From contig NZ_CP066783.1 of the NCBI RefSeq assembly GCF_019186805.1, positions 2,803,501 to 2,867,500 of the forward strand: a stretch of DNA of 64,000 nucleotides, read 5' to 3'. This DNA is from Comamonas fluminis. GTDB lineage: Bacteria; Pseudomonadota; Gammaproteobacteria; Burkholderiales; Burkholderiaceae_C. A program made the translations under genes and the position numbers. The notes beneath the pieces were generated by a model. It saw only the letters and a program-made list of their open reading frames with translations. It searched no databases and was not told where the DNA came from. Shown here in pieces: positions 1 to 64,000 of this stretch (positions within the stretch are counted from its first letter, which is position 1; every line of letters begins with the position of its first letter).

Positions 1-3000
1 CCTCCGCGTGACTGCCGTCCGCTGCAAGAATCTTGTAGGTGAATACATCCTGCTGTGATTGATAGATGACACCCGCGGAAGGGGTCGACGGCGTATAGAC
101 ATAGTCACCATTGCTGCTGATATGCAAGCTGCCGTAGTCACCCTGAATGTCGATACCAGCACTGGTAGCGACCTTCCAACTCATCCCGTGATCCACAGAC
201 ACCGACAGGCTGTTACCGCTTCCCGCATGGTCATTGGTCAGGATATTACCTGTGGCCGTGCCAGGCGTCCAAGCCACAGAGTCTGCTGCGGACACCGTGA
301 AATTATCGAGCGTCACAGCCAGTGTCTTGCTATCTTTCGAATCGCTATCGTACGACTCGTCGTTTGCGCTGATGTGTATTCGGTAGTTTGTATTCGCATC
401 CAATGCTTCGGTCGTAAACGTTCTCATCGCAGTGATGGAATGCGTCTCCGCAACGGACCAGCTTCCATTGGCATTTTGCTTGTAAAGCGTCCAGGTGATG
501 ACGTCACTGGATGAGTAGTTCGCCAGCTTGGTCACATCAAAAGACAGAACATTACCGGCTTTGTTACCCGTTAGGTAAACAGGAGTCAGCAATTGTGCGT
601 CTATATCACTGCTTGAACTTGTATCTTTCAATACCAGCGCCGATGAGCTTCTCGTTACGTCATAACTTGTGGACTTTCCGGACTTTGTGGAAGTGGATAC
701 CCAGCCAGCCTGATTTAGCGCCGAATTCAGATCAAAACCCTTTGGGCTATTCCCATTCGTTGCGGGCGTGGAAAACGCCCAAGTCTCCGAAGTCGTGAAA
801 TTGGCGGCCAGGGGTTTGGTTTCCCCCTTCACCGTCTCGGCACTCAGACTTGCGGTCGCTGCATCATTGGTGGCCAACACAGAACCTGTGGATGCGGATG
901 CGGAGTTTGTGTCCGCTCCATCCACCACTGTACCGGTCACTGTAATGCCGGCAGAAGTCACATTGTCAGGCACCGTCATGCTCAGACCAGTGATGGTCAC
1001 TGCCTTGGTAACACTATCTATTTGGACCACATAGCTGCCATTGCTCACCAAAGGCAGTTCCCAGTGCGTTGCATCACGCTGCGTACCTGCGGACAGCGTC
1101 ACCCCCTCGGCAACTTCCACAGTGATACTCTTGACGGATTCCGAATAGTCAATATCCGTTGGAGCAACAGTGATCGTGACAGGATAGGTGATCGCCGTCG
1201 TGTAGGTCACCTGGTGAATCAGATAATCGTCGCCAGCCCGTGCAGCATCGAACACAATCTTGCTGATGGTGCTTCCAACAGGAACACTGAGCGAAAATGC
1301 CGTCTCTACGGTGTCACCGCCACCCTTCACGAAACCGTATAAGCCACTCACCTTATTTACCGAACCATCAGCATTGAATCCAAGAACCACTGCGTTTCCA
1401 GCTTCATCAAACATCTGATAACGCGCCCACTCTGTCGAAGCCAGCCATGCAAACTGCACAGAAATTGTGGTGACCGGGGTATTAAAAGCAATCGTCAACG
1501 ACTCGCTCTTGCTCCCGTTGCCCGCAATCTCTCCGGTATCGGCAGCCGTATTGCCAGTCACAACACCCGTCACTCCAAAACCATCGTGAAGGCTGCCCTT
1601 AAAGGTGCTGATATCAGCGGCATTCCCATTCATATCCTTAGCGGTAACTGTGTATCCGGAGTTCTTGCTCAAGACCGTTGTTGCATCAATCGATGTGGTC
1701 ACAGGAATTGAGCCAGCCCCAAGAACTACGCTCACGACGGGAATATCGGCAACCGGTGTGACTTTGATATCCAGCGTGCTGGATGTTCCGCTGTTGCTCG
1801 TATAGGTGATGGTTGGAACAGATCCGCTCCAGTCTTTGGTCGGAGTGAAAGTGTACTCACCGTTAACCTCCAGCTTAATACTACCTATCACCTTGCCGGA
1901 GGTATCGCTCACATTGACTGCCCCACTGCCTGCTACGTAAGAGTGACCGTTCACAGAAAAGCTCGTCACCAGCATGACTCCTGCCTTATAGCCCTCATCA
2001 TTGCTTAGAACATTGCCGGATACCGATGTGTCCTCCCGTGTTGTTTCTTCGTCTGGCTTGGCGTCGTTGGTACCCTTGATCGAGAAGCTGACAATGTTGC
2101 CCTGAGTATCGCCATCCTTGTCCGTCAGGCTGTAGTCGACCTTCACGGTGATGGTTTCACCATCCTTGAGCGCCTGAGTGGCTGACTTGCTGTTGTCCAG
2201 GGTAAAGCTCCAGCTGCCGTCGGCATTGGACTTGAAGACGCCGTAGTCGCTGAGGGTGACGCTTTGGCCGCCCAAGGTGGCTGTGACCGTGCCCCAGGTT
2301 ATGGCGCCCTGGCTAGCTGCACCGTCTGCACCGAAGCTGTTCCCATTGTCGATGGCCACATTGCCACTAAGAGTCTCGACAGCACCATCTTCTGTCAGAG
2401 ATCCCTTATTAATCGGGGTTGCAGTGGGCATGTCGTCCACGATGCTGACCTTCACTTGCAGCGTCAGGTCGTTGCCCTGGGCATCCTTGACCTGCACGGT
2501 GACGGTGTCCGCTGCAGCAGCAGTGCCTGCTCCCTGGCCGTCGCTGTGGCCATAGGCCTTGTCCAGCACGTAGCTCCATTGGCCATCCACCAGCTTGACT
2601 TCGCCGTAGCTGCCCTTGCCGCCACCGGTGATGGTGTAGCCCGCAGGGGCGCTGACGCTGGCTTGTTCGCTGTGGTCGACTGGGTTGTTCAGTCCCTTTT
2701 CATTCACGGTGACGGTAACGGGCTCACCAGGGTTGGCGGCCGCTGTGATGCTCACGCTCAAGGTCGCATCGACCTTGTCGCCGTCGGCGTCGATGATCTC
2801 GAACGTGAAGTTTTCGCTCTTGCCACCCGTGTTGGCATGGGCCTGGTAGCTGTAGCTGCCGTCGGCGTTGACGCTCAGTGTGCCGTAGGTGCCGGTGATG
2901 ACCGTGGACTGGCCCGCTGTGGGCACGTTAAACGTCTTGCCGTTGACGGTGAAGGTTTGAACGCCATCGGCACCAAACGCATACGACAAGCTGCCTGCTG

Positions 3001-6000
3001 CTGCGCCTGCGCTGTTGCCCGAGGTGGCGCTGATGGGTTGGCCCACGCTGATGCTGGGCATGTCGTCGACGATGCTGACCTTCACTTGCAGCGTCAGGTC
3101 GTTGCCCTGGGCATCCTTGACCTGCACGGTGACGGTGTCCGCTGCAGCAGCAGTGCCTGCTCCCTGGCCATCGCTGTGGCCATAGGCCTTGTCCAGCACG
3201 TAGCTCCATTGGCCATCCACCAGCTTGACTTCGCCGTAGCTGCCCTTGCCGCCACCGGTGATGGTGTAGCCCGCAGGGGCGCTGACGCTGGCTTGTTCGC
3301 TGTGGTCGACTGGGTTGTTCAGTCCCTTTTCATTCACGGTGACGGTAACGGGCTCACCAGGGTTGGCGGCCGCTGTGATGCTCACGCTCAAGGTCGCATC
3401 GACCTTGTCGCCGTCGGCGTCGATGATCTCGAACGTGAAGTTTTCGCTCTTGCCACCCGTGTTGGCATGGGCCTGGTAGCTGTAGCTGCCGTCGGCGTTG
3501 ACGCTCAGTGTGCCGTAGGTGCCGGTGATGACCGTGGACTGGCCCGCTGTGGGCACGTTAAACGTCTTGCCGTTGACGGTGAAGGTTTGAACGCCATCGG
3601 CACCAAACGCATACGACAAGCTGCCTGCTGCTGCGCCTGCGCTGTTGCCCGAGGTGGCGCTGATGGGTTGGCCCACGCTGATGCTGGGCATGTCGTCGAC
3701 GATGCTGACCTTCACTTGCAGCGTCAGGTCGTTGCCCTGGGCATCCTTGACCTGCACGGTGACGGTGTCCGCTGCAGCAGCAGTGCCTGCTCCCTGGCCG
3801 TCGCTGTGGCCATAGGCCTTGTCCAGCACGTAGCTCCATTGGCCATCCACCAGCTTGACTTCGCCGTAGCTGCCCTTGCCGCCACCGGTGATGGTGTAGC
3901 CCGCAGGGGCGCTGACGCTGGCTTGTTCGCTGTGGTCGACTGGGTTGTTCAGTCCCTTTTCATTCACGGTGACGGTAACGGGCTCACCAGGGTTGGCGGC
4001 CGCTGTGATGCTCACGCTCAAGGTCGCATCGACCTTGTCGCCGTCGGCGTCGATGATCTCGAACGTGAAGTTTTCGCTCTTGCCACCCGTGTTGGCATGG
4101 GCCTGGTAGCTGTAGCTGCCGTCGGCGTTGACGCTCAGTGTGCCGTAGGTGCCGGTGATGACCGTGGACTGGCCCGCTGTGGGCACGTTAAACGTCTTGC
4201 CGTTGACGGTGAAGGTTTGAACGCCATCGGCACCAAACGCATACGACAAGCTGCCTGCTGCTGCGCCTGCGCTGTTGCCCGAGGTGGCGCTGATGGGTTG
4301 GCCCACGCTGATGCTGGGCATGTCGTCGACGATGCTGACCTTCACTTGCAGCGTCAGGTCGTTGCCCTGGGCATCCTTGACCTGCACGGTGACGGTGTCC
4401 GCTGCAGCAGCAGTGCCTGCTCCCTGGCCGTCGCTGTGGCCATAGGCCTTGTCCAGCACGTAGCTCCATTGGCCATCCACCAGCTTGACTTCGCCGTAGC
4501 TGCCCTTGCCGCCACCGGTGATGGTGTAGCCCGCAGGGGCGCTGACGCTGGCTTGTTCGCTGTGGTCGACTGGGTTGTTCAGTCCCTTTTCATTCACGGT
4601 GACGGTAACGGGCTCACCAGGGTTGGCGGCCGCTGTGATGCTCACGCTCAAGGTCGCATCGACCTTGTCGCCGTCAGCGTCGATGATCTCGAACGTGAAG
4701 TTTTCGCTCTTGCCACCCGTGTTGGCATGGGCCTGGTAGCTGTAGCTGCCGTCGGCGTTGACGCTCAGTGTGCCGTAGGTGCCGGTGATGACCGTGGACT
4801 GGCCCGCTGTGGGCACGTTAAACGTCTTGCCGTTGACGGTGAAGGTTTGAACGCCATCGGCACCAAACGCATACGACAAGCTGCCTGCTGCTGCGCCTGC
4901 GCTGTTGCCCGAGGTGGCGCTGATGGGTTGGCCCACGCTGATGCTGGGCATGTCGTCGACGATGCTGACCTTCACTTGCAGCGTCAGGTCGTTGCCCTGG
5001 GCATCCTTGACCTGCACGGTGACGGTGTCCGCTGCAGCAGCAGTGCCTGCTCCCTGGCCATCGCTGTGGCCATAGGCCTTGTCCAGCACGTAGCTCCATT
5101 GGCCATCCACCAGCTTGACTTCGCCGTAGCTGCCCTTGCCGCCACCGGTGATGGTGTAGCCCGCAGGGGCGCTGACGCTGGCTTGTTCGCTGTGGTCGAC
5201 TGGGTTGTTCAGTCCCTTTTCATTCACGGTGACGGTAACGGGCTCACCAGGGTTGGCGGCCGCTGTGATGCTCACGCTCAAGGTCGCATCGACCTTGTCG
5301 CCGTCGGCGTCGATGATCTCGAACGTGAAGTTTTCGCTCTTGCCACCCGTGTTGGCATGGGCCTGGTAGCTGTAGCTGCCGTCGGCGTTGACGCTCAGTG
5401 TGCCGTAGGTGCCGGTGATGACCGTGGACTGGCCCGCTGTGGGCACGTTAAACGTCTTGCCGTTGACGGTGAAGGTTTGAACGCCATCGGCACCAAACGC
5501 ATACGACAAGCTGCCTGCTGCTGCGCCTGCGCTGTTGCCCGAGGTGGCGCTGATGGGTTGGCCCACGCTGATGCTGGGCATGTCGTCGACGATGCTGACC
5601 TTCACTTGCAGCGTCAGGTCGTTGCCCTGGGCATCCTTGACCTGCACGGTGACGGTGTCCGCTGCAGCAGCAGTGCCTGCTCCCTGGCCATCGCTGTGGC
5701 CATAGGCCTTGTCCAGCACGTAGCTCCATTGGCCATCCACCAGCTTGACTTCGCCGTAGCTGCCCTTGCCGCCACCGGTGATGGTGTAGCCCGCAGGGGC
5801 GCTGACGCTGGCTTGTTCGCTGTGGTCGACTGGGTTGTTCAGTCCCTTTTCATTCACGGTGACGGTAACGGGCTCACCAGGGTTGGCGGCCGCTGTGATG
5901 CTCACGCTCAAGGTCGCATCGACCTTGTCGCCGTCGGCGTCGATGATCTCGAACGTGAAGTTTTCGCTCTTGCCACCCGTGTTGGCATGGGCCTGGTAGC

Positions 6001-9000
6001 TGTAGCTGCCGTCGGCGTTGACGCTCAGTGTGCCGTAGGTGCCGGTGATGACCGTGGACTGGCCCGCTGTGGGCACGTTAAACGTCTTGCCGTTGACGGT
6101 GAAGGTTTGAACGCCATCGGCACCAAACGCATACGACAAGCTGCCTGCTGCTGCGCCTGCGCTGTTGCCCGAGGTGGCGCTGATGGGTTGGCCCACGCTG
6201 ATGCTGGGCATGTCGTCGACGATGCTGACCTTCACTTGCAGCGTCAGGTCGTTGCCCTGGGCATCCTTGACCTGCACGGTGACGGTGTCCGCTGCAGCAG
6301 CAGTGCCTGCTCCCTGGCCGTCGCTGTGGCCATAGGCCTTGTCCAGCACGTAGCTCCATTGGCCATCCACCAGCTTGACTTCGCCGTAGCTGCCCTTGCC
6401 GCCACCGGTGATGGTGTAGCCCGCAGGGGCGCTGACGCTGGCTTGTTCGCTGTGGTCGACTGGGTTGTTCAGTCCCTTTTCATTCACGGTGACGGTAACG
6501 GGCTCACCAGGGTTGGCGGCCGCTGTGATGCTCACGCTCAAGGTCGCATCGACCTTGTCGCCGTCGGCGTCGATGATCTCGAACGTGAAGTTTTCGCTCT
6601 TGCCACCCGTGTTGGCATGGGCCTGGTAGCTGTAGCTGCCGTCGGCGTTGACGCTCAGTGTGCCGTAGGTGCCGGTGATGACCGTGGACTGGCCCGCTGT
6701 GGGCACGTTAAACGTCTTGCCGTTGACGGTGAAGGTTTGAACGCCATCGGCACCAAACGCATACGACAAGCTGCCTGCTGCTGCGCCTGCGCTGTTGCCC
6801 GAGGTGGCGCTGATGGGTTGGCCCACGCTGATGCTGGGCATGTCGTCGACGATGCTGACCTTCACTTGCAGCGTCAGGTCGTTGCCCTGGGCATCCTTGA
6901 CCTGCACGGTGACGGTGTCCGCTGCAGCAGCAGTGCCTGCTCCCTGGCCATCGCTGTGGCCATAGGCCTTGTCCAGCACGTAGCTCCATTGGCCATCCAC
7001 CAGCTTGACTTCGCCGTAGCTGCCCTTGCCGCCACCGGTGATGGTGTAGCCCGCAGGGGCGCTGACGCTGGCTTGTTCGCTGTGGTCGACTGGGTTGTTC
7101 AGTCCCTTTTCATTCACGGTGACGGTAACGGGCTCACCAGGGTTGGCGGCCGCTGTGATGCTCACGCTCAAGGTCGCATCGACCTTGTCGCCGTCGGCGT
7201 CGATGATCTCGAACGTGAAGTTTTCGCTCTTGCCACCCGTGTTGGCATGGGCCTGGTAGCTGTAGCTGCCGTCGGCGTTGACGCTCAGTGTGCCGTAGGT
7301 GCCGGTGATGACCGTGGACTGGCCCGCTGTGGGCACGTTAAACGTCTTGCCGTTGACGGTGAAGGTTTGAACGCCATCGGCACCAAACGCATACGACAAG
7401 CTGCCTGCTGCTGCGCCTGCGCTGTTGCCCGAGGTGGCGCTGATGGGTTGGCCCACGCTGATGCTGGGCATGTCGTCGACGATGCTGACCTTCACTTGCA
7501 GCGTCAGGTCGTTGCCCTGGGCATCCTTGACCTGCACGGTGACGGTGTCCGCTGCAGCAGCAGTGCCTGCTCCCTGGCCATCGCTGTGGCCATAGGCCTT
7601 GTCCAGCACGTAGCTCCATTGGCCATCCACCAGCTTGACTTCGCCGTAGCTGCCCTTGCCGCCACCGGTGATGGTGTAGCCCGCAGGGGCGCTGACGCTG
7701 GCTTGTTCGCTGTGGTCGACTGGGTTGTTCAGTCCCTTTTCATTCACGGTGACGGTAACGGGCTCACCAGGGTTGGCGGCCGCTGTGATGCTCACGCTCA
7801 AGGTCGCATCGACCTTGTCGCCGTCGGCGTCGATGATCTCGAACGTGAAGTTTTCGCTCTTGCCACCCGTGTTGGCATGGGCCTGGTAGCTGTAGCTGCC
7901 GTCGGCGTTGACGCTCAGTGTGCCGTAGGTGCCGGTGATGACCGTGGACTGGCCCGCTGTGGGCACGTTAAACGTCTTGCCGTTGACGGTGAAGGTTTGA
8001 ACGCCATCGGCACCAAACGCATACGACAAGCTGCCTGCTGCTGCGCCTGCGCTGTTGCCCGAGGTGGCGCTGATGGGTTGGCCCACGCTGATGCTGGGCA
8101 TGTCGTCGACGATGCTGACCTTCACTTGCAGCGTCAGGTCGTTGCCCTGGGCATCCTTGACCTGCACGGTGACGGTGTCCGCTGCAGCAGCAGTGCCTGC
8201 TCCCTGGCCGTCGCTGTGGCCATAGGCCTTGTCCAGCACGTAGCTCCATTGGCCATCCACCAGCTTGACTTCGCCGTAGCTGCCCTTGCCGCCACCGGTG
8301 ATGGTGTAGCCCGCAGGGGCGCTGACGCTGGCTTGTTCGCTGTGGTCGACTGGGTTGTTCAGTCCCTTTTCATTCACGGTGACGGTAACGGGCTCACCAG
8401 GGTTGGCGGCCGCTGTGATGCTCACGCTCAAGGTCGCATCGACCTTGTCGCCGTCGGCGTCGATGATCTCGAACGTGAAGTTTTCGCTCTTGCCACCCGT
8501 GTTGGCATGGGCCTGGTAGCTGTAGCTGCCGTCGGCGTTGACGCTCAGTGTGCCGTAGGTGCCGGTGATGACCGTGGACTGGCCCGCTGTGGGCACGTTA
8601 AACGTCTTGCCGTTGACGGTGAAGGTTTGAACGCCATCGGCACCAAACGCATACGACAAGCTGCCTGCTGCTGCGCCTGCGCTGTTGCCCGAGGTGGCGC
8701 TGATGGGTTGGCCCACGCTGATGCTGGGCATGTCGTCGACGATGCTGACCTTCACTTGCAGCGTCAGGTCGTTGCCCTGGGCATCCTTGACCTGCACGGT
8801 GACGGTGTCCGCTGCAGCAGCAGTGCCTGCTCCCTGGCCATCGCTGTGGCCATAGGCCTTGTCCAGCACGTAGCTCCATTGGCCATCCACCAGCTTGACT
8901 TCGCCGTAGCTGCCCTTGCCGCCACCGGTGATGGTGTAGCCCGCAGGGGCGCTGACGCTGGCTTGTTCGCTGTGGTCGACTGGGTTGTTCAGTCCCTTTT

Positions 9001-12000
9001 CATTCACGGTGACGGTAACGGGCTCACCAGGGTTGGCGGCCGCTGTGATGCTCACGCTCAAGGTCGCATCGACCTTGTCGCCGTCGGCGTCGATGATCTC
9101 GAACGTGAAGTTTTCGCTCTTGCCACCCGTGTTGGCATGGGCCTGGTAGCTGTAGCTGCCGTCGGCGTTGACGCTCAGTGTGCCGTAGGTGCCGGTGATG
9201 ACCGTGGACTGGCCCGCTGTGGGCACGTTAAACGTCTTGCCGTTGACGGTGAAGGTTTGAACGCCATCGGCACCAAACGCATACGACAAGCTGCCTGCTG
9301 CTGCGCCTGCGCTGTTGCCCGAGGTGGCGCTGATGGGTTGGCCCACGCTGATGCTGGGCATGTCGTCGACGATGCTGACCTTCACTTGCAGCGTCAGGTC
9401 GTTGCCCTGGGCATCCTTGACCTGCACGGTGACGGTGTCCGCTGCAGCAGCAGTGCCTGCTCCCTGGCCGTCGCTGTGGCCATAGGCCTTGTCCAGCACG
9501 TAGCTCCATTGGCCATCCACCAGCTTGACTTCGCCGTAGCTGCCCTTGCCGCCACCGGTGATGGTGTAGCCCGCAGGGGCGCTGACGCTGGCTTGTTCGC
9601 TGTGGTCGACTGGGTTGTTCAGTCCCTTTTCATTCACGGTGACGGTAACGGGCTCACCAGGGTTGGCGGCCGCTGTGATGCTCACGCTCAAGGTCGCATC
9701 GACCTTGTCGCCGTCGGCGTCGATGATCTCGAACGTGAAGTTTTCGCTCTTGCCACCCGTGTTGGCATGGGCCTGGTAGCTGTAGCTGCCGTCGGCGTTG
9801 ACGCTCAGTGTGCCGTAGGTGCCGGTGATGACCGTGGACTGGCCCGCTGTGGGCACGTTAAACGTCTTGCCGTTGACGGTGAAGGTTTGAACGCCATCGG
9901 CACCAAACGCATACGACAAGCTGCCTGCTGCTGCGCCTGCGCTGTTGCCCGAGGTGGCGCTGATGGGTTGGCCCACGCTGATGCTGGGCATGTCGTCGAC
10001 GATGCTGACCTTCACTTGCAGCGTCAGGTCGTTGCCCTGGGCATCCTTGACCTGCACGGTGACGGTGTCCGCTGCAGCAGCAGTGCCTGCTCCCTGGCCA
10101 TCGCTGTGGCCATAGGCCTTGTCCAGCACGTAGCTCCATTGGCCATCCACCAGCTTGACTTCGCCGTAGCTGCCCTTGCCGCCACCGGTGATGGTGTAGC
10201 CCGCAGGGGCGCTGACGCTGGCTTGTTCGCTGTGGTCGACTGGGTTGTTCAGTCCCTTTTCATTCACGGTGACGGTAACGGGCTCACCAGGGTTGGCGGC
10301 CGCTGTGATGCTCACGCTCAAGGTCGCATCGACCTTGTCGCCGTCGGCGTCGATGATCTCGAACGTGAAGTTTTCGCTCTTGCCACCCGTGTTGGCATGG
10401 GCCTGGTAGCTGTAGCTGCCGTCGGCGTTGACGCTCAGTGTGCCGTAGGTGCCGGTGATGACCGTGGACTGGCCCGCTGTGGGCACGTTAAACGTCTTGC
10501 CGTTGACGGTGAAGGTTTGAACGCCATCGGCACCAAACGCATACGACAAGCTGCCTGCTGCTGCGCCTGCGCTGTTGCCCGAGGTGGCGCTGATGGGTTG
10601 GCCCACGCTGATGCTGGGCATGTCGTCGACGATGCTGACCTTCACTTGCAGCGTCAGGTCGTTGCCCTGGGCATCCTTGACCTGCACGGTGACGGTGTCC
10701 GCTGCAGCAGCAGTGCCTGCTCCCTGGCCATCGCTGTGGCCATAGGCCTTGTCCAGCACGTAGCTCCATTGGCCATCCACCAGCTTGACTTCGCCGTAGC
10801 TGCCCTTGCCGCCACCGGTGATGGTGTAGCCCGCAGGGGCGCTGACGCTGGCTTGTTCGCTGTGGTCGACTGGGTTGTTCAGTCCCTTTTCATTCACGGT
10901 GACGGTAACGGGCTCACCAGGGTTGGCGGCCGCTGTGATGCTCACGCTCAAGGTCGCATCGACCTTGTCGCCGTCGGCGTCGATGATCTCGAACGTGAAG
11001 TTTTCGCTCTTGCCACCCGTGTTGGCATGGGCCTGGTAGCTGTAGCTGCCGTCGGCGTTGACGCTCAGTGTGCCGTAGGTGCCGGTGATGACCGTGGACT
11101 GGCCCGCTGTGGGCACGTTAAACGTCTTGCCGTTGACGGTGAAGGTTTGAACGCCATCGGCACCAAACGCATACGACAAGCTGCCTGCTGCTGCGCCTGC
11201 GCTGTTGCCCGAGGTGGCGCTGATGGGTTGGCCCACGCTGATGCTGGGCATGTCGTCGACGATGCTGACCTTCACTTGCAGCGTCAGGTCGTTGCCCTGG
11301 GCATCCTTGACCTGCACGGTGACGGTGTCCGCTGCAGCAGCAGTGCCTGCTCCCTGGCCGTCGCTGTGGCCATAGGCCTTGTCCAGCACGTAGCTCCATT
11401 GGCCATCCACCAGCTTGACTTCGCCGTAGCTGCCCTTGCCGCCACCGGTGATGGTGTAGCCCGCAGGGGCGCTGACGCTGGCTTGTTCGCTGTGGTCGAC
11501 TGGGTTGTTCAGTCCCTTTTCATTCACGGTGACGGTAACGGGCTCACCAGGGTTGGCGGCCGCTGTGATGCTCACGCTCAAGGTCGCATCGACCTTGTCG
11601 CCGTCGGCGTCGATGATCTCGAACGTGAAGTTTTCGCTCTTGCCACCCGTGTTGGCATGGGCCTGGTAGCTGTAGCTGCCGTCGGCGTTGACGCTCAGTG
11701 TGCCGTAGGTGCCGGTGATGACCGTGGACTGGCCCGCTGTGGGCACGTTAAACGTCTTGCCGTTGACGGTGAAGGTTTGAACGCCATCGGCACCAAACGC
11801 ATACGACAAGCTGCCTGCTGCTGCGCCTGCGCTGTTGCCCGAGGTGGCGCTGATGGGTTGGCCCACGCTGATGCTGGGCATGTCGTCGACGATGCTGACC
11901 TTCACTTGCAGCGTCAGGTCGTTGCCCTGGGCATCCTTGACCTGCACGGTGACGGTGTCCGCTGCAGCAGCAGTGCCTGCTCCCTGGCCATCGCTGTGGC

Positions 12001-14824
12001 CATAGGCCTTGTCCAGCACGTAGCTCCATTGGCCATCCACCAGCTTGACTTCGCCGTAGCTGCCCTTGCCGCCACCGGTGATGGTGTAGCCCGCAGGGGC
12101 GCTGACGCTGGCTTGTTCGCTGTGGTCGACTGGGTTGTTCAGTCCCTTTTCATTCACGGTGACGGTAACGGGCTCACCAGGGTTGGCGGCCGCTGTGATG
12201 CTCACGCTCAAGGTCGCATCGACCTTGTCGCCGTCGGCGTCGATGATCTCGAACGTGAAGTTTTCGCTCTTGCCACCCGTGTTGGCATGGGCCTGGTAGC
12301 TGTAGCTGCCGTCGGCGTTGACGCTCAGTGTGCCGTAGGTGCCGGTGATGACCGTGGACTGGCCCGCTGTGGGCACGTTAAACGTCTTGCCGTTGACGGT
12401 GAAGGTTTGAACGCCATCGGCACCAAACGCATACGACAAGCTGCCTGCTGCTGCGCCTGCGCTGTTGCCCGAGGTGGCGCTGATGGGTTGGCCCACGCTG
12501 ATGCTGGGCATGTCGTCGACGATGGTGATGACGATGGCACCCTGGCCTGTGCTACCGCCCTGACCTGCAACGCTGACGTCGATGCTGTCTTGCAGGGTAT
12601 TGTTGCCCTGACCATCGGCATGGGTCTGCGCTGCCTTGAGGGTGTACTCATAGGTGAGTGTGCCGCTCTTGCCGTCCGCCGCTGGGCTGTAGCCGGTGAT
12701 CTTGAGGCTGCCTTCACCGGTGTCCACGCTGGCGAGTTTGCCGAGGTCGCCCGCTAGCTGGGCCAGGGTGTAGGTCTGGCCGCCGATGGTGACGCTGGCC
12801 ACGCCGTCGGTGGCACTGACGGTGACCGAGCCGGTGGTGGTTTCTCGGTGATCGGCGGCCGAGTTCAGGGCCGCTTCGTAGACCTTGCCTGCGTCCTCTC
12901 CGACTCCTGCACCAGGGGTCACGCTGGCGGTGTCGTTGGCTCCCTGAATCGAGAAGCTGACGGTGCTGCCCACGGTGTCACCGTCCTTGTCCGTGAGGCT
13001 GTAGTCGACCTTCACGGTGATGGTTTCACCATCCTTGAGCGCCTGGGTGGCCGGCTTGCTGTTGTCCAGCGTAAAGCTCCAGCTGCCGTCGGCATTGGAC
13101 TTGAAGACGCCGTAGTCGCTGAGGGTGACGCTTTGGCCGCCCAGGGTGGCTGTGACTGTGCCCCAGGTGATGGCGCCCTGGCTGGCTGCGCCGTCTGCAC
13201 CGAAGCTGTTGCTGTTGCCTGTCGCTGGTGCCACGCTTCCGTTCAGCTCGCTGACCTGGCCGTCTTCGGTCAGTGTGCCGCCCGTGAAGCTTTGCGCCAC
13301 GGGGACGTCGTCGACGATGGTGATGACGATGGCGCCCTGGCCTGTGCTGCCGCCCTGGCCCGCAACGCTGACGTCGATGCTGTCTTGCAGGGTGTTGTTG
13401 CCCTGACCATCCGCATGGGTCTGCGCTGTCTTTAGGGTGTATTCATAGGTGAGTGTGCCGCTCTTGCCGTCCGCCGCCGGGCTGTAGCCGGTGATCTTAA
13501 GGCTGCCTTCACCGGTGTCCACGCTGGCGAGTTTGCCGAGGTCGCCCGCCAACTGGGCCAGGGTGTAGGTCTGGCCGCCGATGGTGACGCTGGCCACGCC
13601 GTCGGTGGCACTGACGGTGACCGAGCCGGTGGTAGTTTCTCGGTGATCGGCGGCCGAGTTCAGGGCCGCTTCGTAGACCTTACCTGCGTCCTCTCCTGCT
13701 CCTGCACCAGGAGTCACGCTGGCGGTGTCAGCCGAGCCCGTCACAATCACCACCACGGTCTTGGTATCGGTGCCGCCGTGGCCGTCATCCACAGTTACTT
13801 CAAAGCGTTCTTCTCGCTGTTCGCCCTCACCAAGTGCTTGCACTTCGGGTTTGGAGTTATCAAGCGTATAAGTCCATTTGCCACTCTGATCGACTTCAAA
13901 CTTGCCGTACTGCCCCTGACCATTGCCGGTACTCCACGTATGGGTGTCATTGACATCCACATCGGATTTGCTGAGCTGGCCTGTAGCGGTGCTCTGCCCA
14001 TCTTCCGTGACAGCACCCAGGACTTCGCCTGTCATGACAGGTTTGTCATTCGTGCCATTGATAGTGACCACCACTGTGCTGCTAGATCCGTCTGCCGTGG
14101 TCACGGTGAACGTTTCGCTCAAAGACTCACCCACACCCAAAGACTGAACCTTCGGGTCTGCATTGCTAAGTACATACGTCCAATTGCCACTGGCGTCGAT
14201 GCTGAATTTGCCATGCGCACCGCTCACATCAACCTGTGGGTTGAAGACCGCCTCACCCTTGTCCAGATCAGATACATCCAGCTTGCCGCCGGTGCTCAGA
14301 ATTTCGTCTTCCTTGACTACTCCAGTGTCATCCCCCGGCTTGCGAGGAGTGATGACGGCCACATCGTTGGTACCTCCAATCGTGACCGTAATGACCTTGG
14401 TATCCGTGCCGCCATGCCCGTCATCCACCGTGACCGTGATGGTGTCCTGCAGGCTTTCGCCCTCCTTGAGGCCCTGGACATCGGAATTGCCGTTGTCCAG
14501 CACGTAGGTCCACTTGCCATTGTTGTCAACAACGAAGGAGCCAAAGCTGCCTTTGCCACCGTTATCGACAGACCAGGTATGCGTGTCCGATGTGTCCACA
14601 TCCGAGACGGTCAGTTGCCCCTCTGCGGTCAGAACGGCGTCTTCCTTGACGCTGGCGGTCATATCACCCGCCATGGTGGGAATGTCATTGGTGCCGACCA
14701 CAGTGATGGTCAGGGTGCTCGAAGAGCTGTTGCCCGCCGCATCCGTCACCGTATAGGTGTATGTTTCAGTCAGCGTCTCACCCACAGCCAGAGACTGCAC
14801 AGATGGCAGTGCGTTATTCAGCAC
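1..14824 (-). CDS. LapA-type giant adhesin, repeat region (downstream of the amber stop, runs off left edge)
   Basis: The minus-strand frame continues in phase after the amber codon and stays open to position 1, about 4,940 codons, with no stop. In order it holds: about four VCBS-type domains (14820-13740) with GTND linkers and VxED starts; two copies of an ADHRETTTGSVTVSATDG domain (13730-13307 and about 12935-12512) around a domain containing GAITWGTVTATLGGQSVTLS; sixteen 210-residue Ig-like repeats; a second copy of the GAITWGTVTATL domain (about 2425-2090); a SGNVLSNDEGYKAG cadherin-like domain; then less repetitive beta-rich sequence. Composition is rich in Thr, Ser, Gly, Asp and Val with almost no Cys, as expected of calcium-stiffened RTX/Bap-like stalks. 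The C-terminal ligand-binding domains and secretion signal lie beyond the left edge. With the amber stop this part would not be made from the normal start; no Shine-Dalgarno site restarts translation right after it. Confidence 0.8.
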   Translation of the reverse strand, partial: MLNNALPSVQSLAVGETLTETYTYTVTDAAGNSSSSTLTITVVGTNDIPTMAGDMTASVKEDAVLTAEGQLTVSDVDTSDTHTWSVDNGGKGSFGSFVVDNNGKWTYVLDNGNSDVQGLKEGESLQDTITVTVDDGHGGTDTKVITVTIGGTNDVAVITPRKPGDDTGVVKEDEILSTGGKLDVSDLDKGEAVFNPQVDVSGAHGKFSIDASGNWTYVLSNADPKVQSLGVGESLSETFTVTTADGSSSTVVVTINGTNDKPVMTGEVLGAVTEDGQSTATGQLSKSDVDVNDTHTWSTGNGQGQYGKFEVDQSGKWTYTLDNSKPEVQALGEGEQREERFEVTVDDGHGGTDTKTVVVIVTGSADTASVTPGAGAGEDAGKVYEAALNSAADHRETTTGSVTVSATDGVASVTIGGQTYTLAQLAGDLGKLASVDTGEGSLKITGYSPAADGKSGTLTYEYTLKTAQTHADGQGNNTLQDSIDVSVAGQGGSTGQGAIVITIVDDVPVAQSFTGGTLTEDGQVSELNGSVAPATGNSNSFGADGAASQGAITWGTVTATLGGQSVTLSDYGVFKSNADGSWSFTLDNSKPATQALKDGETITVKVDYSLTDKDGDTVGSTVSFSIQGANDTASVTPGAGVGEDAGKVYEAALNSAADHRETTTGSVTVSATDGVASVTIGGQTYTLAQLAGDLGKLASVDTGEGSLKITGYSPAADGKSGTLTYEYTLKAAQTHADGQGNNTLQDSIDVSVAGQGGSTGQGAIVITIVDDMPSISVGQPISATSGNSAGAAAGSLSYAFGADGVQTFTVNGKTFNVPTAGQSTVITGTYGTLSVNADGSYSYQAHANTGGKSENFTFEIIDADGDKVDATLSVSITAAANPGEPVTVTVNEKGLNNPVDHSEQASVSAPAGYTITGGGKGSYGEVKLVDGQWSYVLDKAYGHSDGQGAGTAAAADTVTVQVKDAQGNDLTLQVKVSIVDDMPSISVGQPISATSGNSAGAAAGSLSYAFGADGVQTFTVNGKTFNVPTAGQSTVITGTYGTLSVNADGSYSYQAHANTGGKSENFTFEIIDADGDKVDATLSVSITAAANPGEPVTVTVNEKGLNNPVDHSEQASVSAPAGYTITGGGKGSYGEVKLVDGQWSYVLDKAYGHSDGQGAGTAAAADTVTVQVKDAQGNDLTLQVKVSIVDDMPSISVGQPISATSGNSAGAAAGSLSYAFGADGVQTFTVNGKTFNVPTAGQSTVITGTYGTLSVNADGSYSYQAHANTGGKSENFTFEIIDADGDKVDATLSVSITAAANPGEPVTVTVNEKGLNNPVDHSEQASVSAPAGYTITGGGKGSYGEVKLVDGQWSYVLDKAYGHSDGQGAGTAAAADTVTVQVKDAQGNDLTLQVKVSIVDDMPSISVGQPISATSGNSAGAAAGSLSYAFGADGVQTFTVNGKTFNVPTAGQSTVITGTYGTLSVNADGSYSYQAHANTGGKSENFTFEIIDADGDKVDATLSVSITAAANPGEPVTVTVNEKGLNNPVDHSEQASVSAPAGYTITGGGKGSYGEVKLVDGQWSYVLDKAYGHSDGQGAGTAAAADTVTVQVKDAQGNDLTLQVKVSIVDDMPSISVGQPISATSGNSAGAAAGSLSYAFGADGVQTFTVNGKTFNVPTAGQSTVITGTYGTLSVNADGSYSYQAHANTGGKSENFTFEIIDADGDKVDATLSVSITAAANPGEPVTVTVNEKGLNNPVDHSEQASVSAPAGYTITGGGKGSYGEVKLVDGQWSYVLDKAYGHSDGQGAGTAAAADTVTVQVKDAQGNDLTLQVKVSIVDDMPSISVGQPISATSGNSAGAAAGSLSYAFGADGVQTFTVNGKTFNVPTAGQSTVITGTYGTLSVNADGSYSYQAHANTGGKSENFTFEIIDADGDKVDATLSVSITAAANPGEPVTVTVNEKGLNNPVDHSEQASVSAPAGYTITGGGKGSYGEVKLVDGQWSYVLDKAYGHSDGQGAGTAAAADTVTVQVKDAQGNDLTLQVKVSIVDDMPSISVGQPISATSGNSAGAAAGSLSYAFGADGVQTFTVNGKTFNVPTAGQSTVITGTYGTLSVNADGSYSYQAHANTGGKSENFTFEIIDADGDKVDATLSVSITAAANPGEPVTVTVNEKGLNNPVDHSEQASVSAPAGYTITGGGKGSYGEVKLVDGQWSYVLDKAYGHSDGQGAGTAAAADTVTVQVKDAQGNDLTLQVKVSIVDDMPSISVGQPISATSGNSAGAAAGSLSYAFGADGVQTFTVNGKTFNVPTAGQSTVITGTYGTLSVNADGSYSYQAHANTGGKSENFTFEIIDADGDKVDATLSVSITAAANPGEPVTVTVNEKGLNNPVDHSEQASVSAPAGYTITGGGKGSYGEVKLVDGQWSYVLDKAYGHSDGQGAGTAAAADTVTVQVKDAQGNDLTLQVKVSIVDDMPSISVGQPISATSGNSAGAAAGSLSYAFGADGVQTFTVNGKTFNVPTAGQSTVITGTYGTLSVNADGSYSYQAHANTGGKSENFTFEIIDADGDKVDATLSVSITAAANPGEPVTVTVNEKGLNNPVDHSEQASVSAPAGYTITGGGKGSYGEVKLVDGQWSYVLDKAYGHSDGQGAGTAAAADTVTVQVKDAQGNDLTLQVKVSIVDDMPSISVGQPISATSGNSAGAAAGSLSYAFGADGVQTFTVNGKTFNVPTAGQSTVITGTYGTLSVNADGSYSYQAHANTGGKSENFTFEIIDADGDKVDATLSVSITAAANPGEPVTVTVNEKGLNNPVDHSEQASVSAPAGYTITGGGKGSYGEVKLVDGQWSYVLDKAYGHSDGQGAGTAAAADTVTVQVKDAQGNDLTLQVKVSIVDDMPSISVGQPISATSGNSAGAAAGSLSYAFGADGVQTFTVNGKTFNVPTAGQSTVITGTYGTLSVNADGSYSYQAHANTGGKSENFTFEIIDADGDKVDATLSVSITAAANPGEPVTVTVNEKGLNNPVDHSEQASVSAPAGYTITGGGKGSYGEVKLVDGQWSYVLDKAYGHSDGQGAGTAAAADTVTVQVKDAQGNDLTLQVKVSIVDDMPSISVGQPISATSGNSAGAAAGSLSYAFGADGVQTFTVNGKTFNVPTAGQSTVITGTYGTLSVNADGSYSYQAHANTGGKSENFTFEIIDADGDKVDATLSVSITAAANPGEPVTVTVNEKGLNNPVDHSEQASVSAPAGYTITGGGKGSYGEVKLVDGQWSYVLDKAYGHSDGQGAGTAAAADTVTVQVKDAQGNDLTLQVKVSIVDDMPSISVGQPISATSGNSAGAAAGSLSYAFGADGVQTFTVNGKTFNVPTAGQSTVITGTYGTLSVNADGSYSYQAHANTGGKSENFTFEIIDADGDKVDATLSVSITAAANPGEPVTVTVNEKGLNNPVDHSEQASVSAPAGYTITGGGKGSYGEVKLVDGQWSYVLDKAYGHSDGQGAGTAAAADTVTVQVKDAQGNDLTLQVKVSIVDDMPSISVGQPISATSGNSAGAAAGSLSYAFGADGVQTFTVNGKTFNVPTAGQSTVITGTYGTLSVNADGSYSYQAHANTGGKSENFTFEIIDADGDKVDATLSVSITAAANPGEPVTVTVNEKGLNNPVDHSEQASVSAPAGYTITGGGKGSYGEVKLVDGQWSYVLDKAYGHSDGQGAGTAAAADTVTVQVKDAQGNDLTLQVKVSIVDDMPSISVGQPISATSGNSAGAAAGSLSYAFGADGVQTFTVNGKTFNVPTAGQSTVITGTYGTLSVNADGSYSYQAHANTGGKSENFTFEIIDADGDKVDATLSVSITAAANPGEPVTVTVNEKGLNNPVDHSEQASVSAPAGYTITGGGKGSYGEVKLVDGQWSYVLDKAYGHSDGQGAGTAAAADTVTVQVKDAQGNDLTLQVKVSIVDDMPSISVGQPISATSGNSAGAAAGSLSYAFGADGVQTFTVNGKTFNVPTAGQSTVITGTYGTLSVNADGSYSYQAHANTGGKSENFTFEIIDADGDKVDATLSVSITAAANPGEPVTVTVNEKGLNNPVDHSEQASVSAPAGYTITGGGKGSYGEVKLVDGQWSYVLDKAYGHSDGQGAGTAAAADTVTVQVKDAQGNDLTLQVKVSIVDDMPTATPINKGSLTEDGAVETLSGNVAIDNGNSFGADGAASQGAITWGTVTATLGGQSVTLSDYGVFKSNADGSWSFTLDNSKSATQALKDGETITVKVDYSLTDKDGDTQGNIVSFSIKGTNDAKPDEETTREDTSVSGNVLSNDEGYKAGVMLVTSFSVNGHSYVAGSGAVNVSDTSGKVIGSIKLEVNGEYTFTPTKDWSGSVPTITYTSNSGTSSTLDIKVTPVADIPVVSVVLGAGSIPVTTSIDATTVLSKNSGYTVTAKDMNGNAADISTFKGSLHDGFGVTGVVTGNTAADTGEIAGNGSKSESLTIAFNTPVTTISVQFAWLASTEWARYQMFDEAGNAVVLGFNADGSVNKVSGLYGFVKGGGDTVETAFSLSVPVGSTISKIVFDAARAGDDYLIHQVTYTTAITYPVTITVAPTDIDYSESVKSITVEVAEGVTLSAGTQRDATHWELPLVSNGSYVVQIDSVTKAVTITGLSMTVPDNVTSAGITVTGTVVDGADTNSASASTGSVLATNDAATASLSAETVKGETKPLAANFTTSETWAFSTPATNGNSPKGFDLNSALNQAGWVSTSTKSGKSTSYDVTRSSSALVLKDTSSSSDIDAQLLTPVYLTGNKAGNVLSFDVTKLANYSSSDVITWTLYKQNANGSWSVAETHSITAMRTFTTEALDANTNYRIHISANDESYDSDSKDSKTLAVTLDNFTVSAADSVAWTPGTATGNILTNDHAGSGNSLSVSVDHGMSWKVATSAGIDIQGDYGSLHISSNGDYVYTPSTPSAGVIYQSQQDVFTYKILAADGSHAE
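2429..12508 (-). repeat. 16 tandem copies of a 630-bp unit (210-residue Ig-like adhesin repeat)
   Basis: The codon for Met in VDDMPSISVGQP recurs exactly every 630 bases at 2429, 3059, 3689 and so on to 12509, giving 16 units and 10,080 bp in phase with the adhesin frame. By eye the copies are identical except for a synonymous Asp codon difference (plus-strand base 2540+630k is G or A), one further synonymous change at 4676 in the fourth copy from the left, and an edge difference in the leftmost copy. From left to right the 2540-type site reads G A G G A A G A A G A G A A G A, so two repeat types are interspersed. Unit limits are arbitrary within the period. Such arrays change copy number by unequal recombination and may be collapsed or expanded in assembly. 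Confidence 0.97.
12512..13730 (-). repeat. Pair of about 420-bp direct repeats, 795 bp apart, in the adhesin gene
   Basis: The segment starting at 12512 and the segment starting at 13307 are nearly identical for about 420 bases, at an offset of 795 bases. Both encode the domain that runs from VYEAALNSAADHRETTTG through VSVAGQGGSTGQGAIV to TIVDD. They differ at a few synonymous sites and at Ala/Thr in LKAAQTHADGQ versus LKTAQTHADGQ. Between them lies a domain that also occurs, more diverged, at about 2090-2425 on the far side of the 630-bp array. The array is therefore flanked by related domain types on both sides. Confidence 0.85.
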
Positions 14825-15511
14825 CTAGGTGTAGCTGCCATCGGTATGAAGCGTAACCACGCCGTACTGCCCCTGACCCGACCCCACCAGCACAGTGCTG
14901 TGCTGCGCTGCCACGCCCTGGCCCAGTTGGTCATTCACCAGCACATTGCCTTGCAAGCTGGTGACTTCGTCTTCAGTGACCCGGGCAGCATCGGCATGGG
15001 CCAGAGGGCGAGCATCCGAGACACTTTCTTCAGGCAGAGCAACGCCGCTCAGACGTTCCTGCAGCGGCGTTGGCATGGCTGTGCGTGGATATTCCAGCCC
15101 CATTGGCGCCACGGTTTCAATGATGCTGGTCAGGCGCACAAAGCTGCTGCCGCCTTCGCTGCCGCCGGTCAGGCCTGCAGCCGTGGGGTCGAGCTCATCA
15201 AATGGATCCTTGCCGGAATTGATCGCTGCGATGATCTGGTCAATTTCGGCGCTGGCTGGATTGGCCACCACCGCCTCTTCGGCTTGCGGTGGTTGCAGTA
15301 GATCCGCTGTCAGACTGACGTTCTGATTCTCGCCCACGATCAGCGGTGGCTGGCCATCGGCCTGCAACTGCACGCTGCTGCCAGAGGCAGTGACGATCTG
15401 TGCATCCGCAGGGATGCGCATGCCTTCATGGATGGCGCTCAGATTGCCATCAGTGCCACGAATCCAGGCCTGGCCGGTGAGCTTGGTAACGAGAACGGTT
15501 TGAGCTGCCAT
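14825..15511 (-). CDS. LapA-type giant adhesin, N-terminal part, ends at in-frame amber stop
   Basis: This 228-residue reading frame is the head of a giant surface adhesin exported by type I secretion. Residues 1 to about 75 form the retention-module fold seen in LapA-like adhesins (VTKLTGQAWIRGTDGNL, then IPADAQIVTASGS), which plugs the outer-membrane pore and keeps the protein at the surface. Residues 110-113 read TAAG inside DPTAAGLTGG, the cleavage motif of LapG-type periplasmic proteases. A cadherin-like domain begins near residue 175 (EDEVTSLQGNVLVNDQLGQG). I chose ATG 15511 because GAGG lies 8-9 bases upstream; a TTG at 15526 has no such site. The frame ends at TAG (14827-14825) within GSYT-stop-VLNN, where this domain family normally has GSYTYVLNN. 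The same frame then stays open to the window edge, so this is a broken gene or a base error and not a natural end. Family assignment is firm; whether the stop is real is not known. Confidence 0.85.
   Translation of the reverse strand: MAAQTVLVTKLTGQAWIRGTDGNLSAIHEGMRIPADAQIVTASGSSVQLQADGQPPLIVGENQNVSLTADLLQPPQAEEAVVANPASAEIDQIIAAINSGKDPFDELDPTAAGLTGGSEGGSSFVRLTSIIETVAPMGLEYPRTAMPTPLQERLSGVALPEESVSDARPLAHADAARVTEDEVTSLQGNVLVNDQLGQGVAAQHSTVLVGSGQGQYGVVTLHTDGSYT
15173..15184 (-). other. TAAG motif, predicted LapG-type protease cleavage site
   Basis: Codons 110-113 of the adhesin read Thr-Ala-Ala-Gly in the context DPTAAGLT. In LapA-type adhesins the periplasmic cysteine protease LapG cuts between the two alanines when the c-di-GMP receptor LapD stops holding it, releasing the adhesin. 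The motif sits just after the retention module, the expected place. No lapD or lapG gene is visible in this window, so the regulatory partners must be elsewhere. Confidence 0.75.
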
Positions 15512-15570
15512 GGTGATCTGCCTCAATCAGATAAGAGTCCGAGGGCGTGCACGGACGACCCTCCATAATT

Positions 15571-15598
15571 TCTGATCAGATCGTAGGATTGAACCTAC
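15571..15598. promoter_or_regulatory. Palindromes upstream of the adhesin gene, possible regulator sites
   Basis: Two inverted repeats lie 60-90 bases upstream of the adhesin start: a perfect 10-base palindrome TCTGATCAGA (15571-15580) and GTAGG-N6-CCTAC (15583-15598). The gap between the adhesin and the terminator at 15670 must hold its promoter. The neighbouring LuxR-type regulator is an obvious candidate to bind here. I cannot identify a convincing -35/-10 pair. Confidence 0.3.
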
Positions 15599-15669
15599 TT
15601 ATTCACCATTGGCGCCAAAGCCAATGCGTGCTGCTGTTTACGCCCCATCTTTTGCGCAAGATCAAAAAG

Positions 15670-15703
15670 ACAGAAGGCCCGCATTCACATGCGGGCCTTC
15701 TGT
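15670..15703 (-). terminator. Rho-independent terminator of the secretion/regulator operon
   Basis: A perfect 15-bp stem (15670-15684 with 15689-15703) with a TCAC loop is followed on the minus strand by a run of five T. It lies 80 bases beyond the stop of the LuxR-type gene, so it ends the tolC-to-luxR transcript before the adhesin gene and implies that the adhesin has its own promoter. Confidence 0.85.
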
Positions 15704-15721
15704 CATGCAGCATCAGTCGCT

Positions 15722-15777
15722 TCAAAATCAATAGCTATCAGCGCTTATCTGAAAAGGGCTACAGCCCTAAAACTTTC
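15722..15777. repeat. Dispersed intergenic element, copy 1
   Basis: The sequence ATAGCTATCAGCGCTTAT followed by GGGCTACAGCC belongs to a short intergenic motif (TAGCT, AGCGCTT, AAGCGC or GGGCTA, CAGC) that recurs at least six times in this window, always between genes. Here it lies between the LuxR-type gene and its terminator. Confidence 0.5.
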
Positions 15778-15781
15778 AGTT

Positions 15782-16420
15782 TCATGCCACCTGCTTGCGC
15801 CCTATTCCGTGCACTCGCAGAGTCAGCATGAGCCTGTCCTGCACCTGCAGCTTTTCAAAGATGGCGGAAAGGTGGGCGCGCACGGTGCGTTCGCTGATGG
15901 ACATGCGTTCAGCAATTTCCACATTGCTATCACCCAGAGAAGCGTAGCGAGCCACCTCCTGCTCACGGGGAGACAGGGATTGCGCCCAGTCGGCTTCGGG
16001 CTCTGGCAGCCGCGCATCAACATCGCGCAGCAGACGCTGCAGCAGGCTGCGGCCCAGCCAGATATTGCCACTGACCATGCTTTGCAGCATGCGCTCCAGC
16101 ACTTCCGGGGATGACTGGGCATGGGCGTATCCGCCAGCGCCCTTGGCCAGCAACTGTCGCCCTTCCTCATCACCCGGACGATTGCTGAGTACCAGCACCT
16201 GCAGCCCCTGCAACAGGTCCAGCCAGCGCGCATCGCCAGCGGCAGGCAACTGGGGCAGATTGGCATCAAGCACAACCAGGCTGCGGCCCTGCTGTCTCCA
16301 GCGCTGCAGGTCTGCCAGGCTCTGGCCGCGTGCCGGCATCCAGTGAGAACCTGCGATTTGCTGCCAGCCGTGCCACAGTGTGGCGTCCTGAGTCAACATC
16401 AATACAGGTAATGCATTCAT
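15782..16420 (-). CDS. LuxR-type response regulator next to the adhesin secretion genes
   Basis: A DNA-binding regulator of 212 residues. The N-terminal half resembles a receiver domain: LVVLDANLP carries the expected phospho-acceptor Asp, followed by VLVLSNRPGDEEG and GAGGYAHA, though the acidic pocket near the N-terminus is weak. The C-terminal quarter is a LuxR/NarL helix-turn-helix (LSPREQEVARYASLGDSNVE, then IAERMSISERTVRAHLSAIF). I place the start at ATG 16420 because AAGGGAG lies 5 bases upstream; an ATG at 16450 has no good ribosome site. It is last in the secretion operon, 33 bases after the adaptor gene, and ends at a strong terminator. It probably controls adhesin or secretion expression, in the manner of CsgD-like regulators, which is an inference from position. 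No sensor kinase is nearby. Confidence 0.8.
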   Translation of the reverse strand: MNALPVLMLTQDATLWHGWQQIAGSHWMPARGQSLADLQRWRQQGRSLVVLDANLPQLPAAGDARWLDLLQGLQVLVLSNRPGDEEGRQLLAKGAGGYAHAQSSPEVLERMLQSMVSGNIWLGRSLLQRLLRDVDARLPEPEADWAQSLSPREQEVARYASLGDSNVEIAERMSISERTVRAHLSAIFEKLQVQDRLMLTLRVHGIGRKQVA

Positions 16421-16453
16421 ACGGCTCCCTTCTTGTTGAGGACTGTTCATGGA

Positions 16454-17872
16454 CTAACGCTCAATCAGCGCATTGGCCTTGGCTCGCAGAATCGGCTTGA
16501 GCAGGTACTGCATCAGCGTGCGCTTGCCGGTGAGGATGTGCACCTCGGCCTGCATGCCAGGGATGATGGGGCGTGAGTCGTCCCCCACATGCGCTTTTTC
16601 CGTGCGCACCTTCACCACGTAGAAGGAGTTCCCCTTTTCATCCGTCACGGTGTTGGCGCCAATCTGCTCCAGCTTGCCCTGCAGACCGCCATAGATGGCG
16701 AAGTCGTAGGCAGTGAACTTCACCTCGGCCTGCTGACCAAAATGCAGGAAGCCAATATCGCGCGGGTTGACCTGCACTTCCATCAGCAGGGTGTCATCCA
16801 GCGGAACAATGTCCAGAATGTCCTTGCCCGGCTGAACCACACCACCCACGGTATTGGCCATCAGCGTGTTGACGGTGCCGCGCACAGGCGAGCGAACCTC
16901 AGCCAGCTTGACACGGTCTTCCAGCGCCACCTTGCCCTGCTCCAGCGTGCCCAGCTTGGACTGGGTTTCCGACAACTCGGAGCGCGCCTGGTTACGCATA
17001 TTCAGCTCAGACTCCTGAATCTTGCGCTCAGCCTCCTGAATGGCAGCCTGAATGCGCCCCATCTGGGCGCCTGCCGCTCTGGCTTCGCCGCAAAAACGGG
17101 CCACATCACGCTGCAAGCGCAGCAGATCCACCTCGGAGACCGCACCGCTCTTGAGCAGGGGCTTGGTCACCGCCAACTCCTCCGAGGTCAGGCTGCAGCT
17201 GGACGAAGCCTGGTCGCGGTTGGCCTGTGTCTCGCGCAGCTCTTGCTGGCGTTGGCGCAACTGGTCGCGGGCAATATTGACATTGGTACCCAGCTCCTGC
17301 GAGCGGGCCTCCCACATGCGGCGCTCCATCTCCACCACCTGCGGTGCTACGGACTGCACATCTTCAGGTGCCTTGAAAGGCTCACCCGAAGCCAGGGCCT
17401 GCAGACGTGCGGCCTTGGCCTTGAGCGCCAGCAGCTCGGCCTTGTTTTCGCCCAGCGATGAGCTGTAGCGCGTGGGGTCTATGCGCAGCAGCACCTGGCC
17501 TTTTTCAACCTGCTCGCCGGGGTGCACCAGAATTTCCTTGACGATGCCGCCATCCAGACTCTGCACCACCTGCACCTGCCGGGAAGGCACCACCTTGCCC
17601 TGCCCACGCACCACTTCGTCGATATGCCCCAAAGCCGCCCAGAGCAGCAAGACCAGCACCGTCAGCAGCGACACCCAGATCAGCAGGCGCGAGCCACGCG
17701 CCGTTTGCTGACCTGCGGCCCACTGCGCATCGGCCTTGAGGTCGTCGGGCTGGTGGGTGCTCACAGGCTCGCTGCCCTCCAGCAGCCAGTGCTCCACTTT
17801 CTGCCAGCGTTCACGCAGCGCCATCATCAGCCGCGAGGGCTTTTTCTCATTCATTTTTGAGGACTCGCTCAT
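16454..17872 (-). CDS. lapC: LapC-like membrane fusion protein (HlyD family) of type I secretion
   Basis: The 472-residue inner-membrane adaptor joins the ABC transporter to the TolC-like channel. One membrane segment near residues 62-82 (LLIWVSLLTVLVLLLWAAL) is followed by a biotinyl-lipoyl half (VQVVQSLDGGIVKEILVHPG), a long Gln/Glu/Arg-rich coiled coil (about 150-310), the second lipoyl half (AEVRSPVRGTVNTL) and a C-terminal beta barrel (PGMQAEVHILTGKRTLMQYL, the HlyD-family signature). Length and order are typical of LapC/HlyD. Its ATG overlaps the stop of the ABC transporter gene by 4 bases (ATGA), so the two are translationally coupled. Confidence 0.93.
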   Translation of the reverse strand: MSESSKMNEKKPSRLMMALRERWQKVEHWLLEGSEPVSTHQPDDLKADAQWAAGQQTARGSRLLIWVSLLTVLVLLLWAALGHIDEVVRGQGKVVPSRQVQVVQSLDGGIVKEILVHPGEQVEKGQVLLRIDPTRYSSSLGENKAELLALKAKAARLQALASGEPFKAPEDVQSVAPQVVEMERRMWEARSQELGTNVNIARDQLRQRQQELRETQANRDQASSSCSLTSEELAVTKPLLKSGAVSEVDLLRLQRDVARFCGEARAAGAQMGRIQAAIQEAERKIQESELNMRNQARSELSETQSKLGTLEQGKVALEDRVKLAEVRSPVRGTVNTLMANTVGGVVQPGKDILDIVPLDDTLLMEVQVNPRDIGFLHFGQQAEVKFTAYDFAIYGGLQGKLEQIGANTVTDEKGNSFYVVKVRTEKAHVGDDSRPIIPGMQAEVHILTGKRTLMQYLLKPILRAKANALIER

Positions 17873-20223
17873 GCCCTGCCTCCTGCGCCGCCAATGCGGC
17901 CTTGCTTGAGCGCCTCAATGACCTGATCCTTGGCTCCATCGGCCACGATCTTGCCGCCATCAATGACGATCAGCCTGTCCACCAGCGTCAGCAGCGCTGT
18001 GCGATGGGTGACCAGCACCATGGTCTTGCCCTGCGCTGCCTCCTGCAGGCGGCGCTTGAGCTGCGCCTCGCTCTGGTTGTCCAGATTGCTGCTGGGCTCA
18101 TCCAGCAGCAGCATGGCGGGGTCATGAATCAACGCCCGCGCCACGGCGATGGACTGACGCTGGCCGCCAGAAAGCGACTCCCCACGCTCGCCCACCAGCA
18201 TGTCGTAACCCTTGGGGTTTTGCGCCGCAAACTCATCCACCCCCGCAATGCGCGCTGCCCGCAGCATGTCTGCCTCAGTCGCGTGAGGAGCGCCCACCAG
18301 CAGGTTGTGCTTGAGGCTGCCGTAGAACAGCATGGGGTCCTGCGGCACATGGCCTATGGCACGGCGCAGGTCCACGGGATCGATCTGGCGAGCATCCATG
18401 CCATCGATCAACACCGCGCCTTCAGTGGGCTGGTACAGGCCCAGCACCAGCTTTTCCAGCGTCGTCTTGCCCGAACCAATGCGGCCAATAATGCCCACGC
18501 GCTCACCGGCACGAACAGAAAAGCTCACACCGGAAAGACTGTTTTGCGCGCTGCCCGGATAGCCAAAGCTGACGTTGCGAAATTCGATGGCGCCACGCAA
18601 ATCGGGGCGGGCCACATATTCACGCCCGGCTTCATGCTCCACCGGCATCTTCATATAGTTGTCGATGGAGTTCAGCGAGGTGCGGGCATTGTGAAACTGC
18701 ATCATCAGGCCCGCCACCTGCCCGAAAGGCGCCAGGCAGCGCCCCGCGATCATGGAAGCCGCGATGATGCCACCCATGGACAGCGCCTGCTCCTGCACCT
18801 GATACACGCCAATCACCACCACAGCCACCGTCACCAGTTGCTGCAGGGTCTGCACAAAATTGACGGTGCCAGAGGAGATGAACTTGATCTTGCCGCCCAT
18901 ATAGGCGATGTACTGGGTGGAGCTTTCCCACAGACGCTGCACGCCGCCCTGGGCATTGAGCGTTTTGACGGCTTCCAGATTGGTCAGCGACTCCACCAGC
19001 ATGGCATTGCGCTGCGATGACGCCTGGAAGGTCTTGAGCGTCAGCGCCTCCATGCGCGCCTGCGCCCAGAAGGACACGAGCAGGATCGCACCAATCGCCA
19101 CCACAGGAGCCAGCACCATCCAGGGCGATATCCAGGCGATAACCACCAAAAACAGGAGCACAAAGGGCAAGTCCACCAATGTGGTGAGACTGGCCGAGGC
19201 AATAAAGTCGCGCACCGATTCAAACGATCGCAGATTCGCGGCAAACGACCCCACTGACGCCGGACGGCTTTCCATGCGCAAGTCCAGCACACGCTCCATG
19301 ATCTGCGCCGAAAGCTGCACATCCACACGCTTGCTGGCCGCATCCACCACATAGGCGCGCGCCGTGGTCAGCACAAAGTTGAAGATCAGCACCAGCGAGA
19401 TGCCAATGGCCAGCACCCACAGCGTCTCCACCGCATTGTTGGGAACCACGCGGTCGTAGACATTCATGCTGAACAAGGGCATGGCCAGCGCGAACACGTT
19501 GATGAGCACCGCGGCCATCAGCGCATCTCGGTACAGACGCTTGTTCTCCAGCACCACGGCCCAGAACCAGTGGCTGCTGCGTGGCTGCACCTCTTTTTGC
19601 ACCGCACGCTGCTCGAAGTGAAACTGCGGGCGCACAAAGCACATCAGGCCAGCATAGCTTTGCTGCAGGCTCTGGGCGTCCACTTCGACAGGGCTCTCGG
19701 ACTCCGGATACTGAACGAGGAAGCGCCCCGCCTCCAGCGGCTTGAGCAGCAGGCAAGCCTGATTGCCGTTCAGAATCAGGATGGCTGGCAACAGCCCCTG
19801 GGGTACATCCACCAGATCGCGCCGCACAATGCGGGTGCTGAACTGGGCCCGCGCCGCAGCACGGGCCAGCAGCGATGGGGTGAGCCGCTGATCCACCAGT
19901 GGCAGGCCATTGCTCAGCGCCTGTGCGGTATAGGGCTTGCCATGCAGACGTGTCAGCTGCACCAGACAATCGAGCAGCGGATCCGCATGGGTGGCATGGG
20001 GCGGCAAATGCCAGCCGGCAGCTTGTGAAAAGCCGCCAGAGGATGCGGGAGGGGCAGAAGCAGAAGCAGAAGCGGCAGCAGAGCCAATAGAGCCAGCAGT
20101 GGCAGGTCCAGACTCTGACTTCTGACCCGGCGCGGCGTTACCCACCTTGCTTTCTACCGTTTCCTGCACGCTTGCAGCATCGCCCACGGGTGCCAGAGGC
20201 GGCGCGAATTCCGATTTAGACAT
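17869..20223 (-). CDS. lapB: LapB-like type I secretion ABC transporter with C39-like domain
   Basis: The 784-residue permease-ATPase powers adhesin export. The first 75 residues are a Ser/Ala/Pro-rich linker partly coded by a GCAGAA microsatellite (20054-20073). A C39-peptidase-like domain follows (ADPLLDCLVQLTRLHGKPY onward); it lacks the CG pair of active peptidases and so probably only binds substrate, as in the LssB/LapB subfamily. The membrane region spans about 235-520. The nucleotide-binding domain shows Walker A GRIGSGKTT, signature LSGGQRQSIAVARAL and Walker B MLLLDEPSSNLD. It fits the LapB family in length and architecture. It lies 15 bases after the 78-residue gene and overlaps the adaptor gene. 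Confidence 0.93.
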   Translation of the reverse strand: MSKSEFAPPLAPVGDAASVQETVESKVGNAAPGQKSESGPATAGSIGSAAASASASAPPASSGGFSQAAGWHLPPHATHADPLLDCLVQLTRLHGKPYTAQALSNGLPLVDQRLTPSLLARAAARAQFSTRIVRRDLVDVPQGLLPAILILNGNQACLLLKPLEAGRFLVQYPESESPVEVDAQSLQQSYAGLMCFVRPQFHFEQRAVQKEVQPRSSHWFWAVVLENKRLYRDALMAAVLINVFALAMPLFSMNVYDRVVPNNAVETLWVLAIGISLVLIFNFVLTTARAYVVDAASKRVDVQLSAQIMERVLDLRMESRPASVGSFAANLRSFESVRDFIASASLTTLVDLPFVLLFLVVIAWISPWMVLAPVVAIGAILLVSFWAQARMEALTLKTFQASSQRNAMLVESLTNLEAVKTLNAQGGVQRLWESSTQYIAYMGGKIKFISSGTVNFVQTLQQLVTVAVVVIGVYQVQEQALSMGGIIAASMIAGRCLAPFGQVAGLMMQFHNARTSLNSIDNYMKMPVEHEAGREYVARPDLRGAIEFRNVSFGYPGSAQNSLSGVSFSVRAGERVGIIGRIGSGKTTLEKLVLGLYQPTEGAVLIDGMDARQIDPVDLRRAIGHVPQDPMLFYGSLKHNLLVGAPHATEADMLRAARIAGVDEFAAQNPKGYDMLVGERGESLSGGQRQSIAVARALIHDPAMLLLDEPSSNLDNQSEAQLKRRLQEAAQGKTMVLVTHRTALLTLVDRLIVIDGGKIVADGAKDQVIEALKQGRIGGAGGRA

Positions 20224-20237
20224 CTTCGGGAATCAAT

Positions 20238-20474
20238 CTATAAAAGCTCTTCGCTGTCATCAATCAGGTCCAGCGAGTTGCGCAGACGCTGACGCGCGCG
20301 CTTTCGCTGGCTGAGTTTTTCCAGTGCCTGGGGCGGCAAATCTGTCAGCCGCAATGTTCCGTTGGCTAACAGCGCATCAATCAGGTCTTCCAGAACGCGG
20401 ATGAAGTCCGCATCCAGTGCGGACAACTCCTGTCTGGAAGACTGCTGCGACGACGGCGAATCGCTTTTATCCAT
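20238..20474 (-). CDS. Small conserved-looking protein in the type I secretion operon, function unknown
   Basis: A 78-residue soluble protein with no signal peptide or membrane segment. It has a Ser/Gln-rich head and a central segment FIRVLEDLIDALLANGTLRL, followed by TDLPPQALEKL and an Arg-rich tail. That central pattern (VLEDLIDxL, then LTDLP, then KL) recalls a short helical domain found in proteobacterial proteins misnamed 'tryptophan synthase beta subunit-like'; I recall this from memory and cannot verify it here. It sits between the TolC-like gene (46 bases) and the ABC transporter gene (15 bases), all on one strand, so it is surely co-transcribed. A role as a cytoplasmic accessory of export is possible but unproven. 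Confidence 0.75.
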   Translation of the reverse strand: MDKSDSPSSQQSSRQELSALDADFIRVLEDLIDALLANGTLRLTDLPPQALEKLSQRKRARQRLRNSLDLIDDSEELL

Positions 20475-20519
20475 CTCGTTTCAACTCTCTCAAAAAGGGG
20501 GAGACCTACTCCCCGCTCA

Positions 20520-22004
20520 TCACTGACGGGCGGCGCTGACGGGTTGCGCGCTCTGGTCAGCCGCGACAGGGCTCAGATTTTGTGTATCCGGCACGGAAGA
20601 CTGGCAGTTGCGCAGGAGATCGTCAGGCAGCTTCAGCGCCTGCTGCTCTTCTGGACGGCTGTCGTCATGCGGCTGCGCCAGCCCCAGAACCGGCAGAATC
20701 TGGCTTGACAAGGTCAGCCATTGGTATTCAGCCTTCTTGAGGTCGTACTGGCCATTGACCAGTGCGCGCTGTGCATCGAAGAGTTCGTTTTCGGTATTGA
20801 GCAAATCCAGCAACGAACGCTGACCAATCTTGAACTGCTGCTGGTAGGCCACCCGCACCTTGGAGGTGGACAGCACATGCTCACGCAGGAAAGGCATCTG
20901 CTGACGCAGGCGCGCCATATTGTTCCAGGTGATGGACAGCTCCTGCTGCAGATTGCGGCAGGTGTAGTCACGCACATCCTGCGCGGCATATCCCTGGGCA
21001 ATGGTCTGGCGCAGGCGCGCCTCATCCGCACCGCCGCGATACAGGTTGTAGGTCAGCATCAGCTGAACGCGGGAGCTCTGCACATCCCAGTAGGCCGACG
21101 AGTTCTGGTCGCGGTCACGCCCTGTGGATGCCAGGAACTCCAGCTTGGGCATATGCGCACCCTTGGCTGCCTTCTGCCCTGCTTCAGCCGCCTGCAGCAG
21201 CGCCTGCTTTGACAGCAGCAGCGGGCTGGCCCGCAGAGAATCACCAAAGTCCTTGTTGGCGCCAGACAGTGGCAGCTTGGCCGTCACCTCGGGCGCCGGG
21301 TCCATCACCGCAGCAGGATATTCACCCACCACGCGGCGATAGCGCTGCATCACGTCATTGAGGTTGTTGCTCTCCGTCATCAGATTGGCCTGCGCCAGAG
21401 ACAGACGACCGCTGGCCTGCTCCAGATCCACACCACGCCCCACGCCAGACTGCTGACGCTCACGCAACTGACCCAGCGTGACCTGGTGCGTGCCAAAGTT
21501 CTCACGCGCCAGCTTTTCCATTTCGCGGTAGCGCTGCACATCAAGGTAGGCACCCACCGCATCATTGGCCAGACTTTCCGTCGTGGAGCGCAGATCGTAG
21601 AACTTGGCCAGCTTTTCAAAGCCCAGCTGGCGGATGTTGCTGCTGGTGGTGAAACCATCAAAAATCAGCTGACGCAGCTGCAGATTCCAGCCGGGACGAT
21701 TCCAGTCCTGGTTGGGCGAATCCTGAATGTGGCTGCGCCACTCACGCCCCACCCAGCCCTGAGCCGTAACCTGGGGGCGCCAGCCACCACGCGCCACGTT
21801 CTGGCCTTCCATGGAAGAGCTGAAATCCTGAAAGCGCGCCTGCACTTCCGGGTGGGTCATCAGCACTTTTTCAACAACCTGCTGCAAACCTGTGCCCTGG
21901 GCATTGGCCTGCTGTGCATTCAGCGTTGCCTGGGCCATTGCGGCGCCCGCAGAAGACACCAAGCCCAAAGACGCTACCACTTGTGCAATCTGGCTGAATT
22001 TCAT
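20520..22004 (-). CDS. lapE: TolC-like outer-membrane channel of adhesin secretion (LapE type)
   Basis: The 494-residue outer-membrane export channel has a signal peptide ending near AGAAMAQA. Two TolC repeats follow, with long helical segments (VEKVLMTHPEVQARFQDFSS, GVGRGVDLEQASGRLSLAQA, QQFKIGQRSLLDLLNTENEL). The pattern F-x-x-G-x-x-S-x-x-D-x-L-x-x-E-x-x-x in the last block is typical of TolC/AggA/LapE. The C-terminal 60 residues after VLGLAQPHDDSRPEE are a variable periplasmic tail. The start is supported by GAGGGAG 8 bases before ATG. It is the first gene of the operon, so the promoter lies in the long gap upstream. Confidence 0.92.
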   Translation of the reverse strand: MKFSQIAQVVASLGLVSSAGAAMAQATLNAQQANAQGTGLQQVVEKVLMTHPEVQARFQDFSSSMEGQNVARGGWRPQVTAQGWVGREWRSHIQDSPNQDWNRPGWNLQLRQLIFDGFTTSSNIRQLGFEKLAKFYDLRSTTESLANDAVGAYLDVQRYREMEKLARENFGTHQVTLGQLRERQQSGVGRGVDLEQASGRLSLAQANLMTESNNLNDVMQRYRRVVGEYPAAVMDPAPEVTAKLPLSGANKDFGDSLRASPLLLSKQALLQAAEAGQKAAKGAHMPKLEFLASTGRDRDQNSSAYWDVQSSRVQLMLTYNLYRGGADEARLRQTIAQGYAAQDVRDYTCRNLQQELSITWNNMARLRQQMPFLREHVLSTSKVRVAYQQQFKIGQRSLLDLLNTENELFDAQRALVNGQYDLKKAEYQWLTLSSQILPVLGLAQPHDDSRPEEQQALKLPDDLLRNCQSSVPDTQNLSPVAADQSAQPVSAARQ

Positions 22005-23230
22005 TTCTTATCTCCCTCAATGGTTCGCTTCCACCTGGCAACACTCAACCCACCTGCCGTTCAGAACGCAAGATCTGCTGAGACCACAAAGTTGCTACTC
22101 GGATTAGAAGCCGTTGTTAATGACAAGCGCACGTCGCCACGACCGCAGATGCGGCGTACGTTGCTCGTTGAAGTCAAGGCAGGAATCCGGTGATTCCGTC
22201 AAACACAGCCGTGCTTGGTTTCATCGCTGGAGATGAGCAGCGAGCGGGACCATGAGTACGAGCACACCCAACCTCTGTTCATGCCTGAAAAAACATGAAC
22301 CGGGTTGGCCACTCGAAATCGTCCGGCTGGCAGCTACAAGCAGGCTGGCTGTGAAACCCGTTGGCTAGACACAGCTCATTTGGAGATTTCCTTTCCACAG
22401 GGGCAAGGCGGAGCCTCTGGCTTCTGGCCAGTGTTCTTTACGCATAACCTTGCATGCAAAACACCAGGGGTGGAGAGATCTCCTACACAACCACCCAACA
22501 AAATGTTTCATTTGACAATTTATCACCAAACTTATTTTCAATTGTTTCAGCTTACATGCATAGAAGGTTATTCCTACACAAAGTTCGGAGCTTTACTTTT
22601 CTAAGAGGTAACAATTTCTAAGTAGGCGATTCATCATGCCCGCCATTGATGAGCACTTCATGAGCCATGTCAAAGACATGCAATCAATGGTGCGCCCCTT
22701 GCGCAGAGCAGATATGCAAGCGCTTCAAACACAGGGTGATATGTGCCTGGCGTGAGACCTACCCTCAAGGAAGCCAAGCAATGGAGGAACACCGCAATCC
22801 ATGCACCAAAGAGGGTTCGCCTCACGAACAGTGCATAAAACGCATGGGCTTACAGGGTCACGCAGTCTTCGCCCAGAACTGGGTACCCTATTCTGGGTAG
22901 ACACTCCTGGGGTAGACCGGCCAATACATGCAAGCTGCTGCCCCACAAGCTCACCACGCGCTGACAAGCCAAGCCGTCAGCAGCAGGCTTGCTCAAGAAC
23001 TGAGGGGAAATTTCGTGTCTTCAAAGCACCGGATACCACACTTGATACCTCGCTCGGTAGTTTTAATGGCGCGGCTTTTTTCAGAGCATCCAACTGAACA
23101 CCAGAGCTGCGTTCAGCAGCGAATGATGCGGCGGTAGCGTAATGATCGAGGGCAGGTGCCGAATTCCACGCGATGCACAAGCCTGCGCGCCGCAACCCGC
23201 CACCTGGATGCCGCCAGGCTTCTGCCGTGC
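22005..23230. other. 1.2-kb gap with no recognisable gene
   Basis: No reading frame here has convincing codon use, a ribosome site or a familiar product. The stretch 22490-22640 is clearly richer in A and T than its surroundings and could hold promoters for the secretion operon, which begins at 22004 and reads left. Other visible structure is one long inverted repeat (22268-22308) and CCCAGAA/TTCTGGG around 22872-22896. I found no tRNA or riboswitch that I trust. Confidence 0.5.
22268..22308. promoter_or_regulatory. Long imperfect inverted repeat upstream of the secretion operon
   Basis: CCAACC-N3-GTTCATG pairs with CATGAAC-N2-GGTTGG, giving 13 base pairs with a small internal loop and a 10-base loop. 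It lies about 265 bases upstream of the TolC-like gene. There is no T run on either side, so a regulator site or a leader hairpin is more likely than a terminator. Confidence 0.35.
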
Positions 23231-23485
23231 TCACTGCGCCGGATGATCTCTGCGAAACAGCGCCCACTCCTCAATCTCCGCGCCATCGGGCAGCACACAA
23301 ATGCCATGCTCGCCTGCCGCCGTCTTTTCCATGCGCTGCTTGCCACCGAGCTTGGTGCAGTACACCGATGCCGGATTGGCCATGCCAAGGCTCTGGGGCT
23401 GCCGCTGCTCTACAGGCTGGCTGCAGCCGCTGACGGCAATGGCACCCAGAAGACTTACGGAGGCAGTGGTCAGGGTCTTTTTCAT
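23231..23485 (-). CDS. DUF333-type small lipoprotein (putative hemolysin-like)
   Basis: An 84-residue predicted lipoprotein. After MKKTLTTASVSLLGAIAVSGC, a lipoprotein signal ending at the lipid-modified Cys, the mature part has ANPASVYCTKLGGK, then GICVLPDG and EEWALFRRDH. That pattern (NPAS-x-YC-x3-GG, then C-x-LPDG, then E-x-W-x-LxR) defines the DUF333 family. Its molecular function is unknown despite the 'hemolysin' label in some entries. I chose ATG 23485 because the lipoprotein signal begins there; longer upstream starts give an unlikely N-terminus. It is read away from the YbaY-like lipoprotein gene at 23659. Confidence 0.85.
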   Translation of the reverse strand: MKKTLTTASVSLLGAIAVSGCSQPVEQRQPQSLGMANPASVYCTKLGGKQRMEKTAAGEHGICVLPDGAEIEEWALFRRDHPAQ

Positions 23486-23658
23486 GGGCCCAATATAGCA
23501 AACGGCTCTGGTCTGACCGGCCCTGCGCATTGCGAAAAACCGTGTGTTCGTGGACAGCGTTTGCAGAAATATCAGCCACGAGAAATCCTCGCACTCCTAC
23601 ACGGCCCGTTCAGACCGAAATGCCAGAATCGCGGCCTTCAATGTTCAAAGGAGTTTGT

Positions 23659-24117
23659 ATGAGTTTGCCTGTGTCCCAACGCCGTATTGCTCTGGCACTC
23701 GCCTTTTCTGCCGTAGCAGCTCTGGCTGCTTGCGCCCAGACCAGCAGCAATGCTGATCGCACAGCATCTGTCGCCACCATGAATACCGTGGAAGGCAAAG
23801 TGAGCTGGCGCGAGCGCATGGCTCTGCCACCCGATGCAGTGCTGGTGGTGGAAGTACAGGACACCAGCCGCGCCGATGCGCCTGCGCAGACCATTGCACA
23901 GCAAGCCATTCGCCTGCAGAACCTGAACCCGCCCTATAGCTACAAGGTGTCGGTTGACCCTGCCAAGCTGAACCCCGCAGCGCAGTACACCATCACCGCA
24001 CGCGTAAGCAGTGACGGCGATAAAAAGCTGATTTTCATCAACGATGTGGCCAACCCCGTGCTGACACGCGGCGCGGGCAACAAGGTGGATATGATGCTGG
24101 TGCGAACCGGCTCTTGA
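23659..24117 (+). CDS. YbaY/YscW-family lipoprotein
   Basis: A 152-residue predicted lipoprotein. The signal is MSLPVSQRRIALALAFSAVA followed by ALAAC, with the lipid-modified Cys at about residue 24. The mature domain begins VEGKVSWRERMALPPDAVLV and includes VEVQDTSRADAPAQ and PYSYKVSVDP, the beta-rich pattern of the YbaY/HslJ/YscW group, found in outer-membrane lipoproteins and secretin pilots. The start at ATG 23659 follows AAAGGAG by 5 bases; the upstream extension lacks a site and would bury the signal peptide. A terminator follows directly. It is monocistronic, and the physiological role is unknown. Confidence 0.85.
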   Translation: MSLPVSQRRIALALAFSAVAALAACAQTSSNADRTASVATMNTVEGKVSWRERMALPPDAVLVVEVQDTSRADAPAQTIAQQAIRLQNLNPPYSYKVSVDPAKLNPAAQYTITARVSSDGDKKLIFINDVANPVLTRGAGNKVDMMLVRTGS

Positions 24118-24145
24118 TCGCTCAAGGCTAGCCTCAGCCCCACCC

Positions 24146-24169
24146 AGCCCGCTTCAACGCGGGCTTTTT
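24146..24169 (+). terminator. Rho-independent terminator after the YbaY-like gene
   Basis: AGCCCGC pairs with GCGGGCT across a six-base loop and is followed by four to five T, 28 bases after the stop codon. Confidence 0.9.
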
Positions 24170-24242
24170 GCTGCGTGATTGCTTCAAAAAGATGAGCTTG
24201 ATGCGTCTGTCATTCATGGGTTTCGCTATCAAACAACAGGAA

Positions 24243-24278
24243 AGCGATTGCTTATCAAGCGCAAGCAGCTCTCAAAAC
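24243..24278. repeat. Dispersed intergenic element, copy 2
   Basis: GCTTATCAAGCGCAAGCAGCT, read on the other strand as AGCTGCTTGCGCTTGATAAGC, matches the intergenic motif seen at 54238 and 63913. It lies between two convergent transcription units. Confidence 0.45.
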
Positions 24279-24335
24279 AAAAGCGCGCAGTCTTTGACAA
24301 GAACTGCGCGCAGAAGCTGAAAAAGCAGCAAAGAA

Positions 24336-25784
24336 TCAGGATGGCTGGCTTGCCGCCTGCTCCTCACCACCCAGCGCCTTCCACAGGGTCACGCGGTTGA
24401 GCTGCTCACTCAGGCGCAGATTGATCAGCGTCTGCTGCGCGGTGTACAGGCTACGCTGCGCATCCAGCACGCTCAGGTAGTTGTCCACGCCAGCCTTGAA
24501 GCGGGCATTCGACAGATCAAACGCTTTTTGCGTATTGCTCACCATGCTGGTCTGGGCCGACAGGCGCTCGCCCCACTGGGCGCGGTCTGCCAGCACATCG
24601 GCCACTTCCTTGAAGGCAGTCTGCACGGATTTTTCATACTGGCTGATGGCAATGCGCTGGTTGCTCTCGGCCACCTGCACGGCTGCGCGGTTGCGGCCAC
24701 CGTCAAAAATCGGCAGCTTGACCAAAGGGATGAAGCTCCAGCTCTGGTTGTTGTTGCCAAACAGGCCATCCAGCTCGGTGCTGCCCGTGCCCAGACTGCC
24801 CGTGAGGGTGATCGTCGGGAACATGGCTGCGCGGGCCGCACCGATATTGGCGTTCATGGCACGCAGATTGCGCTCTGCCGCCTGCACATCGGGGCGCTTG
24901 AGCAATACGCTGGACGGCAGTGGCGTGGGCACAGCCTGCAAGGCTGCGGCGTTCGCATCCCCCATCAAGGCCTGAGAAGCTGGCAGCAAACGAGCTGGCA
25001 CCGGGCCACCCACCAGCAGCTGCAGCGTGTTGCGGTCGCGATCGACCTGAGAGGTGTAGCTGGCAACATCGCCACGTGCGGTGTCCACCGTGGTCTGGTT
25101 CTGGGCCAGCACCAGGCCGGAGGTGGAGCCCAGCTCATACATGCGGCGCGTCAGCTCAAAGGCCTTGATGCGGCTGTCCAGCGTGTCCTGCGCCAGCTTC
25201 AGGCGCGCCTGATCGGCGGCCAGCGTGAGCCAGGCATTGACCACATCCGCCACAAGACCGATCTGCACATTGCGCTGGTTGTCCTGGCTTTGCAGAAACT
25301 GCTGCAGCGAGGCTTCGCTGAGGTTGCGAATGCGCCCCCACAAATCCAGCTCATAGCTGGCAAAGCCCAGCTGCGCCGTGTATTGCTCGCTGATAGTGCT
25401 GCGCCCGGACGATGTGAGGTCCGCAGGCGTGCGCGTTCGATTGCCTTGGGCCTGAGCGGTGATGCCTGGCAGCAGATCGGCGCGGGTGATGCCGTACTGG
25501 GCACGCGCTTTTTCAATGCTCTCCACCGCCACGCGCAGATCGCGGTTGTGGGTCAGCGCCAGCGCCACCAGCTCACGCAGTTGCGGAGATTGCAGCCACT
25601 GCAAGGCCTGGGCCTGCTGCAGCGCCTGTTCGCTGGCCTGCACGGGGGCACCAGCTGTGGTGCTCACCGTATCGGGCACGGGCAACTCAGGCGCCTTGTA
25701 AACCGGCGCCAGATTGCAGCCCGCCAGCAGCATGGCGGTGCAGGCTGCGGCAAGAGAGGAAGTTTTCATCATCAGGCGCCTCAT
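24336..25784 (-). CDS. Outer-membrane efflux lipoprotein (OprM/NodT family) of RND pump
   Basis: The 482-residue TolC-superfamily channel completes the tripartite pump with the two genes upstream. The lipoprotein signal ends AAACTAMLLAGC, with Cys near residue 23. Two OEP repeats follow; LGFASYELDLWGRIRNLSEA is the hallmark of OprM/NodT proteins, and QTSMVSNTQKAFDLSNARFK with NYLSVLDAQRSLYTAQQTL closes the second repeat. The start codon overlaps the stop of the pump gene (ATGA), so it is translationally coupled. It is last in a three-gene operon. The length is normal for the family. Confidence 0.94.
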   Translation of the reverse strand: MRRLMMKTSSLAAACTAMLLAGCNLAPVYKAPELPVPDTVSTTAGAPVQASEQALQQAQALQWLQSPQLRELVALALTHNRDLRVAVESIEKARAQYGITRADLLPGITAQAQGNRTRTPADLTSSGRSTISEQYTAQLGFASYELDLWGRIRNLSEASLQQFLQSQDNQRNVQIGLVADVVNAWLTLAADQARLKLAQDTLDSRIKAFELTRRMYELGSTSGLVLAQNQTTVDTARGDVASYTSQVDRDRNTLQLLVGGPVPARLLPASQALMGDANAAALQAVPTPLPSSVLLKRPDVQAAERNLRAMNANIGAARAAMFPTITLTGSLGTGSTELDGLFGNNNQSWSFIPLVKLPIFDGGRNRAAVQVAESNQRIAISQYEKSVQTAFKEVADVLADRAQWGERLSAQTSMVSNTQKAFDLSNARFKAGVDNYLSVLDAQRSLYTAQQTLINLRLSEQLNRVTLWKALGGEEQAASQPS

Positions 25785-28700
25785 GCTGCGCTCTCCTTGG
25801 AAGTGGCCACCTCGTCATTGCGCGAACGGCTCTTGAACCAGCTGCGAATCAGCAAAAAGAACACCGGCACGAGGAAGATGCCCAGCACCGTGGATGCCAC
25901 CATACCGCCCAGCACGGCAGTGCCGATGGCGTTACGTCCACCCGCACCGGCGCCGGTGCCAATGGCCAGCGGCACCACACCGAAACCGAAGGCCAGCGAT
26001 GTCATCAGGATAGGACGCAGACGCAGGCGCACGGCCTGCACCGTGGCATCGAACAGCGACTTGCCCTGCTCTTGCAACTGCACCGCAAACTCCACGATCA
26101 AAATCGCGTTCTTGGCCGCCAAACCCACGGTGGTCAGCAAGCCCACCTGGAAGTACACGTCGTTGGTCAGTCCACGCGTGTACGTGGCCACCAGTGCGCC
26201 CACCACGCCCAGCGGCACGGCCAGCATCACCGACAGCGGCACGGTCCAGCTTTCATACAGTGCGGCAAGGCACAGGAACACGAACAGAATCGAGATCGCA
26301 TACAGCATGGGCGCTTGGGCACCCGACTGGCGCTCCTGCAGCGAGGCACCGGTCCACTCATAACCTATGCCCTGAGGCAGCTGTTTGAGAATGTCTTCGA
26401 TCACATTCATGGCCACGCCCGAGCTTACGCCCGGCGCCGAGCTGCCAATGAACTCATAGGCTGGCGAGCCGTTGTAGCGCAGCAGTTGCGGCGATCCATA
26501 CGCCCAGTAGGTCTTGGAGAAAGCGCCAAACGGTACCATCTCGCCCTTGCTGTTGCGCACCGTCCATTTGGCAATGTCCTGCGGCAGCATGCGGTGCGGC
26601 GCATCCGACTGGATATAGACGCGCTTGACGCGGGCGTTGTTCAAGAAGTCATTCACATAGGTGCCGCCCATGGCGCTGGAAAGCACGCTGTTGATGTCCG
26701 AGTAGTTCAGGCTCAACGCGGCGGCCTTGCGGTCGTCAATATCCAGGCGCAGCTCGGTGGCGTCATCCAGGTTGGTGGTACGCACTGCTGTCAGCTCGGG
26801 ATGTTTGCGCGCCTGCTCCGTCACAAAATTGCTGGCGGCCAGCAGGGCTTCGTGGCCCATGCCGTTCACGTCCTTCAGCATGAAGTTGAAGCCCGCATTG
26901 GCACCCAGACCACGCACGGCGGGCGGATTCATCACAAAGATCTTGGCGTCGCGGATGCGGCCCAGTTCCTTGGTTGCCTTGTGCGCAATGGCCAGAGAAG
27001 ACTGCGAAGGCAGCGGGCGCTGCGCCCAGGGCTTGAGACGCACAAAGCCGCGTGCCGAGCTCTGGTCACCATTGAGGCCGGAGACCTGGTTGAAGCTAAT
27101 CACATCAGGCTGCTTGATCAGATAGTCACGCACCTCGTCCAGCACTTCCTGCAGACGCGCATCTGACGCGCCAGAGGGCAAGTTGACGTTCACATAGACA
27201 AAGCCCTGGTCTTCATCGGGCAGGAACGATGTCGGAAGGCGTGCCATCAGCAGCCACACCGCCGCGCAGACGACCAGGAAAATCAGCATCATGCGCTTGG
27301 TGCGGCGCAGGATATAGGCCACCGTGCCTTGGTAACGGTTGGCGGTGGCATCAAAGTTGCGGTTGAACCAGTTGAAGAAACGGTCATTCAGCCCGAAGAG
27401 GCCAGTGCGCACAGGGCGTGCATGGCCTTCGCCGCCGCCGTGGTGCTCGGGCGCTTTCAGAATGGTGGCGCACAGTGCGGGTGTCAGCGTCAGCGCCACA
27501 AACACCGAGAAAGCCATGGCCGCCACGATGGTGATGGAGAACTGGCGGTAGATCACGCCCGTGGAGCCACCAAAGAAAGCCATGGGCACGAACACGGCCG
27601 ACAGCGTCACGCCGATACCCACCAGCGCAGGCGTGATTTCATGCATGGACTGGCGCGTGGCCTCCTTGGGCGATTTGCCCGTCTCGTGCATCACACGCTC
27701 GACGTTTTCCACCACCACAATGGCGTCATCCACCAGCAGGCCAATCGCCAGCACCATGGCAAACATGGTCAGGGTGTTGATCGAATACCCGGCCACCGAC
27801 AGCACACCGAAAGTGCCCAGCAGCACCACGGGCACGGCAATTGCAGGAATCAGCGTGGCGCGGAAGTTCTGCAGGAAGATGAACATCACGATCACCACCA
27901 GCACCATGGCCTCACCCAGGGCGCTGACCACCTCGTGAATCGAAGCGCGCACAAAAGGCGTGGAGTCCGAGCTGACGAAGTAATCAATCTTGTTCGGGAA
28001 ATACGGCTTGAGCTCGGCCAGCTTGGCGGCCACAGCATCCGAGACGGCCATGGCGTTGGCGCCATCGGCCAAAATAATACCCATGCCCGCGCCAGGCATG
28101 CCGTTGAGCTTGGCCTGAATCGACAGGTTATCTGCGCCCAGCTCCACCCGGGCCACGTCCTTCATGGTGACCACGGCGCCGTCGGTGGACGACTTCAGCA
28201 CAATGTTCTCGAACTGCTGCACCGTCTTGAGCTTGGTGCGCGCCGTAATGGTGGCGTTCAGTTGCTGGTTCTGCACTGCGGGCAAAGAGCCCAGCTGACC
28301 CGCCGAGACCTGCGCATTCTGGGCATTCAGAGCCGTGACCAGATCCGAGGGCATCAGCGCATATTTTTCCAGCTTGGCCGGGTCCATCCATATGCGCATG
28401 GCATAAGGCGTGCCGAACACGCTGATGTCACCCACGCCCTCAATACGGCCAATGATGTCCACCAGATTGCTGTTGAGATAGTCGCCGATGTCCACATCGG
28501 TGACTTCCGTGTCCAGCGAGAAGAAGCTGTAGGTAACCAGAAAGTCCTGACCGCCCTTGTTCACAAACACGCCGCGGGTCTTGACCGCGTCGGGCAGGCG
28601 GTTGATGGCGCCCTGAATCTTGTTTTGCACCTGCACCTGGGCCACGTCCACATTGGTGCCGGGCGCAAAGGTCAAGGTGATGCGAGCTTGGCCCGACGCA

Positions 28701-28948
28701 TTGCTGGTCGAGCTCATATAGAGCATGTTGTCGATGCCCTTGATCTGCTGCTCGATGATCTGCGTGACCGAGTTTTCCACGGTCTCCGCCGAAGCACCGG
28801 TGTACTGCGCGCCAATGGTCACGCGCGGTGGCGCGATGTCAGGGTACTGCTCCAGCGGAAGCTTGGAGATCGACAAGGCGCCTGCCAGCATGATGATGAT
28901 GGCAATCACCCAGGCAAAGATAGGCCGATTGATAAAGAACTGTGCCAT
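25781..28948 (-). CDS. RND multidrug efflux pump, inner-membrane transporter (AcrB/MexB type)
   Basis: A 1,055-residue proton-driven exporter of the HAE1 family. It opens with MAQFFINRPIFAWVIAIIIM, has the porter motifs GAQYTGASAETVENSVTQ and FAPGTNVDVAQVQVQNK, and carries the paired Asp of transmembrane helix 4 in IGLLLVDDAIVVVENVERV. The second half repeats the fold (DEDQGFVYVNVNLPSGASD, and AAKNAILIVEFAVQLQEQGK). The length equals that of AcrB/MexB. GGGGAAG stands 6 bases before the ATG. It lies 15 bases after the adaptor gene and overlaps the outer-membrane gene. Substrates cannot be told from sequence; drugs, solvents or bile-like compounds are typical of this family. Confidence 0.96.
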   Translation of the reverse strand: MAQFFINRPIFAWVIAIIIMLAGALSISKLPLEQYPDIAPPRVTIGAQYTGASAETVENSVTQIIEQQIKGIDNMLYMSSTSNASGQARITLTFAPGTNVDVAQVQVQNKIQGAINRLPDAVKTRGVFVNKGGQDFLVTYSFFSLDTEVTDVDIGDYLNSNLVDIIGRIEGVGDISVFGTPYAMRIWMDPAKLEKYALMPSDLVTALNAQNAQVSAGQLGSLPAVQNQQLNATITARTKLKTVQQFENIVLKSSTDGAVVTMKDVARVELGADNLSIQAKLNGMPGAGMGIILADGANAMAVSDAVAAKLAELKPYFPNKIDYFVSSDSTPFVRASIHEVVSALGEAMVLVVIVMFIFLQNFRATLIPAIAVPVVLLGTFGVLSVAGYSINTLTMFAMVLAIGLLVDDAIVVVENVERVMHETGKSPKEATRQSMHEITPALVGIGVTLSAVFVPMAFFGGSTGVIYRQFSITIVAAMAFSVFVALTLTPALCATILKAPEHHGGGEGHARPVRTGLFGLNDRFFNWFNRNFDATANRYQGTVAYILRRTKRMMLIFLVVCAAVWLLMARLPTSFLPDEDQGFVYVNVNLPSGASDARLQEVLDEVRDYLIKQPDVISFNQVSGLNGDQSSARGFVRLKPWAQRPLPSQSSLAIAHKATKELGRIRDAKIFVMNPPAVRGLGANAGFNFMLKDVNGMGHEALLAASNFVTEQARKHPELTAVRTTNLDDATELRLDIDDRKAAALSLNYSDINSVLSSAMGGTYVNDFLNNARVKRVYIQSDAPHRMLPQDIAKWTVRNSKGEMVPFGAFSKTYWAYGSPQLLRYNGSPAYEFIGSSAPGVSSGVAMNVIEDILKQLPQGIGYEWTGASLQERQSGAQAPMLYAISILFVFLCLAALYESWTVPLSVMLAVPLGVVGALVATYTRGLTNDVYFQVGLLTTVGLAAKNAILIVEFAVQLQEQGKSLFDATVQAVRLRLRPILMTSLAFGFGVVPLAIGTGAGAGGRNAIGTAVLGGMVASTVLGIFLVPVFFLLIRSWFKSRSRNDEVATSKESAA

Positions 28949-28963
28949 GTACGCTTCCCCGGC

Positions 28964-30304
28964 TTACTTTGCAGATGCAGGGGCTGCTGCAGAGGCGGCC
29001 GCAGGCTTGGCAGGAGCTGGCGCATCGGCAGCCTCCTGCACGGGCGGCTCGCCACGTACGCTCTTGCGTTCGGCCTTGGCCTTCAGGTCAACCTCGACGG
29101 CCTTGACCTTGTCACCGGGCTTGGCGCGCTGAAAACCGTCCACCACCACGCGCTCGCCATTCTTGAGCCCGCTTTTGAGCAGCCAGAAGGCACCCACGGC
29201 GCGGTCCAGATCCACTTCACGCTTTTCCACCACATCATCGGCCTTGACCACCATCACGCTGGGGCGGCCAGTCAGGTCGCGGGTCACGGACTGCTGGGGC
29301 ACCAGCAGGGCATCGGCGGCCAGCGCGGTAGGCAGCTTGGCCTGCACATACATGCCGGGCATCAGCATGCCATCGGGGTTGGGCACTTCGGCGCGGAGTG
29401 TCAGCGTGCCAGTGGTGTCGTTGACGATCACACCGGCAAAGGCCAGCTTGCCTTCATGCGGGTAGATGCTGCCATCGTCGAGCTGAATGCGCACAGGCAC
29501 CTTGTTGCCATCGACCTTCTGATAGCGGCCCGATTCCAGATCACGCTTGAGCTGCAGCAGCTCGGAGCTGGACTGGGTGAAGTCCACATACATGGGGTCC
29601 AGCTGCACGATGGTGGTGAGCGCAGTGGCCTGGCTTGCCGTCACCAGCGCGCCAGGGGTCACCGCCGACAGCGCGATGCGGCCGCTGATGGGCGCCTCGA
29701 TACGGGCGTAGCGCAGATTGATGCGGGCCGTTTCCAGATTGGCCCTGGCCACTGCCACATCGGAAGCCGACTGGGCCGCTGCGGCCTGACTTTCGTCATT
29801 GGCCTGCTTGCTGATGGCATCGATCTTGACCAGCTCTGCATTGCGGCGCGCTGTCGCCGTCAGCGTGCGCTGGCTGGCTTCGGCCTTGCTGACGGCGGCG
29901 AGGGCACTGGCCTCTGCGGCTTTGAGCGAAGCGGCGTCAATCTGATAGAGCTGCTGACCCTGCTTGACCTGCGCGCCCTCGGTGAACAGGCGCTTTTGAA
30001 TAATGCCGGAGACCTGGGGGCGCACCTCCGCCGTCAGAAACGCCCGGGTGCGACCCGGCAGGCTGGAGTCCAGCTGCTGATTCTGCGTCTGCAGCGTGAC
30101 AACACCAAGCTGCGCTTCCTGCTTGGGCGGGGCTTTTTGCTCGCCCTCGGATTTGGAGCAGCCTGCAAGCGCAGTCACCACCAGCGCCGCTCCTAGTGCC
30201 ATCGCCCAGCGCGGGCGTTTGGCAACCTGCGGGCTTGCGCTGTGCGTATCAGAAAAAAGCGCCTTTCGGCGCGGGATCAGCGAAGCGGACAGGTCAATCT
30301 TCAT
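28964..30304 (-). CDS. RND efflux periplasmic adaptor lipoprotein (AcrA/MexA type)
   Basis: A 446-residue adaptor anchored by a lipid. About 35 leading residues precede a lipoprotein signal (MALGAALVVTALAGC). Then come the lipoyl half motif (AFLTAEVRPQVSGIIQKRLF, TEGAQVKQGQQLYQID), a helical hairpin, the second half (LRYARIEAPISGRIALSAVT) and a beta barrel (NPDGMLMPGMYVQAKLP). The last 45 residues are Ala/Pro-rich. The first residues before the signal are unusually long; an internal start nearer the lipoprotein signal is possible, but I see no better ribosome site. It is first gene of the pump operon. No TetR-type repressor is adjacent, which is uncommon for this operon type. Confidence 0.93.
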   Translation of the reverse strand: MKIDLSASLIPRRKALFSDTHSASPQVAKRPRWAMALGAALVVTALAGCSKSEGEQKAPPKQEAQLGVVTLQTQNQQLDSSLPGRTRAFLTAEVRPQVSGIIQKRLFTEGAQVKQGQQLYQIDAASLKAAEASALAAVSKAEASQRTLTATARRNAELVKIDAISKQANDESQAAAAQSASDVAVARANLETARINLRYARIEAPISGRIALSAVTPGALVTASQATALTTIVQLDPMYVDFTQSSSELLQLKRDLESGRYQKVDGNKVPVRIQLDDGSIYPHEGKLAFAGVIVNDTTGTLTLRAEVPNPDGMLMPGMYVQAKLPTALAADALLVPQQSVTRDLTGRPSVMVVKADDVVEKREVDLDRAVGAFWLLKSGLKNGERVVVDGFQRAKPGDKVKAVEVDLKAKAERKSVRGEPPVQEAADAPAPAKPAAASAAAPASAK

Positions 30305-30515
30305 ACGATGGAGCGATCAGAAACGAGTAGTTTTTAGATATTGTGCGGCGGCAATATTTCTTAAATGTAAAGCAGCAAGGCGCGCAATTTCCAGCACGCA
30401 CTCACGCCACATTGGCGAAATCTGGCCCAACACCATGGGCCTTGAGATCACTTTAGCCATGCGGGCGTCCTCCTCACCTCGTCGTAACGGACTAAGCGAG
30501 CTCCACAGCAGACTC

Positions 30516-30575
30516 CAGATTTCATAGCACACAGCGCTTTATTCATAATGACTAAAGCGCAATTCAATGCTTTAA
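30516..30575. repeat. Dispersed intergenic element, copy 3
   Basis: TTTCATAGCACACAGCGCTTTATTCATAATGACTAAAGCGC has the same order of blocks (ATAGC, AGCGCTT, AAGCGC) as the other copies. It lies just after the stop of the DHA2 transporter gene, in the gap before the RND operon. Confidence 0.45.
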
Positions 30576-32024
30576 ATGCGTTGTCTGACGCACCCGCAAG
30601 GTACTGAAGACCCCGGCCAGCGCGGCAAAGCCACCGGCAATCCACAAGGCCAGCACTTCGGCATGGCCACCGTGCCCACCAGAGATAGCAAAAATCGTGC
30701 CCAGCACTACTGCACCCAAAGTCTGCCCCGTCATGCGGGCCGAGCTGAGCATGCCGCCCGCCGCGCCGCTGCGCGCCAGAGGTGCCGATGTGACGATGGT
30801 GTGGTTATTGGGTGACTGGTACAGCGCAAAGCCGCTGCCCGCCAGCAGCATGCGCCAGACCATGTCCCAGTGCGCTACGTCGGCCGGCATGGCCGCCAGC
30901 AGCCAGAGGCCGCAGGCAAACATGGCCATGCCAATGCCGCCCAGCAACCCATCGGGATATTTGCCAATCAGGCGCCCTGCGATAGGCGCAGTCAGCATGG
31001 TGGCCACGGGCCAGCTGGTAATCAGCATGCCTGCCTCCATGGGCGAGAGGCCACGCGCATCCAGCAGCAGGAACGGCAGGGCCAGGTAAGACATCATCTG
31101 CGCCGTGAACGCCGAGACCGAGCCGCACATGGATAGTGCAAAAACCGGAATGCGCAGCAGATCCACCGGAAACAGTGGTGCCTGCATGGGCCACTGGCGG
31201 CGCAGATACACATAGCCCACCAGCACGCCGGCGCCCAGCAGCCACCAGCCCGAAGGCAGCCAGGCCATTGCGCCCGTGGCAGCCGGGCCCTGACCCAGAT
31301 GCATGCCCAGCTGCTCACCGCCCAGGAAAATCAGCGTGAACATCAAAATATTGAGCAGCACATCCAGCGGAGCAATTTTTTCACGGCTGGCGTTGCTGAC
31401 AGGGTTCGCTGGCAAAGCCTTGCGCCCCAGCCACAGGGTCAGCACACCCAGCGGCACATTGATGGCAAACAGCCAGGGCCAGCTGCCCACGGACAAAATC
31501 GCCGCCGCCACCGATGGCCCGGCCATGGACGATGTCGCCACCGTCAAGGAATTGATGGCCATGCCCCGCCCCAGCATGGCCTTGGGATAGGTCAGGCGCA
31601 CCAGGGCGGCATTCACACTCATCACGCCCGAAGCGCCAATGCCCTGAAACACCCGCGCCGCAATCAGCGTGGCAAGCGAATCCGCCAGCAGAGCGCCCAC
31701 CGAGGCCAGCACAAATACCGTCATGCCCACCAGATAGATGCGGCGGTAGCCCAGCCTCTCGCCCAATGCCGCCAGCGGCAACAGCAGCACCAGGCCAGCC
31801 AGCTGATAGGCGTTGACCACCCACAGCGTCTGGGCCGAGCTGGCCTGCAGTTCTTTGGCAATGGCAGGCAGGGCCAGGTTGACGATGCTGCTGTCCAGCA
31901 CAGACAGCGTCAGCCCCAGAATGATGACCAGCATGGCGCGGTTGCGGGCACCGTCCTGCAGGCCATCCATTGGCGGCACTACCGGCCTTGCCTGACTTGC
32001 TGGAGTTGGCGCTTCATCATGCAT
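30564..32024 (-). CDS. MFS drug exporter, DHA2 family (EmrB/QacA type, 14 helices)
   Basis: The 486-residue transporter begins its first helix at AMLVIILGLTLSVLDSSIVN. The following NLALPAI is characteristic of 14-helix DHA2 exporters, and GERLGYRRIYLVG is the loop 2-3 motif A. Helices cover most of the protein. It probably extrudes small toxic organics in exchange for protons; the substrate is unknown. Its ATG sits inside the end of the preceding Bcr-like gene (8-base overlap, ATGCATGA), so both exporters are made from one message. The pairing of a DHA1 and a DHA2 exporter in one operon suggests a common inducer or substrate. Confidence 0.9.
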   Translation of the reverse strand: MHDEAPTPASQARPVVPPMDGLQDGARNRAMLVIILGLTLSVLDSSIVNLALPAIAKELQASSAQTLWVVNAYQLAGLVLLLPLAALGERLGYRRIYLVGMTVFVLASVGALLADSLATLIAARVFQGIGASGVMSVNAALVRLTYPKAMLGRGMAINSLTVATSSMAGPSVAAAILSVGSWPWLFAINVPLGVLTLWLGRKALPANPVSNASREKIAPLDVLLNILMFTLIFLGGEQLGMHLGQGPAATGAMAWLPSGWWLLGAGVLVGYVYLRRQWPMQAPLFPVDLLRIPVFALSMCGSVSAFTAQMMSYLALPFLLLDARGLSPMEAGMLITSWPVATMLTAPIAGRLIGKYPDGLLGGIGMAMFACGLWLLAAMPADVAHWDMVWRMLLAGSGFALYQSPNNHTIVTSAPLARSGAAGGMLSSARMTGQTLGAVVLGTIFAISGGHGGHAEVLALWIAGGFAALAGVFSTLRVRQTTHLKH

Positions 32025-33216
32025 GGTGTGCCCCTTTGGCTGCGCCCAGCGTAATCCAGGTCAGCGCCACACCCACCAGCGCCCCCATCGCCATGCCCAC
32101 CACCATGGGCAAAGGCTTGCCGTTGGAGAAATGGCCCACGATCTGCATGGCCGCTGCCCCGCTGAGCATTTGCAGCGTGCCCAGCAAGGCCGAAGCCGTG
32201 CCTGCAATCTCGCCATGCGCTTCCAGCGCCAGCACCGAAGTGGTGGGAATAACCAGCCCCATCAGCGCGCTGGACACAAAGTACAGCGCAATCAGCACAG
32301 CCAGCTGGTCTCCGCCCATCAGGTAATAAGCCATGAGCGAGGCCATGACCACCCCGGATGCCGAAGCCGCCACCTTGACCACCTTCACCAGCCCCCAGCG
32401 CTGCCCCAGCTTTGCCGTGAACTGCGCCGCACCAATAAAGGCCACGGAGTTCAGCGCAAACGCAATGCTGTACTGGGTGGAGGAAAGACCGTAGTAATTG
32501 ATAAGCACAAAGGGCGAGCCCGCCAGATAGACGAAAAAGCCCGCCATGGCGCTGCCGCCAATAAAGACCAGGCCCATGTAGTGCGGGTCACGCAGCAGCG
32601 TCAGATAGGCTTTGAGCGCACCGCCCAGACTGCTGTCCAGGCGCTGCTCAGGCGTGCGGGTCTCCTCCACGCCTTTCCAGGTGGCCATCAGGCCCAGCAC
32701 CGCCGCCACAGCCACCACCCAGAACACTGCGCGCCAGCCCGCCACGGCAATCACGCCGCTGCCTGCCAGCGGCGCCAGAATGGGCGAGACGCTGAACACC
32801 AGCATCAGCAGCGACATCATGCGTGCCGCAGCATGGCCGGTGTGCAGATCGCGCACCACCGCGCGCGGCACAGCCATGCCCGCCGCAGCGCCCAGGCCCT
32901 GCAAAAAGCGAAACACCACCAGCGTCTCGATATTGGGCGCCAGCGCGCAGCCCACGCTGGACGCGGCAAACAGAATCAGACCAAAGTACAGCGGGGGTTT
33001 GCGGCCCATCATGTCTGACACCGGGCCGTACAGCAGTTGCCCCAGCCCCACAGAAAGAAAGAAGGCCGTCAGACTGGCCTGCACCGCCCCTACCTGGGCG
33101 TTCAGACTGCTGCCAATCTGCGGCAGCGCGGGCAAATACATATCAATGGCGAACGGCCCAATGGCCGATAACAGGCCCAGAATCAGAACCAGACGCAGGG
33201 AAACAGAAGCTTGCAT
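32017..33216 (-). CDS. MFS drug exporter, DHA1 family (Bcr/CflA type)
   Basis: The 399-residue, 12-helix transporter opens with LVLILGLLSAIGPFAIDMYL. The DMYLPALP motif marks the Bcr/CflA (bicyclomycin/chloramphenicol exporter) group, and YGPVSDMMGRKPPLYFGL is motif A. FLQGLGAAAGMAVPRAVVRDL matches motif C-like sequence of the same group. It is first of two overlapping exporter genes. The region upstream (33217-33434) is a divergent promoter space shared with the DUF1566-like gene. The exact substrate cannot be assigned. Confidence 0.9.
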   Translation of the reverse strand: MQASVSLRLVLILGLLSAIGPFAIDMYLPALPQIGSSLNAQVGAVQASLTAFFLSVGLGQLLYGPVSDMMGRKPPLYFGLILFAASSVGCALAPNIETLVVFRFLQGLGAAAGMAVPRAVVRDLHTGHAAARMMSLLMLVFSVSPILAPLAGSGVIAVAGWRAVFWVVAVAAVLGLMATWKGVEETRTPEQRLDSSLGGALKAYLTLLRDPHYMGLVFIGGSAMAGFFVYLAGSPFVLINYYGLSSTQYSIAFALNSVAFIGAAQFTAKLGQRWGLVKVVKVAASASGVVMASLMAYYLMGGDQLAVLIALYFVSSALMGLVIPTTSVLALEAHGEIAGTASALLGTLQMLSGAAAMQIVGHFSNGKPLPMVVGMAMGALVGVALTWITLGAAKGAHHA

Positions 33217-33434
33217 AGATGGGCAATTGTCGTGGTAACTGGATTTGTCTGCTCAGCCGTTACCGCTTTGGGGCCTACACCCTCGCTGCAATCACCAGGG
33301 CTTGCGTCTAACAGCACAGTATTCACCGCCGTCATCCGGGCAATGGCTGCCGGGTAAAACCGCACAATGGCCGCCACACTTCATAGCGAGACGCCGTGCA
33401 TTTGCCCTTTTTCACGCCAGTTCCCAAGCAGGTC

Positions 33435-34016
33435 ATGCGCGCCCTGCTATGCTTTTTTGCGGCCCCAGCCTTCGCACAGAACGCAGCCCCCGCAACTCCT
33501 GCAGCCCCTGCCCCCGCCTTTCACGCCTCGGCGGATGGGCTCATGGTGATTGACAGCCGCGCCAAGCTGGCCTGGCCGCGCTGCGCCGAGGGGATGGTCT
33601 GGAATGGCAAAACCTGCACGGGCAGCGCCCTGCTCTTCAATCACAAGCAGGCCCTGGAACATGCGGCACAGCGCAGCAAAGCCGAAGGCCTGCGCTGGCG
33701 CCTGCCCCGCGTCAACGAGTTCAAACGTCTGCTGGACCGCAGCAGCAAACCGCCAGGACTGAACCCCGAGCTATTCCCCGCAGCCCCGCGCGAGTGGCAC
33801 TGGACGGGCACCGCCGCCGTCAACACCCAGCGCATGAACACCTATAACTACAGCCAGGTGGACCGGTCGCAAAACCTCACCGCGCTGTCGGCGCAGCAGG
33901 CTTGGGCGATCAACACCGAATCCCTGCAGACCACGCCCGATATGGGCAAGGGCAATGCCTTGCTGCTGCGTCTGGTGCGCCCGGCCACCGAGGCAGAGCT
34001 GGCCACCGCCCCATGA
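33435..34016 (+). CDS. Secreted DUF1566 (Lcl C-terminal domain) protein
   Basis: A 193-residue exported protein of unknown function. MRALLCFFAAPAFA is a short signal peptide cut before QNAAP. After a Pro/Ala linker comes LMVIDSRAKLAWPRCAEGMV, then WNGKTCTGSA, then RWRLPRVNEFKRLLD and WHWTGTA, the pattern of DUF1566 domains (D-x-R-x-x-L-x-W-x-RC-x-x-G-x-x-W-x-G-x-x-C, then WRLP-x-x-x-E). I place the start at ATG 33435, with AGG five bases before; the upstream GTG at 33396 would hide the signal peptide. The two Cys could form a disulfide. Other DUF1566 proteins are envelope or surface proteins. Confidence 0.85.
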   Translation: MRALLCFFAAPAFAQNAAPATPAAPAPAFHASADGLMVIDSRAKLAWPRCAEGMVWNGKTCTGSALLFNHKQALEHAAQRSKAEGLRWRLPRVNEFKRLLDRSSKPPGLNPELFPAAPREWHWTGTAAVNTQRMNTYNYSQVDRSQNLTALSAQQAWAINTESLQTTPDMGKGNALLLRLVRPATEAELATAP

Positions 34017-34018
34017 AA

Positions 34019-34059
34019 AAAGCCTTGCCGTAAGTGCTCGAACTTCGCGGCAAGGCTTT
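34019..34059. terminator. Bidirectional terminator between convergent genes
   Basis: AAAGCCTTGCCG (34019-34030) pairs with CGGCAAGGCTTT (34048-34059), a 12-bp stem with a 17-base loop, flanked by A on the left and T on the right. It begins three bases after the stop of the DUF1566-like gene and serves the SDR gene from the other side. Confidence 0.8.
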
Positions 34060-34080
34060 GTGATCTGGCGGGCCGCTGGG

Positions 34081-34986
34081 TCAGCCCGCGCGCAGCGCAG
34101 CCTTGAGGCTCACGCCCAGCTCGGGCTTGTGCGCAAACGGATCGGTGGGGTTACGGCCCTGCACCACATCTTCCATGCGCACCTGCACCGAACCCAGCGC
34201 CTGCGGGTGGCTGTAGATATAGAACTGGCCGGACGCCATGGCGTCAAACACCTTTTGCGCCACTTCGGCCGCCGTGACCTTGCCCGATCCCACAGCCTTG
34301 TCCGTCATGGCCTGACCAATCTTCTGGCTGGCCGTCAGCGGCTGGCCTTCCAGCCCTTTGGGGCGATTGCGCTCGCTGTGGCCAATGCCCGTGGGCACAA
34401 AGTAGGGGCATAACAGGCTGGCACTGATCTGATCGGACACCAGGGCCAGATCCTGGTACAGCGTCTCCGTCAGCGACACCACCGCATGCTTGCTGACGTT
34501 GTAGATGCCCATATTGGGCGGCGCCAGCAGGCCCGCCATGCTGGCGGTGTTGACAATATGACCTTCGTAGGCCGGGTCGGCCTTGGCAGCCTCCAGCATC
34601 ATGGGCGTAAACAGGCGCACGCCATGAATCACGCCCCAGACGTTGACGCCCAGCACCCATTGCCAGTCGGCCACCGAGTTTTCCCAGACCAGCCCGCCCG
34701 CGCCCACACCTGCGTTATTGAAAACAAAGTGCGGTGCACCAAAAGTGGCCTTGACCTCAGCGGCCAGCGCTTGCATCTGCGCCGCATCCGACACATCCAC
34801 CTTGCGCGCCAGCACCCTGGCGCCGGCAGCGGTCAGCTCGGCCGCAGCCTTGTCCAATGCTTCCTGCTGTACATCCACCAGCACCAGATTCATGCCCCGG
34901 GCCGCACCAATACGTGCGCACTCCAGCCCGAAGCCGGAACCAGCCCCCGTCAAAACCGCCGTCTTTCCCGCGAAATTCGTGATCAT
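34081..34986 (-). CDS. Short-chain dehydrogenase/reductase
   Basis: A 301-residue classical-type SDR. The cofactor motif is TGAGSGFG (residues 13-20), DVSD follows the adenine-binding region, NNAG lies near residue 90 and the catalytic YNVSK near 166, with Ser in NTASMAG. The C-terminal 60 residues are longer than in FabG-like enzymes and lack the usual VDGG end, as in SDRs annotated 'SDR family NAD(P)-dependent oxidoreductase' in beta-oxidation-like clusters. Asp rather than Arg after the second strand (LVDVQQ) suggests NAD. The start is at ATG 34986, with GGAGAC six bases before. The substrate is unknown; the MDR, thioesterase and second SDR genes follow on the same strand. Confidence 0.9.
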   Translation of the reverse strand: MITNFAGKTAVLTGAGSGFGLECARIGAARGMNLVLVDVQQEALDKAAAELTAAGARVLARKVDVSDAAQMQALAAEVKATFGAPHFVFNNAGVGAGGLVWENSVADWQWVLGVNVWGVIHGVRLFTPMMLEAAKADPAYEGHIVNTASMAGLLAPPNMGIYNVSKHAVVSLTETLYQDLALVSDQISASLLCPYFVPTGIGHSERNRPKGLEGQPLTASQKIGQAMTDKAVGSGKVTAAEVAQKVFDAMASGQFYIYSHPQALGSVQVRMEDVVQGRNPTDPFAHKPELGVSLKAALRAG

Positions 34987-35048
34987 TCTTGTCTCCGAAT
35001 ATTTTTTGATGCACGGCACTTCAACCAGACACAGCCCAAACCAGAGAT

Positions 35049-35165
35049 GCCGAGCAAGAGCCGCCTAGGCGGGGCCGCCCAGGCGAAGGCATCGTCCCCC
35101 TCCCGCATTGCGAAGCAAAGCAAGAGAGGGGGAAGGCGGGGGCCGCCTAGGTCGCAGCGCCTCAG
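35049..35165. repeat. GC-rich intergenic repeat element of Comamonadaceae type
   Basis: The gap between two minus-strand genes holds GCCGAGCAAGAG, a perfect palindrome CCGCCTAGGCGG (35061-35072), CGTCCCCCTCCC, GCGAAGCAAAGCAAGAGAGG and GGCCGCCTAGG, ending CGCAGCGCCTCAGGGGG. The order (CCCCTCC, then a small loop, then GAGAGGGGGA, with CGCCTCAGGGGG at one end) is one I know from many Comamonadaceae intergenic regions. It may serve as a transcription end or a nucleoid site; no coding frame is visible. Confidence 0.55.
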
Positions 35166-36181
35166 GGGGTGATCTTCACCAGTTGCTTGCCAAAGTTCTT
35201 GCCTTTCAGCAGCCCCAGGAATGCAGCCGGAGCCGAAGCCAACCCCTCCGACACCGTCTCGCGGGGTTTGAGCTTTCCAGCGGCGACCAGTCCGCCCAGC
35301 TCGGTCAGCGCCTCGCCCCAGACTTCCATATGCTCGCTAACGATAAAGCCTTCAAGCTTGATGCGGTTGACCAGCAGCAGCGCCGGATTGGCCATCGGCA
35401 GGGGCTGACCGTCATAGCCAGCAATCATTCCGCACAGCGCAATGCGCGCGAAGGCATTGGTGCGCAGCAGCACGGCGTCGAAGATATAGCCGCCCACGTT
35501 TTCAAAATAGCCATCAATGCCATTCGGGCAGGCGTCCTTGAGCGCCTTTGCCATGGTTTTGACGTCGGGATGCTCGCGGTAGTCAATACAGGCGTCAAAA
35601 CCCAGGTCGTTGACCGCATAGGCGCATTTTTCGGCACCACCGGCAATGCCCACCACACGGCAGCCACGCGCCTTGGCCAGCGCCACAAAAGCGCTGCCCA
35701 CCGCCCCCGTGGCGGCGCTGACGACGACGGTCTCGCCCGCCTTGGGGTTGATGATCTTGACCAGGCCATACCAGGCCGTCACGCCGGGCATGCCCACCGC
35801 GCCCAGGTAATACGACAGCGGCACATAAGTGGTATCCACCTTGCGCAGCGCGCCCGGCACGCTGGGGTTGACCACGGAATACGCCTGCCAGCCGCCCATG
35901 CCCACGACCTTGTCACCCAGATGGAACTTGGGGTGACGGCTTTCCACCACCTCGCCCACGGTGCCGCCCTGCATGACTTCACCCAAGGGCTGCGGCTGGG
36001 CATAGCTCTTGGAATCATTCATGCGGCCCCGCATATAGGGGTCCAGGCTCAGATAGTGGTGGCGCACCAGCACCTGCCCGTCTTCCAGCGCAGGCAGCTC
36101 GGCCTGCACCAGCTTGAAGTTGCTCTCCACCGCTTCACCCGTGGGGCGGTTGTCGAGAAGGATTTGCTGATTGACCGTCAT
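35162..36181 (-). CDS. NADP-dependent oxidoreductase, zinc-free MDR family (CurA/leukotriene B4 dehydrogenase-like)
   Basis: A 339-residue medium-chain reductase, probably a 2-alkenal or enone reductase. The opening QQILLDNRPTGEAVESNFKL and SLDPYMRGRMND are typical of the prostaglandin reductase/CurA group, as is GMPGVTAWYGL. The nucleotide motif is AATGAVGS (AATGAVGSAFVALAKARGCR), and YFENVGG is the conserved block following it. Zinc ligands of alcohol dehydrogenases are absent. It would reduce a C=C bond next to a carbonyl with NADPH. Its physiological substrate is unknown. Neighbours on the same strand are SDRs and a thioesterase, hinting at acyl or aromatic side-chain metabolism. Confidence 0.92.
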   Translation of the reverse strand: MTVNQQILLDNRPTGEAVESNFKLVQAELPALEDGQVLVRHHYLSLDPYMRGRMNDSKSYAQPQPLGEVMQGGTVGEVVESRHPKFHLGDKVVGMGGWQAYSVVNPSVPGALRKVDTTYVPLSYYLGAVGMPGVTAWYGLVKIINPKAGETVVVSAATGAVGSAFVALAKARGCRVVGIAGGAEKCAYAVNDLGFDACIDYREHPDVKTMAKALKDACPNGIDGYFENVGGYIFDAVLLRTNAFARIALCGMIAGYDGQPLPMANPALLLVNRIKLEGFIVSEHMEVWGEALTELGGLVAAGKLKPRETVSEGLASAPAAFLGLLKGKNFGKQLVKITP

Positions 36182-36199
36182 GTTTTGCCTCCTGATTGA

Positions 36200-36245
36200 A
36201 TTTCAAATTTCATAGCTTGCAGCGCTTGATTGCTAAGCCACTGCA
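36200..36245. repeat. Dispersed intergenic element, copy 4
   Basis: TTTCATAGCTTGCAGCGCTTGATTGCTAAGCCACTGCAAGCC matches the intergenic motif (ATAGCT, CAGCGCTTGAT, AAGC). It lies 20 bases upstream of the oxidoreductase start. Confidence 0.5.
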
Positions 36246-36316
36246 AGCCAAAATCATCCAAAAACCATACACAGATCACGCAACCAGCTCCTGAAACAAG
36301 AGCATCAAGCCAAAGC

Positions 36317-36739
36317 TCAATCGGTGGCCAGCGGTGGCACTGCGCCGTTGACCTCGGGTTTGCGCTTCATATATTTGAAAGTGCCCGTGGCATGCACACA
36401 AAGCCTGCCTTGCGCGTCGTAAATACGGCCTTCGGTGAACGCCATGGTGCCAGTGCGGTGCAGCAGCACGCCCTTGCCCACCAGCGGGCCGTTGGCCGCC
36501 TGCATGAACGAGGTCTTCATCTCGATGGTGACCACACCCAGCTCAAAATCCACGCTGCGCGCAGCCACGGCCATGGTCACGTCCAGCAGCGTCATGGAAG
36601 CGCCGCCGTGCGTGACGCCAAAAGAGTTCAAATGCTCGGGTCGCGGTGTGTAGTGCAGCTCGGATTCACCGCCTTCAGCCTTGATAAGCGCAAAGCCAAG
36701 TTCATGCACAAAGGGAATTTCTGGACCGAATGACAACAC
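36317..36739 (-). CDS. PaaI-type hotdog thioesterase
   Basis: A 140-residue single hotdog-fold protein that probably hydrolyses acyl- or aryl-CoA. HLNSFGVTHGGASMTLLDVT contains the conserved HGG with the following Asp of the PaaI/YdiI group, and VVTIEMKTSFMQAANG is the central strand region. The start is GTG 36739, with AGAAAGG eight bases upstream; no ATG fits. The length is normal. It stands alone between a repeat element and a second SDR gene, all on the minus strand. Substrate is unknown. Confidence 0.9.
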   Translation of the reverse strand: MLSFGPEIPFVHELGFALIKAEGGESELHYTPRPEHLNSFGVTHGGASMTLLDVTMAVAARSVDFELGVVTIEMKTSFMQAANGPLVGKGVLLHRTGTMAFTEGRIYDAQGRLCVHATGTFKYMKRKPEVNGAVPPLATD

Positions 36740-36852
36740 CGCAAAACCTTTCTGGATGGCGCGCCGCCCGCACTACAGCAGGCGGCAGCAAAGCTGTGAA
36801 TGTAAGCGCGCCAAAGCACCCCCGAAAGCGCCGCGCCTCACAAACCTGCTGC

Positions 36853-37644
36853 TTAGCCCCCCACCAGCGCGCTGACGCCACCATCTACCGCCATCCACTG
36901 CCCGGTGATGTGCTTGCCCGCATCACTCGCGTACAGCAGTGTCAGGCCCTTGAGGTCTTCATCGTCGCCCAGGCGGCGCAGCGGTGCGTGGGACTTCATG
37001 GTGTCCTCGCCCAGCGTCTCGATCAGCACCGCCGCCATCTTGGTCTTGAAAAAACCGGGGCAGATGGCGTTCACCGTGATGCCGTGCTCGCCCCACTCAC
37101 CGGCCAGCGCGCGCGTGAAGTTGATGACCGCGCCCTTGGAGGTGTTGTAGGCAATCGTCTTCATGCCCGAGGGGTTACCGCCCAGACCGGCAATCGATGC
37201 CAGATTGATGATGCGGCCGCTTTTGCGCTCCAGCATGGACAGGCGGGCAATCTGCTGACTCAGCAGAAAATAGCCGCGCACGTTCAGGTTCATCACCTTG
37301 TCCCAGGCCGATGTGGGATGGTCTTCGGCGGGCGAGCCCCAGCTGGCGCCAGCGTTGTTGATGAGAATGTCCACATGCCCCAGGCGCTGCACGGCATCCT
37401 TGGCCAACCGTTCAATATCGGCCTCGTCGGCGCAATCAGCCGCTATCCAGTCAGCCTCAATGCCTGCGGCCTTCAGTTCAGCGGCTGCTGCTTCCAGGTC
37501 TTTGGCCTTGCGCGATGTCAGCAGAACTCTGGCACCGGCCTCGCCCAGCGCATGTGCCATCTGCAGGCCCAGCCCGCGTGAGCCACCGGTTACCAGGGCC
37601 GTCTTGCCCGTCAGGTCGAAAAGTTGCTGCACCGTACGTGTCAT
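36853..37644 (-). CDS. Short-chain dehydrogenase/reductase (FabG-like)
   Basis: A 263-residue classical SDR. The cofactor motif is TGGSRGLGL, NNAG occurs near residue 95, catalytic Ser in NLASIAG and Tyr/Lys in YNTSKGAV. The end WMAVDGGVSALVGG is typical of FabG-like dehydrogenases. SRK after the second strand suggests NADP. I prefer ATG 37644 because GGAG lies eight bases upstream; ATG 37650, two codons earlier, is only two bases from it. A role in fatty acid, hydroxyacyl-CoA or gluconate-type oxidation is possible; the sequence alone does not decide. Confidence 0.9.
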   Translation of the reverse strand: MTRTVQQLFDLTGKTALVTGGSRGLGLQMAHALGEAGARVLLTSRKAKDLEAAAAELKAAGIEADWIAADCADEADIERLAKDAVQRLGHVDILINNAGASWGSPAEDHPTSAWDKVMNLNVRGYFLLSQQIARLSMLERKSGRIINLASIAGLGGNPSGMKTIAYNTSKGAVINFTRALAGEWGEHGITVNAICPGFFKTKMAAVLIETLGEDTMKSHAPLRRLGDDEDLKGLTLLYASDAGKHITGQWMAVDGGVSALVGG

Positions 37645-37785
37645 TGCCATGTCTCCTGCTTGTTGGTTTTGAAGCCCAAGGCTACGGGCCGTCGCCCAAG
37701 CCACTGCCAAAGGATTGTGCGGGGGCCTCTGACATGCCCTTGTCACCTGCGTGTCGACGCTGTCGCACAGGTTCCAATTCTGAAA

Positions 37786-38490
37786 TCAGTCTGCAAACAG
37801 CGACAGCGTGCCGCCCCAGGCAGCGCCCTCAATCTCCAGCATCTGCAGCTTGGTGATGGTGCCCTGCCCGCCCGAAAAGCCGCCCGCAGCCCTGCCTGCA
37901 GCGAGCACGCGGTGGCAGGGAACAATCGGCGCAAAGGGGTTGGCACTCAGCGCCTGCCCCACGGCCCGGGCAGAACCCGGCTGGCCCAGCGCTGCAGCCA
38001 CCTCGCCGTAAGTGCTGGTCTGCCCCGCACGCAATGAGCGGGTAAAGGCATAGACCCGCGAATGAAACGCTGGCACCGCAAATTCATCCATCTCAATGCA
38101 GTCCAGCGCCGCGCTATCGCTACCGGGCACGCTGTGGCGTAAATCGCCCAGCACCGCTTCACCCACCTGCAGCGCTGTCAGCTGCGTCCAGTTTTCCTCT
38201 GCCTGCGTCTTTTTGCCCGCCAGCATGTGCTGCACAGCCGCTATGGCCTGGCGCACAAATGCAGGCAAATCCTGCGCAACAGCCACTTGCGTATAAAGCG
38301 CTACCCCACGCTGCGGCTGCAACACATGGCGCTTGTGCAAGCCCAGCAGCATGCGCTCCCGCGTCTCGCCAGGGGTGGCTTCAGGCAACTGGGTGGCCAC
38401 CACAGCCTGCGCATGCCAGGCAATGGCACAGACGCCAATGCGCGTAACAAACAAGGCGTGACCGGGAAATGGCAGTGATTCAGCACTCAT
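37786..38490 (-). CDS. ogt: Methylated-DNA--protein-cysteine methyltransferase (Ogt/Ada C-terminal type)
   Basis: This 234-residue DNA repair protein removes alkyl groups from O6-alkylguanine by transfer to its own Cys192 in IVPCHRVL. GQTSTYGEVAAALGQPGSAR AVG, split here for length, and NPFAPIVPCHR are the DNA-binding and active-site blocks of the family. The N-terminal 110 residues are diverged, as in Ogt and the Ada C-terminal half. The start is ATG 38490; the longer TTG start at 38526 is less likely. Two LexA boxes lie 61-99 bases upstream, shared with the gene read the other way, so SOS control is likely. In Escherichia coli ogt is not SOS-controlled, which makes this arrangement notable. 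Confidence 0.9.
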   Translation of the reverse strand: MSAESLPFPGHALFVTRIGVCAIAWHAQAVVATQLPEATPGETRERMLLGLHKRHVLQPQRGVALYTQVAVAQDLPAFVRQAIAAVQHMLAGKKTQAEENWTQLTALQVGEAVLGDLRHSVPGSDSAALDCIEMDEFAVPAFHSRVYAFTRSLRAGQTSTYGEVAAALGQPGSARAVGQALSANPFAPIVPCHRVLAAGRAAGGFSGGQGTITKLQMLEIEGAAWGGTLSLFAD

Positions 38491-38550
38491 GCCGTCCGAG
38501 TCTATGGCTTCATCATGAAAAAACAATGCGCGCCATCAATTTTCAAATAA

Positions 38551-38566
38551 CTGTACAAACAAACAG
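38551..38566. promoter_or_regulatory. LexA (SOS) box 1
   Basis: CTGTACAAACAAACAG fits CTGT-N8-ACAG, the LexA operator consensus of beta- and gammaproteobacteria, exactly. It lies in the divergent region between the ogt-type gene and the small gene at 38613. Confidence 0.8.
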
Positions 38567-38573
38567 CAAATTA

Positions 38574-38589
38574 CTGTACATTTACACAG
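38574..38589. promoter_or_regulatory. LexA (SOS) box 2
   Basis: CTGTACATTTACACAG is a second exact CTGT-N8-ACAG match, 23 bases (about two helical turns) after box 1. It ends 23 bases before the start of the gene at 38613, where a bound repressor would cover the promoter. Confidence 0.85.
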
Positions 38590-38612
38590 TCTCAACACTG
38601 TGAACTACGGAC

Positions 38613-38918
38613 ATGCAAGAAGCCACTTTCACCGTTTCCCTCTGCGACTACCCCGAACTGCCTGAAGACAAGCGCCAGCAGGCCGAAGCCCGCTATGCAC
38701 GCGTGCTGGCACGCCAGTTCGGCGGCCCGGAGCAGGTCAGCGAAGCGCTGCACATCGTTCAAGGGCTGGAGGACACTCCGCCCGAAGAAATCACCGAAGA
38801 AGCCAAACTCACCTTCAGCCGCTGGATGAAAGCCGCACGCGCAGCTGCAGAGGCAGGTCTGCAAGGCATTGGCGGCACGGAAAGCTGCTTTTTTGATGTG
38901 CGCCGCGCCGCTTACTGA
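38613..38918 (+). CDS. Small protein under SOS control, function unknown
   Basis: A 101-residue acidic, mostly helical soluble protein with no signal or membrane segment. The head FTVSLCDYPELPEDKRQQAE and LARQFGGPEQVSEALHIVQG are its clearest blocks; it ends CFFDVRRAAY. I do not recognise the family. Two perfect tandem LexA boxes directly upstream make it a DNA-damage-induced gene with good likelihood. Its size and the position would suit a cell-division inhibitor, a toxin-like SOS effector or a repair accessory, but the sequence does not show which. It does not look like SulA, which has a different C-terminal pattern. No terminator is obvious. Confidence 0.8.
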   Translation: MQEATFTVSLCDYPELPEDKRQQAEARYARVLARQFGGPEQVSEALHIVQGLEDTPPEEITEEAKLTFSRWMKAARAAAEAGLQGIGGTESCFFDVRRAAY

Positions 38919-39039
38919 GCACGCATAGAGCTCACTTCTGGCGCTGCGTCGCAGCCTTTGTCTGTGCCAGTTATGTCAAGATACAGCCTCCCGCAGCAGC
39001 GGGTGGCATAACAAATCAAGACATAACGAGAGAGACAAA

Positions 39040-40518
39040 ATGCAAGACGCAGCGCAAGCCCGTCTGCTATCGCGCAGGCGATGGCTGGGCCAGAGCATGG
39101 GGGCAGCAACGGCGCTGGCCTCCTGGAATACAGCCTCGCTTGCAGCCCCTCCAGCCAGACCAGCACCGGCCAGCTCGGCCAGCGCCAGCCCTGCAGGCGC
39201 TGGCGAATTGCCGCTGCGCGTGCTGCTGATCGGCAATGGCGCATACAGCCACAACGCCGTTCTGCGCAACCCGGAGCGCGACACGGCCCTGCTGGCCAGA
39301 GCCTTCCAGGCCCGAGGCGCCCAGGTTCAGGTTCTGAGCAACCAAAGTGCCAGCCAGCTGGATGGCGCCATTCGCGCCTTTTTGCAAAACCGCAGTCGAA
39401 ACGAAGCACTGTGGCTGGGCTACAGCGGCCACGCCGTGCAGATTGCCGGTCGCAACTATCTGCAAGGCGTAGATAGTGACTTTTCCACCCCCCAGCGTGT
39501 GCGCGAACGGGGGCTGGACTTGGACCTGATTCTGGGCCTGCTGGAGCGCGCCGCGCCGCCTGCTGCTGTGGTCTCTATTGACGCCTGCCGCAACAACCCC
39601 TTTGAGCCAGAGCGCACCCGGGGCCTGTCCATCGGTCTTGCTGCGCAGGAGCCCAAAGGTCTTTGCGTGAGCTTTTCTACCGCGCCCTACACCAAGGCGC
39701 TGGACGGCGATGAAGGCCAGAACAGCCCCTACGCGCAGGCGCTGGCCAGTGCCTTGAACGGGCAACAGAACAAGTCGCTGGACCTGGTGCTGCGCGAAAC
39801 CGCTGACAGCGTCTATCGCAGCACGCGCCAGCGACAGATTCCCGAGTACCGCTCAGCCTTGCGCAGCGAGTGGTGGTTCGGGCCACGCTCCATCTCTTTG
39901 CGCGATAGTCGTGGCACCAGCCAGCAACCCGTCAGCAGCAGCGCCAGCCGCGAAGTCAGCTACCGGCCTGACGAGCCACAAGCCCAGACCCGCTACCCGC
40001 AAACCAGCGCCAGCCAATGGACGCAGCTGGACAGAGATCTGCAGACTGCGCTGCGCCGCATGGGCGATGCACAGGTTCAGGAAATGCTGCGCACAACAGC
40101 GCAGGGCCGTGGCGATGAGCACCTGAAACTGGTCAGCGCCATGGTGCTGGAAGATGGACACCCCGGCGCACGCAAGCAACCCGCCCAGGCACGCAAGCTG
40201 CTGCAGCCTCTCGCTCAGCAAGGCAATGTGCTGGCCCAGACGCTGCTGGGCGAGTCCTTCTACATTGCCCGCGACTATGCCGAGGCCTATAAATGGCTGA
40301 GTCTGGCCGCACGCAGCGAATTCCCGCGCGCCACCATCGACATGGGACAGATGATTGCCGAAGGGCGCGCCGCAGGAGACCCGACGGCCGGAGCCTTGCA
40401 AGCCCTCAAAGGCATGATTCAGCAAGGCCAGGCTGCCATGCCCCAGCCCAACACGGTGCCATCCGCACAAGTTCAGGAGCAAGCTGAACAACTGCGCAGG
40501 CTGCTTCAAGGACGTTGA
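39040..40518 (+). CDS. Exported caspase-like protease (metacaspase/orthocaspase) with Sel1-like repeats
   Basis: A 492-residue predicted cysteine peptidase of clan CD. The N-terminus SRRRWLGQSMGAATALASW resembles a twin-arginine signal, so it acts in the periplasm or outside. Residues 58-270 form the caspase p20-like domain: RVLLIGNGAYSHNAVLRNPERD (cut here to its key parts RVLLIGNGAY and NPERD), catalytic His131 in GYSGHAVQ, and catalytic Cys183 in SIDACRNNPF. The C-terminal part has Sel1/TPR-like helices (AQARKLLQPLAQQGNVLAQT, then EAYKWLSLAAR). Catalytic residues are intact. GAGAGAGAC precedes the ATG. It is first in an operon with a small membrane protein and a permease, with overlaps or near-overlaps between all three. 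Prokaryotic metacaspases prefer Arg/Lys substrates; the target here is unknown. Confidence 0.88.
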   Translation: MQDAAQARLLSRRRWLGQSMGAATALASWNTASLAAPPARPAPASSASASPAGAGELPLRVLLIGNGAYSHNAVLRNPERDTALLARAFQARGAQVQVLSNQSASQLDGAIRAFLQNRSRNEALWLGYSGHAVQIAGRNYLQGVDSDFSTPQRVRERGLDLDLILGLLERAAPPAAVVSIDACRNNPFEPERTRGLSIGLAAQEPKGLCVSFSTAPYTKALDGDEGQNSPYAQALASALNGQQNKSLDLVLRETADSVYRSTRQRQIPEYRSALRSEWWFGPRSISLRDSRGTSQQPVSSSASREVSYRPDEPQAQTRYPQTSASQWTQLDRDLQTALRRMGDAQVQEMLRTTAQGRGDEHLKLVSAMVLEDGHPGARKQPAQARKLLQPLAQQGNVLAQTLLGESFYIARDYAEAYKWLSLAARSEFPRATIDMGQMIAEGRAAGDPTAGALQALKGMIQQGQAAMPQPNTVPSAQVQEQAEQLRRLLQGR

Positions 40519-40526
40519 ACGCATTC

Positions 40527-40919
40527 ATGAAACTGGAAAAACTGCTTCTCGCCTGCTCTGGCCTGCTATCCCGGCATGCTTTGTTCTGCCTGCTGACGCT
40601 GCTTATTCTTCTGGGCCTGACGCTGGGGCTGTGGTGGGTGCACCCCGCAGCAGCTTCGAAAAACAGCGATGGCAGCACCCGGGGCAGCAGCACCAGCACT
40701 TTGTGCGCGCATGCCAGCGTGGCGTTCAATCCTTCGCTGAGTGTTTCAGCCCTGAGTCGCCTGCTGCGCGCAGAAGACGCCCATATCCTCTATGGCCCGG
40801 ACGAATTTGATGAGTACCAGCTGCGCATTTCCAGCGGCACCGCTGTTACGCAGGCCCTGCAATCGCTGCAGACTCGCGCCGAAGTAAGCTCTCTCAGGGC
40901 ACACCCGCAATGCGAGTAG
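40527..40919 (+). CDS. Small single-pass membrane protein coupled to the caspase-like gene
   Basis: A 130-residue protein with one N-terminal membrane helix (HALFCLLTLLILLGLTLGLW) and a periplasmic part. The periplasmic part has a Ser-rich linker, Cys-Ala-His, then VAFNPSLSVSALSRLLRAED, ILYGPDEFDEYQLRI and AVTQALQSLQTRAEV. This layout (VAF-x-P, then LL-x-x-x-x-A-x-I-x-x-GP, then Y-x-L, then L-x-x-x-x-x-V) resembles the small inhibitor/prodomain-like modules often linked to subtilases and anti-sigma proteins; that is my inference. I use ATG 40527; a TTG at 40515 overlaps the previous stop. Its end overlaps the permease start by ten bases. It could restrain or anchor the protease. Confidence 0.75.
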   Translation: MKLEKLLLACSGLLSRHALFCLLTLLILLGLTLGLWWVHPAAASKNSDGSTRGSSTSTLCAHASVAFNPSLSVSALSRLLRAEDAHILYGPDEFDEYQLRISSGTAVTQALQSLQTRAEVSSLRAHPQCE

Positions 40920-42304
40920 TCCCTCAGACACTGGCAGGTCTTGGCAATCTCTGGGCCGGGCTTGCCTCCGCCGCCATTTGCTATGCCGAGTATCTGGGCC
41001 TGGGCGCCGTTCTCGGGCCCGCGCTGCTCGGTTATGGCGACCAGAGCAAGTCGGCCGGCACCCTGCTGATTGTGCTTTCCGCCTTGATCGCCTCGTTGCT
41101 GCTGGGCGTGCGCGGCATTCCCATGCTGGCCGGGCCTCGTGGTGCATCCCTGTCGATTCTGGTGCTGACCCTGCTCTGGCTGCAATCACATTTCGCGGTG
41201 ACTGCCAGGCAGCAACTGCCTCTGCTTGCAAGCCTAATGCTGGGCTGCACATGCATGCTGTGGCTGGCCGGATCAGATCGCATACAACGGGGTTTCAGAA
41301 ACCTGCCTTCATGGCTGGTGCCTTCATTTATCTACGCCTCAGCCGTGGGCATTGTCTCTGGCGCAGTCGGCAAATACCTTTATCAGTGCCTGCAGATTGC
41401 ACCTTTGCAGACCTGGTCCATATTTCTGAGCGCCACCCTGACCGGAATTCTCTGGCCCATCGCCTGCAGAGCCTGCGCGAAAAGGCTGCACCCGCAGTTC
41501 CCTCGCCTAGCGTCGCTGGCCACTACCCTGCAAGGCGTGGCACTGATTCTTGCTGCAGGCTGCGCCTGGCTGGCCTATGAGTTCAGCGCCCTGAGCCCCG
41601 GCCAAGGAGGCCTGTGCGCCCGCCTGGGCCGCGTCGATCTTGATCTGCAAATGCTGACCGAGCGGGCACAGACCATGCTCCAGTTCTTGAGTTCGGGCAT
41701 CACCGCACCTGCACTGCTCTGCGCTTTTGTAGCGGGGCTCTTTGTTGGCGGCGTCTGCACCATTGAAACCCTCACCACCACCGACAGCCTGAAGCACTCA
41801 GGGGCAGCATTTGGCCTGACTATTGCCCCAGCCAGTTCTCAATTGCGCCTTGGCGCAGCCAGCAACTTGCTGCTGTGCGCCGCCACAACAGTGCCAGCAT
41901 CCCTGTCGCAATCTCGCACCCAGCTTCTCTGGAGCCTGAGTCCCCCGTCACGGGTGGCAGTGATTCTGCATGCAGCCGCGCTGGCTGCCATTGCCATTCT
42001 CGTTTCCCGCTGGCTGGCCTGGCTACCCCAGCTGGCACTGGCCGTTCTGATGACGCTGGTGGCAACCCAGATGGTCAGCCAGAGCACCCTACAAATCTGG
42101 AAAAACGCCTATGACCCCAAGGTGGCTGCAGCGCTTGGCCTGCGCGCCGGGCTGGGCCTGTGGCTGGTGCTTGGCATTACGGCGCTGACAGGACAGGTGC
42201 TGCTGGCGTTTGTGCTACCAGCCATGCTGTTCGGTGTGCTGCGCTGGCTGCGCATCCGGCGCCTGCAAAAGAAAAGGAAGCGATTGGCGCGCAGCTCTCT
42301 CTGA
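40910..42304 (+). CDS. SulP-like integral membrane permease without a STAS domain
   Basis: A 464-residue protein with 10-12 predicted membrane helices. GLASAAICYAEYLGLGAVLG, GVRGIPMLAGPRGASLSILV and GLFVGGVCTIETLTTTDSLK resemble the SulP and nucleobase-permease fold: the 'GPRGASLS' block sits where SulP proteins have the short strand before helix 3, and 'ETLTTTDSLK' near helix 8. The C-terminus is a short basic tail (LRIRRLQKKRKRLARSSL) with no STAS domain, unlike typical sulfate permeases. The ATG lies within the end of the small membrane protein gene, so the two are translationally coupled. The substrate is unknown. Association with a periplasmic caspase-like protease is unusual. Confidence 0.75.
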   Translation: MRVVPQTLAGLGNLWAGLASAAICYAEYLGLGAVLGPALLGYGDQSKSAGTLLIVLSALIASLLLGVRGIPMLAGPRGASLSILVLTLLWLQSHFAVTARQQLPLLASLMLGCTCMLWLAGSDRIQRGFRNLPSWLVPSFIYASAVGIVSGAVGKYLYQCLQIAPLQTWSIFLSATLTGILWPIACRACAKRLHPQFPRLASLATTLQGVALILAAGCAWLAYEFSALSPGQGGLCARLGRVDLDLQMLTERAQTMLQFLSSGITAPALLCAFVAGLFVGGVCTIETLTTTDSLKHSGAAFGLTIAPASSQLRLGAASNLLLCAATTVPASLSQSRTQLLWSLSPPSRVAVILHAAALAAIAILVSRWLAWLPQLALAVLMTLVATQMVSQSTLQIWKNAYDPKVAAALGLRAGLGLWLVLGITALTGQVLLAFVLPAMLFGVLRWLRIRRLQKKRKRLARSSL

Positions 42305-42318
42305 GCGCGCTGTTGCGC

Positions 42319-42336
42319 GTGGCCCCGAAGGGCCAC
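42319..42336. terminator. Hairpin between convergent genes, weak terminator candidate
   Basis: GTGGCCC pairs with GGGCCAC across CGAA, 15 bases after the permease stop. No T run follows, so intrinsic termination is uncertain. Confidence 0.35.
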
Positions 42337-42414
42337 CGCGATATGACAACACAGACTCTCTGCCAGCAAGAATCTGTGGCGCCACATTGACGCCACAATC
42401 TTGACCAGCCTGCG

Positions 42415-43749
42415 TCAGCACGCGGGCTGCAGTTGCTGCACTGGGGCCTTTTTTCGCTGCAAGAAGTAGATCGCCAACGCTGCCAGCACAAATGCGGCGC
42501 CGTAGAGGGAAAACAGCTGATCGGGCGTCCACTTGGCGTCGATCAGACGTCCCGCCACCAGGGGCGAAGCAATAGCACCGATACGCCCCACACCAATGGC
42601 CCAGCCCAGACCAGTGACGCGCTGGGTAACGCTGTACAGGCCCGGCGTCAGTGCATAAAGCCCTGCTACACAGCCGTTGACGAAAACGCCAATCAGCAGC
42701 GCTGCAGTGAAAGCAACGCTGAGCTTACCGAGCAAGCCCACAAAAGCCATCATCAATGCTGCGTTGACCAGCAAATAGAGCATCAGCACCCGCGATATGC
42801 GGAACTTGGCGGCCAGCAAACCAATCAGCGAAGTACCCACAATACCGCCCACATTGAGCAGCACGCCACCAGTAATGCCCTGCTGATTGGACAGCCCCGC
42901 ATTCACCAGCAGTTTAGGTGTCCAGCTCATCACAAAATAGAAACCGAACATCACCATGAAAAACGCAGCCCAGATGAGCAGAGTCTGAGAGGCAAGTCCC
43001 GGCACCAGAAGGCTGGCAACCCGGTTTTTCTCAACCACTGCCGTATTGGCGCTATGACTGGGCAAAACATCAAGAAGCGGCTGATCCATCTTGCTCAGAA
43101 TCGCATTGGCCTTCTGCAATGCCTTCGCAGGTTTTTTGCCAATCAGAAAATCCAGGGACTCAGGCAACCACAGGTACATCACCGGCAAAGTCAGCAATGT
43201 GGCCATGCCTCCATAGAAGAACACGGATTGCCATCCCAGACTTGGAATCAGCTGATTGGCAATCAAGCCGCCAATCGTGGCACCCAGTGCATAAGCCGTG
43301 GCCTGCAAGCTAATGGCCAAACCTCTCCAGCGGCTGTTCGCATACTCGCCCGCAATCACATAGCTGCTGGCCAGGATGCCACCGATACCCAGCCCCGTGA
43401 ACAGACGCAACAGCCCCAGCTGGACAGGAGACTGCGCATAGCTGGAGGCAAACATTCCTGCCCCAGCAATCGCAATGCAGAGCATGATCAATGGGCGACG
43501 TCCCATGCGGTCGGCCCATGGTGCAATGATCAGTGAACCCAGAGCCATGCCCACCAGCCCTGCGCTGAGCAAATAGCCCAGCTCCACACCGCTGAGCTTC
43601 CACTGGCCCGCCACGGCGGCTGCGGTAAAAGCCATGACCAGCACGTCAAAGCCGTCCAGCATATTGATCAAAAAGCACAACCCGACCACAAACCACTGAA
43701 ACAAGCTCATGGGCTTGTCGTTAATTTTCTCTACGACTGAAGAATTCAT
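42415..43749 (-). CDS. MFS aromatic-acid/proton symporter (BenK/PcaK/VanK-like)
   Basis: A 444-residue, 12-helix importer of the AAHS family. FLINMLDGFDVLVMAFTAAA is the signature of helix 1 in aromatic-acid symporters (GFD), and APWADRMGRRPLIMLC is the loop 2-3 motif. The start at ATG 43749 follows AAAGGAGACAGCG; the longer upstream extension is arginine-rich and unlikely. It follows the Rieske oxygenase gene on the same strand, 260 bases away, and probably takes up its substrate, a methoxylated or substituted benzoate. Confidence 0.9.
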   Translation of the reverse strand: MNSSVVEKINDKPMSLFQWFVVGLCFLINMLDGFDVLVMAFTAAAVAGQWKLSGVELGYLLSAGLVGMALGSLIIAPWADRMGRRPLIMLCIAIAGAGMFASSYAQSPVQLGLLRLFTGLGIGGILASSYVIAGEYANSRWRGLAISLQATAYALGATIGGLIANQLIPSLGWQSVFFYGGMATLLTLPVMYLWLPESLDFLIGKKPAKALQKANAILSKMDQPLLDVLPSHSANTAVVEKNRVASLLVPGLASQTLLIWAAFFMVMFGFYFVMSWTPKLLVNAGLSNQQGITGGVLLNVGGIVGTSLIGLLAAKFRISRVLMLYLLVNAALMMAFVGLLGKLSVAFTAALLIGVFVNGCVAGLYALTPGLYSVTQRVTGLGWAIGVGRIGAIASPLVAGRLIDAKWTPDQLFSLYGAAFVLAALAIYFLQRKKAPVQQLQPAC

Positions 43750-44009
43750 CGCTGTCTCCTTTTTTGTATATATGCCGCCATCAGTTACAGCTCTCCCTTG
43801 AGCCTGCACGCGGGCAGTGCAAGGCTGTTTGCGAAAGCTGAAAAGAAATCGAGAAAGAGAAGCCTGCAGAGACAAGCGGCGCTGATTTCTCTGGCACCGC
43901 TGCCCGTCTGCATGCGTTTCCACGTGCTACGGGCGCCTTTTGAGTTCAGTGCACCAGATGGTCTGGCAGCACTGCCCCTAGACCTCCTGCGCTGTCACTC
44001 CAGAAGTGC

Positions 44010-45074
44010 TCAGGCGGCGATCAATCGATCAATGATTCGCCGCGCGCGGTTGGCGCCCACATCCACATGGATGTCGATCATGGATTTGGGACCAAAGCGC
44101 AGCATGTTCTGGTACTGGGCCTCAATCACCACCTTGTCCTCGTCAAAGGTGCGCTCGGTCTGGTCCAGCACCTTGAGCTTTGTCTCTTCCACATTGCTGG
44201 CCGGATTGGTGGCCATGGTCCAGAAATAGTGGCAAGTGTTTTCAGTCTCGGGAGTGATTCCATGAAAACCCCGCATATGGAATCCTCCGCGCTCGGGGTC
44301 GTCCAGTGCATCGGTGTTCTTGTCTACCGCACCCGTCCAGATCAGCAGGTGCGAGACGCGAAACTCGATCTCTTGCCAGCGGTCCACATTGCCCTTGAAA
44401 GGATATGCGGCGGTATATGTGGGAGGCGGAACGGAATCGGGCATGTAACGCACCACCTTCACCGTATCGCCCTCGCTCTCCACCTTCATCTCGGCATTCA
44501 TATGCAGCTTGGCATTGCCGCCAATGGTGTGCAGATGGACATAGCCAAGATGGCTGAGGTCCAGCAAATTATCGTGAATCAGCTGATACGGTGCGTTGTA
44601 GTGATAGACATCACCGCCATAGACGTACTTGGGTGTGCTGTGCACAAAGTAGGAAGGCGCTTCATGCGTAGGCTCCGGGCTATCCGCCTTGCCAAACCAG
44701 ATCCAGACCAGCCCGTCTCGCTCCTGCAGATGGTAGGCCGCGACCTTGGCTTTAGAAGGAATTTTTTCCTGTCCTGGAATCTCAATGCACTGCCCCGCCT
44801 GGTTGTAGAGCAAGCCGTGATAGCCGCAGCGCAGGCCGCAGCTTTCCACCGTTCCTGATGACAGCGGCAATGCACGGTGGCAGCACCGATCCTCCAGCGC
44901 CGCGACGCTGCCGTCTCCCAGACGAAACAGAACAACCGCCTCGCCCAGCAAGGTTCGGCCAACCGGCTTGTCCTTCAACTCCGAAGACAGCGCAGCCACA
45001 TACCACTGGTTCAGCGGAAACTTGTGCTTCACGGGCTCCGCAGATGGTTGAGCTTGGATAGGAATAATATTCAT
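44010..45074 (-). CDS. VanA-type Rieske oxygenase component (vanillate, isovanillate or related aromatic acid)
   Basis: The 354-residue oxygenase subunit performs O-demethylation or hydroxylation of an aromatic acid with electrons from the next protein. The Rieske [2Fe-2S] ligands are in CCHRALPL and CGYHG (C-x-H, then C-x2-H). The mononuclear iron site is DNLLDLSHLGYVH (D/H-rich motif with two His and Asp). Length and pattern match the VanA class of oxygenases. In Comamonas, close relatives act on vanillate, isovanillate or 3-nitrobenzoate; I cannot tell which from sequence. GGGAGACCACG precedes the ATG. It follows the reductase gene by 36 bases, and the cluster is read away from a MarR regulator. 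Confidence 0.85.
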   Translation of the reverse strand: MNIIPIQAQPSAEPVKHKFPLNQWYVAALSSELKDKPVGRTLLGEAVVLFRLGDGSVAALEDRCCHRALPLSSGTVESCGLRCGYHGLLYNQAGQCIEIPGQEKIPSKAKVAAYHLQERDGLVWIWFGKADSPEPTHEAPSYFVHSTPKYVYGGDVYHYNAPYQLIHDNLLDLSHLGYVHLHTIGGNAKLHMNAEMKVESEGDTVKVVRYMPDSVPPPTYTAAYPFKGNVDRWQEIEFRVSHLLIWTGAVDKNTDALDDPERGGFHMRGFHGITPETENTCHYFWTMATNPASNVEETKLKVLDQTERTFDEDKVVIEAQYQNMLRFGPKSMIDIHVDVGANRARRIIDRLIAA

Positions 45075-45110
45075 CGTGGTCTCCCGGGGAAATCTCTGAA
45101 GAAATACGGC

Positions 45111-46058
45111 CTACAGATCCAGCACCAGCAAGGGAGTGCGTGATCGTGAGCAGCAAGGCGTAAAGCAGTCGTTAGCCGCTTTTTCTGCATCGGTCAGGTA
45201 TTGGTCACGGTGATCTGGCGTGCCTTGCAGCACTCGCGTGACGCAGGTGCCGCAAACACCTTGCTCGCAAGACACCGGCACATTCACTCCTGCGCTGTCC
45301 AGAATCTCGAACACCGTTTTGCCAACTGGAATTTCATAGTGCTGTCCCGTGCTGGCCACCTGCACCTGAAAGCTTTGATCGCCCTGCAGCTCAACCACCG
45401 CTGCCGCGAAATACTCCTTGTGCAGGTTTTGTGCATTCCAGCCCTGGTTTGCCGCCGTGCCCAGCACGCAGTCCATAAAGCCGGTGGGCCCGCAGACATA
45501 GACATGGGTGCCGGCTTCAGGTGTGCTCAGCAACTGCGCAACTTCTGCAGCGGTATCGGTGCCGACATGCAGATGGGCGAACTGGCTGAGCGCCGATGAC
45601 TTCAATACGCGCTGGAATGCTGCACGCTCCTGACTGCGGCAGAAGTAATGCAGCTCAAACAACTGCCCCTGAGAAGCCAGAGCCTGCGCCATGCAAACAA
45701 TGGGCGTGATGCCAATGCCGCCAGCAAACAGCAAGTGCTTCTGCGCTGCCGGGGCAAGCTCAAACAGGTTGCGTGGCTCGCTGATCTGCAAAGCCATTCC
45801 AGTCTGCAACGCATGTGCGGCCACCGACCCGCCCCGCGACTGAGGCTCGCGCTGCACGGCGATGGTGTATTGGCCCGGCGAAGACTCGCTCCATGGATGG
45901 CACAGGGAATACTGGCGGACGATTCCTCCCGGCAGATGCACATCGATATGAGCACCTGGAGTGAACGCTGGCAGGCTTGCATTTTTTGAAGAGACGAAGT
46001 CAAAGCTGAGAATGTCCTCAGCCTCCTGTTCACGTCTCTGGACAATGACATCCAACAT
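45111..46058 (-). CDS. VanB-type ferredoxin reductase component
   Basis: The 315-residue electron-transfer partner of the Rieske oxygenase has three domains. The flavin-binding domain carries RQYSLCHPWSESSP (the R-x-Y-S-L motif). The NAD-binding domain contains LFAGGIGITPIVCMA and YVCGPTGFM. The C-terminal plant-type [2Fe-2S] ferredoxin has CEQGVCGTC and a distal Cys in NDCFTPCCS. This order is that of VanB and phthalate oxygenase reductase. It starts the operon. The likely promoter (TTGAGA-N16-TACAAT) lies about 260 bases upstream and overlaps a MarR operator copy. Confidence 0.9.
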   Translation of the reverse strand: MLDVIVQRREQEAEDILSFDFVSSKNASLPAFTPGAHIDVHLPGGIVRQYSLCHPWSESSPGQYTIAVQREPQSRGGSVAAHALQTGMALQISEPRNLFELAPAAQKHLLFAGGIGITPIVCMAQALASQGQLFELHYFCRSQERAAFQRVLKSSALSQFAHLHVGTDTAAEVAQLLSTPEAGTHVYVCGPTGFMDCVLGTAANQGWNAQNLHKEYFAAAVVELQGDQSFQVQVASTGQHYEIPVGKTVFEILDSAGVNVPVSCEQGVCGTCVTRVLQGTPDHRDQYLTDAEKAANDCFTPCCSRSRTPLLVLDL

Positions 46059-46264
46059 GTTCTTGATCGCTTATTCAAGGTTGAGGCTCCCCCTGCCAGC
46101 CAAGTGCCAGCATTTGCATTGCCTCAATAAGGGGGATTGAAAATCGACTGCGCAGCGCCAGCGCTGGCAAAAGATGCTTGAGTACGAGACTCAGAATCGT
46201 GGTGCTGTGTGCACCTGAACGCAGATCACTACAGGTAGCTGCGTCACTTCATCGCCGCATATTT

Positions 46265-46278
46265 GTTGATATCTCAAC
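46265..46278. promoter_or_regulatory. MarR-type operator, copy 1
   Basis: GTTGATATCTCAAC is an inverted repeat (GTTGA-N4-TCAAC) in the region between the divergent reductase and MarR genes. The same sequence, with one centre base changed, recurs 66 bases downstream. Confidence 0.65.
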
Positions 46279-46315
46279 CATATAAGTACAGCTATAGTTC
46301 GTTATCGATAGATGC

Positions 46316-46343
46316 ATTGTAGAAATATCGGTTGATGTCTCAA
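46316..46343 (-). promoter_or_regulatory. Predicted promoter of the Rieske oxygenase operon
   Basis: On the minus strand TTGAGA (46343-46338) and TACAAT (46321-46316) are separated by 16 bases, a good sigma-70 match. The -35 element lies inside operator copy 2, so a bound MarR protein would block it. Confidence 0.5.
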
Positions 46344-46344
46344 C
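46331..46344. promoter_or_regulatory. MarR-type operator, copy 2
   Basis: GTTGATGTCTCAAC repeats copy 1 with one base change. It lies 31 bases before the MarR start codon and overlaps the predicted -35 of the divergent oxygenase operon. It is well placed for control of both directions. Confidence 0.7.
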
Positions 46345-46374
46345 TAATATTTACCCTAAGTCAGCCCAAGCAGC

Positions 46375-46836
46375 ATGAAAAGAAAAAAGAAACTGGATCT
46401 GGAACGTTACGCACCAGCTTTGCTGGCCTTTATTGCAAACAAACTGTCCGCCGGGGCATCCCAGCTGTACCGCGACACTTTCGACGTGGGCATCGTCGAG
46501 TGGCGCGTGCTTTCGATGCTGGCCGTCGAAAGCCATATTCCTGCGCAGCGCATCTGCCAGGTGGTGGGCCTGGACAAAAGCGCCGTCAGCAAATCCGTGC
46601 AGGTGCTGCAAAGCCGTGGCTATGTGCAGTCTGAAGTGGATACCGAAGACGCCAGACGCTACACGCTATGCCTGACCCCTGAGGGCCAGGAGCTGCACGA
46701 CCGCATCTTTGATGTCGCCAAGGAGCGCGAGCGCAGACTGCTGGAAACGCTTTCCCCGCAGGAGGTGGAATCGCTGCTTCACATGCTCAACCGCATTCAC
46801 AAGCAGATCGACCATGTCAATGCTTACCGCCCCTGA
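46375..46836 (+). CDS. MarR-family regulator of the aromatic oxygenase operon
   Basis: A 153-residue winged-helix regulator. The recognition region reads PAQRICQVVGLDKSAVSKSV, followed by SRGYVQSEVDTEDARRYTLC (the wing with D-x-R) and LTPEGQELHD. Helices at both ends (LLAFIANKLSAGASQLYRDT and the C-terminal LLHMLNRIHKQID) would form the dimer interface. It is transcribed away from the Rieske operon across a 316-base region with two copies of an inverted repeat. Like other MarR proteins in aromatic catabolism it probably represses until an aromatic ligand binds. Confidence 0.9.
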   Translation: MKRKKKLDLERYAPALLAFIANKLSAGASQLYRDTFDVGIVEWRVLSMLAVESHIPAQRICQVVGLDKSAVSKSVQVLQSRGYVQSEVDTEDARRYTLCLTPEGQELHDRIFDVAKERERRLLETLSPQEVESLLHMLNRIHKQIDHVNAYRP

Positions 46837-46916
46837 ATTGGCGGCGGGCCACACAGACACCGCCTGAACTGCATACACTGGCGCCCTTGAGTGATTGACT
46901 GATTCCGACTGATTCC

Positions 46917-47867
46917 ATGCAAGCCCTGCTAGACGCCATTGCCCAGATGCCTTTTTCCACAGATGCCCAGCGTATCTTTCATGGGCGTGGTGGACGCCAT
47001 CCGGGCTGCGAACAGATCGTGCTGGATGCGTTCCCACCCGTGCTGCTGCTGACCAGTTTTGCTCCCGTGGATGAAGCGCAGCTTGAGGTGATAGCTCTGG
47101 CACTTGAACAACGCTGGCAGCAGATTGCCCCCACGGACCAGCCTTTGATCTGGGCGTTCCAGACCCGCGAGTCTGGCGGCAAGGTGGAAACACGCGTCAT
47201 GGCCGGTGAGTTGCCTGAACCCCATGTGGTGACAGAAAACGGCGCGCAGTACCTGGTGCAGATGGCGCGCGGGCAGAACCATGGTCTGTTTCTGGACATG
47301 GCCGCAGGCCGTGAATGGGTACGTCAGCAAGTAGCAGCCCATGCGCGCCCAGAGCGCATGAAAGTGCTCAACCTCTTTGCCTACACCTGTGCCTTCTCGG
47401 TTGTTGCCAAGCGGGCCGGGGCTGGTCAGGTGCTGAATATGGACATGAGCAAACCTGCACTATCCACCGGCCAGCACAACCACCAGCTCAACGGCGTCAA
47501 AGCCGGGGCCAGCTTTGCGGCCCACGATATTTTCAGCAGCTGGGGCAAGATCAATCGTAGCGGCCCCTACGACCTGATCATCGTGGACCCCCCTAGCTAC
47601 CAGAAGGGCAGCTTTATCGCTACCAAGGACTACGCACGGTTGATGCGCCGCCTGCCGGATTTGCTGGTGCCCGAAGGTCAGGTGCTGCTGTGCCTGAACG
47701 CCCCGGAGCTTGGCACCGATTTCCTGCGCGAGCAGATGACCGAAATCGCCCCCGAGCTGCAGTTTGTCGAACGCCTGGCCAATCCGCCCGTATTTGCCGA
47801 TGTGGATGAAGAGCGCAGCCTCAAGGTCTTGGTGTACCGCGCTCCGGCACTTGACGCACCAAGCTGA
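46917..47867 (+). CDS. Class I SAM-dependent methyltransferase, RlmI/RlmK-like
   Basis: A 316-residue predicted RNA methyltransferase. The SAM-binding blocks are KVLNLFAYTCAFSVVAKRAG and VLNMDMSKPAL; the catalytic-type motif is VDPPSYQKGSF (DPP-x-Y), usual in cytosine C5 or guanine N2 rRNA methyltransferases of the COG1092 group. DMAAGREWVRQQV precedes the domain. It lacks the N-terminal PUA domain of full RlmI, so the target may differ. A direct repeat GACTGATTCC occurs just before the start; no ribosome site is evident. It converges on the thiamine-controlled operon. Confidence 0.85.
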   Translation: MQALLDAIAQMPFSTDAQRIFHGRGGRHPGCEQIVLDAFPPVLLLTSFAPVDEAQLEVIALALEQRWQQIAPTDQPLIWAFQTRESGGKVETRVMAGELPEPHVVTENGAQYLVQMARGQNHGLFLDMAAGREWVRQQVAAHARPERMKVLNLFAYTCAFSVVAKRAGAGQVLNMDMSKPALSTGQHNHQLNGVKAGASFAAHDIFSSWGKINRSGPYDLIIVDPPSYQKGSFIATKDYARLMRRLPDLLVPEGQVLLCLNAPELGTDFLREQMTEIAPELQFVERLANPPVFADVDEERSLKVLVYRAPALDAPS

Positions 47868-47874
47868 TGCGCTG

Positions 47875-48672
47875 CTAGCGCATCACCATGCCGCCATCCA
47901 CCAGCAGCACCTGCCCCGTCATAAAGCTGCTGAGGTCAGACGCCAGAAACAGCACCGGCCCGGCCACATCCTCGGGCCGGGCCAGCCGGCGCAGTGGCGT
48001 AGCCGCCATCAATGATTCGCGAAACGACTCCTTGCTGGTCTGCGTGCCCTGCGTGGGGTACACCAGCCCCGGCGCCACGCAGTTCACGCGTATGCCCACC
48101 GGCCCCAGTTCGCTGGCCAGATTGCGACTAAAGCCAACCAAGGCGGACTTTGCCGTGCTGTAGTCGTGATAGGCCACCACAGGGTGCTCTACCAGATTGC
48201 TCACGATAGTGACAATGCTGCCGCGCGCGCGCTGGCGCATCAGCGGCAGCACTGCACGGCACACATTGAAAGTGGCGCCCACCGCACCATCAAACTGGGA
48301 CTGATAGCGACTCCAGTCCAGCGTCTCAAAATGGCTGCGCTGCTCAGGATCAAAGGTATAGGGACGGAAAGCGTTGTTGACCACAATGTCAATGCCCCCC
48401 GCATCCAGCGCAATGCTGTCCACCATGGCCTGCACGGCTTGTGCATCCCCCACATCGGCCTTGATGGCCCAGGCATCGCCACCTGCATCCTTGCCAGCGT
48501 CCAGACAGGCGGCCACCGCCTGCTCTGCCGCAGCATCGTTGCTCAGATAGTTGATGACGACGGTCGCGCCTTCGCGGGCAAAAGCGGCTGCAATGGCCGC
48601 CCCTATGCCGCGACTGGCACCGGTGACCAGCACCACTTTGCCGTGCAGATTCATGGCCGGTGAAGCAGGCAT
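47875..48672 (-). CDS. Short-chain dehydrogenase/reductase, last gene of the TPP-riboswitch operon
   Basis: A 265-residue FabG-like SDR. The cofactor motif is TGASRGIGAAI, NNAF stands in place of NNAG, and the catalytic residues are in YHDYSTAKSAL (Tyr, Lys) and TIVSNLVEHP (Ser). The end is LLVDGGMVMR. The start is ATG 48672, two bases after the stop of the binding-protein gene, with AGGTG six bases before. In this operon the enzyme could reduce the aldehyde made by the LuxC/LuxE-like pair to an alcohol, or act on a thiamine precursor in the other direction. The substrate is inferred from context only. Confidence 0.88.
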   Translation of the reverse strand: MPASPAMNLHGKVVLVTGASRGIGAAIAAAFAREGATVVINYLSNDAAAEQAVAACLDAGKDAGGDAWAIKADVGDAQAVQAMVDSIALDAGGIDIVVNNAFRPYTFDPEQRSHFETLDWSRYQSQFDGAVGATFNVCRAVLPLMRQRARGSIVTIVSNLVEHPVVAYHDYSTAKSALVGFSRNLASELGPVGIRVNCVAPGLVYPTQGTQTSKESFRESLMAATPLRRLARPEDVAGPVLFLASDLSSFMTGQVLLVDGGMVMR

Positions 48673-48673
48673 A

Positions 48674-49690
48674 TCAAGCACCTGGCAAGAGAGATGTGTT
48701 GACCACCTCTGACACCTTGATCTGGCGCTGCACCATGCCCAGCGCACGGTAGGTATCCGCGCCCTTTTGCAAGGCTGCCAGATCAAAGCCGCCCAGCCCC
48801 TTGCCCTGCACCGCAGGCATGGAAGATGCATTGCGCAGGCGAATCACATCCAGGTTGATGTCGCGCTGCGTGCCGTCAATGGCGCGCTTGCCTGCCAGTG
48901 TCGCGGCTTCTTCGGCATTGGCCATCATCCAGGCTGCACTGTCGCGGTAGCCCTTGAGAAAGGCCTTGAGCAAGTCTTTCTTCTCGCGCAGCGTGTCTTC
49001 GCGCACCACAAACATATCGCTGGAGATATTGAGGTAGTCACGCACCTGCATGATGTTGACCTCACCAATGCCCTTGCGCAGGCCCACGGCCAGCCCGGTA
49101 TCGGTGGCAGCCGTGGCATCCACCTGCCCCTGCATCAGCGGCGCAAAGTTCAGCAAGCCGGTAACGACGATGGTCACGTCCGACTCCTTGAGTCCGGCCT
49201 GATGCAGCATCACCAGCAGGTTCTGGCGCGTGCCGCTGGAGAGGCTATAGACGCCAATCTTCTTGCCCTTGAGGTCTGCGGGCTTGTGAATACCCGCCGA
49301 CTTGAGCGAGACGACGTTGAATACGTTTTGCGGATAGATGTCGTAAATGGCAACCAGCTTCTCGCCCTTGTCCAGCGCCATGAAGAACGAGCCGGGGTCG
49401 GTAAACGCCACATCGGCCTGACCGCTGAGCATATTGCGGATGGCATCACCGCCACCAGCCCCGGGCAAATAGGCCAGCTCTACGCCTTGCGCCTTGAAAA
49501 AGCCTTTGTCCGGCTCCGCAAGAATGTTGGTGATCTCGCTGATGGGCTTGCTCCAGCCTGCAAGGCGAATCTTACCCTGCACAGATGGTGTTGCCTGAGC
49601 CATGCCCGTCAATACCAGAGCAACCATACCCGTGCCAGCACCCAGCAGGCTGCGGCGAGAAAGATGCGAAACCAATTTTTCAGCGTACAT
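48674..49690 (-). CDS. ABC transporter substrate-binding protein (NMT1/THI5-like), thiamine-regulated
   Basis: A 338-residue periplasmic binding protein. SRRSLLGAGTGMVALVLTGM is a twin-arginine-like signal, cut near AQA-TP. The fold shows ISEITNILAEPDKGFFKAQG, YLPGAGGGDAIRNMLSGQAD and ADLKGKKIGVYSLSSGTRQN, matching the NMT1/SsuA group, which includes ThiY (binding thiamine pyrimidine precursors). It is fifth in the operon under the TPP riboswitch, directly after the permease gene, one base apart. A pyrimidine, thiazole or thiamine-derived ligand is likely by context. Confidence 0.88.
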   Translation of the reverse strand: MYAEKLVSHLSRRSLLGAGTGMVALVLTGMAQATPSVQGKIRLAGWSKPISEITNILAEPDKGFFKAQGVELAYLPGAGGGDAIRNMLSGQADVAFTDPGSFFMALDKGEKLVAIYDIYPQNVFNVVSLKSAGIHKPADLKGKKIGVYSLSSGTRQNLLVMLHQAGLKESDVTIVVTGLLNFAPLMQGQVDATAATDTGLAVGLRKGIGEVNIMQVRDYLNISSDMFVVREDTLREKKDLLKAFLKGYRDSAAWMMANAEEAATLAGKRAIDGTQRDINLDVIRLRNASSMPAVQGKGLGGFDLAALQKGADTYRALGMVQRQIKVSEVVNTSLLPGA

Positions 49691-49691
49691 A

Positions 49692-50489
49692 TCAGTGCTT
49701 GCGAGAAGTGAAATCTAAAGAAGAAAAGCCACTGCAATGCCCGCGCAGCAGGCGCTGCTCCAGCAGCAGACATAGCTGGTACAAAAGTAGGCCCAGCACA
49801 GCAATCAGCACCAGCGCAGCGAACATCAAGGTGGTGTCCATCATTCCCTGTGCTGCGATGATGACCGCGCCCAGGCCCTGGCTGGCGCCCATGAACTCGG
49901 CCACCACCACGCCCACCAGCGCCAGCACCACCGCCACACGCAGGCCCGCCAGAATCGCTGGCAACCCCATGGGCAGCTTCAGCCGCAACAAGGTCTGCAG
50001 CCGCGTGGCACCCAGCATGTGAAACAGCTGCAGCCGCTGGGCATCAGCCTGGCGCAGCCCGGTCAATGTGTTTTCCATCAGCGGGAAAAAGCAGATCAGC
50101 GCCGTAATCAGCACCGTGGGCAACATGCCAAAGCCAAACCACAGCACAAACAGCGGCGCCAGCGCCAGCTTAGGTACCACCTGGCTGACCACCACATAGG
50201 GCTTGAACACCCTTTCCGCCCAGGCTGATTCGGCCAGCACCATGCCTGCCAGCAAACCCACAGCACTGCCTGCCGCCAGACCCAGCAGCAAGGCCTGCAG
50301 CGTAGCCATCAGATGCGGCCAGAAGTAGCCTGAGGCCAACCCTTTCCACAGCGCCACCGCCACAGCTGACGGCGCAGGCAGCACCAGGGCCGACAAGCCC
50401 CATTGCCGCACAGCCCACTCCCACAAACCCAGCAGAATCAGGAGCAGCGTGGCCGATACCAGGCGCGCTTTGATGGGTGTGATGCTCAT
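49692..50489 (-). CDS. ABC transporter permease (SsuC/TauC/ThiX-like)
   Basis: A 265-residue inner-membrane permease with six predicted helices. LLILLGLWEWAVRQWG begins helix 1, and the ATPase-coupling loop is MLGATRLQTLLRLKLPMGLP, the EAA-like motif of this family. It overlaps the ATPase gene by four bases (ATGA) and touches the binding-protein gene. With its partners it forms an importer of the ThiXYZ type. Length is usual. Confidence 0.9.
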   Translation of the reverse strand: MSITPIKARLVSATLLLILLGLWEWAVRQWGLSALVLPAPSAVAVALWKGLASGYFWPHLMATLQALLLGLAAGSAVGLLAGMVLAESAWAERVFKPYVVVSQVVPKLALAPLFVLWFGFGMLPTVLITALICFFPLMENTLTGLRQADAQRLQLFHMLGATRLQTLLRLKLPMGLPAILAGLRVAVVLALVGVVVAEFMGASQGLGAVIIAAQGMMDTTLMFAALVLIAVLGLLLYQLCLLLEQRLLRGHCSGFSSLDFTSRKH

Positions 50490-51232
50490 GCGCAGGCCTT
50501 GTCCATGGCGGCACGCACCTGTGCGCAGTAATCATTGAAAACGGCGCCGTGGCGCAGCCCCTGGCTGCGTGGCTCGGGCAATTCAATGGCCCAGTCCTGC
50601 ACAATGCGCCCGCCATGCATCAGCGCAATGCGGTCGCCCAGATAAACGGCCTCGTTGATATCGTGGGTTACAAACAGCACCGTGGTACCACGCTCGCGGC
50701 AACTGCGCAGCAGGTCGTCCTGCAATTCCGCGCGTGTGATGGCATCCAGCGCGGCAAACGGCTCATCCAGCAGCAACAGCGGCGGCTCCAGCATCAAGGC
50801 CCGCGCCAGTGCCACGCGGCTTTGTTGACCGCCGGAAAGCGCTCGCGGATGCTGCCCTGCCATTTCGGCCAGACCCAGCTGCGCCAGCAACTGCCGCGCG
50901 CGCTGCTCATCCTGCGCGGTGGGCTTGCGCTGCAGGGAGACCGGCAGCAGCACATTGGCCAGCACGGTCTGCCAGTCCAGCAAAGTTGGCGCCTGAAACA
51001 TAAAGCCCACTTGCGGCCCCGGCGTGGCCAATGCGCCGCCGTTGAGCGCAATGCGGCCAGCCTGTGGTTTGATAAGGCCTGCCACCAGCTTGAGCAAAGT
51101 CGTTTTGCCGCAGCCGCTGCGCCCCAGCAGGCAGTGCACCTCACCCGCCTGTGCCTGCCAGCTCACGCCATCCACCACGGGCGATCGACCGGGGTAGCTG
51201 AAGCTGAGCGCCTCTATTGCCAGAAAAGCCAT
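50486..51232 (-). CDS. ABC transporter ATPase (SsuB/TauB/ThiZ-like)
   Basis: A 248-residue ATPase. Walker A is GRSGCGKTTLL, the Q-loop lies in FMFQAPTLLDWQTV, the signature is ALSGGQQSRVALARAL and Walker B is LLLLDEPFAALD, with the switch His in VTHDINEA. FMFQ-x-P-x-LL-x-W is typical of the nitrate/sulfonate/thiamine-precursor subgroup. The start is ATG 51232, 16 bases after the luxC-like stop; a longer N-terminal extension reads unlike protein. It energises the import system of this operon. Confidence 0.92.
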   Translation of the reverse strand: MAFLAIEALSFSYPGRSPVVDGVSWQAQAGEVHCLLGRSGCGKTTLLKLVAGLIKPQAGRIALNGGALATPGPQVGFMFQAPTLLDWQTVLANVLLPVSLQRKPTAQDEQRARQLLAQLGLAEMAGQHPRALSGGQQSRVALARALMLEPPLLLLDEPFAALDAITRAELQDDLLRSCRERGTTVLFVTHDINEAVYLGDRIALMHGGRIVQDWAIELPEPRSQGLRHGAVFNDYCAQVRAAMDKACA

Positions 51233-51248
51233 ATCCGTCTGCACCCTG

Positions 51249-52715
51249 TCAATCCGCGTACGCCGCCAGCGGCTGCGCGGCCAGCTCCGCCGATTGTTCG
51301 ATCTCCACCATGCGTACCAGATCCAGCAGGCTAAAGCGCCCATCGTGGTGCCAGGCGGCTTCGGGCATGCTCATGGAACCAATGGCGGCAATGCGCGTGA
51401 CACCAGCAGCGCCCAGTTGGCTGGCCAGCGCATACAGCCGCTCCGGGCTGGCCGCCAGCCCGGCCGTCTGCAGAAAATCACGCTGCTGCGCGACCACCGC
51501 AATCACAGACTCCAGACTCTGCACAGCCACCACACTGATACTGCGGTGCAGGGCCGTCGGGGTCAGCGGTGGAATGCCATCAGCCCCGGCGTCATCACAA
51601 TACGCCACGCTCCAGGCCGCATCGGCCGGGCCGATCAAGGAATGGGACGGCTGCGCCCACTCCACACTTTGCTGCCAGCGCGCCACGGCCGCGCCCTCTT
51701 CCAGCTCCAGCGCACGGCGTGGAAAGCGCCGCTGCAGATTGGTCAGCTCCGCCGCCAGATAGTCTGCAAACGCACGTGGCGACACTGGCGCGCCACGCTC
51801 CACATAGAACACATGGGGTGAATAGCAGCCTTGCTGGTCATAGCGCATCACATCCCAGGCCGCCAGCCGGGCCAGCGCTGGCGCCTTGAGGCTATCCAGC
51901 GCCTCTTTGGCCACCATGCCAAAGCCCAGCTTGTGCCCATGGGGCAGAAAGCGCGTAGTCACCGGCAGGCGCTGACGCAGCGCATCCAGCGTGTGGTTGC
52001 CGCCATAGGCCAGCACGGTATCAGCCTGGGCATAGAGCGCATCGGCCTCCTCACCACCAGCCCCCCGCCACCAGACCACGGCCAGACAATCGGCCAGCGG
52101 CGGGTGCACCTCGGCCAGCAGCCGGGCAAACCAGCCTGCAAACAAGGGCTCGGCACTGGCCAGCTTGCCAATGGCGGGCGCCTTGACCAGCAGGCCGCAG
52201 ATCAAGCTCCATAGCGACAGCGCAGGCACATTGCCCGCCCAGCTATGCACCAGCAGATTCGGGCCAAAGGCCCGAACTGCACCGCCCTTGGCTGCCGGCT
52301 GAAAGCCGTCCAGCACCGCTGGGTTGGCAAAATCTTCTGCCACAAACCGGCGCAGTTGCGGCGCACGAAAAGTCTTGAAAAATCCCGTCAGCCCCAGGCG
52401 CACCATGTCTGCGTCATAGCTGCTGACCACAGGCAGCCAGGCCTCTGCCTGCTGACGATAAATGTCGTTTCTATCCAGCAAGCGCGCTATGGCTCGGTCT
52501 ATTGCATCGATGATTTCCGCCACGGGCATGGTTCGCAGATGCTTGTCTGCAGCAGCGCGCACATGCTGCGCCAGCCGCTGCATCTGCGCGCTGCCGAGCA
52601 CGGGCACAGACACTTCCAGCCGCACGCGGCCCTGCTCAAAAGGCAGCACCTGCCACTGCACGTCCTCGTCTTTGATGCCCGGCAGATAGCCCGCCCGAAT
52701 GCGCTCGACTTTCAT
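51249..52715 (-). CDS. LuxC-like acyl reductase in a TPP-riboswitch operon
   Basis: A 488-residue member of the LuxC acyl-CoA/acyl-enzyme reductase family. It is related to aldehyde dehydrogenases and reduces a thioester to an aldehyde with NADPH. The likely catalytic Cys is Cys297 in YDQQGCYSPHVFYVE, the block that carries the active Cys in LuxC. FGPNLLVHSWAGNVPALSLW is the conserved nucleotide-region sequence. The start at ATG 52715 lies within a few bases of the luxE-like stop. No luciferase genes are near. Together with the luxE-like gene it would convert a carboxylic acid to an aldehyde. The thiamine context suggests an oxidised thiamine fragment and not a fatty acid; that is inference. 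Confidence 0.85.
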   Translation of the reverse strand: MKVERIRAGYLPGIKDEDVQWQVLPFEQGRVRLEVSVPVLGSAQMQRLAQHVRAAADKHLRTMPVAEIIDAIDRAIARLLDRNDIYRQQAEAWLPVVSSYDADMVRLGLTGFFKTFRAPQLRRFVAEDFANPAVLDGFQPAAKGGAVRAFGPNLLVHSWAGNVPALSLWSLICGLLVKAPAIGKLASAEPLFAGWFARLLAEVHPPLADCLAVVWWRGAGGEEADALYAQADTVLAYGGNHTLDALRQRLPVTTRFLPHGHKLGFGMVAKEALDSLKAPALARLAAWDVMRYDQQGCYSPHVFYVERGAPVSPRAFADYLAAELTNLQRRFPRRALELEEGAAVARWQQSVEWAQPSHSLIGPADAAWSVAYCDDAGADGIPPLTPTALHRSISVVAVQSLESVIAVVAQQRDFLQTAGLAASPERLYALASQLGAAGVTRIAAIGSMSMPEAAWHHDGRFSLLDLVRMVEIEQSAELAAQPLAAYAD

Positions 52716-52720
52716 ACCGC

Positions 52721-53815
52721 TCAAGCTCTGGCAGCCTGAACAAACTCATCCACGGCCAATGAGCAGCCCTTGGCCGCAGCGCCTTCTGCGCGGCCCAGCA
52801 GCAAGAAACCGCTGGCTTCATCGGCGCCCGCCCACAGGCCCACGTCTTCGGTCAGGATGGTGGTGACGGCGTTGTAATTGGCCAGATCACAGTGCACCAG
52901 AATGCCGCGCTCGCCCGCAGGCACATCGCGGCCGGTAATCGGCTCGACCAGACGCGAGCGAATCCAGTGCGGGCCGGATTTGATGGATGGCAATGCCTCG
53001 TTGCCGCTGTCGTAGAACTGCGTGCTCAGTTCCGTCATGCCATACATATTGATGCACAGCGAGCGAGGCACGCCAAACAGGGCCGACAGATCGCTGTAAA
53101 ACTCTTCAAGCGGAAGCTCACGCGACTGGCCCTTGTAGCCGCCGGTATCCAGAATTCGGCTACCTGCGGGCAACTTGAAGCTGCGGCCCATCTCACGCAG
53201 CGCGTCCATCACATGCACAAGGCTAAAACTGGCGCCCAGCAGGGCAAACGGCTGGCCACTGTCTTCTGACGCCTGCAGCGCCGCGCACAGGCCGGGCATA
53301 TCCAACCCTTCAGGCGTGAGGTAATAGCGGCTGTCAGGCGTACCAAATTCCGATTTGGCCAGCGCCAGATAGTGGGCCAGCGAAGAGTTCGGCATGGCCT
53401 GCTCGTCCGGGAAGAGGACACCCATCTCCATGCGCTGCACGCCTTGCATGAAACGCTGCGAAAAATAGCGCTTCATCGACAGGTCATACACCTCCAGCGC
53501 CGGGTGAAAATGCCGCCCGCGCGCAGCCCGTCCGGTGGTGCCGCTGGTCATGAAAACACGCTCGGCAGGCGATGCGGGTTCGCTGCGCAACTCCATGGCC
53601 TTGAAGGCATCGATGGGCACGGCAGGAATATCACGCCAGGACTTCACATTGCGCAGACTGGCGCCACGGCGCTGGCAAAAGCTGCGAAACGGTGCGTTGT
53701 TTTCGTACTGGTGCGCAAACAGTCGCAAAGCCATTGCGTTGAACTGTTCATCCGTACATCCATCCTGCGCAATAAAACCCAGCAGGTCGGCGACCAGGGC
53801 AGCAGCCTTGTCCAT
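52721..53815 (-). CDS. LuxE-like acyl-protein synthetase in a TPP-riboswitch operon
   Basis: A 364-residue acid-activating enzyme. FMTSGTTGRAARGRHFH (residues 88-104) is the adenylation motif of the LuxE/ANL group. NMYGMTELSTQFYD is the aromatic/acidic block that completes the AMP site. Cys351, 13 residues from the end in KGCSLAVDEF, stands where LuxE proteins have the Cys that accepts the acyl group. So it should activate an acid with ATP and hand it to the LuxC-like partner. I choose ATG 53815 because AAGGA stands five bases before; that site lies inside a hairpin after the TPP riboswitch. It is the first gene of the operon. Confidence 0.85.
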   Translation of the reverse strand: MDKAAALVADLLGFIAQDGCTDEQFNAMALRLFAHQYENNAPFRSFCQRRGASLRNVKSWRDIPAVPIDAFKAMELRSEPASPAERVFMTSGTTGRAARGRHFHPALEVYDLSMKRYFSQRFMQGVQRMEMGVLFPDEQAMPNSSLAHYLALAKSEFGTPDSRYYLTPEGLDMPGLCAALQASEDSGQPFALLGASFSLVHVMDALREMGRSFKLPAGSRILDTGGYKGQSRELPLEEFYSDLSALFGVPRSLCINMYGMTELSTQFYDSGNEALPSIKSGPHWIRSRLVEPITGRDVPAGERGILVHCDLANYNAVTTILTEDVGLWAGADEASGFLLLGRAEGAAAKGCSLAVDEFVQAARA

Positions 53816-53820
53816 GAGAT

Positions 53821-53853
53821 TCCTTCGAGAGCTGAAATGTTCTGCTCCGAAGG
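53821..53853 (-). promoter_or_regulatory. Hairpin that masks the ribosome site of the luxE-like gene
   Basis: On the minus strand CCTTCGGAGC pairs with GCTC-T-CGAAGG (one bulge), and the second arm contains the GAAGGA ribosome site of the gene at 53815. A second hairpin GCTGCC-CTGT-GGCAGC lies just before it. This is the expected form of a translation-controlling expression platform behind the riboswitch. Confidence 0.6.
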
Positions 53854-53894
53854 CTCCTGCCATGCTGCCACAGGGCAGCCATCGAGGAATGCAA

Positions 53895-53967
53895 GCTCTT
53901 CTTCCGCCGGCATGACCCGGGTCAAGTTCACGGGTTTAGATCTCAGCACTGGCGTGCACCCCGGAGC
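53895..53967 (-). promoter_or_regulatory. TPP riboswitch (THI element)
   Basis: The minus strand carries all conserved parts of the thiamine diphosphate riboswitch in order: GCTCCGGGGTGC, then GTGCTGAGATC, then AACCCGTGAACTTGACCCGGGTCATGCC (listed here as ACCCGTGAACTTGACCCGG and TCATGCCGGCGGA), closed by GAGC, which pairs with the starting GCTC to form P1. The gap to the first start codon (53815) is 80 bases and holds an RBS-masking hairpin. When thiamine diphosphate is plentiful the operon should be off. This is strong evidence that the luxE-luxC-ABC-SDR operon serves thiamine supply. Confidence 0.95.
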
Positions 53968-53973
53968 GCGGCC

Positions 53974-53979
53974 ATCATA
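53974..53979 (-). promoter_or_regulatory. Predicted -10 element of the thiamine-controlled operon
   Basis: TATGAT on the minus strand lies seven bases before the first riboswitch base, at the expected distance from a transcript starting at P1. No strong -35 is visible 17 bases further; CTGATT is the best candidate. Confidence 0.45.
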
Positions 53980-54237
53980 CCCCAGCCATCTCTCGCAATC
54001 AGGACATGGCAGCCTTGCTCTGGCCGCAGGAATGCAAGCCTTTACGCACCCTTGCACAATCGTGCCCACGCGCTGTCCTGCTCACGCCCACCACCGACGC
54101 AGCAGAGCCTGCCACGGCCATCCGGGTAAAAAAGCTTTGCGCCACAAGCTGCGAGCGCAGCAAACACCTGGGTGTACCCTCCAAGGCCCTCCAAGGCCCA
54201 GCAAGCTCACTACAAATACATCCCACAAAATGAGCCT

Positions 54238-54281
54238 GAAGCGCTTATTCATCAAGCGCATACAGCTATATTTTTCATAGT
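54238..54281. repeat. Dispersed intergenic element, copy 5
   Basis: GAAGCGCTTATTCATCAAGC with the following GCATACAGCTATATTTTTCAT contains GCGCTT/AAGCGC as an inverted repeat and ends with AGCTAT. It is the clearest copy of the element and ends just before the deaminase start codon. Confidence 0.55.
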
Positions 54282-54282
54282 C

Positions 54283-54756
54283 ATGTCAAGCACACCCCTC
54301 TACCAGCAGGCGCTGATGCGTCAAGCCGTCGATCTGGCCCACACCAACCGCCTGCAAGGCGGCCGCCCTTTTGGCGCCGTCCTGGCTCAAGGCGATCAGG
54401 TCATTGCCACAGGCGTGAACAACATCATCGCCAGCCACGACCCCAGCGCCCATGCAGAGATGGAGGCCATACGCGCGGGCACACAAAAACGCGCCAATCC
54501 CAGTCTGGCGGGCCTGAGCATTTACGCCAGCGGCCACCCTTGCCCCATGTGCCTGGCGGCACTGGTCATGAATGGGGCCGAAGAGGTATTTTTCGCTTTC
54601 GACAATGCCGATGCGCAGCCCTACGGCCTGTCCAGCGAAGGCACATACCAGCGCCTGCGTCTGTCGCTCTCGCCTGCACCTCTGCCCATTACCCGTATTG
54701 ACACGGGCATTACGGCAGAACAGCTTTACGGCAACGCCCCCTGGCATCAGGGTTGA
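54283..54756 (+). CDS. Nucleoside/base deaminase (CMP/dCMP deaminase fold, guanine deaminase-like)
   Basis: A 157-residue zinc-dependent deaminase. The zinc and catalytic residues are in SAHAEMEAIRAG (His, Glu) and ASGHPCPMCLAALV (two Cys). GRPFGAVLAQGDQVIATGVN is the typical N-terminal strand pair. This pattern matches guanine deaminase GuaD and related nucleoside deaminases; tRNA adenosine deaminase TadA is less likely from the C-terminal part. ATG 54283 is the start with the full fold; upstream codons run through a repeat element. It is read away from the thiamine-controlled operon. A part in pyrimidine salvage for thiamine is possible but not shown. Confidence 0.88.
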   Translation: MSSTPLYQQALMRQAVDLAHTNRLQGGRPFGAVLAQGDQVIATGVNNIIASHDPSAHAEMEAIRAGTQKRANPSLAGLSIYASGHPCPMCLAALVMNGAEEVFFAFDNADAQPYGLSSEGTYQRLRLSLSPAPLPITRIDTGITAEQLYGNAPWHQG

Positions 54757-54836
54757 GCGCAGCGCTTGCAAAGCCATAACAACCAGGCATTGAAGCCTGC
54801 GCTGTGCAGAACACTGTGCAGCAACGGCCTGTTTTC

Positions 54837-56108
54837 ATGACGATACCCACACTCTCTTCCACAAACCGCATCCCCGCCTGGCTATGGCTATGCGTGGTGG
54901 TACTGATCACCATCAACCTGCGCCCTTTTCTCACCGCACCCGGCCCGCTGGGCTATGCCATTCAGCAAGCTACGGGCATGGACTTGCGCAGCTTTTCCTG
55001 GCTCACGCTGCTGCCCATGGCGCTGATGGGGATTGGCGGCTGGCTTGCGCCTTCTGCCCTGCTGCGCCTGGGCGCTCGCAATGCCATCTGCGGCTCTTTA
55101 CTGCTGATTGCACTGGGTTGCGCACTGCGCCTGATGCACGCTGGTGCGGCCACCGGCAGCCTGCTGATTGCCACGGCTGGCCTGTGCGGCGCGGGCGTTG
55201 CCCTGGTGCAAAGCATCGTGCCGGGGCTCATCAAACGCCAGTCTCCACATAACATCGCCCCCATGATGGGCCTTTATTCAGCGGCGCTGATGGGGGGCGG
55301 CGCACTCAGCGCCCAGCTTTCGCCGCTGTCCATGCAATGGGGGCTGAACTGGCAGCAAGCTCTGGCCATCTGGGCCATTCCAGTGTTGCTGGCACTGCCA
55401 CTGGCCTGGTATGTGCTGACGCTGATGGGCAGCCCTGCTAGCACACAGCCATCATCCACCACAGCCCCCACATCCACATCCACATCCACATCCGCACCAG
55501 TGCCCGTAGCCAGCAGCGACACCGGCTGGCTGCTGCGCCGCCGCCGCACCTGGCTTCTGCTCATCAGCTTTGGCCTGATGAATGGCGGTTACGCATCCAC
55601 CGTCGCCTGGCTTGCGCCCTTCTACCAGACCCATGGCTGGTCAGCCACGCAAAGTGGCTCGCTGCTGGCGATTTTGTCGATTGCACAAGCTGTATCCGCC
55701 CTGGCCATGCCCGCCTTTGCGCGCCGTAATGTGGACCGCCGCCCCTGGGTCATTCTGGCGCTGCTGCTGCAAATCATCGGCTTTACCGGTCTGGCGCTGT
55801 GGCCAGATGCCATGCCCAAGCTCAACGCCATCGTTCTGGGCCTGGGCCTGGGTGGCTGCTTTTCCCTGTACATGCTGGTGGCGCTGGACCATCTGCCCAT
55901 TTCCACCCAAGCCGGTGCGCTCAACTCCCTCATGCAGGGCGGCGGTTTTATTCTTGCGGCGCTGGCTCCGCTGGTCATGGCACAACTGCACCAGATCAGC
56001 GGTCACTGGGCTACAGGCTGGCTGTACCAGGCCGGCATCGCCGCACTGGTCTGCGTGCTGGTTACACGCTTCGATCCCAAGGGCTATGCACAAGTGCTGG
56101 CGCGATAA
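54837..56108 (+). CDS. MFS transporter, CynX/NimT family
   Basis: A 423-residue, 12-helix transporter. ITINLRPFLTAPGPLGYAI is the signature of the CynX (cyanate)/2-nitroimidazole transporter group (NLRP near the first helix). The central loop is unusual: a Ser/Thr/Pro-rich linker coded by a CACATC microsatellite (about 55468-55493). QAGALNSLMQGGGFILAAL is the conserved helix 10-11 area. It lies 80 bases after the deaminase gene and may be co-transcribed, so it may carry a base or amide. Start choice between 54804 (GTG) and 54837 (ATG) is uncertain, as neither has a good ribosome site. Confidence 0.85.
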   Translation: MTIPTLSSTNRIPAWLWLCVVVLITINLRPFLTAPGPLGYAIQQATGMDLRSFSWLTLLPMALMGIGGWLAPSALLRLGARNAICGSLLLIALGCALRLMHAGAATGSLLIATAGLCGAGVALVQSIVPGLIKRQSPHNIAPMMGLYSAALMGGGALSAQLSPLSMQWGLNWQQALAIWAIPVLLALPLAWYVLTLMGSPASTQPSSTTAPTSTSTSTSAPVPVASSDTGWLLRRRRTWLLLISFGLMNGGYASTVAWLAPFYQTHGWSATQSGSLLAILSIAQAVSALAMPAFARRNVDRRPWVILALLLQIIGFTGLALWPDAMPKLNAIVLGLGLGGCFSLYMLVALDHLPISTQAGALNSLMQGGGFILAALAPLVMAQLHQISGHWATGWLYQAGIAALVCVLVTRFDPKGYAQVLAR

Positions 56109-56156
56109 GCTCACCTTTGGTTTTCTGATTCTCCTTTTGAATATCCATTCAGATAG

Positions 56157-56200
56157 TTTCCTTGTATTTTGTAAGATTATTCTTACAAAATACAAGGAAA
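56157..56200. repeat. Perfect 19-bp AT-rich inverted repeat at the edge of the pilin cluster
   Basis: TTTCCTTGTATTTTGTAAG pairs exactly with CTTACAAAATACAAGGAAA across the loop ATTATT. It lies 49 bases after the transporter stop. It may end transcription of the upstream gene, but the low GC and lack of a clear T tract also fit a regulator site or a trace of DNA integration. Confidence 0.6.
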
Positions 56201-56292
56201 ACGAATGGCTGCACAAGAAAGCTTTACGTTAGCTTTACGAGGCATAGAAAAGATACTGAGTTCCATTGCAACTACACTACCGTATCAAAAGG

Positions 56293-56322
56293 TTGCTTTT
56301 CTTTACCAAACAAATCTAGAAT
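56293..56322 (+). promoter_or_regulatory. Possible promoter of the minor pilin cluster
   Basis: TTGCTT and TAGAAT are 18 bases apart, about 60 bases before the first pilin start. The match is fair, and the surroundings are AT-rich. Confidence 0.35.
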
Positions 56323-56356
56323 TCAACCAAAATACTCTATCGCATTCCAAATCACT

Positions 56357-56375
56357 CTCGGAATTGATTTCCGAG
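56357..56375 (+). promoter_or_regulatory. Leader hairpin overlapping the fimT ribosome site
   Basis: CTCGGAA pairs with TTCCGAG over a five-base loop, and the last G belongs to the GAGGAGG ribosome site of the first pilin gene. Pairing could lower its translation. Confidence 0.4.
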
Positions 56376-56383
56376 GAGGCTCC

Positions 56384-56932
56384 ATGCCAATTCAATCAAG
56401 ACACCAATCCGGCTTTACATTGATTGAATTAATCACGGTCATCTCACTTATAGCCATTGCCGCTGTGTGGGCGGCTCCCAGCATGGCTTCATTGATCCGC
56501 TCCAACCGCGCCAGTGGCGAGATCAATCAAGTTGGCGCCTCCATCCGATATTCAAAATCAGAGGCTATTAAACGAGGCCTGAATGTCATCATATGCCCAT
56601 CCTCCGATTCTGCGAGCTGCTCAAGCAGCAACAACTGGGGAAATGGATGGATTATCTATGTGGACAGCAATTCAAATGGCTCACTCGATAGCGGCGAGCC
56701 AATTTTAAAAACAGAACAAAAATTTCAGACGAATGACCAATTGCTAGCCTCTGGAAATGCATCCAATCTTAAATTCAACAGAGATGGCTTTGCTTTTGAT
56801 TTACCCAGTTCTGCATCACTGACCCTGACACTCACCACAACCCCACAAGATGCATCAGCACAGCGTTGTTTAGTTATTGGTTTGTCTGGAAGCTTCAATA
56901 TTCTAAAACAGGGAGCCAGTGGCTGTGCGTAA
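56384..56932 (+). CDS. fimT: Type IV minor pilin, GspH/FimT family
   Basis: A 182-residue pre-pilin. After a short leader comes SGFTLIELITVISLIAIAAV, with the class III signal cut after Gly and Glu5 present, then a GspH/FimT globular domain ending with a Cys pair (RCLVIGLSGSFNILKQGASGCA, of which RCLVIG and SGCA are the key parts). The start at ATG 56384 follows GAGGAGG by six bases. It begins the cluster fimT-pilV-pilW-pilX-pilY1-pilE, whose products prime pilus assembly in the inner membrane. Codon use and GC are below those of the genes to the left. Confidence 0.93.
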   Translation: MPIQSRHQSGFTLIELITVISLIAIAAVWAAPSMASLIRSNRASGEINQVGASIRYSKSEAIKRGLNVIICPSSDSASCSSSNNWGNGWIIYVDSNSNGSLDSGEPILKTEQKFQTNDQLLASGNASNLKFNRDGFAFDLPSSASLTLTLTTTPQDASAQRCLVIGLSGSFNILKQGASGCA

Positions 56933-57494
56933 ATCACGAAAATTATCTGCAGGCTTCTCTTTACTGGAGGTATTGATATCTCTGGTCATCATTTCTCTTG
57001 GAATACTAGGCATAACCGGCTTGCTCATCAAAGGCATGAGTAATGCGAAATCAGCCAACCAACGCGCTGTTGCAGCCATGGAGGCCAGCAGTCTGGCTGC
57101 CTCCATGTACACCAACAGAGCCTTCTGGGCATCAACAACTACGCCCATCTCTTTTTCCACGCAATGGTCTGCCAGCAAACCTACAGTCGCAAGCTCTGTT
57201 GGCATCAGCTTCATTGATCCAGCATCCTGTGATGATGTCAGCAGCAAATGCAGCTCAGCACAAATTGCAGGGGCTGATGCACAGGGGTGGGCAAACAGCA
57301 TCAACAACGCCCTGGCCAATGGTGCAAGCACCATCAGCTGCAACCCTAGAACGGATGGCGCATTCAAAATTAATAGCTGTGACATCACGCTTTCATGGAC
57401 TGAGAAGTTCGTGGATACCAGCAACGGCAGCACCACAAAATCCTCTTCATCCACCAGTGGCACACGCTCCTACACCTTGCATGTTGAGCCATGA
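56925..57494 (+). CDS. pilV: Type IV minor pilin PilV
   Basis: A 189-residue pre-pilin with SAGFSLLEVLISLVIISLGI, Glu5 present, typical of PilV. The globular part is Ser/Thr/Ala-rich, with paired Cys. I prefer GTG 56925, nine bases after GGGAG; the GTG two codons earlier is only three bases from it. The start lies inside the end of fimT, and the gene overlaps pilW by four bases. PilV is part of the pilus tip initiation complex with PilW, PilX and PilY1. Confidence 0.9.
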   Translation: MRKSRKLSAGFSLLEVLISLVIISLGILGITGLLIKGMSNAKSANQRAVAAMEASSLAASMYTNRAFWASTTTPISFSTQWSASKPTVASSVGISFIDPASCDDVSSKCSSAQIAGADAQGWANSINNALANGASTISCNPRTDGAFKINSCDITLSWTEKFVDTSNGSTTKSSSSTSGTRSYTLHVEP

Positions 57495-58279
57495 AGAAAA
57501 AAATTCACACTCACATCCACAGCCAAAAACAGAATGGATTCACGCTGATTGAATTCATGATTGCAATGGCTATGAGCCTTTTTTGCGTACTGGCCATGAC
57601 CGGGATATATTTAAGCATCAAAAATGGTTTTTTTGCGCAAGGAAATATATCATCCATGCAAGAGTCCGAGCGTCTTGCATTAACCTCTTTGAACAATACC
57701 ATTCAGCTTTCTGGTTACTACCTTAATCCACAAAACTCCAATACACAAACAGCAGCCTTCCCTGTGGATTCTGCCAATGGATTTGCAGCAGGCCAGTACA
57801 TCTCATCAAGCGCAACAGCCGGAAAAAAAAATACAGTCTCTGTAAAATTTCAAACAGCGCCGAATGATGGCCTGCTAACTTGTATAGGAACTGGAAACAC
57901 TGGCACGGCGAATACGGTTTTCACCAATACATTCACCTTTACCGCAAACAGTGCTCAAACAGGGACTTATCTGCTTCAGTGCACTGTTTATGACGACATT
58001 AGCAAAAAATCTGTTCAAGCAACTCTGGCAGAGAATATTTCAAGCTTCAATATTGCCTACGGTGTTGATTCCGATAGCGACGGGAATATCGACTACTACA
58101 CTACAGCAATTGCCCCTTTGAATGCGCTATGGCTGAATGTTAAGTCTGTGCGCATATCCATTGCATTTGCTGACATGGTTAACACCACCGCTGGAAACAC
58201 ACCAAAATCTGCACCTGCAATCATTCAATACATCAATCTGATGAACAATTACACTGCCAGAAATGATGCAACATCCTGA
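57491..58279 (+). CDS. pilW: Type IV minor pilin PilW
   Basis: A 262-residue pre-pilin. NGFTLIEFMIAMAMSLFCVL is the leader junction and N-terminal helix. The domain includes SGYYLNPQNSNT and YGVDSDSDGNIDYYTTA, where the latter D-x-D-x-D-x-N-x-D stretch resembles a calcium-binding loop and is typical of PilW. It overlaps pilV by four bases (ATGA) and pilX by 17 bases. Confidence 0.9.
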   Translation: MKKKIHTHIHSQKQNGFTLIEFMIAMAMSLFCVLAMTGIYLSIKNGFFAQGNISSMQESERLALTSLNNTIQLSGYYLNPQNSNTQTAAFPVDSANGFAAGQYISSSATAGKKNTVSVKFQTAPNDGLLTCIGTGNTGTANTVFTNTFTFTANSAQTGTYLLQCTVYDDISKKSVQATLAENISSFNIAYGVDSDSDGNIDYYTTAIAPLNALWLNVKSVRISIAFADMVNTTAGNTPKSAPAIIQYINLMNNYTARNDATS

Positions 58280-58856
58280 AAAAAAATCAATGCAGTCTGG
58301 CGTGGTAATGATCATCAGCCTGCTAATGCTGATGACGGTAACCATTCTTGGAATTTTCGCTGTCAAAAGCGTTTTATTAAGTGAAAGTGCTGCTGGCAAC
58401 ACCATGGACAAGCAGCGCGCCATACAAGCTGCAGAGGGTGCTGCTCGCTATGGAGAAGCCTGGATTACGCAGGAACTCAATAATCTTGGAAGCCAGGTGG
58501 ATTGCACCAACAGCACACCATTGAATGTTGACAAAATATCTTCCATGCGGATCTGTAAATCCACATTGACGTCACTCGATCTGCCCTGGACTGGATCCAT
58601 GTCCTATACACCCAGCAACATGACTATTGCAGCAGGCGGGGGACTCACAAGTGCGACGAACTCCAGCGCACAGGATGTCAATTATGCTGCGGCACCACAG
58701 CTGCATATCGGCTATCTGGGCGGTAGTGCAGATACACGCCAAGGAATTTATTACCAAATTTCAGCAATGGCTTCAGGCGGCAACAGCAACACAGTTTCTA
58801 TTGTTCTGAGCACCTTGCAAGTCACCAAGACCAACTTGAATCTGGGAGGACTATGA
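58263..58856 (+). CDS. pilX: Type IV minor pilin PilX
   Basis: A 197-residue protein with an atypical pilin N-terminus: QSGVVMIISLLMLMTVTILG followed by ESAAGNTMDKQRAIQAAEGA, as in PilX proteins, where Glu5 is absent. The start codon is within the end of pilW. The stop overlaps the pilY1 start. PilX joins the minor pilin complex that connects PilY1 to the pilus tip. Confidence 0.88.
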   Translation: MMQHPEKKSMQSGVVMIISLLMLMTVTILGIFAVKSVLLSESAAGNTMDKQRAIQAAEGAARYGEAWITQELNNLGSQVDCTNSTPLNVDKISSMRICKSTLTSLDLPWTGSMSYTPSNMTIAAGGGLTSATNSSAQDVNYAAAPQLHIGYLGGSADTRQGIYYQISAMASGGNSNTVSIVLSTLQVTKTNLNLGGL

Positions 58857-61800
58857 TGCATAAAAAAGAATTTATACCCAATGCACTGACTCTTTCCATT
58901 TTTTCGATATTGGTATTGGCACCTAATATCTCAAGCTCTCTGGTCATTAATGAAAAGCTGACTGGCAAGATCTCCACCTATGACTGGCAGGCCATCAATG
59001 GCGCCTGCCTGACAGCAGGCGATGCCACTAGCAGCAGCTCTACCATTCCTGCATGCATAGGACTGAACTATTACAGCGGAAAAAAGCAGGTTGGAGGGAA
59101 AACAGGCCAGTTGCTGGATGGGACTCCAGACAACAGCGGTGAAGGTGCACTTCGTCTGACCAATGGTGATACCACAGCCAATGGAAGTAATGGTAATAAT
59201 CAAAGTGGTGCAGTTTATTCAAACTTTGACTTCCCATCGAATCAAGGTGTCAATATCACTTTCAAAACCGCAACTTATGGTGGAAATGGCTACTCCACTG
59301 GGAAAGGTGCAGGTGCCGACGGTCTGGCTTTTTTCCTGGTAGATTCTTCTATTGTTTCCAATATTGCCAAAGGTAACCAGTCAGTAGGCTCATTTGGTGG
59401 CAGCCTTGGTTATTCATGCGGCAATTCAAAAAATCCACCAGATGGTATCCTCGGCGGTTATATTGGACTGGGCATTGATGAATATGGAAATTTTGCAAAT
59501 AAAGGCGACAACACCAACACAGGTGTCAGCACTGGATTCACTCCCAACCTAGTCACCTTACGTGGGGCTGGAAATACAAATTGGAAATGGCTTTCAAGTA
59601 ATTACCCTAGCACTTTTCCCAGCACAACAACATCTGCCAATCAAATAACTGCAGTCCAACAGACCTGTACAAACGGCCAATTCTATGACATTAATAACAA
59701 AAGGTTTGTTACCACTCCAAGTACATTTTTAAATTATCCATGGCTGGTTTCCAAAACACTGGGCTCCAGCAACCCTATTTATTCGCAGGAATCCGTCAGC
59801 CGCCCCACCAGAGACGCAGCCAAGCCCATTACCTATAACCTGAAAATCACTCAGGATGGTTTGCTGAGTTTCTCCTACAGCTACAACGGCGGTCAGGAAA
59901 CCCAGGTTCTTCAATCTCAGAAAATCACTGATAAGAATGGGCCACTGCCATCCAATTTTCGGTTTGGCTTTAGCTCCAGTACCGGTGGCGGTAGCAATGT
60001 GCATGAAATCATGTGCTTCAAAGCCGAACAGATCAGTGGTTCTGCAACATCCGCAGCAGGTAATGTGCCGCCTCAAGGACGGGTCCAGCAAGGGACTCAG
60101 CTGTATCTGGCCTCCTACCACCCCAAGAACTGGTGGGGCCAGATGACTGCTCAAAACCTGATTGAGCAAACTGATGGTACTGTCTCCATCAATTCTGTCG
60201 CAACCTGGGATGCCAGCTGCGTGCTCACCGGGGGCACCTGCACCTCCACCAATACCACCACCTCCGCCCAAAGCAGCCGACGCCTGCTGACCTGGAATGG
60301 CAGTGCCGGTGTCACACTGGACTACAGCAATCTGAACAGCAGCCAGCAATCGGCGTTGCTGGGGTCTGCGACAACCTCAACCAATGCGTCGAACTTTCTC
60401 AGCTATCTGAAGGGTGACCGCTCTCTGGAAATCACCACGGCTGGCACAGGCAGCTTCCGTGCACGAGACAGCCTGCTGGGTGACATCATCAACTCCAGCC
60501 CCAGCTGGGTTGGCGCGCCCAACTCTCCCTATTCATCGCCATGGTCAGACTTGCTCTACCCCACTGCAACAGCCCCCGAAGGGACCAGCTATCAGACATT
60601 CGCTCAGGCCAACGCCACGCGAACCAATGTGGTCTATGTTGGCTCCAATGATGGATTTCTGCACGGTTTTCGTGCAGGGGCCAGCAAGACTGATGGCAGC
60701 TTCAACAGCACCAACAACGACGGTAACGAACTCATTGGGTACATGCCCTCGCAGGTGCTCAAGACCATCGGTAACCCGAACGCTGACACGCGCCTGAACT
60801 ACGGCAATACCAACTATTCTCATAACGCCTATGTTGATGCGGCCCCAGGCACCGGAGACCTGTACATCAACGGCAGCTGGAAGACATGGCTGGCTGGAGG
60901 TCTGGGCGGAGGCGGCAATCAGGACGCCACCACAAGCCTGCCCACAGGGGTTATTGCCGACAACACCTCCATCGCCACTGGCGCGCTGTACCTGCTGGAC
61001 ATTACCAACCCCGATGGATTCTCAACCCAGCTTCCCTCCAGCACGGTCCTCGGGGAGTGGACATCCAACGACATCGTCTGTGCAAACGACACCAGCAGCA
61101 GCAAATGTGGCGATAGCCTGGGCAACACCTTTGGCACCCCTCTGATACGCCGCCTGCACAACGGCGGCTGGGGCATCATTTTCCCGAATGGGCAAAGCAG
61201 CAAATCGGGCAAGTCTGGCATCTTTGTTCTGCTGATCGATAGCAGCGGCAAAAAGACGTTCCGCTTTCTGCCCGCTGGCTCCCCCACCACGGATAGCAAA
61301 GGCAATATCACCTTCCGCAATGGCATTAGCCAGGTCACATCGGCCGACCTTGATGGTGATCACATCACAGACTATGTATATGCAGGCGACATGAGCGGCA
61401 ATGTCTGGCGCTTCGATCTGACCGACAGCTCTCCCGCGAACTGGGCCGTGAACTCCACACCGATCTTCAATGCCGGGCAGCCCATCACCACAGCCATCGT
61501 AGTCAGCACAACCAACAAGAAGAACAGCTACCGCGTGATGCTGAACTTCGGCACGGGCAAAATCTACCCACAGGTCTTCGATGCAGCCTCCTATGTCACC
61601 CCGGGCACCTACTATATGTATGGAATCTGGGATGCCAATATGGATGCATGGAACGGCAAGAGCACAACCCAGTATCTGTCCATCACCAACCAGGGCACCG
61701 TCAGCTCCAGCAGCCTGACCACCCAGACCATCACCTCACAAAGCTATACCAGCGACACACTGGGCATCAGCGGCGTGCGCACCGTAAGCAACACCTCGGT

Positions 61801-62230
61801 GTGCTGGAAAAACTCCACCACCTGCGGCTCATCTAATACCTCCATGGGCTGGATCATGGCTCTGCCCGGCACCAATGAACAGATCGCCTACAACCCAAGC
61901 TATCAGGATGGATACTTTGTCGTAAGCACTGTCATTCCAGAAGTGGCCCAGGTGCTCTCGTGCGACGTAACCGCAGCTTCTGGCTTCACCTTCGCCATCC
62001 TGCCCGATACCGGCGGCACAGCTTCCTCCAACTACTTTCTGAATTCAGGCTACTCTGGCGGCGTCATTGCTGCGCTGGGCCTCAGCGGGGTTGGCTCGGT
62101 CACAGCGGTCAACTCCGGCAACCGCCGCTTCGCCATTACCCAGACCACCTCGGGCATTGGCAAAGCCCTGGAAGTCAGTCCATCAAGCAACAGCGTGGTT
62201 CGCCGCGTCAACTGGGTACGCCGCCGCTGA
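58853..62230 (+). CDS. pilY1: PilY1-like tip adhesin with lectin-like N-terminal domain
   Basis: A 1,125-residue exported protein. A signal peptide (FIPNALTLSIFSILVLAPNI) precedes residues 30-395, a domain that looks like a bacterial L-type lectin: GAGADGLAFFLVDSS, FGGSLGYSC, GGYIGLGIDEYGNFANKGD and NFRFGFSSSTGGG. The C-terminal half is the PilY1 beta-propeller: RTNVVYVGSNDGFLHGFRAG, GWGIIFPNGQSSKSGKSGIF and SADLDGDHITDYVYAGD, the last with the calcium loop at Asp832. PilY1 proteins usually carry a von Willebrand A domain at the N-terminus, here replaced. It should sit at the pilus tip and bind surfaces or glycans. Its start overlaps the pilX stop (ATGA), with GGGAGG upstream. Confidence 0.9.
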   Translation: MMHKKEFIPNALTLSIFSILVLAPNISSSLVINEKLTGKISTYDWQAINGACLTAGDATSSSSTIPACIGLNYYSGKKQVGGKTGQLLDGTPDNSGEGALRLTNGDTTANGSNGNNQSGAVYSNFDFPSNQGVNITFKTATYGGNGYSTGKGAGADGLAFFLVDSSIVSNIAKGNQSVGSFGGSLGYSCGNSKNPPDGILGGYIGLGIDEYGNFANKGDNTNTGVSTGFTPNLVTLRGAGNTNWKWLSSNYPSTFPSTTTSANQITAVQQTCTNGQFYDINNKRFVTTPSTFLNYPWLVSKTLGSSNPIYSQESVSRPTRDAAKPITYNLKITQDGLLSFSYSYNGGQETQVLQSQKITDKNGPLPSNFRFGFSSSTGGGSNVHEIMCFKAEQISGSATSAAGNVPPQGRVQQGTQLYLASYHPKNWWGQMTAQNLIEQTDGTVSINSVATWDASCVLTGGTCTSTNTTTSAQSSRRLLTWNGSAGVTLDYSNLNSSQQSALLGSATTSTNASNFLSYLKGDRSLEITTAGTGSFRARDSLLGDIINSSPSWVGAPNSPYSSPWSDLLYPTATAPEGTSYQTFAQANATRTNVVYVGSNDGFLHGFRAGASKTDGSFNSTNNDGNELIGYMPSQVLKTIGNPNADTRLNYGNTNYSHNAYVDAAPGTGDLYINGSWKTWLAGGLGGGGNQDATTSLPTGVIADNTSIATGALYLLDITNPDGFSTQLPSSTVLGEWTSNDIVCANDTSSSKCGDSLGNTFGTPLIRRLHNGGWGIIFPNGQSSKSGKSGIFVLLIDSSGKKTFRFLPAGSPTTDSKGNITFRNGISQVTSADLDGDHITDYVYAGDMSGNVWRFDLTDSSPANWAVNSTPIFNAGQPITTAIVVSTTNKKNSYRVMLNFGTGKIYPQVFDAASYVTPGTYYMYGIWDANMDAWNGKSTTQYLSITNQGTVSSSSLTTQTITSQSYTSDTLGISGVRTVSNTSVCWKNSTTCGSSNTSMGWIMALPGTNEQIAYNPSYQDGYFVVSTVIPEVAQVLSCDVTAASGFTFAILPDTGGTASSNYFLNSGYSGGVIAALGLSGVGSVTAVNSGNRRFAITQTTSGIGKALEVSPSSNSVVRRVNWVRRR

Positions 62231-62241
62231 GGATGAAAAGC

Positions 62242-62694
62242 ATGAAAAACACTGTTTCCACCCAGCGAATCCAGCAAGGCTTCACCTTGATCGAAGTCAT
62301 GATCGTGGTCGTAATGATCGCCATTCTGGCTTCTATCGCCCTGCCCTCCTATGAGAGCTATATGCGCAAAACGCGCAGAATTGACGCCAAAAACTCCCTG
62401 CTGGATCTGGCCATGCGCCAGGAAAAGTTCTATAGCATCAACAACAAATACTCTGCCACGGCCAGCGACCTCGGCTACTCCGCCCTGCCATATGCCGTAC
62501 CCAGCTCGAACAACAACTCCTACTACGACCTCTCCATCACCCTGAGCACCGACACCCAGAGCTACACCGCCACCGCCACGCCCAAGGGTCCGCAGCTCAA
62601 TGATGCCGAATGCTATGCCTACACCCTGGCCAACACGGGGCAGAGAGGCAATGTGAAAAGCTCCACAGCACTGGCACCCGAAAAGTGCTGGTAG
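62242..62694 (+). CDS. pilE: Type IV pilin PilE-like minor pilin
   Basis: A 150-residue pre-pilin. QQGFTLIEVMIVVVMIAILA is the signal junction, with Glu5, and ALPSYESYMRKTRRIDAKNS continues the long helix. The globular domain ends DAECYAYTLANTGQRGNVKS and a final Cys, the disulfide loop of PilE-class minor pilins. ATG 62242 stands nine bases after GAGG that overlaps the pilY1 stop. It is last in the cluster and is followed by a terminator. Confidence 0.92.
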   Translation: MKNTVSTQRIQQGFTLIEVMIVVVMIAILASIALPSYESYMRKTRRIDAKNSLLDLAMRQEKFYSINNKYSATASDLGYSALPYAVPSSNNNSYYDLSITLSTDTQSYTATATPKGPQLNDAECYAYTLANTGQRGNVKSSTALAPEKCW

Positions 62695-62696
62695 AC

Positions 62697-62726
62697 AAAA
62701 AAGCAGACTCTACGGTCTGCTTTTTT
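62697..62726. terminator. Terminator of the pilin cluster, probably bidirectional
   Basis: AAAAAAGCAGAC pairs with GTCTGCTTTTTT around a six-base loop. The T run on the right ends the pilin operon; the A run on the left would serve the kinase gene from the opposite side. Confidence 0.92.
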
Positions 62727-62734
62727 CATGCCTG

Positions 62735-63880
62735 CTATTCGTTGCACAGCAACTGCAAGCCATGCGCTTCGGTGGGCAGCGGCACCTCCCATTTGTGCAA
62801 CATGCCCAGCAGCGCGGCATTGCTCAGCGTGGTGTCGCGCTTGCTGTTGCGCGCCAGCAGCGTGGGTTTGCTGGCTTCCAGGTGCACCAGTTCTACCTGC
62901 GCGCCGTAGGCCAGGCACAGGTCGACAGATTTGCTGCGCATCTGTTTGGACAGATGCGTGGCGTTCCACACAAACGGCGCTTTGGCACGCAGCAGGCTTT
63001 TGGCCTTGTCCACGGCGCGGTGGGCTGCTGCGCCTTCGTTGTCACCGTGCTTTAAGCCCAGCTCAGTGCGCGCATCGTCGAAGGACACTACAGGTAGATC
63101 GCCATGGTGCTGCGCCACCCAGGTGTTTTTGCCCGACGCGGGCAGACCGCACATGATGATGACGCGCGAGCCCGGCTCCTCATGCAAGGCGTAGTCCGGG
63201 TGCAGCTCGGCCCCGCGAAAGTAGCGCACCGCGGTTTCTGCTGAGGCGAACTTTCGCGGTGTGCGCAGGCAGCCCTCTTCACGCGCCAGCTCCTGGAACA
63301 GGTCGATATTGACCAGCACATTGCCCACATCGGGGCAAATGCGGCCACGTATATCGGCCCGCGCCAGTTGCACCAGCAGTTGCAGATCGACCTGCCAGGA
63401 CAGTTCGCGGACGATGAACTCGGGCGAGACACCCCGGCGCGAATCGGCAAAGGCAAAAAACGGCACCTGGTGCACCGCAATCAGGCGGCAAATCGCCTCT
63501 CGCTGGGCCACGGGCACGCCCGCTGCCCACAGCATCAGCCGCGCATCCATCGCGCCCCGGCGCGAGTGGCCAGGCTGCGCGATGCGGCCGTCTTCCGCGA
63601 TCTGCGTGGTAGAGCACTTGGCCACATCGTGCAGCAGCGCAGACAGAAACAGCGTTTCGCGCTCCTCATTCGAGAGCAGCGCATAGTCGCTGTCCTGCAG
63701 CAGTTCGCCCACCACCATTTGCGTATGGGTCCACACATCGCCTTCGGCGTGATAGACCGGGTCTTGCGGCGTGGTCTTGGCCAGCTCCAGCTGCGGGAAG
63801 GCATCCAGGCAGGCCGCCCAGTCCACGTTGTCGCGGGCAGAATGCGGCACCAAGCCCGCTATTTGTTTCCAGCCCCACAT
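62735..63880 (-). CDS. HD-domain/P-loop kinase fusion, probable nucleic-acid end repair enzyme
   Basis: A 381-residue two-domain protein. The N-terminal half is an HD phosphohydrolase: HAEGDVWTHTQMVVGELL, SALLHDVAKCSTTQ and HSRRGAMDARLML supply His-Asp metal ligands. The C-terminal half is a P-loop kinase of the polynucleotide kinase type: MCGLPASGKNTWVAQ, VVSFDDARTELGL and VWNATHLSKQMRSKSVDLCL. The pairing of HD phosphatase/phosphodiesterase and 5'-kinase resembles systems that heal RNA breaks before ligation. ATG 63880 is preferred because GAGGAG is six bases upstream; ATG 63886 touches it. It converges with the pilin cluster. Confidence 0.85.
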   Translation of the reverse strand: MWGWKQIAGLVPHSARDNVDWAACLDAFPQLELAKTTPQDPVYHAEGDVWTHTQMVVGELLQDSDYALLSNEERETLFLSALLHDVAKCSTTQIAEDGRIAQPGHSRRGAMDARLMLWAAGVPVAQREAICRLIAVHQVPFFAFADSRRGVSPEFIVRELSWQVDLQLLVQLARADIRGRICPDVGNVLVNIDLFQELAREEGCLRTPRKFASAETAVRYFRGAELHPDYALHEEPGSRVIIMCGLPASGKNTWVAQHHGDLPVVSFDDARTELGLKHGDNEGAAAHRAVDKAKSLLRAKAPFVWNATHLSKQMRSKSVDLCLAYGAQVELVHLEASKPTLLARNSKRDTTLSNAALLGMLHKWEVPLPTEAHGLQLLCNE

Positions 63881-63912
63881 AAACATCTCCTCTCCACAGT
63901 CTTATGGACTAT

Positions 63913-63960
63913 GGTTTTGATAGCTGCTAGCGCCTTATAGGTGTGCGCTACCAGCCTTTT
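63913..63960. repeat. Dispersed intergenic element, copy 6
   Basis: TTTTGATAGCTGCTAGCGCCTTATAGGTGTGCGCTACCAGCC carries the blocks ATAGCT, AGCGC and GCGCTA of the intergenic element. It overlaps the stop codon of the gene at the right edge. Confidence 0.5.
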
Positions 63961-64000
63961 TGAATCACATTGGCAAAAATATCGACACCCGCACGCAAGC
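63948..64000 (-). CDS. C-terminal end of a gene running off the right edge
   Basis: The minus strand reads LRAGVDIFANVIQKGW and then a TAG stop at 63948-63950. Only 16 codons are visible, so no family can be named. The frame is protein-like and lies directly upstream of the HD/kinase gene on the same strand. If the gene were an RNA ligase it would complete an end-repair pair, but that is speculation. Confidence 0.4.
   Translation of the reverse strand, partial: LRAGVDIFANVIQKGW

What the first reader, a model, noticed from the sequence alone, without database searches (positions are those of the whole stretch)
47875..53979. TPP riboswitch controls a LuxE/LuxC-like acid reductase pair, a ThiXYZ-like importer and an SDR: candidate new thiamine salvage route
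Seen: a complete TPP riboswitch (53895-53967) heads a tight six-gene operon with luxE-like, luxC-like, three ABC importer genes of the NMT1/THI5 type, and an SDR. Known: LuxE activates a carboxylic acid and passes it to LuxC, which reduces it to an aldehyde; an SDR can reduce aldehyde to alcohol. Oxidised thiamine breakdown products (thiamine acetic acid, 4-methylthiazole-5-acetic acid, 2-methyl-4-amino-5-pyrimidinecarboxylic acid) are carboxylic acids whose alcohols are thiamine or its direct precursors. Inference: the operon imports one of these acids and reduces it to a usable alcohol when thiamine is scarce. I know of no described pathway with this composition.
Basis: partly seen in the sequence, partly recalled or inferred. 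Interest (0 to 1): 0.9.

Follow-up and report, generated by a model that had tools for sequence, protein, structure and literature searches.

The report
Riboswitch-controlled vitamin B1 precursor salvage operon
A vitamin-B1-sensing RNA switch controls genes that probably import an oxidised piece of vitamin B1 and reduce it back to a usable building block, with enzymes related to those that feed bacterial light emission; the same set is found in distantly related bacteria.

Summary
A TPP riboswitch (53973-53882, minus strand; 54.0 bits, Rfam cut-off 54.3) heads luxE-luxC-ATPase-permease-SBP-SDR. In 75 of 80 loci fetched with LuxC (alpha-, beta-, gammaproteobacteria, Bacillota) the same six genes follow in order; in 75 of 80 a TPP motif lies upstream.

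Best explanation: import of 4-amino-2-methylpyrimidine-5-carboxylate, ATP-dependent activation by LuxE, reduction to aldehyde by LuxC and to HMP by the SDR, then ThiD. Substrate and reactions are inferred. I found no published description, but one key paper and the supplements could not be read.

The parts
53882..53973 (-). TPP riboswitch aptamer (RF00059)
   Evidence: cmscan 54.0 bits, E 7.3e-10, model 1-105/105; also found by the search of the whole genome at G000:C2:2857382-2857473
52721..53815 (-). LuxE-like acyl-AMP/acyl-protein synthetase (proposed: activates the pyrimidine carboxylate)
   Evidence: PF04443 75.4 bits; 7xc6_E LuxE E 1.7e-20; MTSGT and C351 (KGCSL here and in 7xc6) invariant in 13 orthologues
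51249..52715 (-). LuxC-like acyl reductase (proposed: reduces the activated acid to the aldehyde)
   Evidence: PF05893 255.3 bits; 7xc6_A E 1.9e-13; C297 in YDQQGCYS, aligned with YDQQACFS of 7xc6, invariant in 13 orthologues
50486..51232 (-). ABC importer ATPase
   Evidence: PF00005 118.1 bits
49692..50489 (-). ABC importer permease
   Evidence: PF00528 105.8 bits
48674..49690 (-). Periplasmic binding protein, ThiY/THI5-like fold (proposed: binds the pyrimidine acid)
47875..48672 (-). Short-chain dehydrogenase/reductase (proposed: reduces the aldehyde to HMP)
   Evidence: PF13561 198.6 bits; kept together with luxE-luxC where the ABC importer is absent (L108) or replaced

Best explanation
A TPP-repressed salvage operon for the pyrimidine half of vitamin B1. 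When TPP is low, the riboswitch lets the operon be expressed. The ABC importer (a ThiXYZ relative) brings in an oxidised thiamine pyrimidine, most likely 4-amino-2-methylpyrimidine-5-carboxylate. LuxE adenylates the carboxylate and takes it up on its own cysteine (C351) as a thioester; LuxC takes it over on C297 and reduces it with NADPH to the aldehyde; the SDR reduces the aldehyde to the alcohol HMP; ThiD then makes HMP-PP for ThiE. Where ThiC is lost, this would replace de novo HMP synthesis. Shown here: riboswitch, gene families, conserved cysteines, operon conserved across phyla, linkage to thiD, thiMDE and ThiOGE-like genes in relatives, carriers without ThiC. Inferred: the substrate, the order of the reactions, the cofactor, the direction of the SDR.
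Against: No biochemical or growth evidence. 39 of 49 carriers have a ThiC match, and so has the window's genome, so there the operon is an addition and not a replacement. Of the 10 carriers without ThiC 8 are MAGs, where a gene may simply be missing. In the genus of R. paludis, ThiC loss is nearly as common without the operon (19 of 27) as with it (27 of 33), so the two are not complementary. TenA, another pyrimidine salvage enzyme, is present in 5 of the 10. Two MAG loci (L091, L092) have the six genes without a detectable riboswitch. At Rfam's curated cut-off the Comamonas-type leaders mostly fail: 0 of 20 and 1 of 9. How common the acid is outside animal urine is unknown to me.
Confidence: 0.62

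Rival explanations
1. Same logic, other pyrimidine substrate: the imported acid is another thiamine-derived pyrimidine (for example one with a longer or substituted side chain), and LuxE/LuxC/SDR convert it to HMP or to something ThiD accepts.
For: All pyrimidine-branch evidence (thiD linkage, ThiC-less ThiG-positive carriers, nucleobase-type permease, ThiY-like binding protein) fits any acid of this class.
Against: The plain carboxylate is the simplest acid that two two-electron reductions turn into HMP, and it is a described thiamine metabolite (title only).
Confidence: 0.18
2. Thiamine acetic acid is imported and reduced to thiamine.
Against: The product would be thiamine, which needs a thiamine kinase and not ThiD; yet thiD precedes luxE in 30 of 30 loci read in the genus of R. 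paludis, and 9 of 10 ThiC-less carriers keep ThiG, which whole-thiamine salvage would make needless. A nucleobase-type permease is an odd importer for it.
Confidence: 0.08
3. 4-methylthiazole-5-acetic acid is reduced to the thiazole alcohol HET.
For: Two Bacillota loci have thiM next to the genes (L192, HMM-tested, and L194, by likeness).
Against: In the genus of R. paludis the neighbouring kinase is ThiD; ThiG is kept in 9 of 10 carriers without ThiC; in G542 a separate TPP-controlled thiW (called a thiazole transporter in PMC5627462, passage) lies in the same 15 kb.
Confidence: 0.05
4. The pair is a fatty acid or other general acid reductase whose position behind the riboswitch is unrelated to thiamine precursors.
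For: Family names (LuxE, LuxC) and the solved relatives are long-chain fatty acid enzymes.
Against: TPP control and thi-gene linkage persist across Proteobacteria and Bacillota down to 37-40% LuxC identity; scores against the luminescence equivalogs are far below cut-off, 74.9 of 550 and 73.9 of 750.
Confidence: 0.04

Closest known systems
ThiXYZ + TenA/YlmB pyrimidine salvage (FAMP/AmMP route)
   Same: TPP-riboswitch control, ABC importer with a ThiY-like binding protein, feeds HMP to ThiD
   Different: No reduction is needed in that route (recalled); here an acid-activating enzyme and two reductases stand in its place
LuxE-LuxC fatty acid reductase of luminous bacteria (structure 7xc6)
   Same: Both enzyme families, adjacent genes, conserved acyl-accepting cysteines
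   Different: No luxAB/luxD among the six genes, equivalog cut-offs missed by far, control by TPP, partner importer and SDR
Carboxylic acid reductases (CAR)
   Same: Overall ATP and NADPH dependent acid to aldehyde chemistry (recalled)
   Different: CAR is one multidomain protein with a phosphopantetheine arm (recalled); here two separate proteins of other families
ThiM-ThiD-ThiE thiamine salvage operons
   Same: In two Bacillota genomes the genes are next to or within thiM-thiD-thiE
   Different: Known versions start from the HMP and HET alcohols (recalled), not from an acid

Membership tests
TPP riboswitch (RF00059) | Covariance-model match over the whole aptamer | tested here: met
   54.0 bits, E 7.3e-10, positions 1-105; but 0.3 bits below the curated cut-off (one search lists none)
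TPP riboswitch (RF00059) | Binds TPP and switches expression | not testable with these tools
   Inferred only
LuxE/LuxC acid reductase superfamilies | PF04443 and PF05893 above cut-off | tested here: met
   75.4 (24.9) and 255.3 (21) bits
LuxE/LuxC acid reductase superfamilies | Acyl-accepting cysteines conserved | tested here: met
   C351 and C297 invariant in 13 sequences (the distant Bacillota L181-L189 not included) and aligned with 7xc6; that these are the catalytic cysteines is recalled
Luminescence fatty acid reductase LuxE/LuxC | NCBIfam equivalog cut-offs | tested here: not met
   74.9 of 550 and 73.9 of 750
Luminescence fatty acid reductase LuxE/LuxC | Works on long-chain acyl substrates | not testable with these tools
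   -
ThiXYZ importer | Binding protein of ThiY fold | tested here: met
ThiXYZ importer | Binds thiamine pyrimidine compounds | not testable with these tools
   -
Thiamine pyrimidine salvage operon | In one TPP-controlled gene row with pyrimidine-branch thi genes | tested here: met
   Met in relatives (thiD before luxE in 30 of 30 loci read), not in the window itself, where thiD lies elsewhere in the genome
Thiamine pyrimidine salvage operon | Rescues a thiC mutant | not testable with these tools
   -

The most novel reading that the evidence does not exclude
A widespread, undescribed branch of vitamin B1 metabolism: oxidised thiamine pyrimidine (the 5-carboxylate) is a common environmental vitamer, and a LuxE/LuxC/SDR cascade recycles it to HMP; in bacteria without ThiC such as Ramlibacter paludis it stands in for the radical-SAM enzyme ThiC as the main source of the pyrimidine.
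Probability: 0.5. Interest if true: 0.87.

Novelty: new variant of a known kind. Interest (0 to 1): 0.78.

Why it matters
Known pyrimidine salvage starts from HMP, AmMP or FAMP; I know of no use for the acid, which I had taken for a dead end of thiamine breakdown (recalled, not searched exhaustively). If right, the finding adds a reductive salvage route, gives LuxE/LuxC enzymes a job outside lipid chemistry, predicts a vitamer that at least one B1 survey does not list (the table seen in PMC10881298 has HMP, AmMP and FAMP as pyrimidine vitamers), and changes predicted auxotrophy: a genome without ThiC may still make B1 from this compound.

Tried and rejected
Complementarity of ThiC and the operon inside the genus of R. 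paludis was tested and is absent: no ThiC match in 27 of 33 carriers and in 19 of 27 non-carriers. Adjacent window genes (deaminase 54271-54756, CynX-like permease from 54804) were considered as parts; they recur beside the operon in only 1 of the 80 loci (L038), besides the window genome's own locus L002, so they were left out. The Vienna fold of the leader gave z -1.38 and does not recover the aptamer; it pairs the GAAGG before ATG 53815 with an upstream CCUUC, compatible with translational control, but I do not rely on it. The LuxC model (pLDDT 73.0, under 50 at residues 296-299 around the cysteine) was not used. In one search no TPP element was found inside the short loci L180 and L185-L189; the genome search placed them further upstream. 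First alignment of binding proteins (A3) had one row out of frame (L094) and one cut (L083); both were dropped for A4, which also adds four distant Bacillota rows. The large protein searches list the best 120 of 1969 and 3441 hits, all near relatives, and were not used as evidence.

Literature: LuxE + 'TPP riboswitch' + thiamin 0 papers; thiamine + 'carboxylic acid reductase' + salvage + riboswitch 0; oarX + thiamin 0; LuxC + 'TPP riboswitch' 5, unrelated by title; mixed terms: 5 papers (passages of three opened, two seen as listing only), 40 with 20 listed, 6, 14, 2, none on this by title, abstract start or passages opened; six names of the pyrimidine acid or aldehyde 1, the review cited. Not readable: Rodionov 2002, J Biol Chem, where I recall an SDR-like THI-regulated gene oarX that may be this SDR; and the supplements of PMC3766115 and PMC2211319 that list TPP-regulated genes (PMC2211319 mentions twelve TPP-controlled genes without similar genes in databases). 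So an earlier listing of these genes in a TPP regulon is possible.
Full report
What is in the window. A TPP riboswitch at 53973-53882 on the minus strand (54.0 bits, E 7.3e-10, whole model) is followed by six minus-strand genes: LuxE-like, LuxC-like, ABC ATPase, permease, NMT1/THI5-type binding protein and SDR, ending at 47875. The default Rfam scan lists nothing only because the score is 0.3 bits under the cut-off; the genome's other TPP elements score 54.7 (upstream of thiC), 53.9 (upstream of a ThiO-like gene, with a thiD divergent) and 34.9 (upstream of a permease resembling CytX, 236.6 bits against a cut-off of 309.85) (ThiO named by inspection). The genome has ThiC and ThiG; in this organism the operon is an addition to de novo synthesis.

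Is it more than chance. A search of named genomes with the LuxC protein returned 80 loci, the best of 110. In 75 of 80 the six genes follow in the same order; four of the others are cut by contig ends (L054, L067, L083, L087), and one, Pantoea dispersa L108, has riboswitch-luxE-luxC-SDR without the importer. In 75 of 80 a TPP motif lies 0.9-2.6 kb upstream of luxC; three of the others start too close to a contig end (L054, L093, L114), and two MAG loci, L091 (named Proteobacteria) and L092 (Alphaproteobacteria), have none, also not by Rfam at E 0.1, though both genomes bear TPP elements elsewhere. By Rfam at the curated cut-off, 0 of 20 Comamonas-type loci pass; 6 of 15 loci pass (1 of the 9 Comamonas-type ones, and Azospirillum, Bosea, Pantoea, Erwinia, Oceanobacillus; Domibacillus L110 does not); 7 of 11. 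At E 0.01 all 15 Comamonas-type loci given match over the whole model with 48.6-54.1 bits, and the two Domibacillus loci have 53.9 and 53.1. Among 149 relatives of the window's genome 37 have a LuxC match. Three of these are distant homologues of 29-30% identity (G027, G110, G121) and serve as a control: none of their TPP elements is on the contig of the LuxC gene. So the link is a property of this LuxC group and not of PF05893 at large.

Which branch of thiamine synthesis. Between riboswitch and luxE, seven named loci (L082, L083, L086, L087, L088, L090, L106) carry a thiD, and L093 its cut end; family checked for L083, TIGR00097 308.7 bits against 204.95. In the genus of Ramlibacter paludis 33 of 60 genomes have LuxC; loci were returned for 30 of the 33, and all 30 have thiD directly before luxE. 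ThiC was sought in 49 carriers (50 of the 80 loci were given, L108 was not held): 39 match, one of them (G174) only in fragments, and 10 do not. Nine of these 10 have ThiG, in G175 cut by a contig end; the exception, G170, is a 3.0 Mb MAG. Five of 10 have a TenA-family protein. Eight of the 10 are MAGs; Ramlibacter paludis (L090) and Oceanobacillus salinisoli (L112) are not marked so, and R. paludis lacks TenA too. In L114 the operon lies beside thiD, thiG and ThiO- and ThiE-like genes; in L106 and L090 thiG lies within the fetched stretch, with a ThiO-like and a ThiE-like gene respectively (ThiO and ThiE named by inspection). A cell with ThiG but without ThiC lacks, as far as tested, the pyrimidine and not the thiazole. 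Against a simple replacement story: in the genus of R. paludis no ThiC was found in 27 of 33 carriers but also in 19 of 27 non-carriers.

Bacillota. In 397 genomes drawn from the order of O. salinisoli, 20 have LuxC at E<=1e-60. Eleven are close (49-53% to the window's LuxC), nine distant (37-40%). Four of the distant ones keep the importer, and Rfam gives them 70.3-77.4 bits. Five have luxE-luxC-SDR without it; there the gene before luxE is a permease: PF00860 at 227.7-272.3 bits in the three tested (L190, L192, L193), above the NCBIfam cut-off for NCS2_1 purine/pyrimidine permease and below that for xanthine permease PbuX; L191 and L194 are alike by eye. A TPP element lies upstream in all five. 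In G542, where no ThiC was found, the order is TPP-thiM-thiD-thiE-permease-luxE-luxC-SDR, and a second TPP element precedes thiW in the same 15 kb (thiM and thiE of L194 named by likeness to the HMM-tested genes of L192). In G562 TPP-thiM-thiD-thiE and TPP-permease-luxE-luxC-SDR are neighbours. Of the 20 carriers 5 have no ThiC match. Counting 50 carriers from both groups (32 of 33 and 18 of 20), 46 have a same-strand TPP element less than 6 kb upstream of luxC; of the four others G551 has one by cmscan, G533 one by motif only, G175 is at a contig end, and G232 is unresolved because the match list was cut. The two left out, G191 and G192, have one too. In what I read, the importer is exchangeable and the three enzymes are not: that marks luxE-luxC-SDR as the core.

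The enzymes. LuxE and LuxC are relatives of the fatty acid reductase complex 7xc6 (E 1.7e-20 and 1.9e-13), far below the luminescence equivalog cut-offs. The cysteine that aligns with the KGCSL end of 7xc6 LuxE (C351) and the one in YDQQGCYS of LuxC (C297, YDQQACFS in 7xc6) are invariant in 13 sequences from Proteobacteria and the close Bacillota. That these positions carry the acyl group is recalled from the lux literature.

Mechanism. Simplest reading: import of 4-amino-2-methylpyrimidine-5-carboxylate, activation by LuxE, two-electron reductions by LuxC and SDR, giving HMP for ThiD. The acid is a described thiamine metabolite in rat urine (Neal and Pearson 1964, seen as a title in the reference list of PMC7780320). 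Thiamine acetic acid and the thiazole acid fit the thiD linkage and the ThiC-less, ThiG-positive genotype worse.

Known or new. My searches found no description. Passages opened in PMC3766115 (TPP regulons), PMC2211319 (riboswitches in metagenomes), PMC545781, PMC5627462 (Paenibacillus thiamin genes) and PMC10881298 (B1 vitamers) show none of it. Rodionov 2002 and the supplements could not be read, so a bare listing in a regulon table is possible. I rate it a new variant of a known kind: riboswitch-controlled pyrimidine salvage with a new chemistry.

Noticed in passing
L091 and L092 (MAG loci): Six-gene operon without any detectable TPP riboswitch upstream of luxE, behind a gene that by eye looks like a protein-isoaspartate methyltransferase.
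   Followed up: partly
L108:6694-10239: Pantoea dispersa has riboswitch-luxE-luxC-SDR without the importer; its substrate carrier is unknown.
   Followed up: no
L043: A record named Pantoea sp. 18069 carries an operon 79% identical in LuxC to the window's; its contig length and coordinates equal those of G040, which the genome set places in the window's own genus, so the name looks wrong.
   Followed up: partly
window 54271-56108 +: Divergent nucleoside-deaminase-like gene and CynX-like permease next to the riboswitch; beside the operon in only one of 80 loci.
   Followed up: partly
window 44010-46836: By eye a Rieske oxygenase and ferredoxin-type reductase pair (vanillate-demethylase-like) with a divergent MarR-like regulator; no family search was run.
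   Followed up: no
window 56162-58279 +: Run of prepilin-like proteins with GFTLIE-type motifs (type IV pilus minor pilins by eye).
   Followed up: no
G000:C2:522241, 1138718, 3562112: The window's genome holds three TenA-family proteins.
   Followed up: no
L113:4521-6813: Two TPP riboswitches in a row; thiC of the same genome (G194) lies between them, next to the operon.
   Followed up: partly
protein hits P0158, P0180, P0223 and others: Some close relatives of the binding protein are named 'Thiamine pyrimidine synthase' or 'Riboflavin-binding protein RibY' by their sources; names not tested.
   Followed up: no
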